Notes under the pieces: generated by a model
Told to the model about the DNA's origin: nothing
Database searches by the model: none
What the model saw: the letters and a program-made list of their open reading frames with translations, nothing else
Assembly: GCA_023897205.1 (NCBI GenBank)
Contig: JAHWDD010000010.1
Coordinates: 124,001-188,000, forward strand
Length of the DNA stretch: 64,000 bases
DNA from: Exophiala sp. HKRS030
Taxonomy: Eukaryota; Ascomycota; Eurotiomycetes; Chaetothyriales; Herpotrichiellaceae
Direction of reading: 5' to 3'
Position numbers and translations under genes: made by a program
Shown: positions 1 through 64,000 of the stretch, piece after piece
Layout: each line of letters starts with the position of its first letter
How positions within the stretch are numbered: position 1 is the first letter of the stretch

Positions 1-3000
1 CTCCCTTCACCCCCGGAGAGGAATCTTCTTTTTCTGATGGCGGTGTGGTGACGCGCCCCCGAGACACTCTGAGCGGCTAAACACGAAACCTCCGCTGATC
101 CTGGCCCCTTGCTCGGTCAGTCTAAGGAATTGAAAGGCCAAGGCACATGAGAGCGTACTACTGGGGACCCGGGGGGAGGGGGTAGGGGGATGGGGTTAGA
201 ACGCAAGATTATCATCCAGCACCCTCAGAAGCCATGTCCGGCCTTGCAGGCGTCAAAGAGGTGACAGACACACCAAAAAATTGTGGCATCTCATCTCCGT
301 CAGCGTATTAGCCATATGTATCTCGTGTTGAGGATCTTGTTCATCACATCTTGCGAAAGACTTTCTAGCAATGAGTCTCCTCGAGAACAAATCATCTTGT
401 TTTATTCTTCGGTCGAGGTTAAAAGACCAAGTTGACACATGCATTTCAGGCGCTTATGTCCTGTGGGTCAAAGAACAAAGAACCTTAGTCTGTAGAGCGG
501 AGAGCAGGATGAACTTGTCCGTACGAGAGTACAAAACATCGTTCTCAAAGAAAAGAAAAAAGTCTGGATGTGTGATCGCTCGCCGAACCGTCTTTTTGTT
601 TTTCTGGCGGAACCAAGGAAGGACTTGCAGTACAGATGAGCTCCATTTCAATTGCTTGCAGGGATGTTATGTGACATCTCGCGCAGGCAAAGGGGGGAGG
701 TCGGTCAGTGTGTTTCCACATGAGCCGGTGATCATGCGAGACACGCACCGGGGGTGTATATGAAAGTTACGGGGTGATAATGATTGGTTTGCAAGAATTC
801 CGTACCAATAGTAAGAAAAGGCCCCCTCCGGAGTCAACTCATGTTGTTGATCTTTGGTCTGGCCGGGGTCAGGGTTCATACCGAACGAACATTGAGTTTT
901 TTTTTTGAGAGGTTTTAAGAAGATCTTCGACGAACATTGGGTGATGGAGAAATGTTACGGGGAACCTTCCTACGACGCAGTCTCATCTGTCATTGTGAGA
1001 GTCGACGCAGAGCCGCCTCCCCTCGGTGGGGTATCAACCCATCCTACATCCGCGATTCGATGCTCAGATTCCGTGGCGCTTGAAGGGCTCATGGCGGACG
1101 GCAGGCTTGATCTGTCGGTTGTTTGCCGAGCTGTCGCAAGACTTGCAATGTATCATTTGATTATCAGCGCGGCTATTGTTTTGTACTTCGATACTCAACA
1201 TTTGTTTGGGTACCGGGTACTCCGTAAATGCATGACACTTTTGTGGGAATTGATCTTTGGAGACCTTCTGGTATCAGCCCTGATAGTATCGTCGAGTCAT
1301 ATCTGCAGGAAATGATGACCGGTGAGGTTGTCAAAAGATTGCAGGGAATGACATTCCGTAGTTTCTGCTGATCAAGTCCTACCGAGTACATGTATCAGTA
1401 TTTTACGAGGCTCGCATCGTGATTGGACACTTTCCCCCTTGATTTCAACCCAACCTCTCCACCTTGTGAACAACAAAACACCCGGCCAGCTTGACATCAC
1501 TCTCCGTGCAGTACTTTGAACAAGTATTCCCTTGCGCTTGTCGGTTCTGAGATGCTTTGAGATCAAAGTATGAGTATGCATTGCAATGATCGACCTCCCC
1601 AATTCGACGTCACTCCTGGACCTCCGGGTCAAAACAAAATTCGCCACCAAACAAATCGACATGCTCTTTTTTGTTTGTCTCCGACCCAGACCAACACATC
1701 GTCCTTTGCTCGCGTGTGGTTTTTTTCTGGTTCGTAAGTAAACCAAATCTCCCTAGTTCGAACGAGCTAGTCGAAGTCATGAGGCGTGGAATCACTTTCA
1801 CAAAATCGGAACGCGTCCTTTTGTGTGTACGGAAGTTCGGGAATCTCCTGCCTTGTCCTAGTCATTCACCCACCGAACAAGCAGCCAATGGATTGGGAAG
1901 TTTCTTGGTGTGTCGTATCTCTCTCAACAACATACACACACACATCAGAGAGAGAGACCCGCATAACCGGTGAGTAAGAAACGAAGAGGCTGGGTCTCAG
2001 CAACAGTTCGAAATGTCCCTCCCTTGCGAGGCTCTTTTTGAATGGTTCTCCCGTCCTTGCGGAAACCTTATTTCGAGGATCGAGACAAACCAAATGCCAC
2101 TTTACGACACTCAAAAGGCAGAACGCACTACTGCAACCTTGTGGGCACTTATACGAGCAACCGTAGGTCCTGCAGGGGACCGCCTGTCGTCACAGGCGCC
2201 GACCCGATGGGTCCCCCCCCTTTATTCCCATTGTCCCTACCTTGACTTTTTTGACCGGTCATCAGATGTCTTTACGAGGTGTATGAATGCCTGGCTTGGT
2301 CGTGGCTGTGCCCATCACACACCGACTTTTGAATGTTTGTCTGGACACAATCGCCCTTCAGGGTCATCTCGAGGCAAAGCGACAAGCACGGGGCAAAAGG
2401 AGCAAATGAAGGGCCACTGCCATGACGGGGCTGATCCAAGTTCCTATAGGCCTTGTGTCCTGCAAGAAGCCTTGCAACACTTGCCTTTTCTTTTTTTCTT
2501 TCTTGGATCTTTGAGACCTTTCGTTGCCGATGAGCCCCTTTTGGGGCGAGACAGTAAGCAAATTGCTTTCTCAAGATCCAGGGGCTGGCACTTTGCCAGG
2601 TTGACACCTTCTGCTCAGCGAGGCTGACCCTGGCCAGCGTGAAGGATTCGGCACGTCCGACGACAGTATCGTGGACGTTGCATCCAAAAGGACAAGACCT
2701 ATGACGCCCACCGTGTCGGCCAGGCTCTCTCGGGGCTGAGCTGAACTGAACGGGTGCGTCTGCCCTCTTTTGTTCCTCTTCGCGCCCGGGATAAACGGGG
2801 GAAAAGGAAGCGGTGAAAGAACGAGGCAGAGGTCATGTTCCTCCCTCCTGTGATCTCTCATCTGCGCCCTGGGCTCCTTACGTGAGGTACTGCTATACCC
2901 GCGTGAGCTGGTCTGTCGGTGACGGGGTTGTACTCTTCTACCTGAGCAGGATCATCAAGAAGCCCATCATTGAAATATTGGAATGCTCCATACTCGTCCT

Positions 3001-3175
3001 AGCATACTCTGCATGGTAGATGATTCGCTCCGTAGTATCTGCACATACATATACTGTCTATGAGGAGTGACTCCCAACTATATGATCCATCTACTGCCCC
3101 GAATCTCGACTTCAACCTTGACCTCGGACATCAAACTCACAAAGTGAGAGGGATGTTGGCAGATGATCGAGCCCA
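1..3175. other. Intergenic region, no gene supported
   Basis: I see no convincing gene here. The open frames on both strands are short, overlap one another, show no family motif, and cannot be extended by plausible splicing. A small CA tract followed by a GA tract lies near 1931-1958. The right end is the 3' flank of the CLPTM1-like gene, which ends at 3176. Confidence 0.6.
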
Positions 3176-5180
3176 TCACCTCCTCTTCTTCGCTCCAGCC
3201 TTGGTCTCATTCCCACTGGCACTAGCCACAGGGGCAGAGGGTTTCAACTCCTTTGTATCTTGTCCTTCAAGTCCCTTAGGCTTCTCCCCGGCAGCACTCT
3301 CATCCTCCTCATCTTCACCACCCTGGCCAAACTCGTTGACACGAGTATAGTCGACCTTGTATTTGTACTTCTGGTACAGCCAGACGAAGAAAATGACATC
3401 GTCACGGAGTGTAGCCAGACGATGTAAGAACGGCATGCGAATCGTAAACGCAAACAAGTCATCAATAAACGTATTCAAGAACTTGTACGTCAACGCTTTG
3501 CTGGGCATGTGTGCCACGGACTTGAGGCGGTAGTTGATATATAGACTCGGGACCATCATGAGGAAGCCGTAAGCGTACACGGACCCGACCAGAGTTTCAA
3601 TTACAAAGCTGTACCACGACTTGTGCGTCTCGTAAATGAGCGAGTAGACTGCATACGCGAGCAAGAGGGGCACTGCAATGATGTACAGATACCGGAAGGC
3701 GATCTGGTCATATTCTTGCGTCTTCTTCTCAGTCTCGGAGAGCTTGTGTTTGTCCTCGAACACGACAACGTAGGGGAGAAATTTGAACGATGAGTCCGGC
3801 CCCGGTTCGCGCAGACGCACGTTGACCGTTTTAGTGATCTTCCAGGCTTCCAGAACGATACCGAACCCTTGACTTGCGAGGATCATCCAAGAGGTCGCCT
3901 CGGAGTTGTCGACAAGGTATAAGAAGATGACAGTCTGCATGAACACGTTGGCGAGGATGGTGCGTACCGAAGTGCCTACGTTGTCCTTCTTCGTGCGCCA
4001 GTGCGAGATGTCGCTCTTGAAAGCGAGACCTTCGAAAACCATGTGGAGAATACTGACGAAGAATGTCGTGCCGAGAAGATATGCGTTGGTGTCGAGCAAT
4101 ATCTCTTTGAACTTTTCGAATTCGCTGCCATCGCCACTGGCGGGCATGGGCCCGCCTGAAGCGGCTTGTTGCTGGTTTTGTTTCATGCCTTCATCGACAC
4201 TGGCGAGGATACTGTACTTCCAGTTGGCCATGTTGTACAAGTCGATATTGAGCGGCATTTCCGTCACCGTATCGTTGAGTTCAGTCATATGGGATCGAAG
4301 TTGCCAGAATGTGTTGAGGAATACGACTGGATAGTACCAACCGTTCATGCCGGACTCATCTCGAGCACCGGTACGTTCCAGAACAATGTTCTTTCGCAGG
4401 GCCGGGTGCATCTGTCGCCAATTCTGCACGCCGGTATTGGGGATTACCGCCATGGTGAAGTTCGGGTGGTAGAAAGATCCAATCTGTGGGACTCGGGGCT
4501 CCTCGGGCTCGTCTTCGGGTTCATCAGTTTTTTCAAGCAAATTCTTCAGCTTGCGTGCCTTCTTCTTGGGTAGATAGTGGTTCAGAGGTTTGCTGAACGT
4601 GTACGCTTTGGCAGGGTCAAAGGTAGACGCGGTAGGATCTAGCTCATTGCCAGTCAGAGCGACGAAGAAGTGTGCCCATAGTGTTCCGTTGTGTTGCACT
4701 TCTTTAGGTATAACAATGTTGGCATGAATTTCCCTATTCTCTTCGTAGTTTCCAATCTGGAAATTCTTCTCGTCCACCACAAGGATGTCTTTCGGTTGCT
4801 TCGATAGGGGAAATATGGCAGTGTTTGGCGAAACATAGACTTGGATGTCGACACCTCCGCCGTCTGGCCAGATTGGTGCAATGTTGTAGGGGATCGCGGA
4901 GTAGTTTGTCAATGCCGTCGCATCAGCTCGGTCCTCGAAGTTGACATTTGCTTTTGGGGCTGAACTACCGGCCGGGGTAGTTTTTGAGCCAAAGAACTGG
5001 TTGACCGCGAATTGCGTGATCATAAAAATGGCCAGTCCTTGGAGGAGTGATTTGAACATGGACTATATCTTCATGGTTAATGAACATCGAACAGGCAAAG
5101 CGATTATCGACACTTACCCCTCCAGTTTCTTCCTGCCTGGCGGCAGTACCGCCAGTGCTGGCGCCTCTTGACTCTGGCAT
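3176..5180 (-). CDS. CLPTM1 family multipass membrane protein
   Basis: Exons 5180-5118 and 5062-3176, with a 55-nt GTAAGT...ATAG intron, give 649 residues, close to the usual length of cleft lip and palate transmembrane protein 1 homologues. The start at 5180 is preferred because the first exon (beginning MPESRGAS) joins in frame to SMFKSLLQGLAIF. A hydrophobic segment (about residues 25-41) is followed by a long non-membrane domain. Several membrane helices then lie in the second half, including YLLGTTFFVSILHMVF and YLYIIAVPLLLAYAVYSL. The tail is acidic and then Lys/Arg-rich. Family members sit in ER or other internal membranes; animal CLPTM1 affects receptor trafficking and CLPTM1L lipid scrambling, but the fungal role is not established. 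Family assignment is secure; function is inferred. Confidence 0.93.
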
Positions 5181-5509
5181 TGCAATTTGTCAGAGTCTCA
5201 CCCAGATGTGCGGAAGAGGGTGAAAGCGTAGCATCGACCAGGTGGCAGTTGTACAGAGTAGAATCGAGTGGGCTGGAGGCACTACGGCTCGACTGGGACT
5301 GGACCACGGCGCCGGAAAATATTTGTTCCATCATCGAGGGCTTGGCAACATCGAGGTCCCTTCAAGCTCTTCCCTATCCATCCAGTGGGCGAGCGGGACT
5401 TGATCACGACACAATCAATTGCTTCTTCTCCTTTCGCTATATCATTTCACTGAGACGGTCCGTCAAACTATGGGCCTTTGTAGGTAGGCGATGATCTGTC
5501 GACAGTGCA

Positions 5510-6779
5510 ATGGCCAATGGAGCAGTGGCGCCTATACCGACGCCGCAATTTCCCACGCATAATGCTCCCCGAGTCTGGCTACTAACCTCCGGAGACTCGC
5601 CCATTGCCATTTCCGTTGCGCGCCAAGTGCTTGACCATGGCGACTACGTGGTCTCAGGCATCATACAAGCCGACTTTGAGGATGAAAGTGTACGAAGTGA
5701 GGAATTTAAAAACTTCCTCTCCGAAGTGGTACGAACAAATGGGTGGAAAGATCGATTAAAAATTGTACCCTTGGACATTCGGTATGTAGACCCATCATTA
5801 TGAGTACTGCTTCTGTAAGGTTGGTCTTTTTATTTCATATCATTCATACTGACCTTGTCCAAGACATGTTGGGCAATGTCAAGCAGCCATCGCAGAAGCA
5901 GTCCACGGTTTCAAAAAGATAGACATTCTGTTCTGCTGCACCAGCGAAGCCATCATTGGAACAGTGGAGGAGCTCTCGGCAAATCCGCGAACATTGACTA
6001 TGGTTCGAGACCAATTCGAGAAGAACTTTTTTGGGCCGATGAATATAATTAAAGCTGTGATCCCTCACATGCGATCAATGATGAATGGACACATCATCGT
6101 GCTTGGTGGCATCACAGGTCATCTTGGAACACCTGGTTTGAGCATGTATTGCGCTTCGGGCTGGGCGCTGGAAGGCTTCTGCGATAGTATCGCTTACGAG
6201 ATCGCTCCTTTCAACATTAAGCTGACTATCCTCCAAGCCAGCGTAGAGATAGGAATTCTGACCAACAAAATCACCTCAGCACCTCCGATGAAAGAATACT
6301 CGAAAGAATTTGGACACACTGCACCCATGTTCCGAGGAATCCTCGATGGTTTGCTGAATCGTCTGCCAGGGATTCGATCTCAGTATCCTCCACCGCCGGA
6401 GAGCGAGATTCAGTCGCCTTCCTCGGAGGCGGAGAGACAAAGTGGGCCCTATCTCCTCAATCAGAATGGAGTGGTTAGTCTGTATCCGCCTCTCAGCTAT
6501 GCCCACACGGAGAAACTCGTAGCCGAGACTGTGCATGCATTGACGGCTATTGGTGGCCATGAGAATCCTCCTGCAAGGCACATTGTGGGCGTTGAGGGCG
6601 TGGCCAGCGTCAAGGAAAAACTCAAGACGGTCAGTGAGGAGCTGGAAGAATTTGTCGAGACGAGCGCGTCAGCCGACATGGTGAAACCCGGATCAGGGTA
6701 TGGCCGTGCGTCAAGCGTTGCTGAAGTAGATTTCAAAGATTTGGAGGATGTCTTTGAGACGTCTTTAGGCCCGCGTTAA
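5510..6779 (+). CDS. Degenerate short-chain dehydrogenase/reductase-like protein
   Basis: Exons 5510-5781 and 5864-6779, with an 82-nt GTATGT...AAG intron, encode 395 residues. The Rossmann-like layout of classical SDRs is recognisable: an N-terminal strand VWLLTS, then LDIR, then IDILFCCTS, and the helix region MYCASGWALEGFCDSIAYE. Key residues are missing. The glycine-rich TGxxxGxG is reduced to TSGDSPIAIS, the catalytic Tyr-x-x-x-Lys reads Tyr-Cys-Ala-Ser-Gly, and the usual Ser before it is not evident. The C-terminal extension, about 120 residues past the fold, is Pro/Ser/Glu-rich. It is therefore probably a non-catalytic relative, perhaps a binding or regulatory protein. It faces the CLPTM1-like gene divergently, with 329 bp between the start codons, and ends 45 bp from the convergent MMTAG2-domain gene. 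Confidence 0.85.
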
Positions 6780-6824
6780 GCTGGTATGCTTGGCTAGTTA
6801 GAAAGCAAACACTTGGTCTGAATC

Positions 6825-7610
6825 TCAGCGTTGGCTGTACTCGTATCGCCTCTCATCTTCGCGGCGCTTATGATCACGATCCTGGCGAGAATGACCCGGA
6901 GATCTGCTTCTTGTTCTCCTGCGTCGTTCGCGGGTCCGATGCCTTTCAGACGAGGCTGACCTGGATCGTCTATGCCTGTGACGACCATGTCTGCGACTGT
7001 TGTGCCGTTGATCTTCGTTCCCATCCCGCCGTCGACGTTCATCGCGCCTGTGTCGCTCTCTACTGCGACTGCGGTGCTTTCGATCACTGTGGCGTCGTTT
7101 GTATTCCTTAAGTGCATACTGTAATTCCTTGTCTTGTTCTCCTCCTGTGCCTTCGAGGAGTTCAGTAGTGGCATCGCCTTCCCGCGGATTTGCAGCTCGA
7201 CCGTAGCCAACGCCCCTTGTCCCTGTAGGCTCATCATCTCCTGCGGCCTCCTTCAAAACCTTCCCAATCTCGCGTTGGGTGCCTAATTCTTCCATATTGG
7301 GGTTGTTTCGTGGTGCAACAGGCAGCCCCAGTGCTCTTGCAAGGGCGTCTTCCTCTGCTTCTTTGATTCGACGAATCTCTTCTTTTCGTTCTCTTGCAGC
7401 TTTAGTATCTGCATCCTCGCCTGCGTCTCCTTCGTTGTCTCCTTTTGCATACCAATTGAGATCTCGACCCTTCTGCCAACGCCCGACGGGGGCCATTAGC
7501 GAGTGGCCTAGATAATTTTCTCGGCGGGAGGACGTCTGAACATCGGACCACTTGAAGTCTCCAGTTCCGCCTCGAGAGCCTTCCTTCCTGACCGTAGCTA
7601 GGAGGTCCAT
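6825..7610 (-). CDS. MMTAG2 (multiple myeloma tumour-associated 2-like) domain protein
   Basis: A single exon encodes 261 residues. The first 60 match the MMtag N-terminal domain: GDFKWSDV, RRENYLGHSLMAPVGRWQKG and DLNWYAKGD are its hallmark. A charged helical stretch rich in ARERKEEIRRIKEAEEDAL follows. The last third is an RS/RH-type low-complexity tail (RSRSRERHRRD and similar), as in nuclear RNA-processing factors. The mammalian protein is a nuclear phosphoprotein of uncertain function. A nuclear, possibly splicing-related role is inferred from the tail only. The stop lies 45 bp from the stop of the SDR-like gene, so the two are convergent with almost no spacer. Confidence 0.9.
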   Translation of the reverse strand: MDLLATVRKEGSRGGTGDFKWSDVQTSSRRENYLGHSLMAPVGRWQKGRDLNWYAKGDNEGDAGEDADTKAARERKEEIRRIKEAEEDALARALGLPVAPRNNPNMEELGTQREIGKVLKEAAGDDEPTGTRGVGYGRAANPREGDATTELLEGTGGEQDKELQYALKEYKRRHSDRKHRSRSRERHRRDERRRRDGNEDQRHNSRRHGRHRHRRSRSASSERHRTRERRRRTRSRSPGHSRQDRDHKRREDERRYEYSQR

Positions 7611-8616
7611 GGTTGAAGATTAGGTCGAGGCGAGGCGCGGCACCAATTCGAGGTGGGAGACGTGATTGAGGACCTTCGTGTCGTGTAACACTGTCTTCGC
7701 TCGCAATGGTGGACTGAAAGAGAGAGTAGACTAGATTGGCAGTCTGTGCCCGCACCCTGCCACTTGCTCAAGAATAGTAAGAAAATGTATCATGCACCAT
7801 GCATGATCTGATCGAAGGGTGGATGGGCGATTCGTGGCGTGCAGGAAGGGAATAATCGGTCGTTGGTGGAAGAGAAATGGCGTTCCCTGCAAGCTGCTTC
7901 TTGTGTTGCCAACCACAGCCAAAAAGTGCAGGTTTCGGCGATCGAACGGATGCAGGATGGAGGATGGAGGATGGTTACAAGGTATGCTCGCTCTTTACAG
8001 GATGTATGTGTGAGGTGAAGTTGTTCTAGTCTACTTCTCAGGTGTGTCAAGCAATTAATTGAACTATGGATGAAGTAATATATGTAGCGAGTATCCAATA
8101 TTTCCTCTCCAGTATTCGGCATCATCCGTTTCTCGTCGTCAAACTCATCCTCCCCTGTCCTCTGGCCTGCATCATTCTTCGTCCTCACTTCACCTGCGGC
8201 AGGTAACTTGCGACACGTCGTGCGCCATTCATGTTTCTTTTTGACGACCTGCAGCTTGCATCTGTCACTCTTCGGCTGTCATCGACTCGTCCTGTCTATC
8301 TTTGACCAACTTCCTCTCTTGACCCTCGTCGATTCTGCCTTGCAATAAGCCCGGCTCGCCTGCGAACACCAGGGCTTAACTACAAGACTGTGCTCATGAC
8401 CTTCCCTATGCACCTCGAATCCGAACAACCCCCAGACGAACTCAAACCTCTATAAATTGCTTTTCGCCTGTTCTTGAACTCTGCATCCTGACGAATAGGT
8501 CGACGACGGCGCTTGTGCCCTGAAATAAGACAAAAATCTCAACGACTCACCAACCCCTAGTACACCCGCACTGTCTATGCTTCCTCGACCAGCGGATTGC
8601 TTAAGAGCTGTGAGGA
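7611..8616. other. Divergent promoter region
   Basis: About 1 kb separates the start codons of the MMTAG2-domain gene (leftward) and the CRT10-like gene (rightward). It probably holds both promoters and 5' leaders. The part next to CRT10 (about 8200-8600) is pyrimidine-rich, as usual for fungal leaders. I find no supported gene or RNA. Confidence 0.55.
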
Positions 8617-11139
8617 ATGGAGCATGATCTAAGGTCCTTCCAGTCAGTCAACATCGGTTTGAGTTGTCTCGAAACCGGCAGCTCGAGGTTTACAAGAGAT
8701 GGGATATATCATCCACCGCCTCTGGCGTTCTGGAGGAACAATCTGACAGCCCTCTCGCAGCGATACAATCTTTATTTTGTTGCCCATCGAGATGCCATTG
8801 CGGTCTACAGACCCGACTTTCCTTTCCAAAGACTGCACAGGCGGCCTTCACTCGTGATTCCGCCTATGCTTGCAAACCCTTCGGCGAAAGGCTACATTGA
8901 TTCTCATTACGCGCACAACATAAACCACATCCTAGTTGATGACTTGGGCTCTGAAGAAATTGTGCTTGTATCGACGGACTCTGGAAACCTGACTGCCTAT
9001 TTCACCAAGGCCATTGACGATGCGATTCGCAAGGATCCCTACCGGTTCAGTACAAACGCTCGAAGTGACTACGTAGGAGTGCGTGCATTCTTTGCACAGT
9101 GGGTGTATGAATCAGCATGGGGACTCTCCATCCATTCCAAAGCCCGTATGATTGCTGTTTCAGCTAACACGCCTAACAATATTCCCAGCGATGATCCTTG
9201 CTCGAAGATCACAGTTTTTGCTTTTGCCTTGACAGAGAATAATGAAAGTGAAGATACGGTCCTCCAAATCGACGATGACGAAAACATTGGATTGGACGTT
9301 TCTGAACTTGCAAAGCAACAAGATTGGGAGGAATGGGATTGCAGAGGGCCAGACTCTAGTCTTCCGCCCCGCGACCGAAACTACAAGATCACTCTCGGTG
9401 GTCTCGAGGGTCACAACGACAATATTCCCAGCATCTCGTTTGTCAATACTGATGATGATCCCGATGGTCGATGGATCTTGAGTACTGATATCCGTGGTGA
9501 AATGAAGATGTGGGAGATCTGGCAAGGACTTTGTCTCAAGACATGGAATTTCGCCGAAAAGAGAATGCGCGGTGGGTTTCAAAGTAGACGAGAAGGAGGC
9601 TGGATCGTTGCAGCCTTGGACTCTCGAGCTTTCCGCTCTGCCCGGACCATGGAACAATTTTGTGGTCATACAAAGGCTCCTCAATACTACGGTCACATGG
9701 GTGAGAGCTATGATTTGACCAACATCGTACGCCTTCGCACGCCTGGGTTTAGTCTTGCACATCCCCATGTTCAAGGGTTTTCACCCACTGATGCGCCTGT
9801 AGAAGAGGAAGAAGTACAAGGACAAACCTATGATGGCTGGTCCGATCTAGATGGGTCCGACGACGAGCAAGGCGTTTCGAATTCTGATCGCATAGCCGAG
9901 AACGGATCGGCCGAACAGCCTCCTGCGCCACTTTTCATGCCCATCTCATCTCGGATTGCGGGAGAAATGGAGGCGATCGAGAGTGGGATCGACTATAATC
10001 TCGGAGAGGATGTGATTTCTAGCGACGAGGAGGGCTCAGAAGAGCCATTGGACCACGACGCTGATTCTCGGATGTCGCTTTTGTTTGATCATGAACATTC
10101 TGATGTTGATGTAGAGGATGACGAAATGCAGTATGGCTCGAGCACCGAAGACCAAGAAGAGCAGTCTTATTCCAGCAGCCGTCGCAGCACGACGTCTCTC
10201 TCCAGCCTTGCGCAACGAAACAGCGAAGAATTAGAGCAACGACTACTTGGGGATGCAAATACCAACTCTCTGTCGTTCACACAGGACCGTCGTCTCGAAG
10301 GAAGTACCAGTAAAGAAGCTACCTTTCAGCAGCCTCGTGGCACTGCAGCACGCAAAGATATCCCGAAGATTCCAACGCTGCATTGTACTGCCTCGCATCT
10401 CAGACTTCTCATGGCACCGCAAGCGTCCTCAGCCCATGTATTTTGTGCCAATATCTTGAAGCAAGCATTGCCTGAATACATCGAGATGACGAATTACGTA
10501 CATCTTGACAGGATCAACATGATTCAGCAGATTCCTGAGTTGGGCATTGTCATTGTGGCCACGCAAATTGGTCGTTGTGCCATATGTTCGACCGTTAGAA
10601 ACGAAAAGACTGGCACGCTGGGTCTGCGTGTCGACTGGGTCTTGCCAACGAGCAAACAGGAGGCCAGACACCTCCGCCCTCCTATGCCACTGCTAGGCAT
10701 TGCCGTCTCCCCTATCCAAGGACGATTCCGTGCTGGGGAGAGGAAAAGTAAGTCGGATGTCGAAACTTCAATTGAATGGGGCAAAGATGGTGTGGTCGAT
10801 GGCGTTACAACAACATTCGATCATAGGAGTGCGGTAGTGGGGGAGGAGGAGCTTGAAGACGCCACGAACTCTACGAACTCTGGCAAGCAGAGCCCGCATG
10901 GACAAAGGTTCGAGTGCCCTACGGTACCTGAATCATCATCGTCGAATCACACGCCGAGAAAAGCTGCGTGGACAAGGCCCGAAAGTATCGAGCCGTGGAT
11001 GTCCATGGACAACAGTCGCAGATACAGGCTGATGCTGACCTACCTGGATATGTCGGTTCTGACATACGAGATCTCCAGGGGAGTAGAGCGTGAAGATATT
11101 ATTCAACGTGAAACATCCAGCCTCGAGGATGTTGACTGA
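8617..11139 (+). CDS. CRT10-family protein, ribonucleotide reductase transcription regulator
   Basis: One uninterrupted frame of 840 residues. The N-terminal 350 residues match the fungal Crt10 family: HINHILVDDLGSEEIVLVS-type strands, FFAQWVYESAWGLSIHSKAR, and a WD-repeat-like strand DPDGRWILSTDIRGEMKMW. The middle (about 395-530) is acidic low complexity with many Asp/Glu/Ser. The C-terminal segment contains the second conserved block around LHCTASHLRLL and IGRCAICSTVR. In Saccharomyces, Crt10 represses RNR2/RNR3 transcription, so a role in dNTP supply control is likely by family. The ATG at 8617 opens the frame and gives a complete N-terminus. No introns are needed. Confidence 0.88.
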   Translation: MEHDLRSFQSVNIGLSCLETGSSRFTRDGIYHPPPLAFWRNNLTALSQRYNLYFVAHRDAIAVYRPDFPFQRLHRRPSLVIPPMLANPSAKGYIDSHYAHNINHILVDDLGSEEIVLVSTDSGNLTAYFTKAIDDAIRKDPYRFSTNARSDYVGVRAFFAQWVYESAWGLSIHSKARMIAVSANTPNNIPSDDPCSKITVFAFALTENNESEDTVLQIDDDENIGLDVSELAKQQDWEEWDCRGPDSSLPPRDRNYKITLGGLEGHNDNIPSISFVNTDDDPDGRWILSTDIRGEMKMWEIWQGLCLKTWNFAEKRMRGGFQSRREGGWIVAALDSRAFRSARTMEQFCGHTKAPQYYGHMGESYDLTNIVRLRTPGFSLAHPHVQGFSPTDAPVEEEEVQGQTYDGWSDLDGSDDEQGVSNSDRIAENGSAEQPPAPLFMPISSRIAGEMEAIESGIDYNLGEDVISSDEEGSEEPLDHDADSRMSLLFDHEHSDVDVEDDEMQYGSSTEDQEEQSYSSSRRSTTSLSSLAQRNSEELEQRLLGDANTNSLSFTQDRRLEGSTSKEATFQQPRGTAARKDIPKIPTLHCTASHLRLLMAPQASSAHVFCANILKQALPEYIEMTNYVHLDRINMIQQIPELGIVIVATQIGRCAICSTVRNEKTGTLGLRVDWVLPTSKQEARHLRPPMPLLGIAVSPIQGRFRAGERKSKSDVETSIEWGKDGVVDGVTTTFDHRSAVVGEEELEDATNSTNSGKQSPHGQRFECPTVPESSSSNHTPRKAAWTRPESIEPWMSMDNSRRYRLMLTYLDMSVLTYEISRGVEREDIIQRETSSLEDVD

Positions 11140-12096
11140 ATGCTGTCCAGATTTATGAGAATACGATGTAATTGTACGATCAGAATGAACCTTCAATTTA
11201 TTATCGCGGGATGTTGCACAGACTATATGCGACCTCCCAGCTCTATCGATATTGGAGACGCGAAATGGGTGCAGATAAATGATAAGCGACGTCAGATCGA
11301 ACCCGGATCTAGGTATTTCTTTCACTGTTATCTGGTTGAAGCATGGACATGTTCTCAGGTCGCGTTCAGGGGAAGTAGACCTTTATTTCAGTTGACAGCT
11401 GTCACTGTGCTGCGTGGCGCGCCATCCCTAGGGCCGCGGGAGACATGCACAAATTTCCACATATCTATCGAATTACTTGGTACTGAAAAGGGATTACCTT
11501 GTTCTCTGTGGGAGGATTGATATGTTCATTATGTAGGCGACGATGCCTCGGAAGCTTAGCAGATCGAGCAACTTGCGCCAAACAGTCATGTTGGAGTGAA
11601 ACTGCAAAGACTAGAGAAGTCGGGCACTTGAACGACACGTGATTTGATGGACCAACGGCCCTGCCAAGCACCGATCCTATTGGTCAAGCGCCAACGGAGC
11701 ATCTACAAGACCGCGACAGCAGCAACAGCCTCCTTGCTTTGATTTGGTGACACATTGACAGGAGCATATTCCCCTTTGTACCTTCGATGCCCTCCTAGAG
11801 TCAGCATTTCACCACGAGTACACAAGAACTGTAGGGGTCTGATACTATGAGCGTGCCCCTTGCCTTCAAGATGGCGAAAGTCCCAAGATCCCTCAGGCTC
11901 TCGGTATCGCGAGAGCCGTGTCATCAGCGAGGAGATGGCTTAGCATTCCAGGGGCTGGTACACGGACTCTTCTCTCAGCCGCCACTTGCACTTCAAGGGA
12001 GAGGAGGTGGAAACGGCCATAATGTTCATGACAGCACGACATCTGTTTGACGTCTCCCAGACCAGGCTGTACTTCAGCACAGCAAATGTCTTTAAG
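11140..12096. other. Intergenic region
   Basis: This is the 3' flank of the CRT10-like gene and 5' flank of the mannosyltransferase gene. Small open frames on both strands lack recognisable motifs, and no RNA gene was found. In-frame ATGs upstream of 12097 exist but would add sequence with no membrane-anchor character. Confidence 0.5.
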
Positions 12097-14063
12097 ATGG
12101 GAAACAAGACGCGTTTTCGTCCTTACGATCGCAAAGCGTCTTCCACCATCCGCTTCAAAATGTTTACTGTCTTCCGGCCAGACATGAAGACTCCCAACAG
12201 TCCTTCGTTAGGAAGCCAGCGGTTAGGCAACCGTCGCCGTATCCTGCGAACCCTGCTTGCAGCAATTCTTATCGTTACTTTTATCCGGACATGGACTTAT
12301 ACATCTCGACCGAGGGTATGTAGTGGCTACCGTCACACAATCTACTTATTGACTTCAGCAAGGTACCACCTCCCACATATGCGATAGACGAAGAAGCCAG
12401 CGAGGTAGCCGAGCTTGATTATAGCAACTTCGAACCCCTGCCTTTGACAGGCATGCTCAATGATGGCAGACCCGGTAAACGCACCTGCGACGAACTTAGG
12501 TATGACGGACGGCTTCGAGTTCAAGAAAGCCTTTATCTCGAGGATGACCTGGTAGACGTCGCCAGGTCCCTTGCCGATCATCCTATAATCAACTATCCCT
12601 CCGAGTATGACGATGTCCCATTTGAAGAGACTGTTTCGAAATGTTGGGCAAGATTGGCTGGATCGAGCGTTTGGCTGGAGAAATACCAAGTCTTTCTTGC
12701 AGTCACGCGAGTCATCTTCTTCGACAAAGGGAACCGTGCCTGGCCAATTATCAGCTTCCTTCGGGGTCAATTGTACGATGAGAGCTGGAACGAATTGAAA
12801 AACCATACCATCCAATGGCATGGTGATGAGATCGTTTTCCCCACAGTGTTTACCATTCCGGCACCTTATAATGTGGGCGGGGGGTTCTATGGTCCTGAAG
12901 ATCCCAGGATAATTATTGAACAAGACGTGGAGGACGCTGAGCCTGTTGTCGTTTTCAACATGATCCACGATCTGAGGACCGTTGCGCGAGCCATGCACAT
13001 TTTCCGACCATTTTCCAATGTGACCACAATCTTGACCATAACAGGAGAAGGAGAGAGACCCTCATCGGAGAAAAATTGGGCACCATTCTTCCACGACGAC
13101 CGCGCGAACGCAACCAACGGCCCGAAAAAGTGGCCCAGTCACCACATTCACTTTGTGCATGGCTTCAACCCTCTCAAAGTGCTCAAGTGTCATGCACTCA
13201 ATGGTTGGTGTGATATTGTGTACGAGCAAAAGGTCTCCGAGGACTTGATATCACCCCACGATGATCCTCACGGTCGTATGAGCGGCGGCACAAACCTGGT
13301 CCCAATTCCAATCGCTTCGAGCCCGGGTGTGCATGCGTATGTCGGCTTTCCGAGATCTCATATCGACTTTGGATGCAAGGACGACGCTATGTACAGACCT
13401 GAAATGATGATCATGACTGCACATGGTCAGCAGTTCCATATCAACTACATGTCCGAGCCGATAGATTTCGGAGCAGCTGCCTTGACACCGGATGCCGTCA
13501 CTGATCCCTGTGGCGAAGGCCGTATTCTGATTGCCAACAGTGTGGCACGATGGGATCGGTCCTCCGGTCACGACCTGATGACACTTTCATTCTCGGTTGC
13601 TGATGTAACCGTGCAAATTCTTCAGCTAGAGGGTGTCTCAAGGTTCATCGAACAACTACCGTTCCTCCGTTCGGCACTTCAGCACGACATGTCTCAGGAT
13701 GGAAGTGTCATCTGGAACCTCCGCTGGTCAGCTGTCAGCCAGGACGTATCTGCTTGTTCGATCGAGGCGGCACGAAATTATTCCATAGCCGTCTCCGAGC
13801 CACTCAATGGCAAATCGAAGGCCAAATTGAGGGAAGAAGGGGAATTGGACGACGAGGACAAAGATGACGTTCTGGATAAAACCAAGGAACGTGAAGATCA
13901 AAAGGATAACAAGGACCAAGACTTGAAAGGCAAGAAAGAGGAAGAGCTTACAGATGCTTTATTTGATGACGATGCGCTATTCGAGACTGAGGAGGAAAAA
14001 GCTTTCCAAAAAGACATCACCTACCTGGATGATCCATTCGGACACGAGGATAAGATCACATGA
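12097..14063 (+). CDS. Beta-mannosyltransferase (BMT family), type II membrane protein
   Basis: Exons 12097-12315 and 12363-14063, with a 47-nt phase-0 GTATGT...AAG intron, give 639 residues. A single hydrophobic anchor (about residues 50-64, LRTLLAAILIVTFIR) follows a basic N-terminus, as in Golgi type II enzymes. The lumenal domain carries BMT-family blocks such as YNVGGGFYGPEDPRII, HIHFVHGFNPLKVLKC and MSGGTNLVPI. In Candida this family adds beta-1,2-mannose to cell-wall mannan and phospholipomannan. The last 80 residues are a highly charged Lys/Asp/Glu tail that is unusual and probably not part of the catalytic fold. Substrate in this organism is inferred only. Confidence 0.88.
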
Positions 14064-15268
14064 AAGACTCATCTCGCGGACACGATATCAGAGTCTTCTA
14101 CATGGATTCCCTAGACGTTCAGAACACCCTTAGGTCCGATTCAAAACGAAGCGGCCGCATACTATACTTGATCCTTGGGATCTTCTCACAAACTGATACT
14201 TATCAACCTTCGCCTAAGGTTGTACGGCATTTGCAATCAGACTATTTCAACAGACTCGAGTGCGACCGACTCCAACAGCAGCAGCGGACCTTTCAGCACA
14301 TTCTGCTCTTTCAGGTATTATTCCGTCACGGGTGCTCCTCGGCCAACTGCAAACGACATTCCCCCCACCCGCGACCGACACGGGCCTTCTAGCTTGGTGG
14401 TGAGTTGCGGGGATTCACGCAGATGCCGTACGTACTGGTCAATATCGCAATACTCGGCCACGTTCCATTCCGGTCTATATTTTACATCGCCCCGATTTTC
14501 ATGTAGGATATATCCAGAAACCACCCAGGTGGAGGACACGACTGAGCTGTCTGGAACAGCTTCCAATAGTTTCGGCCTATTGCATGCAATGATTTGGTAC
14601 TCTAGCAGCAACGGAGGCCGATGCCTTGTATGGCTTGAACATCGACATGCTATTGACTCGGATAGTTCTCTAACAGCGACTGGACCGCTGTCTTCTATTC
14701 AGTTCGCAATACATCAGGAGTCAACTTCCTCAAGAAGTCCGTGTTGTTGTATTAGTCATCTGCAGTACGCTTCACTTTTTGCATTGCAGCGATGGATTGA
14801 CATAGGATTTTGTAACTAAATCAATCAGTGCAATGCTACTCCCATGCATACTATATGTACCTTCATTGTTTCCGACACATGTCCGCTAAATCCGATGTAA
14901 CTGCGCTTAATAATGGTCCTCAGGGGCTGTTGAAGTTTGGAGCGAGATTGGCAGCTCTCGGTCGAACTACACAATTTGACGCGAATTCTTTTTCTTCGAC
15001 GAGCGCGATGTGGACTTTTGTCATCAGGCTCATAAATATACAACCTTTGAATAGTAATGCGTGCTGGGGTCTTTAGGCATGCACTGCAAAGACTATGACA
15101 CCCTCTTGAAGGCGGCCTTATTCAGCCCCGACCTCTTTTGCTGATTCAGCCGCAAGTCCAACCAACTCCTTTAAGTAGTTCGCCATGACACTCTGCCCTC
15201 TATAAGGCCGTGCACGCACTGCTGGGGGCATCACGCTCCACGCCCGGTTTACTTTGCAGCCTGTCAAA
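14064..15268. other. Intergenic region
   Basis: No supported gene. A 97-codon frame on the minus strand (14318-14611) and a longer plus-strand frame (14175-14819) overlap. Neither has a recognisable motif or good splice context. The right part is the promoter of the oxidoreductase gene. Confidence 0.45.
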
Positions 15269-16533
15269 ATGCAAAACTATGGCCTAATCAGACGCGGGGC
15301 TGGTACCGCCGTCCTCGAAGCCATCCGCGTTCCCAAGCTACAGGACGACTACATTTTAGTCAAGACCGTCACCATTGCACTCAACCCTACGGACTGGACT
15401 ACTCTCGAGGCCGCTGGCGATGACGGCACGATCGTCGGATGTGACTATGCTGGAATAGTAGAGGAAGTCGGCAAGGCGGTAAAGAGGCCATTCAAGAAAG
15501 GAGATCGCATCGCCGGCTTCGCGCATGGGGGTAGGTCGAGAGGCCACCAGAGTGGTAGCTCCCTCCATTAGACACGAATGCTCAGTAGCTCACAGGAAAT
15601 GATGCCAATCACGAACACGGTGCCTTTGCCAGGTACATCGCAGTGAAAGGGGACCTCCAATTTCATGTACCAGACAACGTCACTTTTGAAGCTGCATGCA
15701 CTGTGGGTGTGGGTGTGATGACGACTGGGTATGGACTTTATCACGTCCTCAAGCTGTCTCTTCCCGACGCGGTCCCGGAACCCAGCAATGACCCAATTCT
15801 GGTCTATGGAGGAAGTACAGCGACGGGTACGCTGGCCATTCAATTCGCCAAGATGTAAGTGTGAAGTCCGTCGACAGGACCGCAATGGACAACTCATATG
15901 GTCTGCGTTAGGTCTGGCATGCAGATCATCACCACTTGTTCGCCCAAACACTTTGACCTCGTAAGGGGACGGGGAGCAGACCTCGTCTACGACTATGTGA
16001 GTGTCATTTTCCGCTGATCACCGGCCCCCCCCTTCGGAGGACGACACTTCTGACATCAACGACAGCACATGGACAACGTTGGCGAACAGATCAGACAAGC
16101 CACTGGGGGTAAATTGAGAAAGGTCTTCGACACCGTCAACGTGGAATCCTCTGCGGCTATCTGTGCAGCCGCCTTCGGGCCGGACGGAGGCTCCTATTGC
16201 AATCTGCTTGGCCTGGACTGCCCACGAGCAGATGTTACGTCAAGGTTCTTCCTCGGATACTCCATGTCAGGGGAGTCGTATATCTTCGAGGGGGACAAGT
16301 ATGACGCTCATACGGAGGATTTCGAGTTCGCCTCCCGCTTTGTACCCTTGGCCAATCAATTGTGGGCCGAAGGGAAGTGGACGCCTCACCCTCAGAGGCT
16401 CGGGGCGGGGGGATTGCTGGGAGCGATCAGCGGTATGCAGGACATGAAGGCAGGAAGGTATAGTGGGGAGAAGCTGGTCTATCGCGTCGACGAGACGAGT
16501 TGGCCCAAGGAGCCTACCACCCCGAATAGGTAG
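15269..16533 (+). CDS. Zinc-binding-type alcohol dehydrogenase / trans-enoyl reductase-like (MDR superfamily)
   Basis: Four exons (15269-15530, 15596-15854, 15912-15996, 16066-16533) encode 357 residues, the normal size for toxD-like and polyketide trans-acting enoyl reductases. The GroES-like domain shows TIALNPTDW and GCDYAGIVEEVG. The cofactor domain contains ILVYGGSTATGTLAIQFAK and a later RGADLVYDY strand. The C-terminus has GYSMSGESY and GKWTPHP. No structural-zinc Cys cluster is visible, so it is a zinc-free, NADPH-dependent medium-chain reductase by family. No polyketide synthase lies in the window, so it is a stand-alone enzyme of unknown substrate. Intron 3 contains a run of eight to nine C residues. 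Confidence 0.88.
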
Positions 16534-18134
16534 TAAGACCTAAATCTGCAGTACGCTTGACGTGCGTATGGGAAGCTAAAGCGTCATAGCATCATGCAGC
16601 TCACACACATGAGGAAGTGCTATCAGTGCTAACGAGTTGTTCGTGACTACCTAACACGCTCTGTAAGAATGGCGGCTACGGCGTAATCGTACTGTAGTTC
16701 ACGAACGGGTTGGAGGGCTAAAGAGCTCTGCCTGGTGGCCGATTCGACGATTCGACGTCGACAGCGTAATCAAACATCATTATTGAGCTGACGCGTGGTC
16801 GAATTGTCCACGAGTGTTGGGTCATGGCTAACGGCTACTACGAGTATGTGTCTTCTAACCTCTTCTCGGTCGTTCGTCCCCCAGTCCCACTGAAGTGAAT
16901 TAAAGTCAACCCAAAACAAAGACGTGGCCATGAAATGAGCAAACAAGACACGCTAGACTTCGGGAGCCGGTTCACATGCCTTTGGACTCCAGCCGCACCA
17001 GCCAAGCGTGTGCCAGTAACCAAAAGAGACGCTTGTACCCTGTAGATCTTAGTTAGTGACCCAGGAGCGCCCAAGGAAGAGCAGGGGGCCCAAGAGGGTG
17101 TAATAGCGAAACGAATTCGATCGAGTGTTGCACTCGCTACAGCACCAAAGAGGAATACGGTACGTTGAAAATCAGCCGGCTATCCGTACTTGCATTGAGT
17201 TCCCGAACCTCACAAAGGTCTTGCAGAGCCGGATCATAAATCCTACAAAGGATGAATCTCGTATTGTCCTTCAGGCGCAGATCCTCTCGAGCCGAACCCC
17301 GCCGCTGGGAATACAATGATACTGGCCACGGATCCGTCGTGATTCAAACCTCGGTCAGAGCTCAAGGTGGACTAGAATACGAGCGTTGTGTGCCCAGGGG
17401 GGATGATCTATCTATCTCCACGGCCGAGTCGCCTTCAACCGTCAAACGAAGTTGCGAGGGTAAAGGAAGTACATCACCGCCGCGGCCAGTGGCCTAGTGC
17501 TGGTCTGGTCGCTGCTGCCAATCCTTCTTGGTGTTGAATGACGCCCGTAGGAAAAGGTAAGGCTGGCTGTGGGTTGGTTGTCAAATTGGCCCTCTGATGC
17601 TAAGCCGGCACATTCCACAAAATCTTTACGTGAAGGTCTGGACCATTCGCCGCGCAATTACGAGTCTATGGGCATCGATGCCACACACATAGTACACGGC
17701 TTACAGGGGTTCAAGGGATTGCCTCCCGGTGGACCTCACCCAGTCTATTGGCACCTAGTGTACGGTCTAAAGACTAGCCGAACGTTGGGTCGTTGATCCG
17801 CCCACCTACAAACGACGCCTGTGTGGGTGAAACGATACGCCAGGCGGTGATTGTCGAGACCAGATTGACCGGGGTCTGTCTCGTTCATCTACGATTTGCC
17901 ATTACGGCAAACGGATACTTGACATCTTCAATCACCTTTTTCAGCCTTTTTTTCTTGGACGGTTATTTTCATCACTCGAGATCACTTAAAAGCTATTTTT
18001 TCTTATCTCACGAAGTATATACACACATACACCTGATCCTCCCGCATGGTCCCTATTCTCATGATCCGGAGAGGCGCGACCCGTTCATAGGCCCTGTATC
18101 ACCTGGAGCTCTGAACCTTTCAACAACTCAATGG
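16534..18134. other. Intergenic region
   Basis: About 1.6 kb with no supported gene. The last 250 bp are T-rich and act as the likely promoter and leader of the CSC1-like channel gene. Short frames here carry no known motif. Confidence 0.5.
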
Positions 18135-21100
18135 ATGGCTGATCTCGGCGCCAACGACCCCCGGACCGGGTCTGCCCGTAACAATCACACGAGTCCGGGG
18201 CTCTCACGGATCGCACAGGGTTCGAATTCATCCGCGACGAGCAATCTGGTTGCGACACTCGTTCCTGTTCTCATCCTATTCGGTGTGTGTCTGATAATCT
18301 TCGTAATCGCCCGCAGAAAATTCCTTCGGGTGTATGCCCCGCGGAGTATCTTGAAAAGTCTCGAGCCACAGTACGTTTGCCCGCTCTTTCATCTACGACG
18401 GTTATACCGTGCAACAACAGCACTGCTAATGAATACCCGATAGTGAACGAACCGAGCCACTGTCGACAGGATGGTTCAAATGGATCCCGGAATTCTATCG
18501 TCTACCATCGAGGCATGTGCTGAACCATTCGTCCTTTGATGGCTATCTTCTCCTCCGCTTTCTGAAGGTATTGGGAGTGATATGTCTCGTTGGTATTGGC
18601 CTCCTATGGCCAATCCTGCTCCCGTTACATGCCACAGGAGGAGGAGGGAACGAAGGCTTGGATCTGTTGACCATGGGGAATATTAAAGATCCTCGGCGAC
18701 TCTATGCCCATGCGGTTCTGGCATGGATCTATTTTGGTATGCCACATTGGACCGTCGGTTCTCACCCTACTACTTTAGATATATACTAACATCATCACAA
18801 GTCTTCATTTTGTATATGATTTCGAGAGAATGCATCTTCTACATCAATCTCCGACAAGCATATCTGCTCTCGCCATTCTACGCCGATCGGCTCTCATCGC
18901 GAACTGTTCTCTACATGAATGTACCGCGGCAGTACCTCGATGAAGAACGACTGAAATGGATTCTCGGAAAGTCCGTAAAGCGGATATGGATCCCTCAAAG
19001 CACCGCAGAGCTCGAAAGACTGGTCAAGGAGCGAGACCAAACTGCCATGCGACTCGAGAAGGCCGAATTTTCTCTCATCAAGATGGCAAATGCCGCCCGG
19101 ACGAAAGTGCTCAAGAAAGGAAAGTCGGGCAAGGGGCAAGACCAGGATCAGGATCAGGGCCAAGACCAGCAACAACAACCTGCATCTCCTCAACTGAAAC
19201 AGAGCTCCGATGAGATTCGCAAAGAGTCCGCGGCAGGGTCTGATGGATCCAAGACGATCCAAGTCTCCGAGAGTCCCAACTCTCCGAGCACCATCAACAG
19301 CTCCACCAGCACCCAAGGTGGCAAGTTCGAACTGATCCTACCGAACGTCAACGGCTCCGTGGCAGGGCAATGGTTATCGCATAGCTCTCGACCCCACCAC
19401 CGACCTATCGCGAACTACGGTCGGCGCGTCGACACCATCAAATGGACGAGGAACCAGATCAAGAAACTCAACTCCAAAATCAACGTCGTCCGCCGTCACC
19501 AACTCTTTCGTCCTCAGAGCATGATGCCTTCGGTTTTTGTCGAGTTTGAGACGCACACCGACGCACAGAACGCCTACCAGACCCTCACGCACCACCGTCC
19601 CTTGCACATGTCTCATCGGCTGATCGGCGTGAGACCCTTCGAGATCATCTGGCCGTCGTTGCACATGGCATGGTGGGAAGCCATCGTGCGGAAATTCTCC
19701 ATCCGCGCCGCCATCACGGCGATGATCATCTTCTGGGCCATTCCGTCGGCGGCCGTGGGGACAATTTCCAACATTACCTACTTGTCTACCAAAGTCCCCT
19801 TTTTGCACTGGATCAAAGATCTCCCGAGTGTGGTCAAAGGTTTGATCAGCGGTGTTTTACCTGCCGTGGCGCTGTCTTTGCTCATGAGTATCGTCCCGGG
19901 CATATTGAGATGTGAGTTTTCCAATTGTCTGCTGCTGTGAAGTGGGAAAAAAAGTCTCTGTTTGAGCAGGTGCGTAGAAATTAAGCTAACCATCATCGTT
20001 TAATAACAACAGACATGGCACGACTATCTGGAGTTCCGACTCTGACCAGAATCGAACTCTTCGTCCAGCACGCATACTTTGCATTCCAAGTCGTCCAAGT
20101 CTTTCTCATCACGACACTAACGTCGGCAGCATCGGCTGCCGTCACCAAGATCATCGAAGATCCCACGACGGCCAAATCACTCTTGTCCCAGAACTTGCCG
20201 AAGGCTTCGAATTTCTACCTGTCTTACTTTCTCATTCAGAGCTTGGCCATCGGTGCCATCGCTCTCGCTCAACCATATACCCTGTTCAAATTCAACATTC
20301 AGCAAAAGTTCCTGGCAAACCCACGAAAGATATATACTCGTTGGCACAGACTTCAAAGAGTCCATTGGGGTTCGGTGTTTCCCGTTTATACCAATCTGGG
20401 GGTCATTAGTAAGTTTTTTTACTCTTGCTTCCATTCCCACCAACTCTCTTTTTCGGAACAAATATACTTACCATTATGTGTGTTCTTTTAGCACTTAGTT
20501 ACGCCCTCATCGCCCCTGTGGTTCTAGGTTTCGCCGCCGTCGGTGTTGGCTTTTTGTACGTCGTATACCGTTACAATCTGATGTTTGTGTACGACGCCGA
20601 AGTCGACACCAAAGGGCTCGTCTATCCTCGAGCCCTCCTCCAAATGATTTTGGGATTGTATTTCTCCGAAGTCTGCATGATCGGGCTCTTCTCGCTCCGA
20701 GGTGGTTTGGGGCCCTTGGTCTTGACGGCCATGTTACTCGTGATTACGGTTCTTGTTCATGTTTCGCTACTCGATGCCGTCCGTCCGTTCCTGAGCAGCC
20801 TCCCCCGAACCTTGACCGTCGAAGAAGACAAAGATACCCTCTTCCCTCCCGAGAGTGAATCATCGGCTCCACGCACCTACCAAGAACCGGCGTGGCTTCG
20901 AGACCTTGAGAAATATACCGACGAAGTAGACGAAGAGGATGATGGACCGGTCCACGAACCAGGGGCGACCAGGGGAGCCCTCCCAGTCGTTGAGGGAGCC
21001 ACGGGAGCGGCCGACACTTTGAAGAGTGGCATCACGGACGTGGTGAAAAAGAAATTCAATAAGGACCATCCGGAGATTCGGACTCACTTGACCAGCACCG

Positions 21101-21468
21101 CTTCTTTCTTCAGACGTTGGATCAGACCTGAACTTGGCCAAAAGTCGAATTGGCTCATCAGGTGGCTCCATCCGGAAGTGTACTCGGATTATACCATCCT
21201 CAGAGGGTGGGTGCCGGAAGAACTCCCCGAACCGAAATACCCTCCTGAAGTTGAGGAAAATATATACTTGCCTCCATCGTACCTGGGCAAGCCTCCAACG
21301 CTTTGGATCCCCAAGGACCCAGCTGGCATCAGCAAGCAAGAAGTCGAACACACCAAAAAATTCATAAGTGTTACTGATGAATACGTGACCGTTGACGAAA
21401 ATGGAGGTGTTAAGATCAACCTGGATGAACCTAGACTCGTCTTTGATATTGACAAGTTGAGGTATTAA
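18135..21468 (+). CDS. CSC1/OSCA/TMEM63-type calcium-permeable osmosensitive channel
   Basis: Five exons (18135-18370, 18444-18736, 18802-19911, 20013-20408, 20492-21468) encode 1003 residues. The order is that of fungal CSC1-like proteins. First come an N-terminal membrane helix (NLVATLVPVLILFGVCLII) and two more helices. A cytosolic RRM-like region follows, containing RTVLYMNVPRQYLDEE and SVFVEFETHTDAQNAYQ. Then comes the pore-domain helix block, including AAVGTISNITYL, LPAVALSLLMSIVPGILR, RIELFVQHAYFAFQVVQVFL and YALIAPVVLGFAAVGVGFL. A Gln/Asp-Gln repeat (GQDQDQDQGQDQQQQ) lies in the cytosolic loop. The C-terminal 250 residues are cytosolic. By family it is a mechanosensitive or hyperosmolarity-gated cation channel of the plasma membrane or ER. 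The start at 18135 gives a short soluble N-terminus with NxS/T sites. Confidence 0.93.
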
Positions 21469-21999
21469 TTAGTGTCCCCCAGGGTCGGCGGATGTTGGCC
21501 AAAAACGAAGACTATTTTCGTCGGCTGATGCTGATTGATGTTGAATGAATGAACTCTTGTAACAAAACAAAGCAAAAAGAAATGCACATCATGATGGGGC
21601 CCTTGTTGTCCTTGGATGTCTGTTTCTTTTTTCCACCTACTTACCTTAACTTACCTTACCTACCTACCCTTTTCTTTACCAATTGGGCACTTGTACATAT
21701 ATACAGACACACACACATCTGGACACAGAACCATGAAGAATCAACGGATACAACATCAAGACGAAACAGGGACGTCTGAACCACCATTATTACAGGAGGA
21801 AGCTCGGGAGTCAGGAGAAAGAAATACTGACAATTACTGTCTAATGGAATGAATACTACCACAATCTTTTTCCGCTTTGCCTTTTGGTAACGACGTTGTC
21901 TGCTCGCTCCAGGATCCCAAGATGGTTTTCATATGTTATACCGAGTAGTATCAACAAACGTGCGTGGTCTTGATTTTCACGCACTGTTAACTGATTTTA
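21469..21999. other. Intergenic region between convergent genes
   Basis: This is the 3' flank shared by the CSC1-like gene (rightward) and the P450 gene (leftward). It contains CTTAC/CTACC repeats near 21638-21668 and a CA tract near 21703-21716. No gene is supported. Confidence 0.5.
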
Positions 22000-23925
22000 T
22001 CATAGCTGATAGTCTGAAACATCCCTGAAAATCAAATCACACTTTCCACTTTTTGGAATGGCAAGGAAATGATCCTTCATCAGCATACTGTCCTCTGTGT
22101 TGCCCGGTGCGATCTCGACTTTGAACCTGCGGACCACGGAAGCCGTGATCAGTTTCAACTCCATCATGGCCAGGTTCTTGCCTATACAAGCCCTCGTCCC
22201 GTGCGAAAAGGGCATGAACAGCGACGTCACCGAAGGTTCCTTGGTCTTCTTTTCCAGGTCCGTGTCCAACCACCTCGACGGTAGAAACATCTCGGGATCC
22301 GGAAACGCCACGGGGTCACGTTGCGTCGTATAACACTGCGCGGAGACCACGGTCCCCTCGGGGACGAAGGTACCGTTCAACACTTTTCCGCCAGGTGGGA
22401 CGACTCGCTGTAAGCTCGCGGGGGCGGCTGGATGGAGGCGCAACGCCTCGTTGATGACGGCGTCGAGGATTGGAAGGTCGGAGAGGGAAGTGTAATTGGG
22501 AAGTTGGCCGTCCAAGGAGTCATGCGGAATTCGGGCGAGTTCGGTTCGTAGGCGCGTCTGCCACGACGGGTTCCGGGCGAGTTCGTAAAAGAGGTACGTC
22601 AGTGTCGTGCTCGTGGTGTCTGTAAAGACAGAACAATTCAACTGTTAGACGGAATTTTACTTTAAAAACGAGGATCGTATCCTCAACACAAGGACCTTTG
22701 GGGGAAACAACCTACCTGTACCTGCAAATACCATATTTCCTACTTCAGCACACGTTTCTCGATCGGTCATCATCATCGTCGTTGAGTCGTTACTTTTGGT
22801 CGTCAGGATCTTGGTGAGGAGGTCTTTGCGGCCCGAGTTGCGACCGTGTTGTTCAATGTATTGATTGAAAGCGTATTCACCATACTTTGATTCCGACCCC
22901 CGGAAAAGGTCAGTCGGTACTCGTACCATGTATACACCGGACGTGTTTTATTCTTCTTTGTGGTTTGGGAGTGGGAAGAAGGGGAGAGATCGATTTCGGG
23001 AAAAGGGGTTACAACAAACCTCGTGAATCCGATGACGGGCTCCTAGGAAATGATCCACTGAAGGGATCCGCGTACGCAACAAGGCGAGGATCCAGTGTAA
23101 CCCGGGCAAGTTGGCTTCCAAACCACTCAGAATGAACTGGTAGTCCATGTCTTTGAGGAACTGGGGAGGTTTAGGCGCATCCAGATCTAGACCGCCAAAA
23201 CTCTGGCCCAGGAAGAGTTCACCTGTTTTGATCAGGAATCAGCAAGTCGGGTAAAAGTCAGGGCAGAGGGGCTGAGGAGAAGCTGGTTTTCTTTTGGCGG
23301 GTATACACAATAGAAAGCGCACGAGGTATGACGAACCGACAATGTCAAATGACACCAGCCTGAACAGCAACAGTGCGTCCAACGGTCTCCCCCGACCGCG
23401 TTCGATATGGGCAATCAACTTCCCAACCAGATCTTTTATCAGTGGCTCCGTGCCTAGGAGGCTGGCTTGTGAGAAAGCATGGCTGAGGAGTCTCCGGCGC
23501 TGAGAATGTTCCGTCTTGTCTCGCAGGGAGAAGATGCCGATCGGAGGAAGGCTAAAGGTCTCGTAGATTGGGGCCTTCATGTACGGCGTCTGTTGGCTGT
23601 AGATCTCATTGATGACCTCTGCGTTGGAGTAGGAGATCTCTCGAGGCCCGATACGCACCGTGGAACCATATATTTGGTGAAGCTTGTGAATGGCCGACGT
23701 GCGGTCACCCGCCATATCGACCATCGTGAGCCATTTCGAGGTAATCTTTGCGATGAACGGGCCAGGAATTTTGCGCAGCGGAGAAAATAGCACCTTGGAA
23801 AATATCTGCTTAGGTGTAAGAAGGGCCTCCAGGATTTGGGATTCATGCACCACGCTCTTCTTCAATGTACTCACCTGCCAGAAAAACACCGCTGCTAGCA
23901 ATCCAGTGGCTACAATCACGAGCAT
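22000..23925 (-). CDS. Cytochrome P450 monooxygenase
   Basis: Four exons (23925-23337, 23222-23020, 22884-22716, 22619-22000) encode 526 residues. The family landmarks are complete. There is an N-terminal membrane anchor (residues 1-18). The I-helix motif AGTDTT is assembled across the last intron. The K-helix ExxR is EALR in NEALRLHP, and PPGGKVLNG and FLPSRWL follow. The haem loop is FSHGTRACIG, with the axial Cys. The exon junction IVGELFLGQSFGGL is typical of fungal P450s related to the pisatin-demethylase-like group. It inserts one oxygen atom into an unknown small molecule at the ER. It lies 1.4 kb from a divergent C2H2 regulator, which may control it. Confidence 0.93.
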
Positions 23926-25334
23926 CTTGAATGTCGGTCACTTTCTGTGGGCGAAAAGGAAGACCACCGTCAAATTGATCTATTTACAGGTTCTGGGTGG
24001 ACCTGTGACCTCTCTCGACGGAGGAAGAAGAGTATATATATCTCTCGTACCACAACTTGGACCAGCCTAATCCATTCCTATTGTGGACATCGAGGGGTTG
24101 CACAGGTCCCCCCTCGCTGAGCTTTCCCGCGGTCATGCGACGAAATTGTCAATCGACTGTGTCCCTAGTGGCCGTTGCGCCACCAAGAAAAGCAATAACA
24201 TCTTGATGCGCAGTAGAAAGGCGGTTCTGAGAGGCCGTGGTCAAAGACATCTCCCTAGACGAGCGGGAATGCGTCTCCAGATTTGTCCAAAAAATGCCAC
24301 TTTGGGTCAAAGGCTGGACGCATAGTCAATCGAATGCTGGATCATTCGTCAGGGCAGCCGTCTAGCCGAAGCCACTCTGCTGGGTAAAGTGTGGAGTTCC
24401 GAGCCGATTTGATTTCGCAAAAGGTTTCGGTGGAGAGCCGAACAAGTATTTTGCCTCAATATCCGGCGAGCACTGACACTGGCAAGTGACTCTCGTGGGC
24501 AACGACGAGTACAAAAGTCCCGAAGATAAGTGGTCCAGGCGCTAAGATGGCGTTCTGCGAATTGATCCGGGGCTGGCCAATCGCTACCATTTGATGGGGT
24601 CCAACCGTCGATTCCAAGCTTTCTCAAGCCGGTTTGGGGGGCGACCCCGGAGTAGACGGCTACTCCTGGCATTCCCATCACAGCAGGTGACCCTCGATCG
24701 GTGATAAACCCACCGTAGGCGTAGGCATCCTTGGAGTGATCTTGTAGCCATTGTGGATAAAGCACTAGACGGTCGGTTTGGCTTGCGAGTGCCTTCTTAC
24801 AGGCACCAACTACGTACCAGAAGATGGGAAACGGTCAAGTGCGAAGTCCCAGTCTCGAACTGGGGTTAGCCCAAGTATGCCCGTCCAAGCCTGAGGCGTG
24901 ACAACCTAGTCGTTCAGGGAACAAGGGTAGATCAAGTGCCATTGGAAGCTAGAGCCACAACATGGCGACACTTCCGTCCGTTGGATGAAGGAGTCAAGCT
25001 CGTGAAATTACAGCGATGTGTTATGCTTATTTACCACGGTGAAAATCGGTGTCTTTGGAAATGCCGGGGATTCTAAACGTTGAAAGATGCCCCACCTTGT
25101 TAAGTGCGTTAGTCAAAGGTTACAGCTGATATAGGCCAGTAATATCGCCTTTAGCCCCAAAGTTTAGCGGGGAACCAAGCCAATTCGGTTTAATGCCTTG
25201 TTAAGTCGTTCTTCCCCAGATTCGACGGTCGTGCCCAGGTCCTTTTTCAAGTTCTGCCTTATCCTCTTCAGAACTGTGTCTGCAGTAAATCAAACGCCTG
25301 GTAAGCTAGTCACTGTTTTGAGCAGACTACGACC
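23926..25334. other. Divergent intergenic region
   Basis: This region lies between the start codons of the P450 (leftward) and the C2H2 regulator (rightward). A TATATATA motif near 24031-24040 could serve the P450. The middle part carries a possible unrecognised minus-strand coding fragment, listed separately. Confidence 0.5.
24349..24942 (-). CDS. Possible unrecognised gene or gene relic
   Basis: A minus-strand frame, open from about 24810 down to 24349, has protein-like composition (for example LVLYPQWLQDHSKDAYAYGG and GSPAVMGMPGVAVYSG). An ATG at 24942 opens a further 35 codons that could join it through a weak GTTCGA...GTAG intron of about 56 nt. I do not recognise the family. The weak donor, short length and lack of neighbours of the same kind make a decayed gene or chance frame possible. 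Confidence 0.2.
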
Positions 25335-28033
25335 ATGTTCAACCTCAGTCATGGATTCAAATCGAATTCCGACGAAGAAACGCAAAACCCTCGGCGAACA
25401 CGCCAATGCCCGTATTGTCAGAGGGAATTTGCAAAGGCAGACCACTATCATCGACATATTCGTTCACACACCAAAGAGAAGCCTTTCCGCTGTGATATTT
25501 GCAAGAAATCCTATCCACGCCAGTAGGTACACTGCCTGATGAGTCGATCAAAGCCCCTAATATATCAGTGACACACTTCTACGCCATGCTAGAACTCACC
25601 AGAACACCACACGCCGTGAGTCAGTGGCCAGAAACAAGACCGAGCCAAGTATCAGTTCTGCGAGCACCCCTCCACCATCCTATATCCCCGCTCAATATAC
25701 ATTCCTCCCTCCGTGTGGACCTGGCTCTGGAATACCGGATCCGCACAGTCAGAGTCAGCACCGCAGAACGTTGAGTAAACAGCGCTCCAAGTATGACAAC
25801 GCCGACAATGACATTCTATCGCTCCTGCCAGATACCAAGCCCCAGAATAATCAGGGAGTTGTTAGAGATATTTCCTTTGAGCATTCTGCAGACAATCAGA
25901 ACTTCACAGTCAACCGAGGTACTGCAACGTCACAAAGCCTGCCTTCAGTCTTGGGCACATACACCACTGATGGTGCATATCGCTCTCAGATTGCAGAGGT
26001 ATACACCCATGACACCTCCTTTCAAGGAGTAGCTTTTTCAGGCGTACATGATGCACAGAATTCTGCCGACTGGCTCCTGGGCAGCGATTTTGACCTTGCT
26101 GCTTTTGGATTTCCTGAAGGTGACTTCGTACCAGAGCACGACCACGCATTCGAGTACCAAAACGACTTGGTAACAGCTTTGGAAACCCAACCAGATATCG
26201 AGACACGAACACCGCCACGTCTTCTAGATCTGAGAAGCATTTGGTACACTCAAATAAGGAGCGTCGACGCTGAATATGGGGCCGGTTCAGGTTCAGGCGC
26301 TATCACTCCGGTCCACGGAACTTCCACCAGCGACGCCAGCATTGACGAAATATATCGTGTGAATATGGCGGGGAGGCTTCGAGTACCTTCATCTGACGAA
26401 CCTCTCCCCTCGATCGATTTTCTGGTAAGACATCAACTCACTTCGTTGGCCATTGCTAATCTAGGCTCAGAATCTGTGTATACATTTATTCTTTACGAGA
26501 TTTAACGTCACCCTCCCAATTATTCATAGCCCGAGTTTTCGTCCGACAAGAGCCAACGCCCTCCTGGTGCTTTCAATCTGCAGCGGCGGAAGCCTCTCGC
26601 TAGGTTCAGCCATGGCCAACAAGGCCGGTGCCATGCTGTTTGAACGGGTGAACAAGGCTATCCTGGCTGCTACCTGGGATAGAAACCCTTCTCCCAGGCC
26701 TGAAAATGTCAGGAATGTCCTCAAGACCTCCATGATTGGACAAACATTTGCCCTTCTCTCAGGCAATCCTTCTCATTTGTTAACAGCAGCAGCCTTCCAT
26801 GGATCCCTCATATCGGTGGCTCGACATAGCAAATTGTTCCAAGATACTCCTACAATTGAGCTTGGCGAAGATCTGACTCCCGAAGAGCTCAATGACACCT
26901 GGAGGAGATGGGCAAGAGACGAAGAATTGAAACGGATCGCACTGGTTCTCTTCATCCATGATGCCGAGATTTCAGCATTGTTTCACCACGATCCAATATT
27001 GCGACACAACGTTCGCTCTTTGCCCACCGCATCCTCGGCCGAGCTGTTTTCCGCTCCAACAGCTACCATATGGGCCACAAGATACAAAGCAGAGCAGCGG
27101 GATAGACTGAGGCAAGCTAACCAACTATCGACTGGTAGCTTCACTGAAAAAGAGGCCGATAGCGATGTCTCAAATGCCGATCTACAGACACCTCTTACTG
27201 CGTGGCCTGCTCAGGATCATATGCTCAACATATACACGAGACTATCTGGAATCAGTCCTTCCATCATCGAAGCTCGCCATATGGGGTGCCTAACTCGTCC
27301 GCACGCACAGAAGCTTGAGTCGGATCTTGTTTCATGGTACATCTCCGTGCCAGGTCCATTTCGAGAACTAGGAACCACCTCGATGCAACCCGAGGCTCCG
27401 TTCACCATGTTGCCACTATGGCACTATTCCTTCATTCAATTGACGGCGGATTTGGACACCTTGGAGCTTGCGATTGGACGAGAAGGAGCTACAATATCTG
27501 ACTCAACAAGGTCTTATGCTTTGTCATGGGTGGCTTCTCCAGACAGTAAAAGATGCCTATTGCATGCGCTATTGTTGCAGAACCTCATGACTGCAGTGAA
27601 CATGGGCTCCTTTTTCCCTATTCATACTGCTCGCATCTTGTTTTCTGCGGCAGTGTGCTGGTACTGTTACATGCTGTATTTGCCATACGTTGAGGCCGAG
27701 GAGCACGAGTGGACATTTTCGGTGTGCTCAGACCCTTCTCTCGAGTCCTACCCCGAGGTCAGATTACTACGAGAAGGCGACAACCCGACTTCGCCTACTT
27801 TCACTTTGACAATGGGGAGCTGCAATGATGCTATCTCCGATCTTGACCGAATTCTAAGTGCAAACCCTGCAGAAGTGAAGGCAGGTACCCTCTGCGTTCT
27901 AGAGGGCATCCTACGGAAACTAGGAACAGGTGGTATTGCAAGAGCCTTAGCAGACATTGTTCAGGTGTTTATTTCCGGTGAAATTGACAAGTCTAACGCT
28001 CAAGATGGTGGATATGTGAGAGGCCACCCATAG
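25335..28033 (+). CDS. C2H2 zinc-finger transcription factor with fungal-specific regulatory domain
   Basis: Exons 25335-25522, 25569-26424 and 26471-28033 (both introns 46 nt) encode 868 residues. Two C2H2 fingers lie at residues 25-45 and 53-73. The second is completed only after splicing (RCDICKKSYPRHDTLLRHAR). After a Ser/Thr/Pro-rich linker, the fungal-specific middle homology domain starts near residue 345 (FFTRFNVTLPIIHSPSFRP) and continues through LSICSGGSL and the later LWHYSFIQLTADLD helices. The acceptor at 26470 is chosen over the one at 26529 because only the former keeps phase and restores this conserved block. A pathway-specific regulator is likely. The nearest candidates are the divergent P450 and the downstream serine hydrolase. 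Confidence 0.88.
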
Positions 28034-28963
28034 AAGGGCTCATGCCCAGACATACCATCAAGATTCCGACGAAGATTGGTGCAGAAGGTTCAGAACAGCC
28101 TACTGCACGACGTCGGTTGGTGAACCGGGGCCGAACATCAAACTTGACGGAAAGAACAGTGGAGAGACGAAATATACCCTTTCTCTATCTATAAATCTTC
28201 TCGAGATATATAATATCTATACCTAAATTTCATGACAAAGGAGTTATCACGTAATGTGAGAACTTATCGTTGATTGTGGAGTGGTCGAGTCGACGAGGCT
28301 GACACACTTATCCCGGACTATGGAGGTCAGAGCTCGCGGACAGCAACTCTCAGAACTCATCAGAGCCACATCTTGTCGCTTCCGCCGGGTCATTTTGGGG
28401 TCTTCATTAGCAGACATACCAAACAGCCGCATGTAGGTGGAACGACCAAACAACCTCGGCGCGATCCATCAACGAGTCTCGCAACACCGTCTTTGAAATT
28501 GTGATGCGGAGACTCACATCCACGATCCGTCTACACTACTAGTCTCTCTCCTCCTCCACGCCTCCCCCTCACTTCTTCTCTCGTACCTTGCGGATCCGAG
28601 GGGTTCGTGTACCAATGAACAAGACATCACATCGGGATTAGACCAGTCAGACATTACGAGGGACTTGGGCTCCGCCATGGATTTCACTGACGAAGCTCAG
28701 ACCTCCGCTGAACCTGTTGTTTGGCTCCGTCCAGCCGATTGCGGATAGTCGCTGGTAGGACGAGTTACAAAAGCATCTCAGTTCCCCCGCTTCGTCTCTG
28801 TTCTTACAAGTAGCACCTTTGATCACGATCGCTGGGCAGAGGACAAATACCCAGAGATTGGAAGCATACAAGATTTCTTGCATCAAATCATAACTTCACT
28901 CCTTGACCCCAAGCAGACGAGCAGAACGAGGACTATAAGAAACGATACTCAACGAGAGTCAAG
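28034..28963. other. Intergenic region
   Basis: This is the 3' flank of the C2H2 regulator and the promoter of the serine hydrolase. An AT-rich stretch (about 28175-28235) follows the regulator. A TATAAG-like motif near 28935 precedes the hydrolase start by about 30 bp. No gene is supported. Confidence 0.5.
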
Positions 28964-30842
28964 ATGGCCAAGATTGCCTCCCAAGCCATACCGTCTTTAA
29001 AATCTCAGATAGATGCCCTGACCTCGGACGCCACAGGTGCTCCGGGTGTCGTATTCGCTGCTGTCAATAAACAGGGCGAGTCGATCTTCGAGCATGCATC
29101 TGGTAAGGTCGGGGTTGGCAAGAGTCAGCCCATGACCATGGACAATGTCTTTTGGATTGCGAGCTGCACGAAGATGATTACCGGCGTTGCTTGCATGCAG
29201 CTTGTTGAACAAGGCAAGTTGGCATTGGACGATGTTGCCTTGGTGGAGAGACTTGCACCGGTGAGTAATGCAACAACTCTAGGAGGCAATGATGAGCCAA
29301 TTAGATCTCTTTCAGCAGTACTGACTGATACTGCATGTAAACAGGAACTCAAAGCCGTACAAGTCTGGCAAGACGGCAAACTGGTACCAAAGAAGAGAGG
29401 CATCACGTTGAGGATGCTCCTTTCTCACACAGGCAAGTTTGACCGTTGACGACGTCCCCTGGTGATGATTGAGACCACCACAAATCTCGACCTTGGAGCC
29501 TCTGACTTTTGGTCTAGCTGGGTTCGCCTATGCCTTCTTCGACGACCGTCTCAACGACTGGGCCGGCCCGTTGGGCATCGACGAATTCTCAGGGTCTTAC
29601 CACGACTACCTCTCCCAGCCTCTCGTGAACCAACCTGGTGAGGTGTGGGAGTACGGCATCAACATCGACTGGGCCGGTCAACTCGTCGAACGGGTCAGCG
29701 GCCTGAAACTCAACGACTATTTCCAACAGCACATCTTCAAGCCCATGGGCCTCAAGAACATCAACATGTTCCCCACGGACTCGATGAAGGCGGATTTGGC
29801 CTACATGAACGCCCGCGCTCCCGACGGCACTCTGTCGCTCAACCCGGACGGCCACCTCAACAGGCGTCCCCTCTTCGCGACCACCAAGGAAGAGATCGAC
29901 ACCACCTTCCACGCCGGGGGTGCGGGTTGTTTCGCACGCCCGACCGATTACTGCCAGATCATTGCAATGTTGTTGAACGACGGTGTCCATCCAGGTACTG
30001 GATCTAGGATCCTCAAAAAGGAAACCATTGATACCATGTTTACGAATCAGGTATGCTTCTTGACTTTTGATATTGTTATACACCAACACTATGCTGTGTT
30101 CATTTTGCTGACCAGGGGGATTTTTCAAAACGATTAGATTCCAGAAATGCCAAACTTTGGTCGACAGGTAAGCAGGTGGAGATGAATACCATAACATATT
30201 ACACCTTTCCCGGATGGTGACTGGCGTCTAAAACGAAGGCCGCATATTGACCCCTTTCTTCGGTTTTCATAGGGCGTCGCACCACCAAAGAAAATGTACT
30301 CCAACGCTCTTCCAGAACTCTACCCGGAACCTCACGACGTCCCGCAGGGATGGGGATTGACCTTTTTCCTTCACCTCAAGGATTCCGCTGTCCATAGTGA
30401 AGGTACAGGATGGTGGGCTGGTCGTAAGTTTTTGCCAGTGTTTGGAAACCGCGGTCTGGACTCTCGCTGACAGTACTCGCAACAGTTCCGAATCTATTCT
30501 GGTGGGCCGATCGCAAGAGAGTATGTCTTTTGGTTTTTTTCTTGTTTTTTACTCATCACTCCGACTAGGATTCACAGTCCTTGGGTCTTGATCCCTGTCT
30601 AGTTGTTTTCTTTCGCTGACGTATTCTTTACTTTCCTTACAGGGCATCGGCGGTATCATTGCAAGCCAGATCATTCCGTTCGGTAAGTCTAGCCCCTGCC
30701 ACCTGACGAAACCGGGTTTGCTCGGAGTTGCGTACCTTGGAATGTGTGCTAATCACTATCTTTCCCTTCGGTCACAGGTGATCTCAAGATCCTCGGTCTC
30801 TGGGCACAAGTCGAAGCTGGAATTATTCAAAACCTTCAATGA
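28964..30842 (+). CDS. Beta-lactamase-fold serine hydrolase (class C-like/EstB-type esterase)
   Basis: Eight exons encode 412 residues: 28964-29260, 29345-29432, 29518-30050, 30138-30167, 30273-30423, 30486-30520, 30643-30682, 30778-30842. The catalytic motif SxxK is Ser67-Cys-Thr-Lys70. The second motif is Tyr174-Gly-Ile, followed by the family block FHAGGAGCFARPTDYCQI. The C-terminal GTGWWAGLPNLFWWADRKRG is assembled over three exons. This group includes fungal esterases, transesterases such as LovD, and beta-lactamase-like proteins; acyl transfer or ester hydrolysis through the serine is expected. No signal peptide is seen. Exon 2 ends at a GC donor (ACAG|GCAAGT). Exons 4, 6 and 7 are only 30, 35 and 40 nt. 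Confidence 0.9.
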
Positions 30843-31528
30843 TTGGTCCGGTCCTCCAACTAGTTGCAGACGGAGAAGAGACACAAACTGGATTCCCTTT
30901 TGTCGTGGGCTCATCTACTGAGAAATCTGGACGAGCATGTGTCATATGCACTGTTTCCCGAGTAGCTGACAAGCTGTGCTTTGGTACACAGTAGTACGTA
31001 CCTTGATGAAATATATATATTCAATAGTTCCCATGACTTCCATCACCGTGTAGCTTCATACAAAAGGGACAACCCTAGTTCAATATATTGTGTTGTTGCT
31101 TCACGAACGAGAGGCATACCGGGCCAGGAGTAATTGACAATACTTCAACATTGATAATACATTTATCCCGAGAGAACTTGGTAAGATCTTTATTGTTACA
31201 TGGCATTCGACGCCATCTATATTTCAAGACATTTCACCTTTGGGATATAAGATCCATGTCAAAGTCCCATAAATCTGTACAAAGTCCCCGTTCCTTGGAC
31301 CGGACATTCGATCGGGGACAATTTTCCAATAGTCAAATGGTTGCCATCTTCTTGCATAAGTGGGATGGAAGCCATTCAGGAATATAATGTCGGTGCCAGA
31401 GACTAGATTTCTGCTAGGTACCTAGTCTCTAGACGATGCATAACACGGTTCGAGAAGCTATACTTCTGTAGCTCTCGTCGCCGCTCTGATAATTGATCAT
31501 TCTGGTTGTAATACCACAATGACACAAC
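30843..31528. other. Intergenic region between convergent genes
   Basis: This AT-rich 3' flank is shared by the serine hydrolase and MRPL7. A TATATATA tract lies near 31011-31019. No gene is supported. Confidence 0.5.
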
Positions 31529-32700
31529 TTAATCCACAATCTTGCCGTAGAATGGAATGCCAAGTTGTTGGAGAAGAAGTCGAGCGTCCTTGTCACAAGT
31601 GGCGGTGGTGTGAATAGTGATGTATAATCCCTGTGAACAACCATTAATATCACCATTTGGAACTGGCATCAGAAATTCAAACATACCGGAATCATCTTTC
31701 CGGGATAAGCGTCATAGTTGACTTCTATCTCTGGAAATCCAGCAACGACTTCTGGGTTCAATCCAAACGAAAGATTTCCACTGTTGTCTCCAGTCGTGGC
31801 TCGTACACCATTCCAATCCTTGATCCGAGGCAGGACGACGTCGATCATTTTCCCGAGGAAATGGTACATGTCCTCTCCCTTCAAGTCCACCGTCAAACTA
31901 CACGGCTTACCCTTGATGACGCCCCAGGTGGCTTCGTTTGTTCTGGAGCGGTGAACTTCGACCCGGTGGTTCGTGATGGCTTGCATTACCATGCCTGCCA
32001 CGTGGAGGTGCGAGGATCCCCTTTTCAACGCTTCTTTGACGTACGCGTGCACCGTGATCCGTTCGACCATGGGGACGTTTCGGAACGTGACTGGTTTTCT
32101 CAGCAGACGCAGCACATCTCCACCGCGGGGACCTCTGAGGTGTCTGTTTGCAAAGTAAGGCGAGTCTCCTAACCACGGGCGCAGCCGAGGCCCTTTTTCG
32201 AGGGGACGGAAACCTGGAGGTGTGTGTTGGTAGCACATTGTCATGAAGTCGGGTGCGATTATGCTGTGGTATCCTTGTTCGAGTCGGGGAGTGGAAAAGG
32301 GCCCCGGGACGAATTCTCGACTGGCCGGATCGGAGGGAGGGAGAGGTTGGTGAGGGTGGAGAGGACCACGGTCATATTTGGGACTGCGGAACTGATATCT
32401 ACAACGAAATGTTAACGCTGCTTCGCAGAGAACATTTCGAAAGGCTCGACCTTACCTGCTAGGTGGGAGTTGTCGTCTTCGGCCTTTCGCAACCTTGACA
32501 GGATCAAAATCTTGAACCTGGCCCGTGAGGTCCGCGGTCTGGGATAGTGAGGATAATTCTTCGAGCTCGGGGTCTACTGATGTTGTGGATGCTTGGGTTG
32601 CGACCGATCTCCGGGTCTGCAGACAACGATTGCAGACGTTGCTAGTGTTAAGGCTCCTCCAGCTTCGAGCGAGGCGAATGGAAAAGTTTGACGTTGACAT
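31529..32700 (-). CDS. MRPL7: Mitochondrial large ribosomal subunit protein uL5m (MRPL7)
   Basis: Exons 32700-32456, 32398-31687 and 31630-31529 encode 352 residues. An N-terminal presequence rich in Arg/Ser and lacking acidic residues (RLARSWRSL) suits mitochondrial import. The bacterial L5 core follows, with PMVERITVHAYVKEAL, SFGLNPEVVAGFPEIEVNYD and the final exon GLYITIHTTATCDKDARLLL ending LGIPFYGKIVD. The protein sits in the central protuberance of the mitoribosome near the peptidyl tRNA. The start at 32700 is preferred over 32769 because it begins the presequence. Splice phases are consistent and the last 33-residue exon restores the conserved C-terminus. Confidence 0.93.
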
Positions 32701-34009
32701 TGTGAGAGCTCTGCAAGCGTCTCTCGACCTGTGTGAGATGTCGTATGCAATGGCCAGTGGTCGATCCAAATGTGAAGCTCATCTGCAGATGGATTTCACA
32801 AAAATTCCAATGAGGAACTTGGAACACGCTGTTTTAGAAATAACCTGACATGGTTAGTGTATCACTCGGAGTCCACATGTTGGAGGATCCCGCTGCTTTT
32901 GTCACATCGAGAACGACAAACTCGACCACGGAACACTTTGTAAGTTTTGCATACGATTCATGAGCAAGCCCAGTGCTTTTACTTTGTCTTCATCTTGAAT
33001 CTCTTGAAGATTGCATCGGATCATTCGTCTTGTGTTCAACAACGATCAGCTTGGAAGCATCGAACAACGCCAGTTCCCATCTTTCGTACTGTAACAACCT
33101 CCACTGAGTCATTTTCTCCCTATGCACTTATTAGATTGCATATATCTCTGAACATGTTCATCTCATGAGTGCACAATGACTACTAAACCGGCCGGCTCAT
33201 CTGCGGCCGCTTCTTGGGTGTTTCGCTAACAAATGAAACATTGTTGGGATGTCCACATGGCGAGGTTTCTGGAGAATACGGACCACTTCTCGCAGATTCG
33301 AGATCGTGGCTTCATAGCTACAGGGACACCCATCTAAACCCTCAGCTGCGTACTCGTACGATTTGATCTTTCACCAAGGTCTTGTGAACTTCCCTGGGCT
33401 AGACAAGGCTAGGCTTAAGCTAAGCCTGCACGTGAAACCACCCGCCTTACCTGAGACAACCTTTGCCTCATCAACGTCCTCTTCCCAAACGACCACTCTG
33501 GCCGACAATACTGCCCGCAACCGTCAATTCTACCATCGGCCTTTCCTAGCTCTTGTTGTCCACCCAATACAGCAAACATCAGGTCACCGAATGGATATGA
33601 CGCCATCAATGAGCTGTTTCTCGCTCGCTTGCACGGCTATCGACTCCAGAACACACCCTAGTGCTTCCTTGGCAGGACTTCTATAAAGGCTTTCTCGACA
33701 CATTCGCCTTCAGGTTGAGAGCAGCTATCTTGGCAAGCTTGACCACTCCGCTCGTCAGAGCCGTGGTGGACTATTTGGTGAGGCCGGATGGCTGTCAAGG
33801 CTCATGCAAGTATATAAGTTGAGTGCGGATGTCTTTGAAAGTCGAAACCATCACCTTCACCACAAGCATCTTCTCTTGGATTCTCTTGTTCATCCGCTGG
33901 TCGGTTCATTGTTTTCTGCGTCTGTTCTCGCGAGCTAGTCTCTCCTTTCACATCTCCAATCTCGCCTTTCAGTCTTTATCTGGACTCTAGCATTGTTCAA
34001 ATCGCCAAA
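32701..34009. other. Divergent intergenic region
   Basis: This region lies between MRPL7 (leftward) and the secreted-protein gene (rightward). It contains the latter's TATA box at 33811. No gene or RNA is supported. Confidence 0.5.
33811..33818 (+). promoter_or_regulatory. TATA box of the secreted Ala/Thr-rich protein gene
   Basis: A perfect TATATAAG lies 192 bp upstream of the start codon at 34010. A pyrimidine-rich tract (CTTCTCTTGGATTCTCTTG) follows about 50 bp downstream, the usual arrangement for strongly expressed fungal genes. Confidence 0.5.
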
Positions 34010-35132
34010 ATGCATTTCCAAGCCACTGCCCTCGCAGCGTTTATCGCTATTGCTCACGCTCGATTTGGCCAGGAGCAGGTCCCGATCCCAGCGATTGCCG
34101 CCGTCCAAGGAGGTAACCCGGGTGACGCGCAAACCATCGCTGGTGCGGCCGTTAGCGACTTGCTTGCCGGTACAAACGCTTGTGACAAACTCAAGCGAGC
34201 TGATCAGATTATCAGTGAACTTGGAACCGGAGCCGACTCGATTGCTGCTGCTATTGGACTGGTTGCCGCCGAAAAGAACTTCAATCCATTCGCACAGTCC
34301 ATCCCTACCATCTGTAGCGATCCAACTTTGCCAGTAACCGATATACTCCGTGGCATCACTCCCTTGATCGACCCAGCTGTGGGTGGATCTGACGTCGCCA
34401 ATGCTCTGTCTGCTCAGACTGTAGCTACCCCATTGGATGCTACGGGCAAAAGTGTGGCCGATCTCCTGTCCGAGAATGGGTTCACCAATTTCACCACTCA
34501 AGACTCGACTGGCACTACTGGCACGGCAGCCGCTGGTGACTCTACAGCTGGTACTGGAGCTGCATCAACTTCTTCTGCTCCCGTGGCTACCTCTGCTGCA
34601 GCAGTTGCATGTTCTGCCGCTGTCTCGGCCACTACCTCCGCTGCTGCAGCTGCAACTGCTACAACAACTACTACGGCTGCCACGACTGGGAATGCCTCAG
34701 CTGGCACAGCAGGAGCCGACTTTGGTCTCTGCAAGCCTACCATGAAGTTTGAAGGTGGACTTGGTGGTCGACCTGCTACGGAATTTACCTTCTTGCCAAT
34801 CGACCCTCTAGTCGCCCAGGGACAACAGGAGGCTTTGAACCCTAGTGCGTTTCTTTTCACTGCATTGGTACTGATTGATTGAATGACTTTCTCCAGACAT
34901 CATCACCAACCGTATCTGCGATCAATTGACCAACGTGTGCAAGGCCAACGATGCAGCCAAGTCACTATGTCGCGATGCTCAAGCTCAAATTGAAGCCCTC
35001 GGCACCCGTGACAAGACCACCGCCGACACATGGAACACTCTCCTGGGATTTGCGGGAACTGTCACTAACCCTGATGGTGGTGCAGACTCTCCACCTGCCA
35101 AGATGCGAGTCGTTCGATCCTACCGTGCTTAG
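34010..35132 (+). CDS. Secreted Ala/Thr/Ser-rich protein
   Basis: Exons 34010-34844 and 34897-35132 (52-nt intron) encode 356 residues. Residues 1-17 form a clear signal peptide ending AHA. A conserved N-terminal domain follows (QEQVPIPAIAAVQGG, ACDKLKRADQIISELG), with Cys residues. Residues about 165-235 are almost purely Ala, Thr, Ser and Gly, a likely O-mannosylated linker. A second Cys-containing domain then ends near residue 356 (RICDQLTNVCKAND, SLCRDAQAQIEALG). Similar fungal proteins are extracellular or wall-associated and of unknown function. No GPI-anchor signal is evident because the C-terminus is hydrophilic. Confidence 0.82.
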
Positions 35133-36087
35133 GAAAATATATACGAACATGTTCTTGTTGAAAGAAGAGCACAGGAGTGAGACACTTTTGCGGATAAGAG
35201 GGAAGTGCTAGAGAGGGATAGGAGATACGACAAAGCCCCATGACAGTTCATTTCGGAATGATGTATAATTTAGGCTGATACGCATGATGTACAATGCAGA
35301 ATCAGAGTTTTGATGTGAAGTATGATCAATATCCAAGTTCTTTCGCTAGAATGATTGATATCAAGATAAATAGATGGAGACACAGCCTCGTGAGTACCGC
35401 AGCCTCGCCGACACCCACGATTTGGAACTCGACCGGGTTTTGCACATCTTCACCACTCGGCGGCTTCCATATCGATGGCCTAGCGATTGGGCGAGACTGA
35501 TGAAGCTACTCTTCTTTATCCTCTCACGGTTCCCACGGTCCGTTTGAACGGTCCGTTTCCACAAATCAAGTCATGGCCGGACCGACACCCTCGGTTAACG
35601 TCTCCAATTCATCGTTCCGCTCATCTCCTCCCATCAAAACTTCCCCTCCAGAGAAGCTCAAACGATACACCTGGTCGTCAGCATGATTGTTGCGGGGGAC
35701 ATGTCCAAAGTTCTGATGGACAGCTATCCCGGTCCTTGGAACCGTCTCATGGATCAGTCGTCATTGTCTGACCCCGCATACCTCGTAACCTCCGAGGGTA
35801 TTAGGAGTGCCAGGTTGAGTGAGTGGTCGGGAACAAAAGAAAGTCCACCCAGCAATATGCACCGTGTGCACTGGACACCAAGTTCCATGACATGACTGGA
35901 GAAGTCATCATCTTGCGGAGTACAAAGTCAAAAGTGGCATTAGCATGTCTAACGGGTAAGATGTTGTTCTCAAATATCACGAGTGTTCCGTGAGTAGGGA
36001 TCTTCATATACATTCCCATCAAATCCCTTTTTCTCTGCTGGGCATAACCTCGAACACTCCGTATCTACATCTAATAATTCCAACATC
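35133..36087. other. Intergenic region
   Basis: This is the 3' flank of the secreted-protein gene and 5' flank of the alpha/beta hydrolase. Short frames only; no motif seen. Confidence 0.5.
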
Positions 36088-38207
36088 ATGTCTACTACTA
36101 CCAACGGCACAGCCCATTCTTGGACATCACTGCCCAAAGCAATGTCCAAGTCAGTCTCCTCTTTGCAAAAGACACTCGACAACGACGCACAATGGCAAGC
36201 GTTCATCGACACCAACGCCATCGTCGAACCTGTCACGATGGGCGTGCAATCGGTAGGGAGCGAAGAAACCATTCTGGTCCACATCACTTCTGGCTCCAAA
36301 ACCACCACATCCACCGGCCCAGGTTCAAAGGCGGATTTTGTTCTTTGTGCCCAACCTCAACAGTGGGAGAAATTCTTTGCCGCCGACCCAAAGGCACCAT
36401 ATACTAGCTTCGTAGGACTTCAGGTACGTGCAGTCCTCCCCCAACCTTCGTCGCCCACTCTCCGTCCCNNNNNNNNNNNNNNNNNNNNNNNNNNNNNNNN
36501 NNNNNNNNNNNNNNNNNNNNNNNNNNNNNNNNNNNNNNNNNNNNNNNNNNNNNNNNNNNNNNNNNNNNTCTTTGTGCCCAACCTCAACAGTGGGAGAAAT
36601 TCTTTGCCGCCGACCCAAAGGCACCATATACTAGCTTCGTAGGACTTCAGGTACGTGCAGTCCTCCCCCAACCTTCGTCGCCCACTCTCCGTCCCCTCCC
36701 CCTGTTGTGGATTGTTACTCACCACAACTTGCACCGAAAAACAGGGCATGAATATCGTCCAGGAAGGCGTCGGTGTGCAAGGAGACAAAGTCAAATTCGC
36801 CCAGTACGGCCATCTAGCGACTCGTCTTCTCGAATTGCTACGCGAAGGTCAACACGGCCCTCTCCCGACCGACCACCAACCCGAGACCGACGAGGACCAC
36901 ATTACCGGTCGGTACATCTACATCGACGCACCTGTCTGGGGTCGGTCAAAGGTATTTTACGAGACGTCCGGCACCGGCCCTCAACAGATTGTGTTCCTGC
37001 ACACGGCCGGAAGTGACAGTCGCCAGTATCATGGTGTGATGAATGATTCACGCATGCGAGAACAGTGTACGATGATTGCATTCGATTTACCGGCTCACGG
37101 AAGAAGTTTTCCTGGTAGTAATCGTATGTTGTGCATTTTCTTCCTCTTCCTCTTGTCCCATCTCCATTTTCCCACTTTCCACTGACGCCACAAAACAGAC
37201 ATCCCAGGAAACCACACCAACAACGAAGAAGCGTACGTCGGTACGATCCGAGAGGTCATCAAGACCCTCAAGCTCGACAAGCCCATCGTCTGCGGAGCGA
37301 GCATGGCGGGACAAGTGTGTGTCGCCGTGGCCATTCGAGCGGAGGAAGTCGGCGCGGGCGGCACCATCCCCCTCCAAGGGTGTGACTACCTCACCATGGA
37401 CCGACAGTTCAACGACAAATCTCCCGTGGTGAATCAAGCCTTGTTCAATCCCGATTGGAGTGAGTATCCAGACCCTAGAGAGAGAGAAAAAAACAAAAAG
37501 AAAACCGACATTCTTCCGCCGTTGACCATGGTGGCTAATGAATCCGACAGTTTACGGCATGATGGCACCAAAAAGTCCTTTGGTAAATAAACAATTGATA
37601 TGGGTACGTACGAGTTGTACTCTCTGACCCATCTTTCTCTGCCCTGATTCGATTCGTATTCCCCTTTTTTTCCCCTCCTCCTTCCCCTTCTCCCTCCTTA
37701 CTACTTTCGGTACTCCATACTCTGCCCTCCCTGCCTTGATGCTTGACAAGTGGGTGATCTGACCCTGAACTTCACGGAACACAGCACATGTACTCCGGTC
37801 AGGCGTACGGCATCTTCCACGGCGACCTGGACTTCTACTTTGGCGGTTTCGACGCCCGTGACCGCGTGGCGCAGATCGACGTCTCCAAGTGTCCCATCTT
37901 CTTCCTCACGGGGGAGTACGACTGGAGCACGACCCCCCGGATGAGCGAAGCCACAGCCCAAAAGATAAAGGGGGCCAATTTCAAGGCCATGAAGGGCTTG
38001 GGTCATTTCCCCGCCACCGAGGATCCGGCCAAGTTTGTAAGTCCTCACTCACTCGTCCTTTAACCCCCCAAACCAGAAACAATCGAGAGTCCTCCGTAAT
38101 CGTGTGAGACAAGTAAGGGCTCGACTAACCACTCCACCTTTCACTTCTCACAGATCCCATACCTCATCGAAGCTATTGAATGGATCCAAAAGACACGACA
38201 ATCTTAG
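36088..38207 (+). CDS. Alpha/beta hydrolase with extra N-terminal domain, split by an assembly gap
   Basis: Six exons encode 444 residues: 36088-36423, 36745-37123, 37199-37459, 37551-37603, 37785-38036, 38154-38207. The gap at 36469-36568 lies inside intron 1. After merging the 127-bp overlap, that intron is 94 nt and the frame is intact. The hydrolase core shows QIVFLHTAGSDSRQYHG, FDLPAHGRS, the nucleophile elbow VCGASMAGQ (Ser in Gly-x-Ser-x-Ala-Gly), the acid region FLTGEYDWSTTPRM and the His in KGLGHFPATEDP. The first ~150 residues (WQAFIDTNAIVEPVTMG, FVLCAQPQQWEKFF, QGDKVKFAQYGHLATRLLEL) resemble an SCP2-like lipid-binding fold; that assignment is inference. Confidence 0.85.
36342..36468 (+). 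repeat. 127-bp exact duplicate, left of gap
   Basis: This segment is identical over all 127 bases to 36569-36695. The two copies flank a run of exactly 100 N. It covers the end of exon 1 and the start of intron 1 of the hydrolase gene. Confidence 0.97.
36469..36568. other. 100-N assembly gap
   Basis: Exactly 100 ambiguous bases, the conventional placeholder for a gap of unknown size. Flanking duplication indicates that no sequence is actually missing. Confidence 0.99.
36569..36695 (+). repeat. 127-bp exact duplicate, right of gap
   Basis: Second copy of the segment at 36342-36468. It is best read as the same genomic locus present at the ends of two contigs. Confidence 0.97.
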
Positions 38208-38450
38208 CAGTCTTAAGTAGTCAATCAAGGGAGTCGCAATCGGCATGACGCCTTTAGTTATTTCCTTTGTCCCGAGGACAATCATATGTACATACAATAT
38301 GCATCCTAAGCTATACAAATGGGTAAACTGACCACCGCCACCCCACGTTTTTGTTAAGCCTCTATACATTCAATACAACGTAACCGCCCACGCTATGAAA
38401 CGATCAAATTAGGTGACTGGACACGACCATGTGTGCGGCGTCCCATTTCG

Positions 38451-41400
38451 CTAAGAGTCATCAATCAATCTCTTCTCCTGCCATGCCTTTTTCGCTCCTG
38501 CGTACAGGGCATCAAAATCTCCAGAAGTCTCACACATCGACCTGAACATTCCACCTTCCCTGTTGATAAGCTCCCATGGGGACGCATACTCTTTTACCTC
38601 GCCCTTATCAAGCACCAGGGCTCGATCATAATCAACAATTGTCGCCAGGCGATGTGCAATGGTGAGAATGGTGTTGTTCTTCAGCTCACGCAAAGTGTCT
38701 TGGATCTTAGAGTCCGTAGCATAGTCAATCGATGCTGTGGCTTCATCCATTACCAAAACCTTCGGTGCTTTTAGCAATGCTCGGGCAAGACACAACAGCT
38801 GTCGCTGTCCTTGTGAGAGATTGGAACCCGATTCTGCAACAGGGGACGACAAATCTCGGAAGACGTTCTTGTTATCCTTGGAATTGGTCGCATATTGTGT
38901 CAAGGTCGACCCCGAGCTGATTGTCCCATTTCCGGATATGGACGCATGACTCTCTGCAGGGATGGAACTGTCTCGAAGTGTAGGAGACCTGCTCGACACC
39001 AGATTTGGCGTTTCGGAGCCAGAACGTTGCGAGCCATCCGTTGGTCCGGAGATGAGTTGAACTCGCCGAAGTGCAGTGAAGATTTCCTCGTCTGTGAAGA
39101 GCTCGAATGGATCTAAATTGCTCCTCAAAGTACCGCTGAAAAGGGTCGGATCTTGAGGAACAATTGTAATGGCTTCACGCAAATCTTGAAGGCCAATGAG
39201 ACCGATATCAACATCGTCGATAAGAATCTTCCCTTCCTCAGCTTCCAGCCCACGGAAGAGCGCCAGAGCGAGCGAACTTTTGCCAGCACCAGTTCTTCCC
39301 ACAATACCAACCTTTTGTCCGGGCTCGACGCGAAATGTAAGTTTCTTAAGCACAGGATCGAGGTCAGGCCTGTACCTCGTGGTGTACCCAACAAACTCCA
39401 CACCTCCATGGCTTGGCCAATTTGAAGCTGGTTGTGTCTCCGGAATGCTCGCTGGTGCCTCTTGATCAACATCAATGTATTCCTGGAGTCGCTCAACCGC
39501 ATTCATATTTTGTTCGTTTGAAGCATAGAGTCGCACCAACCATAGCACGTTCTGGGTGAATGTAATGGCATACGAAAGTGCCAGACCAGCAGCTCCGGGG
39601 TCAATCTTGCCAGCGTTGAGAACGACAAACATAGCTGAAAAGCAGGAAACCAAAGCCCCAGCAATGTCGATTCTGAATGCTAACCATCGATTGGTGGCCC
39701 ACAAATAGATGAACGGCCTATTGTGAGTGTTGACTCGGAGGTGACTCTCATTGATGAAACGCGACTCATCCCCGTAAGCCCGAATTGTAACAACACCAGA
39801 CAAAGTCTCTCCGAAATGTTGGAATAGAGGGCTTCGTTGAATGGCTTCTATGCGCTTGAGGTCGCGTGACGATCGAATATAGAACAGACCAGTCAAAACA
39901 TACATAATGGTGATGAAGAAGCCAGGAATGAGGAAGCCCGGAGTGATTGCTGAGATAAGCACCACAATGGTCAAGACAGAAGCAGCACTGTGAAGCATGC
40001 CTATCGCAACAGGCGCGACTTCTTGGTCCAATGCCTGGATGTCCTTGGAGAATCGATTGGTGAGTTGGCCCAAAGGCGTCGAATCAAAAAATCTGAACTT
40101 GGCGCGTAGAATGCTTGTCAATAGCTTCTCATGCAGCTGCCAGGAAGCACGTCTCGAGCCCCAGAAGAGGATTAACTCCCTTGCAAAGCAGATGAAGACG
40201 TAGACAGCACCGATCACAGCGTAGATACCTAGATAGTACCACGCATCGACGTGGTAGAGCGATTCAACCATTAGCGTGCCTGCATTGGCCAGAGTCTGCG
40301 GAAGCTGGTAAAATCCACCACCCAACTTTGGAGATACCACTGCTGTTTGATGTATGCCTTGAACGACTGCATGGGCGCCATCGGTCTGGCGCAGGTGGTA
40401 AGCATTCGCCCACTGCCGGATCCAGAGATTGGTAGCAACAGAGCCTAACTGAGTGGCAATGAAGCCCCAGGCAGCAAAAATCCAGTAGTACCAAGGGCCC
40501 ATAGCCTGCAGATACATCTTGATAGTCGACCACTTGACACTTCCAGTTGCTTTGGCCTCTAGACGAGAATCGACAAATTCCTTTTCTGCCTTACTGAGTT
40601 TGGCTTTGATCCTGGCGGTATCTCTCATGCGTGATCCTGGGCCAACATGGCCGTTACCTCCGGACAATTTCGAAGTCTCTTCCTCGAGATTGGAAGAGAC
40701 TCTTGAAGGGCCCTGAGACGCTGCTCTTGATACAGGGCGGGATTTCAGCAATTCTTCACCGAGTGCGCCACAGTCTGCGACTTCTTCCGGCGTTCCTTGG
40801 GCGGTAACTTTGCCGTTGTCTAGTACAACAACATGACTAGCCAGGGGAATTGTCAAGGAAACATTGTGCGAAACCAAAATGCAGGTCCGGTTCGTCATCA
40901 GGGTGCCAGTCAAAGCCTCCTCGAAAATGTGTTTCGCCGTATGTGCATCCACCGCGCTGAGACAGTCATCCAGCAGGAGATGTTTAGAATTCGAGTAGAT
41001 GGCCCTTGCGAGGGATATTCTCTGTTTTTGACCGCCAGAGAGGGTAATTCCCTTTTCGCCAACCAGAGTCATGTCACCAGCGTCGAGTATCTCCAAGTCG
41101 CGCTCAAGAGCACAAATAGAAATGACCTCGTGATAACGGTCTTCGTCATAGGGACTCGCGAAAAGAATGTTGTCCTTGATGGTGGCATTCACAAGCCATG
41201 CTTGCTGTGCGCAGTAGGCCACGCTCTCAGTCAGACCTGTGTAGGGGTCTGGTCGCAGATCTTGTCGCACAGAACCTCCTGGGATATGAACTTGTCCGTT
41301 AAGTAGCTGCATTTCACCAAGCAGTGCCATGAGTAAAGATGTCTTCCCTGAACCAGTTGGGCCAGCGATCACGCTGAGTTGACCCAGAGGAAAGTCCACA

Positions 41401-43559
41401 TCCATGTTGATCAAACGGAAAGCATCGGCAGCATCACTCTCAGAAATGCCCCATGTTAATGTTGCATTGTCAAGGGCGATTCGAGTGGTTGGCATACTTC
41501 TTCTCCTGCTCTGTCGCAATTGTACATACTTTTCAGTTTCCTCTTCGTCCAGAAACTTTTCAACACGGTCTACCGAGACCTTTGATTCCTGCACATGGGC
41601 CACCATGTCTGCAAGTTGGTCCAAGGGTATTCGCAGCAGAGAGAACATTGACAGGGCCGGGAAGGCGACAGATGGGACAAGAGGTCGCTTTTCAATCTTA
41701 GTGTAAATGAGGAAAGACGTGAATGTGATCAAGATGGGTACTCCACTCCAGATAGTAGCTGCACTGGCCCACAGCACATACTTCCGCCACAAGGCAGATA
41801 GTTCAATGTGTCTCTTCTCGTTGACATTGTTCTGAAAGCGCTGTTCCCATGCAAAATACTTGATGATCCTGATATTTTGCAAGACTTCATTTGTGACATG
41901 GATCCGACCATCTGTGGCAGTCATAATCCTTTTCTGCGCAGCTTGGAATGATTTGGCAATGAAGAGATTCAATGGCAAGATAAATATCATCATGACGATG
42001 CCTGCAAAGGAGCTGTAGCCCAAAACCTTGTACAACAATGCAACGGCCATGACAAGTTGGACCGGAACTGCGGCCCACAAGAAGTGTAGGTAGGCACAGA
42101 TTTCGGCCACTTTGAAGGAATCGATCGACATGAGATTGATAATCGTGCCATTATTGGTCCGAGTATTACCAGCCTTTGATGGCGTAGCTTCAGGTTCAGG
42201 GCTCTTCCGAAGGCGTAGGCCTTTGCTTTTCAGCATTGATTTGAACCTGAGAGAGAGAGACGCTTTGGATTTGGGCGGAATCTTCTCTTGTTCGGAGTCT
42301 GTACCTGCTGCTGCCTTTCTTCTGAGCGTTTTTGAATAGATCTCACCGACTATGATGGCGCGAAGTCGAATACAGATCTTCCTGCCGATCCACAATGCTT
42401 GACCATCACTAACGGCCTGCACTGCTCCAGTAGCGAAAAGGAGCACAACGTACAGCCATGCGGCACTTCGTGGGATTCTATCGGTATTCTCCAGATATTC
42501 CAGAATGGCTTTGAGAAGGAGGGTGGGCAGGAACATGAAAATGCTGGCCAGCATGCACCATGCGCCCTGAATGAGTAAATCCTTCTTGAAGTGCAACAAG
42601 AGCCGGACAGCGAGTGAATGCGCTTGCGCAATTTGTCGAAATTGGGCGAGAACAGTCTCGGCCTTATCGGCCAAAGAAACATTCCATACGTCTGCGAGAT
42701 CGAGAGGCTTCTTGTAACCTTTCCACACTATCGGATCGACCCAGGAAAATGTCACTAGGGAGAGCACGCTAGCCAAGGGTTCTCGGGACGGTTCAATATC
42801 GCCTTCATACTCGAGCAAAACACCCTTGTTTCCCTTTCGTGAACAAAGTGCAATGACCACCAGCACACTCGTGATGCTGAATGAGACGATCGTCATGCTT
42901 TGCATTAGTCGGTCGACGGGGTGAAGAAGTGCCGAGCGGAACACCCAAACTGTGTTGAGCCATTGTGTAAGGTATAGTGCTGCACTGTGGCTCCATAAGC
43001 TCTTGACTGGCGATTCCCAAATCGTGGTCGAAGCCAGGAGGCGAGTTCCAGCGAGGACTGCAAGGTAGACAGAGGCAACGGTTTCGGCGACGGCAGCGTG
43101 CTTTCGACGGTTCGATGAGTCGAAGATGGTGACAATGTTGACCACCAGCTGAGTCAATACCAGTAAGAATTCCACTGTGACTAGCAAGACCTCCCCGGTC
43201 GGCCTATCAACGTCCTTGATGGACATAGCACCACGACTATGCGTCTTCTGAAGCGTGAGCCTTGCCAGCGAATCTTCATCCTCCTCTTCCTCTGTCGAGA
43301 CTTCATCGTCATCGACATTGATCAGGATGTTATGGAACGCTTTCCGGCGTTGGGCTTTCAGTCTCTGGCGACCTATTTGAAGGAGTAACAACAGGACGGA
43401 TAGTGCACATGCTAACAGTGGAAAGAGGGTCTGGAGGTAGCTGTTTGATTCTTGGTTAGTAAAGCCGGCTCTCATCAATGAATTTAGGACGTACTCTGCC
43501 TGGAAGCATGGTGTCAAGTCATCGACGCGCCAGATTGGTGGTTTGCACTGTGCAAACAT
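38451..43559 (-). CDS. Full-length ABCC (MRP-type) ABC transporter, YBT1/BPT1-like
   Basis: Exons 43559-43495 and 43440-38451 encode 1684 residues. The 54-nt segment 43494-43441 is a stop-free multiple of three and looks like an intron (GTACGT, TTTACTAACC, AACAG). Its removal gives CFQADYLQTLFPLLAC, the family N-terminus. The order is TMD0 (five helices), TMD1, NBD1, TMD2, NBD2. NBD1 has Walker A GPTGSGKTSLL, signature LSGGQKQRISLARAI and Walker B HLLLDDCLSAVD. NBD2 has GRTGAGKSSL, LSQGQRQLLCLARALL and VLVMDEATASID. In NBD1, Asp replaces the catalytic Glu after Walker B, as is usual in ABCC proteins. Fungal relatives move bile acids, glutathione conjugates or toxins into the vacuole. Confidence 0.93.
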   Translation of the reverse strand: MFAQCKPPIWRVDDLTPCFQAEYVLNSLMRAGFTNQESNSYLQTLFPLLACALSVLLLLLQIGRQRLKAQRRKAFHNILINVDDDEVSTEEEEDEDSLARLTLQKTHSRGAMSIKDVDRPTGEVLLVTVEFLLVLTQLVVNIVTIFDSSNRRKHAAVAETVASVYLAVLAGTRLLASTTIWESPVKSLWSHSAALYLTQWLNTVWVFRSALLHPVDRLMQSMTIVSFSITSVLVVIALCSRKGNKGVLLEYEGDIEPSREPLASVLSLVTFSWVDPIVWKGYKKPLDLADVWNVSLADKAETVLAQFRQIAQAHSLAVRLLLHFKKDLLIQGAWCMLASIFMFLPTLLLKAILEYLENTDRIPRSAAWLYVVLLFATGAVQAVSDGQALWIGRKICIRLRAIIVGEIYSKTLRRKAAAGTDSEQEKIPPKSKASLSLRFKSMLKSKGLRLRKSPEPEATPSKAGNTRTNNGTIINLMSIDSFKVAEICAYLHFLWAAVPVQLVMAVALLYKVLGYSSFAGIVMMIFILPLNLFIAKSFQAAQKRIMTATDGRIHVTNEVLQNIRIIKYFAWEQRFQNNVNEKRHIELSALWRKYVLWASAATIWSGVPILITFTSFLIYTKIEKRPLVPSVAFPALSMFSLLRIPLDQLADMVAHVQESKVSVDRVEKFLDEEETEKYVQLRQSRRRSMPTTRIALDNATLTWGISESDAADAFRLINMDVDFPLGQLSVIAGPTGSGKTSLLMALLGEMQLLNGQVHIPGGSVRQDLRPDPYTGLTESVAYCAQQAWLVNATIKDNILFASPYDEDRYHEVISICALERDLEILDAGDMTLVGEKGITLSGGQKQRISLARAIYSNSKHLLLDDCLSAVDAHTAKHIFEEALTGTLMTNRTCILVSHNVSLTIPLASHVVVLDNGKVTAQGTPEEVADCGALGEELLKSRPVSRAASQGPSRVSSNLEEETSKLSGGNGHVGPGSRMRDTARIKAKLSKAEKEFVDSRLEAKATGSVKWSTIKMYLQAMGPWYYWIFAAWGFIATQLGSVATNLWIRQWANAYHLRQTDGAHAVVQGIHQTAVVSPKLGGGFYQLPQTLANAGTLMVESLYHVDAWYYLGIYAVIGAVYVFICFARELILFWGSRRASWQLHEKLLTSILRAKFRFFDSTPLGQLTNRFSKDIQALDQEVAPVAIGMLHSAASVLTIVVLISAITPGFLIPGFFITIMYVLTGLFYIRSSRDLKRIEAIQRSPLFQHFGETLSGVVTIRAYGDESRFINESHLRVNTHNRPFIYLWATNRWLAFRIDIAGALVSCFSAMFVVLNAGKIDPGAAGLALSYAITFTQNVLWLVRLYASNEQNMNAVERLQEYIDVDQEAPASIPETQPASNWPSHGGVEFVGYTTRYRPDLDPVLKKLTFRVEPGQKVGIVGRTGAGKSSLALALFRGLEAEEGKILIDDVDIGLIGLQDLREAITIVPQDPTLFSGTLRSNLDPFELFTDEEIFTALRRVQLISGPTDGSQRSGSETPNLVSSRSPTLRDSSIPAESHASISGNGTISSGSTLTQYATNSKDNKNVFRDLSSPVAESGSNLSQGQRQLLCLARALLKAPKVLVMDEATASIDYATDSKIQDTLRELKNNTILTIAHRLATIVDYDRALVLDKGEVKEYASPWELINREGGMFRSMCETSGDFDALYAGAKKAWQEKRLIDDS
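43441..43494 (-). other. In-frame 54-nt intron of the ABC transporter gene
   Basis: Donor GTACGT, perfect branch motif TACTAAC 16 nt before the AACAG acceptor, length a multiple of three and no stop codon. If retained it would add 18 residues and change one. Confidence 0.8.
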
Positions 43560-44906
43560 GTTTCATTAAATTTCTTCGTATGTATGTCCAAGAACGTCCA
43601 CCGCTGCTTCACCTGGATGCGGGGAAATCGGCGAGCATGTCGAGCGCAGGCAATAGAAGGTACAGATCGAGTAATATACAAGCTCGGGATGTGCTGAGGA
43701 TGAAATATTGGTATAGTATGAACAATGTAGAATGTACAGACGGCAACTGAGATGATCTTCTCAAGAGGCGGGAAGAAAAAATCCGGGGCAGGCGCTATGG
43801 CACTGGCGGTGGGAATCGCAGGCCGTGTGGTCTTTGCTGTCTTTGACAACCACAACAACTCGACTTGTAGCCAAGTCAGTCGTGATAAGCGAATGCAAGC
43901 CTTGATTACACGGTATTAAGGTACCTACGAGTGGTTGTACCTGGCTGTCCGTCCCTCAGTCCTCTGTCAAACTGAGTTAACCGACATTGACGCACAACGC
44001 CACTTTCGGATCATGCCTTCTATCATGACGCTGAGTCTAGACTGTATACGAACAACCATACAAAAGCATCTTGTGTCCGTGGAACGGCCGAGCAGCTGAC
44101 AATATTAGGAGAGCCAGGCACGGATATGGAGACCTATTTAGGCGAACCCAGTGACGGCATGAGGGGCCTCTTAGGCGGCGACACGCCCGGAAGCAAAGGC
44201 CAAACAGGGGTGGATTGGGGGCGTTGGGGCGCGTGCTTTAGGCGGGTCATGACACACTGACCGAGGCAAAAAGCCAATAATTCGATATTCTCTCATTAAT
44301 AAAGCCTCAATGTGATGCACCAGGAATTCTCCGTACTCGAAGCGGATGGCGATATCGAAGTCATAGTCGTATTACGGGTCCTCCGTACTATAACTATCTA
44401 GACCTATTTACTACGACGTGTCCCTGCGCTCACTGCGTAACTTCATATCCATCCGTACTCAGACTTTCAACCTTCATCTTTCCCCTTCGTTGTCCTACCT
44501 TGCATACGTCAAATCTGTCTGTGACATTTTACAAGCAGTGCTTACTCTTCCTACTCTCCCTTCCACCCCCTAGGTTTACGACCCACGTTGACTGTCGCTG
44601 TCACCTCCTGATTGATTCAACTACCTGACGTCTACTGAAGGGTCGATCTCTCGAGTCAGTTGCGACCTTTTACCTTTGAACAATGTACCTGCGGTGACAA
44701 AGTACTGCCTACCAAGTGACGACGCTGAAAGAAGTACTCCGTATTCAAGCTCTATCTGTGTTCAATAACAACACCCAAACTACATACGCATTCACCTGCT
44801 TGCCACTCTACAGCTGAACTCCGACATCTACTTAATCCCTCGTTCCAAACATCCTGGCTTACATTTTACTCCGCCGCCCTCATACACCCTCTGAACAAAT
44901 CCAAAC
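43560..44906. other. Divergent intergenic region
   Basis: About 1.3 kb between the starts of the ABC transporter (leftward) and the E2 gene (rightward). The half next to the E2 gene (44450-44900) is rich in CT tracts and is probably its promoter and long leader. No gene or RNA is supported. Confidence 0.55.
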
Positions 44907-45773
44907 ATGTCGTCCCAGGCTGTACTCCTAAAGGAGTACAAGGCTTTACAAAAAGAAAAATGGGTGCAGATCGATGTAAGTCAAGCCATCACAGGCCAGA
45001 AGACCCCAACGCTCATGTGGAACAGATTGATGAAGACAACATGCTACATTGGAATCTAGCTCTGATGGTCGTCAATCCCGACTCTCTGTATTATGGTGGT
45101 TATTTCAAGGCTCAGATGAACTTTCCTAAGGAATATCCCTACAAGCCTCCGGGTCAGTAAAAAGATCCTCGCGGATCCAGTCGGATTGTACTGACATTGC
45201 GTAGATTTCCGCTTCACGAAGCCACTCTGGCACCCAAACATCTATGTTGACGGTCGCCTTTGCATCTCGATCCTTCATGCACCGGGTGACGACGCCATGT
45301 CTGGTGAGACCGCCGGTGAACGTTGGTCGCCTGCCCAGAGAGTCGAGTCGGTCCTCATTTCCATCTTATCACTTCTCGATGACGCCGAGATTTCTTCCCC
45401 TGCCAATGTCGACGCAAGCGTCATGTTCAGAGACGACAAGGAGGCGTTCAAGGCCAAAGTGACGCAGGACGTCGAGGCTTCAAAAAAGGACATTCCCGAA
45501 GGATTCGTCATGCCAACACATGAGTCGACCAAGCCAGTGATTGACAAGGTGGATGATGACTTCTGGCAAGACAGCGACGTTGAAGATGTCGACTTTGACG
45601 ATTTCGACGATTTCGATGACGATGCCGCCAACGGGAGTGAATCAGATCAAGAATTGAACAATGACTCTGAAGATGAAGAGACGTATGATGAGGACGACGA
45701 GGACACTGAGTATGCCAAGGGGAAACGTCGAGAAGATCGACTAGATTCCGACATGACCGAGCCAGATGTTTGA
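44907..45773 (+). CDS. CDC34/UBC3-type ubiquitin-conjugating enzyme E2
   Basis: Exons 44907-44975, 45026-45152 and 45205-45773 encode 254 residues. The acceptor at 45025 (GTGGAACAG) is chosen because it gives WVQIDIDEDNMLHWNLAL in phase. The UBC fold shows PYKPPDFRF, HPN (residues 75-77) and the active-site Cys85 in GRLCISILH. Directly after it is the acidic-loop insertion GDDAMSGETAGERW that defines the CDC34 class. The C-terminal 60 residues are extremely acidic (DDFDDFDDFDDD and EDEETYDEDDED), as in Cdc34, where this tail binds SCF Cul1-Rbx1. It should extend Lys48 chains for SCF ligases in cell-cycle control. Confidence 0.95.
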
Positions 45774-46433
45774 CTGTGTCGCGTCGACAAATCCAGTTCA
45801 CCATTTGATCAAGGTTATTGAGACGTCCGTTGGGGTACTGGCAAGAAAGTTCAACATCTTTCTCTGTACTCACACTCCGGGACCTCTTTCGACATTGATT
45901 TTCTTTATTTGATATTGAGGTGCAGTTTCTCTCGGTTCAGCAAGGCGTCGGTGGGTTCCGAGAATCATTCGGCGTAGAAAGGGTTATGGCGTACAAACTA
46001 TTAGACATGGGAATTCGGGTTATGGAATGATGTTACTCGGTCTCTTTTCTTTTGCTTTTCTGCATGATATCCACAGAAATCTTCTCTGAGAGCTATGGCA
46101 TGAGGCTTTTATCCAGAATGAATTCACATTAACACTATCAAGTGAGACTAGCTATTTTCTTTTTGGTTCAACACACCGCCTGAGTTGTTGGGTGTTTGTA
46201 TATTGAAATCTAGAGAGGAGAGATCATGAGGCTGTCTCAGACACCCCTGGAACTACCTGAGGTAGGTAGGTTAGGGCATGCTAAGAAGCATTACAACTGT
46301 ACCGGTCTAATTTCCTAGGCTACTGAAGGGTGAAGGTTTTGACGAGGCTCAGGCTCCTATTCTCCCTTTGTTTTCTTAACCCGTATCCTCTTTTGTACCT
46401 CATTTCACTTACTCTGCAGAGTATGTGTACATG

Positions 46434-46486
46434 CATACATACATACATACATACATATATATATATGTATATATATATTATATATA
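46434..46486. repeat. (CATA)n(TA)n microsatellite
   Basis: Tandem CATA units run into imperfect TA repeats over about 53 bp. This is a simple sequence repeat likely to be length-variable among strains. Confidence 0.9.
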
Positions 46487-46958
46487 CCCCGAACTATACT
46501 TGATCCCTTACCATCTTCGTTCATGAAAGGGAGCGAGACCGCTTTACTCTGGCACGTGACGGAGCGTCGAGGGAGCTACATTCGCAGAAGCCAGTTCGAG
46601 CACATGGAGGGCCAGATCAGGTCCCCAAGCAATCGGCTATACCTGCCTCTCAACTAGGCCATCTGTTTTGGACTGAAAAATTGTTGCCAGGAAATCCGAC
46701 TTCGGTTTGGGCGGTCCTGTGCTTCGGGTAACTCTGATCGCGGGCTGGGCACCGCAAGAATTCTCCCCCTGCCGCATCATGCACCCAATCCTCGATTCTC
46801 CCTTTTCGGCTCCATCACAGTTGCTGACTACAACTCGGCGAAAAGGCAGAATAGTGCGGGGGTGTGCACAGTCTAGTGGGTGCCTAACTTACCCGATCGA
46901 CCCCCCAGCCCCACCTATCACGAGAGGACCACGAAAATCTCAGAATAACAATTGAACA

Positions 46959-46972
46959 GCTGAAATTTCAGC
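46959..46972. promoter_or_regulatory. 14-bp palindrome upstream of the tRNA gene
   Basis: GCTGAAATTTCAGC is a perfect palindrome ending 11 bp before the first tRNA base. It may be a binding site or chance; nothing else supports a function. Confidence 0.2.
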
Positions 46973-46990
46973 AACAACGAACCGCGACTA

Positions 46991-47003
46991 TAGCTCAGGT
47001 TGG
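46991..47003 (+). promoter_or_regulatory. Pol III A box spanning the exon 1/intron 1 junction
   Basis: TAGCTCAGGTTGG fits the A-box consensus with one extra base. The first eight bases are tRNA positions 8-15 and the last five are the start of intron 1. Unspliced DNA therefore keeps an A box although the true D-loop sequence lies 55 bp further on. Confidence 0.55.
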
Positions 47004-47053
47004 TCCCTCCCACTCCTATTCTGTGCGATAAGGGTTGCTAACTGTGGTTTCAG
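46999..47053 (+). other. tRNA intron 1 (spliceosomal type, D loop, after position 15)
   Basis: 55 nt, donor GTTGGT, branch GCTAAC with its A 12 nt before the TTTCAG acceptor. TCAG precedes both junctions, so the cut could slide without changing the product; the GT-AG frame is chosen. Confidence 0.8.
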
Positions 47054-47061
47054 CTGGGAGA

Positions 47062-47111
47062 GTAAGGCAACCACACCGCAATGTCGCTCAAATACTAATC
47101 CTAGTCCCTAG
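47062..47111 (+). other. tRNA intron 2 (spliceosomal type, D stem, after position 23)
   Basis: 50 nt, donor GTAAGG, branch TACTAAT with its A 13 nt before the CCCTAG acceptor. An earlier TAG at 47102-47104 is too close to the branch and would not give a tRNA. Confidence 0.8.
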
Positions 47112-47116
47112 GCGTC

Positions 47117-47169
47117 GTAAGTTTCTCCCCTCCTTAGGGAAGAGTTCCCCTGCTAATACATACTCTCAG
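47117..47169 (+). other. tRNA intron 3 (spliceosomal type, anticodon stem, after position 28)
   Basis: 53 nt, perfect donor GTAAGT, branch GCTAAT with its A 13 nt before CTCAG. The junction is unambiguous because no sliding is possible, so pairing of the anticodon stem independently fixes GT-AG ends. Confidence 0.85.
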
Positions 47170-47178
47170 AGACTGAAG

Positions 47179-47197
47179 TTAGACTTCGGTTCAGTTT
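47179..47197 (+). other. Canonical tRNA intron at 37/38
   Basis: 19 nt between anticodon-loop positions 37 and 38. It contains ACTTC, able to pair with GAAG of the anticodon loop, as in ordinary fungal tRNA-Phe introns cut by the tRNA splicing endonuclease. Confidence 0.85.
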
Positions 47198-47211
47198 ATC
47201 TGAAGGTCCTG

Positions 47212-47222
47212 TGTTCGATCCA
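47212..47222 (+). promoter_or_regulatory. Pol III B box
   Basis: TGTTCGATCCA matches the B box (T-loop) consensus. It lies about 208 bp after the A box, far beyond the normal 30-60 bp but within distances reported to be tolerated in yeast. Confidence 0.8.
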
Positions 47223-47236
47223 CAGTGGTCGCAGTC

Positions 47237-47244
47237 TTTTTTTT
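47237..47244 (+). terminator. Pol III terminator of the tRNA-Phe gene
   Basis: Eight consecutive T residues start 4 nt after the discriminator base, a strong RNA polymerase III stop signal. Confidence 0.85.
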
Positions 47245-47865
47245 CCTTTTCAAGGTCTTGTGTGAGGATGTGCCAAGACGCCAAGCACATATGTACATAG
47301 CCCGCGGCACGCAGGCTGCTCTCTTACGACTCTCCAGCTTGGAAGTCGATGTCGCCCTGTGCCTGTAGATAGGCAACCCTGTTGCACTTCTTCGTTTTGG
47401 TACGCCGACGATCCGCCCCTGACATCTTGCATTTCTCCTTTTGGACGGACGGCTTTCTTTTTTAACACCCGTTTCTTCGGTGCATTTGCCGAGGTAGATG
47501 GCACACGGCACTCTGTATTTGGGACTTACTCCCGGATACGGGAACCTATCCATAGAACGTACATTTTGCTGGTGCCGGGACTTGCCAGCTATGGAAACGA
47601 GGAATATCAAAAGGCACTGGGAAGGAATAATGCGATGACAAACCTGTCAGTGATCCCGACACGCCGTAGCACCGTCGCGCGAATATATATATATATATAT
47701 TCTCGTGCGGAAAAGGGAATGGTTGTTTGGTTGTTTGGTTGCTTCTGATTTTTCATTTCGTTATATTTCAATTCCTTACATGATATCACCATTCTGCATT
47801 GTCAGTCGGTCTTTCCTCAGGGCATGATGCCGACATGGTTTTCATCAATCCAAAAGATAATCATT
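47245..47865. other. Intergenic region
   Basis: This region lies between the tRNA gene and the 3' end of the epoxide hydrolase. A TA repeat occupies about 47683-47701 and a triplicated GGTTGTTT-like motif 47719-47741. No gene is supported. Confidence 0.5.
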
Positions 47866-49170
47866 TCAATCAATCATCCTCAAAATCTCCTCGACACATC
47901 TCTCCGGCTGTTCCTGGTTGACCCAATGGCCGGCTCCGTCCACGAGGACGGTCCCCCTGTACATTCCGGGTTCGACACTCTTGTTCGTTTCCATGGCCTC
48001 GACGGCCCCCGGTTCCTGGTACGTCCCCCAGTCACTCTTGCCGCCGACGAACACCGTCGGGACCGCGAGTTTCGCGCCACTCCAGAGAGTCATCTCACCC
48101 GCTATCTCGGGCGACGTCTGGATGCGGTACCAGTTCAGGCCACCCTGGAAGGTGGTGCGGCCCCATTCGCCCACGTACACCGCCAGTTCGGGGTCCGGGA
48201 GCCACCGTCCCGCCCTGTTGGCCACGGTGCCGGGATCTTCGCTCGCCATGTCCCGGGCCACAGCCTCGCGCATCGTGTCGGCCAGGTCCATGATGTAGTA
48301 GCGCGGCATCTGGGACAGGGCGGGCGCCGTCCACCCCGCGAGGGCGTGAGGGGAGTTGCCGTCCCAGTCGGCGGATTTGAGGTGGAAGTAACCCCTGAGG
48401 AATTCGTGCAGGGCGGGACCCGTGGGGTAGGTCATTTCGTCGTTGGACGCCGGCGTGCAGTAGTACCATTTGTAATGCTTGCGGGGACGGGGTAGTTGAG
48501 AGAGGGACGTGTGAATGTCTTTGTCGTTGCTGTTGTTACCTTGTGCTTCGTCGCCGGCACCTCCTTGGGTCGGTGTTGCTGCTTCTGCTGCTGCTGCTGC
48601 TGATGTAGTGGTAGTGGTCGACTGACCATAAGATGGAGACGTGCCAAATGGCAGAGAGGGTGGACCTTTGAAAGGATGGGACATCAATACGAGACGACGA
48701 AACATGTCTGGACGAGCGAGCGCGCAGTACGTCGCCGTCACGGCTCCAAAGTCGTGCCCTACGATGGCGGCGGCGTGAGTGTAACCTAGCGCGCTGACGA
48801 GGGTGACGGTGTCCCTGATCAGGGTCGTCGGACTGAACGAGGTAGCGGCCAGAGGCTGGCGGGAGAACGTCCGACCAAATCCGCGTTGGTCAAAAGCCAC
48901 GGCATGGTACCCCTTTGCCGATAGTAGAGGGAGGATCTTGCGCCAGGAATACGCGATCTCGGGAAAGCCATGGCACAGGACGATCAGAGGTGGTGGTTTG
49001 GTGTCTGCAGAGGAGGTGAGAGTCGAGGGCAGAGATTCGAGAATGTGAAATACCAAACCACGAGGACTGGTGTCGACGAACCGAGATGTTATGCCCTCGG
49101 GAAGAGAGAGGGGAGGAAGTGTGGTTGGATCAGGGGAGGTGGAAGGGGAGTCTTGATGTGTGTATGCCAT
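47866..49170 (-). CDS. Epoxide hydrolase (alpha/beta hydrolase fold)
   Basis: A single exon of 434 residues. The oxyanion motif is CHGFPE (residues 66-71). The nucleophile elbow is IVGHDFG, with Asp140 in the nucleophile position, as expected for epoxide hydrolases and haloalkane dehalogenases. The family helix block FDQRGFGRT precedes it. The cap contains tyrosines (KHYKWYYC, LNWYRIQ) that could activate the epoxide. The catalytic His lies in GAGHWVNQEQPE near the end, and VFVGGKSDWGTYQEPG marks the acid turn region. An Ala/Thr/Gln-rich insertion (about residues 185-215) in the cap is unusual. Cytosolic, with no signal peptide. It probably opens an epoxide of an aromatic or lipid substrate. 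Confidence 0.9.
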   Translation of the reverse strand: MAYTHQDSPSTSPDPTTLPPLSLPEGITSRFVDTSPRGLVFHILESLPSTLTSSADTKPPPLIVLCHGFPEIAYSWRKILPLLSAKGYHAVAFDQRGFGRTFSRQPLAATSFSPTTLIRDTVTLVSALGYTHAAAIVGHDFGAVTATYCALARPDMFRRLVLMSHPFKGPPSLPFGTSPSYGQSTTTTTSAAAAAEAATPTQGGAGDEAQGNNSNDKDIHTSLSQLPRPRKHYKWYYCTPASNDEMTYPTGPALHEFLRGYFHLKSADWDGNSPHALAGWTAPALSQMPRYYIMDLADTMREAVARDMASEDPGTVANRAGRWLPDPELAVYVGEWGRTTFQGGLNWYRIQTSPEIAGEMTLWSGAKLAVPTVFVGGKSDWGTYQEPGAVEAMETNKSVEPGMYRGTVLVDGAGHWVNQEQPERCVEEILRMID

Positions 49171-49743
49171 GATGTGTATGTGTTATGAGAAGCAGTAGCT
49201 CGGGGTGGATGAATTTCCCTTGAAGACTGTACGGGAATACTTGCAGAAGATTATATGCTTCTCGTGGATGCTATGAGGTCTAATGAGTCAGAGTGATATT
49301 GGAACGTCTGGTCCAATCGAAACATGACGTGAGGTTTGGTGGTCAAGGATAAAAGTAGAATGGATGATATATAGACCGAGGTGCTTTTGATGGGCCGATA
49401 GCGGGGCTAGGCGGATACTGCGGGTGGGAGGCACTGGTGCGGTACCGGGAATACTTCAACAACCACTGGGAATACCATGTGGATAGATATTGCGTATGCT
49501 TCTAAGAGATAGAGGACATATCGACGCATGGTTCGTATACATTCCCTAATCTGGTGCTTCGTCCGTATGAGTGTGATTTGATGCAGAGACCTGACGTGGT
49601 GCAGAGACCTGATATGACATGATTCGATCAAAATGCGAAGTCCTTATTTAGTTGATCCCTCGTCAAGTTCCCATGTAACAACTGGCCTTATTCATAAAGA
49701 CTTTGGTAGACTGTACGTGATATTCCCTTTGTCCGATACCTGT
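49171..49743. other. Intergenic region
   Basis: This is the promoter side of the epoxide hydrolase and 3' flank of the dual-finger regulator. Direct repeat units like GACCTGAYRTGRTGCAGAG occur near 49588-49620. No gene is supported. Confidence 0.45.
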
Positions 49744-52024
49744 TCAGCTCTCACCATGCCATGACTCATTGTCCAACAACACCAATATCGACTTGAACAC
49801 TGTCGAAATTCTAACTTGGAAACTTTCCAACAAGACAATGCCAATCTTCACCTGTCCAGATAGCTTGACTTTTGCCTCAGAGTCATTCTCTGTTCCTAAT
49901 TTCGCAATTGCAAAAACAAGAGTCGCAAGAAACACACAGACGGCGTCATGAGTGGCCTCGAACCTCCTTCGTGCTCTCTGCGATGCGACTATCTCTTCAC
50001 CGGCGCCGAGAATCTGGCCAGCGTGGCTCAATGCCAGATCATAGTGACCGCTATGCGTCCATTGATCCAATACCCTGGCATGGAGATCTCCCAGCTCGAC
50101 AGGGGTGGCTGATCTTGAGGCACCTTCACGAGCGACAATTGTATGAGCTATGTCTTGAAAATGCTCCAATGGTGTATGGAGAGCCATCACTATTGTGAAA
50201 AGTAGGGTCCTTGCAGATGGCATCTCTGTGAACTCTGTTGGTTTTGATTCCAAAAGTCGCTGTGAGTACATTTCAATTGTTTCGGGTCTCCAGTACTGTC
50301 CCATTGGCGATGAACAGTTTCCCGTGGGGTGGCTCATTGCAAACCAAGATATGGAACCAATACATGACAGCTCTTGGTAGAAGGTTGTCACTGACGCTGT
50401 ATCAAGGAAATTTTGTGGATCGCTGTGTTCCAGCCTGCCCAGGAGTGTTTGAACAAGCTGAAGGTGCGGTCGTGCGAAACTTGGTTGTAATTGTAGTAAC
50501 AATGTGCGATAACATTCGATGATCAGAATGTCGTTGATCACGATGATTCCTTCAGAAGCTGAGTCAAGCAGGAGATCAGTATTGTCTAGCAATGTTTGAT
50601 GATCTGCCATTGCTTGGACGAGTCCAGAATGAGATGCTTCACTGATCTCATCGGATCTCTGGTGTCCACTGCATAGCCCGAATATCTCTAGGGCTATATA
50701 TGTTTGCAGCAGACTAGCTGACCTTTCCAATGTATTGATGCTGCAATCATCTAGAATAAGATACGTGAGCATCCTTTGGCTGTCAGTGTAGTACAGTTTG
50801 GCAATGATCTCGCTTCCAGCAGAATTACTGAACAAAGCGCCGACGGCAGCCATGGCAAGTACCTGTGCGGGAAGGGTATGTACAGAGACTTCATAGTCCG
50901 TAAAAGAAGAGAAGACCTCATCGACATGTCGGAAGAAAATGCGAATCAACACATCAATCACCTCAATGTCGTATTGCCGTGGAATCAGCGGACGCTTGAT
51001 CCAAGAGTCTAGGCGTTCGCGTTGATCCTGAGACGGGGTGTCCCGGGCAAATACAGCTCGATTAAGCCTCTCATAAGCAGTATCAGTCTGAATATCGCTA
51101 CCGTAGCTGTTGGTAAGCATCGTCTCATCAAAAAGTATATCGAAAGATGTAGAATCACCAGGGTCAAATCCCAGGCCATTCAAGAATTCGGATCCGATGT
51201 CGAATAGACAAAGAGCCTATGAGATATTAGCGAGGGATCTATGGCCTCTTTGTGTAAAATAGTATACCTGGCTATAGTCGACCTCTTGTAATTCGGACTG
51301 CAGATCAACCAAGGGGGAAATACCTTCATGCTGTCCTGCTATTAAAGGCGAAAAATAGGGATCTGATGGTCGCAATCGTTCGTCATCTGCTATGACAGTT
51401 TCGAAGTCCTCAAGAACTTCAGTGGCTATGTCAATTGGGGGAGACCCTTGGGTAGGAAAAGATTCCATAATCGGTCCTGTCATGTCCGGCTCATGGGTCC
51501 TTTGAAGCCAAGTAGAGGCAGACGCGTTTCCTCGACGCTTTTCTCTCTGATAGGTACATGCCGTATTCTTAATGGAGCATTTTTGGCACGGTGAACTCCC
51601 ATTGCATTTCAACTTCTTGCTATGACAGTAGTCACAGGCAAGCCTTACCCGTGGCCTGCGTTGGCTTCGAGATGTGGTGGGAATATCTAGCATTTCCCGG
51701 CGTTTGGGGCATGATTTGCCCATATGCCTGCGCAAAACATCATCACGTTGATAGTGCTCGCCGCATAACTTGCAGACAAATGGTGCTGCACCGCTGTCTT
51801 GACCCAGATTAGCATTCGATCAGGAGGCAATCCATAGATAGTGATATCATACGTATCAGTAGATGCCTGGCCAAATGCTCTGCTCGGCTGAAAGTGCGTC
51901 CACAGATTGAACACTGAAGTTGACATATATGTTAACGAACGTGTGTATGTAGTGTGTCAGAGGAACGTACGGTACGATCAGCAGTCGCACTGGCATTGTC
52001 CGTGGGAGCTTGCAGTTCCTCCAT
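49744..52024 (-). CDS. Transcription factor with C2H2 fingers plus Zn2Cys6 cluster and fungal-specific domain
   Basis: Exons 52024-51971, 51913-51853, 51797-51268 and 51216-49744 encode 705 residues. Finger 1 (Cys19, Cys22, His35, His39) is built from exons 2 and 3. Finger 2 (Cys47, Cys50, His63, Cys68) is C2HC. A Zn2Cys6 binuclear cluster follows at residues 93-119 (ACDYCHSKKLKCNGSSPCQ and two more Cys). The rest, about 210-700, matches the fungal-specific regulatory region, with VIDVLIRIFFRHVDEVFSSF and later helices. This combined architecture is known in a minority of ascomycete regulators. The gene is divergent from a second regulator-like gene, with 352 bp between putative starts. The likely targets are the neighbouring oxidase and hydrolase genes (inference). 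Confidence 0.85.
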
Positions 52025-52376
52025 ATCCGAGCATCATTCAGGCAGTGGAAGGTGGAGAATGACGATGAACATGAGATGAAGATGACTGAACTTTAGACCA
52101 ACACCAGGTTCGAGAAAGCCGAAGTACGGACAAAGTGCGGGATATCGGGGGAAAGCCATCGACCAGGTTGAGTAGGAGGCACCCGGCCTACATGTGGATA
52201 AGCGAGGCTCCATAAAGTATGGGGTATTGAATAGTCAGTAAGATACTGTTTGTGACATGTATTCACTTCCAGCTCAGTGGCTTCATCGCTTCCTGCCTTC
52301 CTTCACGATTTTCTCTCATGGACCCGGCACCATTCACTAGACATTTCTACATGCATTGTCAGCAACAGGTGGAACA
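52025..52376. other. Divergent promoter between two regulators
   Basis: 352 bp shared between the dual-finger regulator and the second regulator-like gene. No obvious TATA box on either side. Confidence 0.45.
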
Positions 52377-54047
52377 ATGTCAGTACACCACACCACTACT
52401 CTATCCACAGCAAGCCTGCAGTACAATCGGTGGACGCCTGAAGAATATGCCGCAGAGCAAGATCAGCAACATCCAGGTGCGATCTTCTTGAGGAAATACA
52501 AGAATGATTTGCTCGAGAAAGAGGGTAGGCAAGGACACCAAAGGCTCTTGAACAAGGAAAGGGCACCTTGCCTACAAGCACTCGCCAAGTCTACAAATAC
52601 CTTGCATGCAAGTGAATCCTCACTATGTTTAAGTCTCCGATCAACGCGAATAAGTCAAGCTAATGACCGTATCAGCCTGCATGGCCATTGAGCTCCTTCC
52701 AGGTGGAACTCGACCTACCTCCAGTAGACGAGACTCAGTTGTTGTGTTCTGTACCTTTTACTCGATTTTCTCATCACTACACCACTCTGCACTACATAGG
52801 TGCGGCACCGTGCATGACAGACGGTGGCTACTTTTCTCATGCTCTGGCCGCACTCGGTGCTGCGCTGCAAGGCTCTCCTTACCGCGTGGCTCTTTGGCTG
52901 CATGCAAACCGTACACTTACTGCTACCTTGGCCATCAACAACAGAAGACTTCGAGAATTGAAAGCGCATATAGCAGTGAGTCGCATATCCAGGGGCCAAC
53001 TGCGGTATGACTTACTGACGTCGATTATGACAGTGGCCACTGATTGAGACGGCCGCCGTCATGAGCAGTGATCTGGTCTTATGGAGACGTGCTAACATCG
53101 CTCGCGGATTCCCTGAAACGGTGGCTTCTATTACCAGAATTATGAATGGCAAGAAACTAATCTGATGCAGGCTATAAGGAGATGGTGGAAGATTCTGGGA
53201 GGTGCCGCAGCCCGAGGTGCACACATGTAAGATCAGCCCTCGATGCGGCAGACAATACTGACTTCGAAGATTCGGCTCACTCACACTGTATACTCTGCAA
53301 CTTGACCTTCTAAAAGCACTACATATGGGTACGACACCAACCATAGCCGCGTCATTTGGCCATCTTCCGCTAGGAGAACCCCCAGATTTCTCAATCCTAG
53401 ACGTTCAGGATCAACTCTTCAACGAGGCCAGCGACTCAGAGACACGTGAAGAGAATATTCTTTCTCGTCTCTTGATTATCTTGAACCATCTTTTAACATA
53501 CAACTCCATTCTTCATCCATTTCAAGGCAAATCGATCGGAACACCAGAAACAAAATTTAAAGTATCATCACTTACTCAAGAAGAGCAAACCCATCGATCT
53601 CGTAAACGAATTGCCAATGCACTTTCACATTGGCATCAACGGCATTTCGAAGCCGTATCAGCAGAGCTTCAAACTTTATACTGCTTGACAAAGCTTTGCT
53701 TTCTAGAGCCTAGACTCCAGTCATTACTTACAGAAGCTGGCTATCCACCTCGATGCACTCATGGCTGGGCGTCCGGATTTGGGCCGTCCTGTTCACCCGC
53801 TCCAGAAGCTGTACACTATGCCTGGCTGATTCTTGAGTTTGTCTCTCACTCCAAAGACCGGGTCGCTTTGTGGTTGCCCATCGCCACATTCTTGGCTGCT
53901 CTTTGCATATGGAGAAATATCAAATCTAACGGGGATTCCCGAACATATGGATCGATCAAGGTCCTCAAGCTTTTTCGAGACGAGCTTGTGACCATGCCCT
54001 GGCCTTGCTGCTCTGTCATGATTCAGACTCTGGATATATTGTCATAA
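52377..54047 (+). CDS. Regulator-like protein with fungal-specific domain but no visible DNA-binding motif
   Basis: The 3' exons are supported: 52676-52975, 53034-53120, 53171-53226, 53270-54047. They give about 406 residues resembling the middle-homology region of fungal regulators (AAARGAHIFGSLTLYTLQLD, then LLKALHMGTTPTIAASFGH). The 5' end is uncertain. The best first exon is 52377-52607 (MSVHHTTTLSTASLQYNRW), joined through a GC donor (CAT|GCAAGT) and branch GCTAAT, giving about 483 residues. The donor at 53121 (GTGGCT) is weak. No zinc cluster or C2H2 finger is present, so it may be a co-regulator, or a DNA-binding exon may be missing. A 10-bp inverted repeat (GTAGGCAAGG/CCTTGCCTAC, 52525-52575) lies in the first exon. 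Confidence 0.5.
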
Positions 54048-54725
54048 GATCCTGCGTTTCCCAGGGAGGGTGACGGATAATATGGCTGTAATAAAAGCCC
54101 TGCTTTGTAACATGCCGTACAAGTAAAGTTCGTTACTGTATGTGAGCCGGTCAAAGTATCATTCAAGAAATGAGGAGAAGAGTATCCACGAGCGTGGCAG
54201 GACCTCTAACATTGAGGGTCACCAGCATCATCTCGGCAATATGCTCGGGTCAGGTGGGGGATTCGGCCGAATTCACCTCCAGGTGTTGAACACGATGCCC
54301 AATATGAGATCATCTATGGAGACCTTGGGCTAGAGCATAGCTGGACTATCGTCTTTTCTAGCTGCTCCTCCAGGGCATCCCTAGTGGAAGCGTATTTCGT
54401 CCTTGCCAAGCGCCTGTCTATGGTGTACCCATAGAGAGAATTGTATGTTAGTCGACATCAGGCTGTTGCGCGCCATGAAGCTCGAACATCTCAGCTCCGA
54501 AGCTCTCTCGACCCCTTTGAAGGTATACCCCCTCCGATACCGCCTTGGCCTTGATCTTCAGTGATCAACATGGTACGGCAATTGCAGAGCAATCGGCCGA
54601 AGACCTAAATTCCGGGGCTATCGAGCCTGTTCGTGCCATGCTTCTGGACGAAGCAATACATAACTACTCGCCTCCATCGGCAGGAATCATGAATTGAACC
54701 AACTTCTCCAAGTAAACTTCTCATC
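54048..54725. other. Intergenic region
   Basis: This is the 3' flank of the regulator-like gene and promoter of the FAD oxidase. Short frames only. Confidence 0.5.
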
Positions 54726-56333
54726 ATGATCGGAAGGGATGTTTTGAAAGCGTTTGTACTCGTTGGGCTTACAGCCTCTCTGTGCGCCGGTAGTATTCTT
54801 CAGGATCTTGGACCCAAACTTTCGCCTCAAGCGTGGATCACCACAAACAACTCGACTGCTGTTCGATGGAGTGATTACCATCCACCTACGGCCGGCTACT
54901 ATGTTCATGTGGCAGAGGAAGCAGATGTTGCAACAACTGTCAGTATTGAAAACCAAATTGTCAATGCCAATGCTGACAGACTGACACACCTCAGGTTAAA
55001 TACTGCAACAACCATAATATTGGCTTCCTCGCTCAGTCTGGTGGTCGTGGATGGAGTACTACATTCAACACAACAAAGGACTATGTCATAATGGACCTGC
55101 GGAACCTCAACTTTGTCGTCATCAATGGCGAGACAAACTGCTCATGTTGGCGGTGGTGCCAATTTTGGGGAGATTGTCGATGCTGCCTATGAGAACGGAC
55201 TGCAAATGGGTGAGTGTACATCTTATCTGCCGTTTCTATCTGTATGTCTGAGTGTTTCCGGCTCTGACATCCTCAACAGTCAACGGTGGATGTAATTGCG
55301 TTGGGCAAGGGGCATTGCTAGGAGGTGGCCTCAGTCGATTCTCGAACCGATATGGCATGGCTTTGGATCAAATTCTGTCCGCGAACCTGGTCACAGCTGA
55401 AGGCCAGATGATTGCCGTTTCCAACTCTTCCCACCCAGATCTTTTCTGGGCCCTGAAGGGGGCGGGAGCCAATTTTGGTATTGTGACGTCCACCTTACAG
55501 AAAGCCTACCCTGTCATCGACGATGGAATGGTATGGTACGGTGTCCTTTCGTTCCCTCGCAGCAAGCTGGAGGGCTACATCGATGCTCTCAACAATTTGA
55601 ATCTCACTGAAGACATGGTCATTCACTGGGGCTTCAACTACGACACTCCCAACTCCACGGGCACTCCCATCATCACTTCCCAGGTGTTCTTCTGGCGAGG
55701 AGATGCCGAGGCTGGCAAGAAAGCCTTCAAGCCTCTCTACGACTTGGACCCGTTCAGTGACACGACCCAAGTCATGCCCACCACCGACTTGAACAGCTAC
55801 GTTGATGGCTTCTGTGAGGTTGGAGGTCGCAAGCCAGGCTGGCACGTCGGGCTGAAATCCCTGGATTACAACACGTTTTCGTCGGTTTGGGACCGTTGGG
55901 TGGACTTTGTGAATGGCTCCCAGTTGTACCATACAGAAATCCTCGTCGAGACCTATTACACCGAAGGGATAAGGAGGGCCGCAACTACCAAAGACGCTGC
56001 GTACGCACAGAGAGACGTCAACCACTTCGCCATGACAATTCCATATTGGGAGGATCCATCAATGGACAGGGAAGTACAGGCATACGGAAGTGGAATCCGT
56101 GATATGTTCAAAAACACGAGTGGCTTTAACCCTGACAAAATGTAAGTTGTGGAAGGTCTCCTAACGATGAACACATAATGCTGACATTCAGTGACTTGCA
56201 CAGGTACATCAACTTTGCATATGGTGACGAGCCACTTGAAGAGATCTACGGAGATAGTCTGCCACGTCTGAGAACTCTCAAAAAGCAGTGGGATCCAAAT
56301 GGCAAGTTCAATCAATGGTTTCCAATAGTCTGA
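54726..56333 (+). pseudogene. Berberine-bridge-type FAD-linked oxidase, broken by a one-base frameshift
   Basis: Exons 54726-54938, 54995-55209, 55280-56141 and 56204-56333 would encode about 472 residues of a secreted FAD_binding_4/BBE oxidase. A signal peptide covers about residues 1-21. FAD-domain blocks are RWSDYHPPTAGYYVHV, GFLAQSGGRGWSTTF, GGCNCVGQGALLGGGLSRF and GAGANFGIVTS. The C-terminal BBE domain ends YINFAYGDEPLEEIYG and WDPNGKFNQWF. In exon 2, around 55131-55140, the frame must shift by one base (one extra nucleotide) to pass from the RNLNFVVINGE block to the VDAAYENGLQM block, and no intron can explain it. Everything else, including splice phases, is intact, so this is either a recent inactivation or a sequencing error. 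Confidence 0.75.
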
Positions 56334-56913
56334 GCTGGTGTCATTGGATTATACGAGTCATATGTACGTAAAATGCACGGTTACAGAATTTCCTATCTTA
56401 AAACATTTCTTTCAACGTCCACTTGTCCATGACAGTGGAAGCACATGGTGTCGAACCTAGTATGTGAATTCGCAATGATGTCCCGTATACTCCGTAGTGC
56501 AATGGTCACTCCTCGAGGAGCATGCCATGCCTTGCATTTGCACACTAGCTAGACAGCCCTCCTTTCGGTACCCTTCAGTTGTCCCTGATGACGCACGGTC
56601 GGTACTTGTGGGGGCTAGTGATCATGCTTCAACTCTCACATCTGCCGACGCTTCTCAAGGCGAGAGAGGCCAGATGGCTAGTATCGGTGGTGCCAGCGCA
56701 AATGAGCTACAACGGCCGAGATCCTACACCCGATGTACCTTCGAAAACACTATGAGCGCGTTACAATGGTGGTTCTAGTGTACGGGTCTTGTGCAGTATC
56801 GTGTCACAATTCTGAGAGGGATCGGTGCCGGTGTTCTTATAATGATGCAGAGATGTTCTCCATTGAAAGTCTCCTCACTATCTAGCATTTCAGATCCTCG
56901 TACTTTTTCAGCC
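56334..56913. other. Intergenic region
   Basis: Promoter region of the CocE/S15 hydrolase. The upstream in-frame codons before 56914 look non-conserved. No gene supported. Confidence 0.5.
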
Positions 56914-58952
56914 ATGCCTCTGGAATTGAAGAATCTGCACGTCATCGACGACCAATCGTTCGACTACGTATTCGAGAGAGATGTTGACATCCCTCTGAAA
57001 ACAACAAAACCAGCATTCGAAGGAGATCCCCTTATTGTTCGTGCAAACGTCTACCGGCCCAAAAAGCCAGGGAGGAGGTTCCCTGTACTGGTCACCTACG
57101 GGCCCTACGGAAAAGACATACCTTACTCTCAGTTCCACGCCGCTTCGTTTGCAGAAGTCAATCCAAAGCACAAGTCAACCCATTCGGCATGGGAAGTGCC
57201 CGACCCGCTGTTCTGGACGTCCAACGACTACGTGGTCGTGCGGGCAGATGAACGTGGGACGGGAAACAGTCCTGGGTTCCTCGACTCTATGAGCTCCGGG
57301 ACTTGTGACGGGTTCGCGGATGTCATCGAATGGTGTGCGGACCAACCATGGAGCAGTGGCAGGGTAGGACTGTTGGGCATCAGTTACTACGCCGGATCTC
57401 AATGGCGAGCGGCGGCTAGGAATCCCAAGGGACTGGCATGCATCATACCTTGGGAAGGTCAGACGCTTTGAAACAGCACCGGGTTCTTTCTTTTCCACCA
57501 AAGTTCTTGATTTGATTCTCCTGAACCGTCGCTCTCATGGGGGTTACTGAAGTGCCGGAACTGACCACCACCCAGGTATGAGCGATTATTACCGAGACCG
57601 AGTAAGACATGGCGGGATCTTGTCGAACCAATTCATAAGTACTTACATCCCCTTTGCGGCCCTCCTTTCATTAGTATCTTGTCCGTGTGCTATTCTCTGA
57701 CACCGGTCAAACAGAATGGTGGTACGATAGACAAGTCGGATCCAACCAATACCGTCTCGGTGGGAGAACCGAACGAAACTGGGGCACAGACAGTCTGGAA
57801 GGTGTCTTGTCCGCCGAAGAACTGTCTCGGTACAGGGCAGAGCAGCCCGTCGATTGTGCCAACAACAGATACCGCGACGACGTATACTTTGCCTCGCGGG
57901 ATTTCAAGCTCTCGGACGTCAAAGTTCCCGTCCTCAGCGTCGCCAACTGGGGAGGAATCCACCTCCACCTTCGAGGCAACGTGTTGGGTTATCTCGGGGT
58001 CGGGTCCGAGTTCAAGTACCTCCGCTTCATCACAGGACGACACGACCTCCCATTCTTCTACGACGAGGAAGTAAAAGTGCAAAAGTCATTTCTCGACGCG
58101 TGTCTCAAGGGTGACGATCCAGGAGGGTGGCTGTCAACGACACCAGGGTCACTCCCACCCGTCAGCCTGTACGTGAGGCAAGGCAACCCCGGTTTCAATG
58201 ACGCAGAAGCGGAGCGTCTCGCGTTCCCTCGTAGAGCGGAGTGGGAATGGCCCATCGCAAGGACAGTCTATACGAATTATCACCTCCGCGCCGCGGGAGA
58301 GATGTCCACGACACCGCCACCACCAACCACGGTCACCACCGCGTCAGGGAAAGGGACAGTTTCCTACGAAGCTCCGAAAGGCCGCAAGGTCTTCAAGACA
58401 CCACCGTTCACCGAACGATGTGAAATCACAGGCCACCCGACCGCAAGACTGAGTGTATCCCTTTCTCCGTCGTCCCGAGAGGAAGAAGGGCCGTCGACCA
58501 CACCCACAGACATGGACATCTTCCTCACGCTGCGTCATTACGACAGGCGTGGCACCGAGATCTTTTATACCGGCGCGGTGGGTGACCCCGTCCCCGTCGT
58601 GCGAGGTTGGTTGCGGCTGTCACTCCGCAGCCTCACCTCGCAGCCTACGTTCCTGAGCGACGTTGTGCCCGAGCGCGACTACCTCTCCACGGACCTACAG
58701 CCGGTGGAAATCGGCAAGGTCTACACGGTCGACGTCGAGATCTGGCCCACCTGCGTCGTCGTGGAGGCCGGGGAGGCCCTCGCGTTGGAGGTTTCGAGCT
58801 GTGATTCGCCGGAGGGAGTGTCGCTCTTTGGCCACAACCACCCCGATGATCGGGCGGAGAGTGTTTTCAAAGGTTACAACCACCTCCATGTCGGTGGGTC
58901 GGAGTATGAAAGTTATCTGCGGCTGCCGATCGTCCCACCACGGGTTGGATGA
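56914..58952 (+). CDS. CocE/NonD-type acyl hydrolase (peptidase S15 family)
   Basis: Exons 56914-57457, 57576-57638 and 57715-58952 encode 614 residues. The N-terminal alpha/beta hydrolase domain has RANVYRPKKPG, VVRADERGTGNSPG and the nucleophile Ser157 in LLGISYYAG (Gly-x-Ser-Tyr-x-Gly type). An acid/His region lies in FITGRHDLPFFYDEE. The C-terminal jelly-roll domain (X-Pro dipeptidyl-peptidase C-terminal type) shows ERCEITGHPTARLSVSL, MDIFLTLRHYDRRGTE and GWLRLSLR, ending in GGSEYESYLRLPIVPP. No signal peptide. Members hydrolyse esters or amides such as cocaine, cephalosporin esters or X-Pro peptides; the substrate here is unknown. Exon 2 is only 63 nt. Confidence 0.9.
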
Positions 58953-59598
58953 CCCTTCGATGATCTAGCATTCTACTTATGAGGTACTCTCCATTTATTT
59001 TGTAAAACGTCTACCGATATCGCTGCATGTCTTGGGCGAGAAATTGAGAGCGGAGCACTACCAGTACGAAACGCCGGGCGGGTGAAAGATGCAGATAAAC
59101 GCAGGAGAAGCGTTCTCTCGGTCGTAAAAGGACCCAAATGTGCGAAGCCCGAAGGTGGTCGGTGGAGAGAGGCAAGCATGGAGCTATCCCCCACCCGAAC
59201 CGAGTCCTTTTGGAATTCTACCGGCAACAATGGGTAGCCGTTATGAGGGCATAGATTACGTAGATGGGCGAGGAAAATATGATGAATGTTCGTCAAACAT
59301 CCCATGCTTAGAATTGACCAGGTTTGGATCATCATCAACGTGACTTACCACGTCGTTTGTGGTTTTGCGGGTTGACCGAAAAAAAAGAAACACTTAGTAT
59401 CACCGGATCGTGTGGCTGGCTAGAAAATTGTGGGAGGGGCACGAAAAGGGGGCCGAAGCCTTGCTACAAATTAACCTCAGCAATATTTGAGATGCCGAAA
59501 CCAAATTCATCACGGCGCATTTGTATTTACAGCAATGAGAAGCTCCAGATAATACTGATAAAAATCAATTGTATGCCCTATCAAACAAATATCAAAGA
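58953..59598. other. Intergenic region between convergent genes
   Basis: 3' flanks of the CocE-type hydrolase and the beta-propeller gene. No gene supported. Confidence 0.5.
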
Positions 59599-60630
59599 CT
59601 AAAACAGAGCCATTCCGTGTGCAGTCGTCTGGAATTTGTTCTCCTTCTTCGCCACCACATCGACATCAATTGTCCTCAGCTTCTTCACGTGTTCCAGATC
59701 GATCACATCTATTGTGCCACCTTTTGCGGCAGCCACGAACCCCAACCTCCCATCACTACTGGCGCGCATCGTCAATGGCATGATGCCTGACTCTACTTCA
59801 CCCAGCAGAGTCTCGAGTTTTGCATCAAAGACGGAAACCTTCCCATTGATGGGAATGCGCTTGGCTTCGTCGAAACGATACTGCGCGACCATCACGACAC
59901 CCGTGGGTGCCACGTGCACAGAGGCTGGTCCGTAGCCCTTTTCCAAGGGAACGGTCTTGACAATGTGTTCTGTCGTCAGGTCGATGGCCAGAATAGCCGG
60001 GTCGGATGGTAAAGTCCCGAACCGTAGGCTGGGCGTGGGGAACAGGAGATACTGACCACAGCTGGAAAGGTCTGGCTGTTCTGTGCCGCCGGGCACGTCG
60101 ATTTTGCCTATCATGCGGGCTTCCTCAAGGTCGAGGATCGAGATGAATGGCGCAGTCTTGTTGCAGGTATACGCTCGTTTGCCGTCTGGTGTCATGACGA
60201 ACCAGTGTACTTCGAAGAGGCACTCAATGCGTTTGGTGACCTTGTGGGTCTTCAAATCGATAGCAATCAATCCTCCGCCCAATCCATCTGCGGCCGAGAT
60301 CTTTTCGACGGTCACCCACAAAATGTCATGTTGTGTGTCAATCGCAAAGTCGTGCGGAGCTTCGGCGGGCGTCACGTCAATGATATCCATGAATTTCATT
60401 GTGACCAGATCGATGATACTGATTTCCCGCGAGTAGCTACTGTACAAGCCATACATTCCATCGCGATAAGTGTGGGAAGCGTAAAGAACATTGCGCTTCT
60501 TGTCGAGACATAGCTCGTGAGGTTCCGCTGGAAGTCCGCCTAGATATCCTTTTCTGGTGTTTGAAGTCAAGTCGAAAAAGCTGATAGATTGCCCGGTACA
60601 GCTTAACACTGCTAAGGTGTTCTCCATCAT
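59599..60630 (-). CDS. YVTN-type seven-bladed beta-propeller protein
   Basis: A single exon of 343 residues built of repeated blades: LAVLSCTGQSISFFDLTS, NVLYASHTYRD, ISIIDLVTMKFMDIIDV, LIAIDLKTHKVTKRI, ISILDLEEARMIGKIDV, ILAIDLTTEHIVKTV, VSVFDAKLETLLGEV and IDVIDLEHVKKLRTIDV. The pattern is that of YVTN/surface-layer and lactonase-like propellers. There is no signal peptide or membrane segment. Possible roles are a lactonase-like enzyme or a binding scaffold; no catalytic residues can be named. It is divergent from the FAD monooxygenase gene, with about 570 bp between starts, which suggests shared control. Confidence 0.82.
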   Translation of the reverse strand: MMENTLAVLSCTGQSISFFDLTSNTRKGYLGGLPAEPHELCLDKKRNVLYASHTYRDGMYGLYSSYSREISIIDLVTMKFMDIIDVTPAEAPHDFAIDTQHDILWVTVEKISAADGLGGGLIAIDLKTHKVTKRIECLFEVHWFVMTPDGKRAYTCNKTAPFISILDLEEARMIGKIDVPGGTEQPDLSSCGQYLLFPTPSLRFGTLPSDPAILAIDLTTEHIVKTVPLEKGYGPASVHVAPTGVVMVAQYRFDEAKRIPINGKVSVFDAKLETLLGEVESGIMPLTMRASSDGRLGFVAAAKGGTIDVIDLEHVKKLRTIDVDVVAKKENKFQTTAHGMALF

Positions 60631-61198
60631 GACTTGTGGTCAAGATATCTCTCAACAACGATAGAATAGGAGTTGAAGACGTATTGCGACATGCGACTGT
60701 GAGACCGAGGTCGAGGCGGTCTTTGTATCGCTTCGTAGGTGCAATAGAGTGCCTCGGATTCCGACAATGCGCGAGTCGATCCTTGTTACGTCTTTTCCAA
60801 ATCCAACCCCTGAACGCCGTATGTAGCAGATCGTACATCCTCGGCGAACCTTAGTCGACCGCACGCGCCATACTCATGCTGGTCTCCGGCTTTGTGGGGG
60901 AGAGCCGAAACAGGGAGCAAGGGATCGCTGACGATCGCTCTTGTCACTACGACTCGACCGAGAATGACTTCGGCCTCTGCTGGTGATCCTTGTACGAAGA
61001 CCACATGGAACGTATGCTTGTCGGATCTCCCGTTTAGAAGTCATTTTGATGCCAGCTGCCTCTCATAGGTGGTGCTTGACGAACTTGAGGAAATGAGGCT
61101 AAAAAGCATCTTGCCCCTGCTGCTTGTCAAGCTGAAGAATTGATCATCGCTCTGTTTGTGTTCACCATCCCAAAGTCCTTTCTCTGAATTATTTCGAA
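60631..61198. other. Divergent promoter region
   Basis: Shared upstream region of the beta-propeller gene (leftward) and FAD monooxygenase gene (rightward). No gene supported. Confidence 0.5.
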
Positions 61199-62970
61199 AT
61201 GGATAGAGCTGGGAAATCGACCTCTCAAAACCCGTGCCTCAATATTGGTATTATCGGAGCTGGTCTCGCCGGACTTGCTGCTGCAACCGGGCTGGCTCGG
61301 GCGGGTCACAACATTGAGGTAACAATTCAGTCGAATGAAGTGTCACCCCTTCTAATGTGATGCAACAGATCTTCGAAAAATCAGAATTCTCGAGCGAGGT
61401 AGGGGCTGCAATCAACGTGTGTCCCAATGCTGGTAGGATTTTGTCTAGATGGGGATTCAATTTCCAGCGTTGGCAACCTTGTGTGGCTCAGGAGGTACGT
61501 AAGCGATGTTCAGCGTCGTTTAATCAGTGTGGGAAGGCAACCTCATTAATCCGGCTACTCCTCAGACACAGGTGATAGATGCCACAACCGGGAAGATCAC
61601 AGTGCGAGTGCCGTACACTGACTTGAAGGAGCGATTTGGCCATCCATATTATTTATACCACAGAGTTGATCTGCATAATGGACTGAGAGAATTGACTTTG
61701 GAGACTAGGCAAGGCCATCCTCAGACCCAGTTGCGACTGTCATCTGAGGTTGTCGATATCGACTGCGAAAATGGGATCTTGACGCTGAAGGATGGAAGTC
61801 AGATCACTAAGGACCTACTGGTGGTAGCTGATGGTGTGCATGTAAGTAGAGACATGACGCAGGGCCTTGTCATGCCTCACATGCCCGTAGAAGCTTCGAC
61901 GCTGACGCCAATACCATGGCCAGTCACGATTTGTCAACCTCATCAATGGAAAGTCCGCAGACGCCGAAGCTACAGGAATGTGCTCGTACCGCTGGCTGAT
62001 ACCAAAGAGCAAACTCCTCGAGAACCCAGAGTCAAAGGAATTCGTAAGCAAGTATTGCGACGGTATCAGAATTGCATATGCCTCGACCCATACACGTTTA
62101 GTATCGTATCCATGCAGGAGGTAATTTCGAACTCAGTACCCAGTTGAGACATTGTTGATGAACTGACGGATATGAAAAACAAGTGGAGAGTTATGGAACT
62201 TCAATGGCATACATCCAGAGAAGACTGGGCGTTTGGAAGTTGAGGGTGTGTTCGGTTATGATAGCAAAATCTACGGAAGTCGCTGACTCGAACAGATTGG
62301 GATGCGAGAGGCTCGACGGAGGACCTTGTCAACACCTACCGAGACTTCGGGCCACAGATACTGGAAGTCTGCAAGTGAGTAGCGATCATAAGGGGAGAGA
62401 AAGCATTGTTTCTTACAATGCGTGATGATGCACAGGCAGGCAGAAAATTTGAAACTCTGGAAGTTGATGTTCCGGTCGCCACTGGATACTTGGATTCGGG
62501 GGAAAGCTGTACTGATAGGTGATGCGGCGCATCCAATGCTACCTCGTACGTTGCAATGACTTTGCCGGTTTTTATGGTTCTTAACCTAGCCTGGTAGACC
62601 AAGGCCAAGGTGGCGCTCAAGGTATTGAAGACGGTGCAGCTTTGGGAATCATCTTTGCGAATGTCACCTCCAAAGATGACATCCCCAGGCTCTTGGGGCT
62701 CTTCCAAGAGGTTCGACATGATAGAGCCGCTGCCATTCAATGCCTATCCAACGTTGGCTACGACGAAGCTGGCACAGTTGGGAAGCTTCTTGAGCAGTAT
62801 ATTCAAGGGCCAGTGCCCAGTAAGTCACCGAGGAGATATCTTGCATTCTGACTGCTGACATCCGTTCAGAAACGTTCGACGAGATTCATCAGTTCAATTA
62901 TGGCCACGATGTGATGCTGGAGGCTGAAGCTGCAGTGATTAAGAGTGGATTGAGACGGGAAAGCTATTAG
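61199..62970 (+). CDS. FAD-dependent monooxygenase, salicylate hydroxylase-like
   Basis: Nine exons encode 428 residues: 61199-61318, 61369-61494, 61572-61841, 61924-62120, 62184-62245, 62296-62374, 62436-62545, 62598-62819, 62870-62970. The FAD dinucleotide motif is IGIIGAGLAGLAAA (Gly20-x-Gly22-x-x-Gly25). The DG-type motif is VVADGVHSRF, completed across an intron. The GD motif is VLIGDAAHPMLPHQGQGGAQ, also joined across an intron, followed by GIEDGAALG. YPCRSGELWNFNGIHP spans exons 4 and 5. This class uses NAD(P)H and O2 to hydroxylate aromatic acids such as salicylate, sometimes with decarboxylation. The junction at 61494/61572 is the least certain. Length and motif order are normal for the family. 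Confidence 0.88.
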
Positions 62971-63775
62971 ATTAGACTGGCAGTGACAGGAATCGAGGAT
63001 CGCGCACAGGTAGAATCGTACTTTGCCACTCAAAGACCTCTCCCTTTCGATGAGAGTGGTTGCTGTACTTTGGCCTGGTCCATGGTCTTACTCCTGTAGT
63101 TACTCCTGTAGTAGAGCGGCGCTTGAATAGAGTCGTCGAGTGCTAAAGTACAAGTATGTTATCTTTACGGAGTACAAAAGATCAGAAAGTCAGACGCATC
63201 CGAGGTGGAAAATGTGAGGGTGAGATCACATGCAAGATAAGATTAGATGTCCAAAAATCACGTGCAACTAAACAACTCCTATCACGTGCTCTCCACTTCT
63301 GCCTCTGTGTCGGTTGTTGTGATTCATCACAAAGATGACGTTGGAATGACACGAAAGGTGGGCTCCCTCTAGTTTCCTCTAGTTCCCCTGTCCTCCGTAG
63401 ATGGTCTCGAGTGGCCTGAATTGATCGAATGGGATCCAAGACTGCGCCACCATCCTCAATATCTCCAGCTGGCATGGTCAACTGGGCACCAAAATCTAGA
63501 AACCCAACAAGGTTGGAGGACCAAGCTCGATCATTACCATTTCATTTCTCCAGCTATCAAAATTATCCTCTGATTCTTCTTGAATTGCTATTCGACACTG
63601 TCTCCCTTGATGCTATACCCAACACTTCGATTTACTTGCGCAATGGGGGACTACGTCGCTGCTCCTCCTCCTCTATCAGCTGGTCGATAGCATTTCAAGC
63701 CACTTGCCACACCTTTCCACCGCGCCCGCATCACCGTCGCATCGAGTCTCGAACCCTCGCGATATAGTCGCCGAT
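62971..63775. other. Intergenic region
   Basis: 3' flank of the FAD monooxygenase and promoter/leader of the gene starting at 63776. No gene supported. Confidence 0.5.
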
Positions 63776-64000
63776 ATGAGTATCTTTCACCGACGAAGCA
63801 GGTCTGCGTCGGCCTCGGTATGTGTAGCTCTACCTTCACCCTGCTGTCTTCGTTTTCAATGTGCTGACGTATAATCCCAGCGGCCCCAGGCTCCTGCGTC
63901 CGCATCTGCCCATATGGCTGCGACTCAGGCCTTCCTGGCGAACAGAGCATCTCAGTCTCGGGATAATCTGTCAGCTTCCGCTGCAGCAACTGCTCTCAGG
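63776..64000 (+). CDS. 5' end of a Ser/Ala-rich protein gene, cut by the window edge
   Basis: Exon 1 at 63776-63817 (MSIFHRRSRSASAS), then a 63-nt GTATGT...CCCAG intron with a GCTGAC branch. Exon 2, from 63881, is open to the window end. The visible 54 residues continue RPQAPASASAHMAATQAFLA and later SASAAATALR. This Ala/Ser/Asn-rich N-terminus recalls large low-complexity fungal proteins, but I cannot name the family from so little. The splice signals and open frame support a real gene. Confidence 0.6.

Follow-up and report, generated by a model that had tools for sequence, protein, structure and literature searches.

Spliceosomal-type introns in nuclear tRNA genes of the black yeast Exophiala sp. 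HKRS030

Introduction

Introns are conventionally divided according to the enzymes that remove them, such that nuclear tRNA introns are cut by the tRNA endonuclease while GT-AG introns are excised by the spliceosome from mRNAs and a few other RNAs. Some fungal U6 snRNA genes carry spliceosomal introns, as in Schizosaccharomyces pombe, and such introns have been gained repeatedly in fungi; ascomycete nuclear rDNA likewise carries spliceosomal introns. In archaea and in the red alga Cyanidioschyzon, tRNA introns situated outside the 37/38 position lie in bulge-helix-bulge (BHB) structures. Additionally, Koehrer, Vogel and Domdey reportedly engineered, in 1990, a yeast tRNA precursor with an mRNA intron that was spliced via the mRNA pathway, which makes a spliceosomal route feasible on a Pol III pre-tRNA.

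Here, we describe a tRNA-Phe gene with four introns in the window, by which we mean the whole stretch of 64,000 nucleotides analyzed (C10:124001-188000 of a 59.8-Mb, 50-contig assembly), and a genome-wide search for genes of similar construction. The locus resembles fungal U6 in being a predicted Pol III small-RNA gene with short GT-AG introns and a branch motif; however, U6 is itself part of the spliceosome, whereas here tRNAs serve as hosts, at least 23 of their genes each containing one to three such introns. The locus is like ascomycete rDNA in that a non-coding RNA gene is interrupted by short introns of mRNA type, but rDNA is transcribed by Pol I into a long RNA, in contrast to a predicted Pol III product of ~75 nt with exons down to 5 nt. 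Among eukaryotic 37/38 tRNA introns only intron 4 finds its counterpart, while introns 1-3 differ in position (after nt 15, 23 and 28) and in bearing spliceosomal signals. Archaeal multi-BHB tRNAs, and those of Cyanidioschyzon, also have several introns per gene outside 37/38, but GT-AG ends and a branch motif set the present introns apart from archaeal BHB introns. Finally, the engineered yeast precursor was artificial; here the arrangement is natural, occurs in many genes, and is accompanied by no intact tRNA-Phe gene that we could find. The intron type is known, and natural nuclear tRNA as a host class is new as far as we are aware: no account of a naturally occurring spliceosomal tRNA intron turned up in the open-licence literature, which leaves most subscription papers and bioRxiv outside and does not establish priority.

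Architecture of the tRNA-Phe gene

An earlier note on this DNA had proposed that removal of four segments from 46984-47233 leaves a faultless tRNA-Phe(GAA), and on re-reading of the sequence its coordinates, lengths and motifs all proved to be as stated (Table 1). The joined exons (15 + 8 + 5 + 9 + 36 nt = 73 nt) are called tRNA-Phe(gaa) by ARAGORN, with all stems paired and a single T-G wobble in the acceptor; when intron 4 is kept in the joined sequence, ARAGORN locates a 19-nt intron at 37/38, a position that introns 1-3 do not share. In the unspliced window, ARAGORN found no tRNA and Rfam gave no match at its gathering threshold. The branch A lies 12, 13 and 13 nt from the 3' ends of introns 1, 2 and 3 (TGCTAAC, TACTAAT and TGCTAAT), and the 5' splice site of intron 1, GTTGGT, is weak. 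Self-splicing introns of group I or II have cores of a few hundred nt, compared with 50-55 nt for introns 1-3, and the window yields no Rfam match above the gathering score.

Table 1. Features of the tRNA-Phe gene and of mRNA introns in the same window.
Feature	Positions	Strand	Basis
tRNA-Phe exon 1, nt 1-15	46984..46998	+	joined-sequence call and decomposer
Intron 1, GT-AG, 55 nt, GTTGGT..TGCTAAC..CAG, after nt 15 in D loop, branch A 47041	46999..47053	+	
tRNA-Phe exon 2, nt 16-23	47054..47061	+	joined-sequence call and decomposer
Intron 2, GT-AG, 50 nt, GTAAGG..TACTAAT..TAG, after nt 23, branch A 47098	47062..47111	+	
tRNA-Phe exon 3, nt 24-28, 5 nt	47112..47116	+	structure and splice signals, not similarity
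Intron 3, GT-AG, 53 nt, GTAAGT..TGCTAAT..CAG, after nt 28, branch A 47156	47117..47169	+	
tRNA-Phe exon 4, nt 29-37, with anticodon GAA	47170..47178	+	joined-sequence call and decomposer
Intron 4, ordinary tRNA intron at 37/38, 19 nt, without GT-AG	47179..47197	+	ARAGORN on joined sequence
tRNA-Phe exon 5, nt 38-73	47198..47233	+	ARAGORN on joined sequence and BLAST
A-box-like TAGCTCAGGTTGG, end of exon 1 and first bases of intron 1	46991..47003	+	read from sequence; general A-box consensus
B box TGTTCGATCCA in T arm, uninterrupted	47212..47222	+	pattern match
Eight-T run, Pol III-type terminator	47237..47244	+	read from sequence
mRNA intron, Cdc34-like E2 gene, 50 nt, GTAAGT..CAG	44976..45025	+	joined protein versus PDB 6nya_C
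Second mRNA intron, Cdc34-like E2 gene, 52 nt, GTCAGT..TACTGAC..TAG	45153..45204	+	joined protein versus PDB 6nya_C

The likeness of introns 1-3 to the short introns of protein genes in the window, which the earlier note had also pointed out, is borne out by the 50- and 52-nt introns of the Cdc34-like gene, whose joined protein aligns to PDB 6nya_C across both junctions, albeit with small gaps (1-3 residues) close to the first. Three further mRNA introns of the window were read by eye, and joining the exons around the two introns of an OSCA-like gene gives one open frame to the final stop. Together, these five introns span 46-101 nt and carry the branches CTCAT, CTGAC, CTAAT, CTAAC and CTTAC, and are thus more varied than the tRNA introns in size and branch motif. 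Two U6 genes were found in the genome, one intact (L110) and one (L111; C5:2143871-2144024, minus strand) with a GT-AG intron of the form GTTCGT..ACTAAC..ACAG placed directly after ACAGAGAAG. The start of this U6 intron plus the last exon base reads GGTTCGTGTC, which is B-box-like.

Two observations concern the wider sequence. A conserved protein of this DNA, CLPTM1, shares 94 % identity with Exophiala spinifera and 87 % with E. xenobiotica, in keeping with an Exophiala-like black yeast; its second genome copy is 78 % identical to it across residues 79-628, suggestive of ancient duplication events. Positions 36469-36568 of the window consist of 100 N, and the sequence to their left, over at least 120 bases, recurs immediately on their right, an arrangement suggestive of a scaffold gap whose ends are duplicated.

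Placement of the three GT-AG introns

Two of the exons are very short, so the junctions are not fixed by structure alone. We therefore consider how often such an arrangement arises by chance, that is, as a tRNA-like string assembled from unrelated sequence. Our decomposer, a script of our own that scores tRNA structure plus loose splice signals, returned the same three introns as its top solution with a score of 53.8, compared with a best score of 41.0 among 400 dinucleotide shuffles of the upstream 336 nt. With the gene ends and the 37/38 intron fixed and intron size set at 40-75 nt, sound D and anticodon arms are obtained with 293 three-intron placements, which, with exons of only 8 and 5 nt, would leave some room for coincidence; however, exactly one of the 293 has GT-AG ends on all three introns, and it is the placement that the earlier note had chosen, with CTAAC or CTAAT at 12-13 nt. 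When the 171-nt middle was shuffled base by base 300 times, some placement was possible in 94 cases and a three-GT-AG placement in none. A chance origin has a negligible probability, and it is refuted by the recurrence of the arrangement in 22 further genes described below.

Spliced alignment to S. cerevisiae tRNA-Phe, made without any splice-site rule, matches 64 of 73 positions and backs intron 4 as well as intron 1, whose slip range covers GT..AG. This alignment used a 3-nt piece from elsewhere in place of the 5-nt exon 3, which therefore rests on structure plus splice signals. Compared by BLAST with the whole genome, the 171-nt three-intron stretch matches only itself; this single-copy state leaves an introner-type repeat burst unsupported for introns 1-3. 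A pattern built from the anticodon exon and the ordinary intron had no matches in viral and prokaryotic contig collections, which are uninformative on fungal relatives. The pattern TAGCTCAGGTNNGT matched at four sites, namely the window gene, L090, L114 and L122, the last of which we read as chance.

A second, likewise split tRNA-Phe gene

Intact tRNA-Phe genes elsewhere had been named in the earlier note as evidence that would speak against a functional split gene. None was found in the genome by the Rfam search, by BLAST or with a 23-mer pattern, and these searches brought up just one further tRNA-Phe gene, itself split. BLAST of the joined tRNA against the genome matched only the 3' exon of the window gene; the single-copy reading that this suggested was dropped when the 23-mer pattern, allowing up to 3 mismatches, recovered the second gene (L088). 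A third match to the 23-mer, L089, was read as no tRNA. The second gene is split after nt 15 and 28, the same sites as in the window gene, and lacks an intron after nt 23; the corresponding introns of the two genes are dissimilar (30/55 and 34/53 identical). The anticodon stem of this second gene, inspected by eye after joining, has a G-G mismatch. Its second intron and anticodon were set by hand, the script having chosen otherwise. The genome searches give lower bounds, and a diverged intact tRNA-Phe gene may have escaped them.

Split tRNA genes across the genome

The earlier note described a single gene and thereby understated the case, which is part of a genome-wide pattern. The Rfam tRNA search gave at least 42 genes, with 63 of 1707 first-look candidates scored, and more sites came from T-arm and terminator patterns, of which those judged by eye to have a tRNA-like T stem or acceptor, plus some others, were taken up, making for an incomplete list. 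Decomposition of 89 + 10 candidates yielded a catalogue of 70 genes at a structure score of at least 50 (64/89 and 6/10). By the decomposer, 22 of these 70 carry GT-AG introns, 27 in all; a tRNA-Ile(AAU) gene read by hand (L090) adds three more. When five Rfam genes from outside the catalogue (L003, L008, L029, L033 and L034) for which ARAGORN finds either no intron or a single one of 14-30 nt are included, the total stands at 23 of 76 resolved tRNA genes with 30 GT-AG introns of 46-65 nt, one to three per gene. Genes from the Rfam list rarely carry such introns (2/37 catalogued) compared with the others (20/33), a contrast that would follow if such introns conceal genes from tRNA finders.

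ARAGORN called all 23 joined products with the expected isotype: three each for Asp and Arg, two each for Phe, Gly, Pro, Ser, Leu and Ile, and one each for Ala, His, Lys, Asn and Met. From the 23 raw, unspliced loci it made no call at 8 and gave a wrong isotype at 14 of the other 15. For seven anticodons, all catalogued genes are GT-AG-split: Phe GAA (2 genes), Asp GTC (3), Arg TCT (2), and Lys TTT, Gly TCC, Leu CAA and Ala AGC (1 each). An ordinary 37/38 intron is present in 65/70 catalogued genes, a share far above that in yeasts. No tRNA-Trp gene in any form was found by the genome Rfam and pattern searches, and the catalogue is therefore incomplete.

Several loci called for individual decisions. 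L008 was left out of the script because its 81 nt are identical to L007, and a weak scripted GT-AG intron of L075 was removed by hand. ARAGORN labels overruled by script or eye include those of L024, L025, L026, L032 and L033; for example, the intron-bearing L025 is labelled tRNA-Phe(gaa), and the decomposer gives a fully paired tRNA-Ile(AAU). Left uncounted were L054 (an Asp 3' part), L076 (an Asn-like 3' half), L091 (an Ala gene containing a GT-AG intron), L113 and four matches at L080. The last (C6:3268800-3271200) are clustered T-arm matches, at least three of which resemble, by eye, tRNA-Glu(UUC) genes with unusually long 37/38 introns; they were not fitted owing to the script's limit of 74 nt for ordinary introns. 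At C2:904930-905175 (L054, L057), tandem tRNA-Asp copies are present, the second of which contains a GT-AG intron of its own and lacks a recognizable 5' exon. L091 (C3:2621950-2622470) and L096 (C9:88220-88710) each appear, by eye, to lack one base within a homopolymer-like run of a stem that is otherwise good, which may reflect genuine damage or a fault of the assembly.

Splice signals and the tRNA endonuclease

The 27 scripted introns have A at +3 in 21 cases and G at +5 in 25, end in CAG (15), TAG (9) or AAG (3), and carry the branch motif CTAAC (18), CTAAT (7) or another sequence (2), with the branch A 10-13 nt from the intron end in 25; these consensus counts are partly selected, because the decomposer favors GT-AG introns with a branch motif. 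When the hand-read tRNA-Ile gene is included, CTAAY lies 10-14 nt before the end in 26/30 introns. A poor motif is found in the Pro CGG gene L051, where CTTTAAC lies 24 nt from the intron end. By comparison, GT..AG ends occur in 0/64 ordinary 37/38 introns, and CTAAY in 4 (the ordinary intron of the second tRNA-Phe gene enters this set as the script's).

These signals bear on the possibility that a single route, the tRNA splicing endonuclease with its ligase, handles all four introns of the window gene in the manner of archaea and Cyanidioschyzon, a possibility that we regard as highly improbable. The eukaryotic enzyme measures the mature domain to reach 37/38 rather than sites at nt 12-60, and its action would leave the GT-AG ends, the branch motif and the spacing between them unexplained. 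The enzyme is surely present, given the abundance of 37/38 introns in the catalogue. A BHB of the strict form, with a full 4-bp central helix, is found in 0/27 GT-AG introns but also in only 1/64 ordinary introns; with 63/64 of the latter lacking it too, this comparison is weak and says little on a eukaryotic endonuclease. Multi-intron tRNA genes are indeed cut in this way in archaea, according to the Yoshihisa review (PMC4090602).

Paralog pairs, conserved products and the question of dead genes

As a test free of splice rules, each of four genes with an intron was aligned to a near-identical paralog lacking it (Pro CGG, 71/72 matches; Pro AGG, 70/72; Asn, 71/74; Leu TAA, 83/84). In 4/4 pairs the insertion could be placed at GT..AG; this is the sole placement for Pro AGG and Asn and one of three slip positions for Pro CGG and Leu TAA. 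The Asn alignment (L096) also took a third insertion of 33 nt at nt 69, not GT-AG, owing to a flawed acceptor end. The existence of paralogs so nearly identical apart from an intron suggests that introns were gained or lost recently.

Three Asp(GTC) genes encode tRNAs that are identical at 72/72 positions, with introns after nt 17, 24 and 24; the two nt-24 introns are identical at 38/57 positions, like shuffled pairs (66 +/- 3 %). The tRNA products thus look to be under selection, and the introns apparently do not. This pattern weighs on another explanation, that the split loci are dead tRNA copies that have accumulated mRNA-type introns while intact genes supply each tRNA. Signs of damage do exist: L054 has no recognizable 5' part, L091 has an odd T stem, L096 has an acceptor mismatch, L088 has its G-G mismatch, and the Arg gene L118 has a 12-nt D loop after joining, although the last may be either misread or damaged. 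Additionally, a gene with the same anticodon but free of GT-AG introns is present for Pro, Asn, Leu(UAA), Ile, Ser, His, Met, Gly and Arg(UCG). However, dead copies would hardly retain identical Asp tRNAs around differing introns, nor would intact suppliers be missing from the catalogue for the seven anticodons listed above, and the window gene is perfect once joined. We consider a population of dead genes to be highly improbable.

Promoter elements and splice sites

Of the 30 GT-AG introns, 12 are located at nt 17 or earlier, within the A box. Among introns placed after nt 15, 4/8 begin with GTT, whereby an A-box-like TRGNNNAGGTTNG is kept, compared with 0/22 elsewhere (p = 0.0026, for a comparison picked post hoc). 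The hand-read tRNA-Ile gene L090 (C5:53600-54100, minus strand) is interrupted after linear nt 15, 26 and 60; the intron at nt 60 falls in the T loop and splits the B box. Roughly 27 nt downstream of this gene begins a B-box hairpin, CTGGGTTCAATTCCCAG, that leads into a T run and is perhaps a replacement promoter element.

A model for expression of the split genes

The best explanation of the locus, to which we assign a probability of about 0.9, is that it is a working nuclear tRNA-Phe(GAA) gene, made by Pol III, with three U2-type spliceosomal introns that would be removed by the spliceosome and one ordinary tRNA intron that would be removed by the endonuclease. Gene structures, splice signals, presence/absence pairs and conserved products are read from the sequence, while transcription, splicing, charging, the spliceosome as agent and the order of steps are what we infer. 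The earlier note had likewise surmised that the spliceosome, or something reusing its signals, processes the transcript, a suggestion with which the intron ends, branch, size, paralog pairs, conserved products and the U6 intron all agree.

As we envision it, Pol III would transcribe the gene from its A and B boxes and terminate at the T run. Within the nucleus, the spliceosome would then excise GT-AG introns 1-3 from the pre-tRNA. Only this step would enable the D and anticodon arms to form, whereupon the spliced RNA would fold and be trimmed. The tRNA endonuclease and ligase would then remove the 19-nt 37/38 intron last.

Perspectives

Because seven anticodons are represented in the catalogue solely by GT-AG-split genes, decoding in this organism would depend on spliceosomal splicing of Pol III transcripts. 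The spliceosome is thus likely to be an essential tRNA-processing machine in this black-yeast lineage, and some of its splice sites likely double as Pol III promoter elements. Published annotations from the genus are, in our reading, consistent with the presence of undetected split genes: an RNA-seq paper on E. dermatitidis reports all tRNAs except Trp, with an intron in 26 (PMC4463862), and the five-genome table of an E. spinifera paper lists 41-45 tRNAs each (PMC7412599).

If the model is correct and the spliceosome must process much of the tRNA set, the division of introns by enzyme would be broken and translation would be tied to the spliceosome. It would also raise questions as to how exons of 5-15 nt are recognized when the Pol III transcript has no cap, how the same bases can serve both a promoter box and a splice site, and how the introns entered tRNA genes. 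On a practical level, the split genes carry a warning that tRNA finders overlook genes of this kind.
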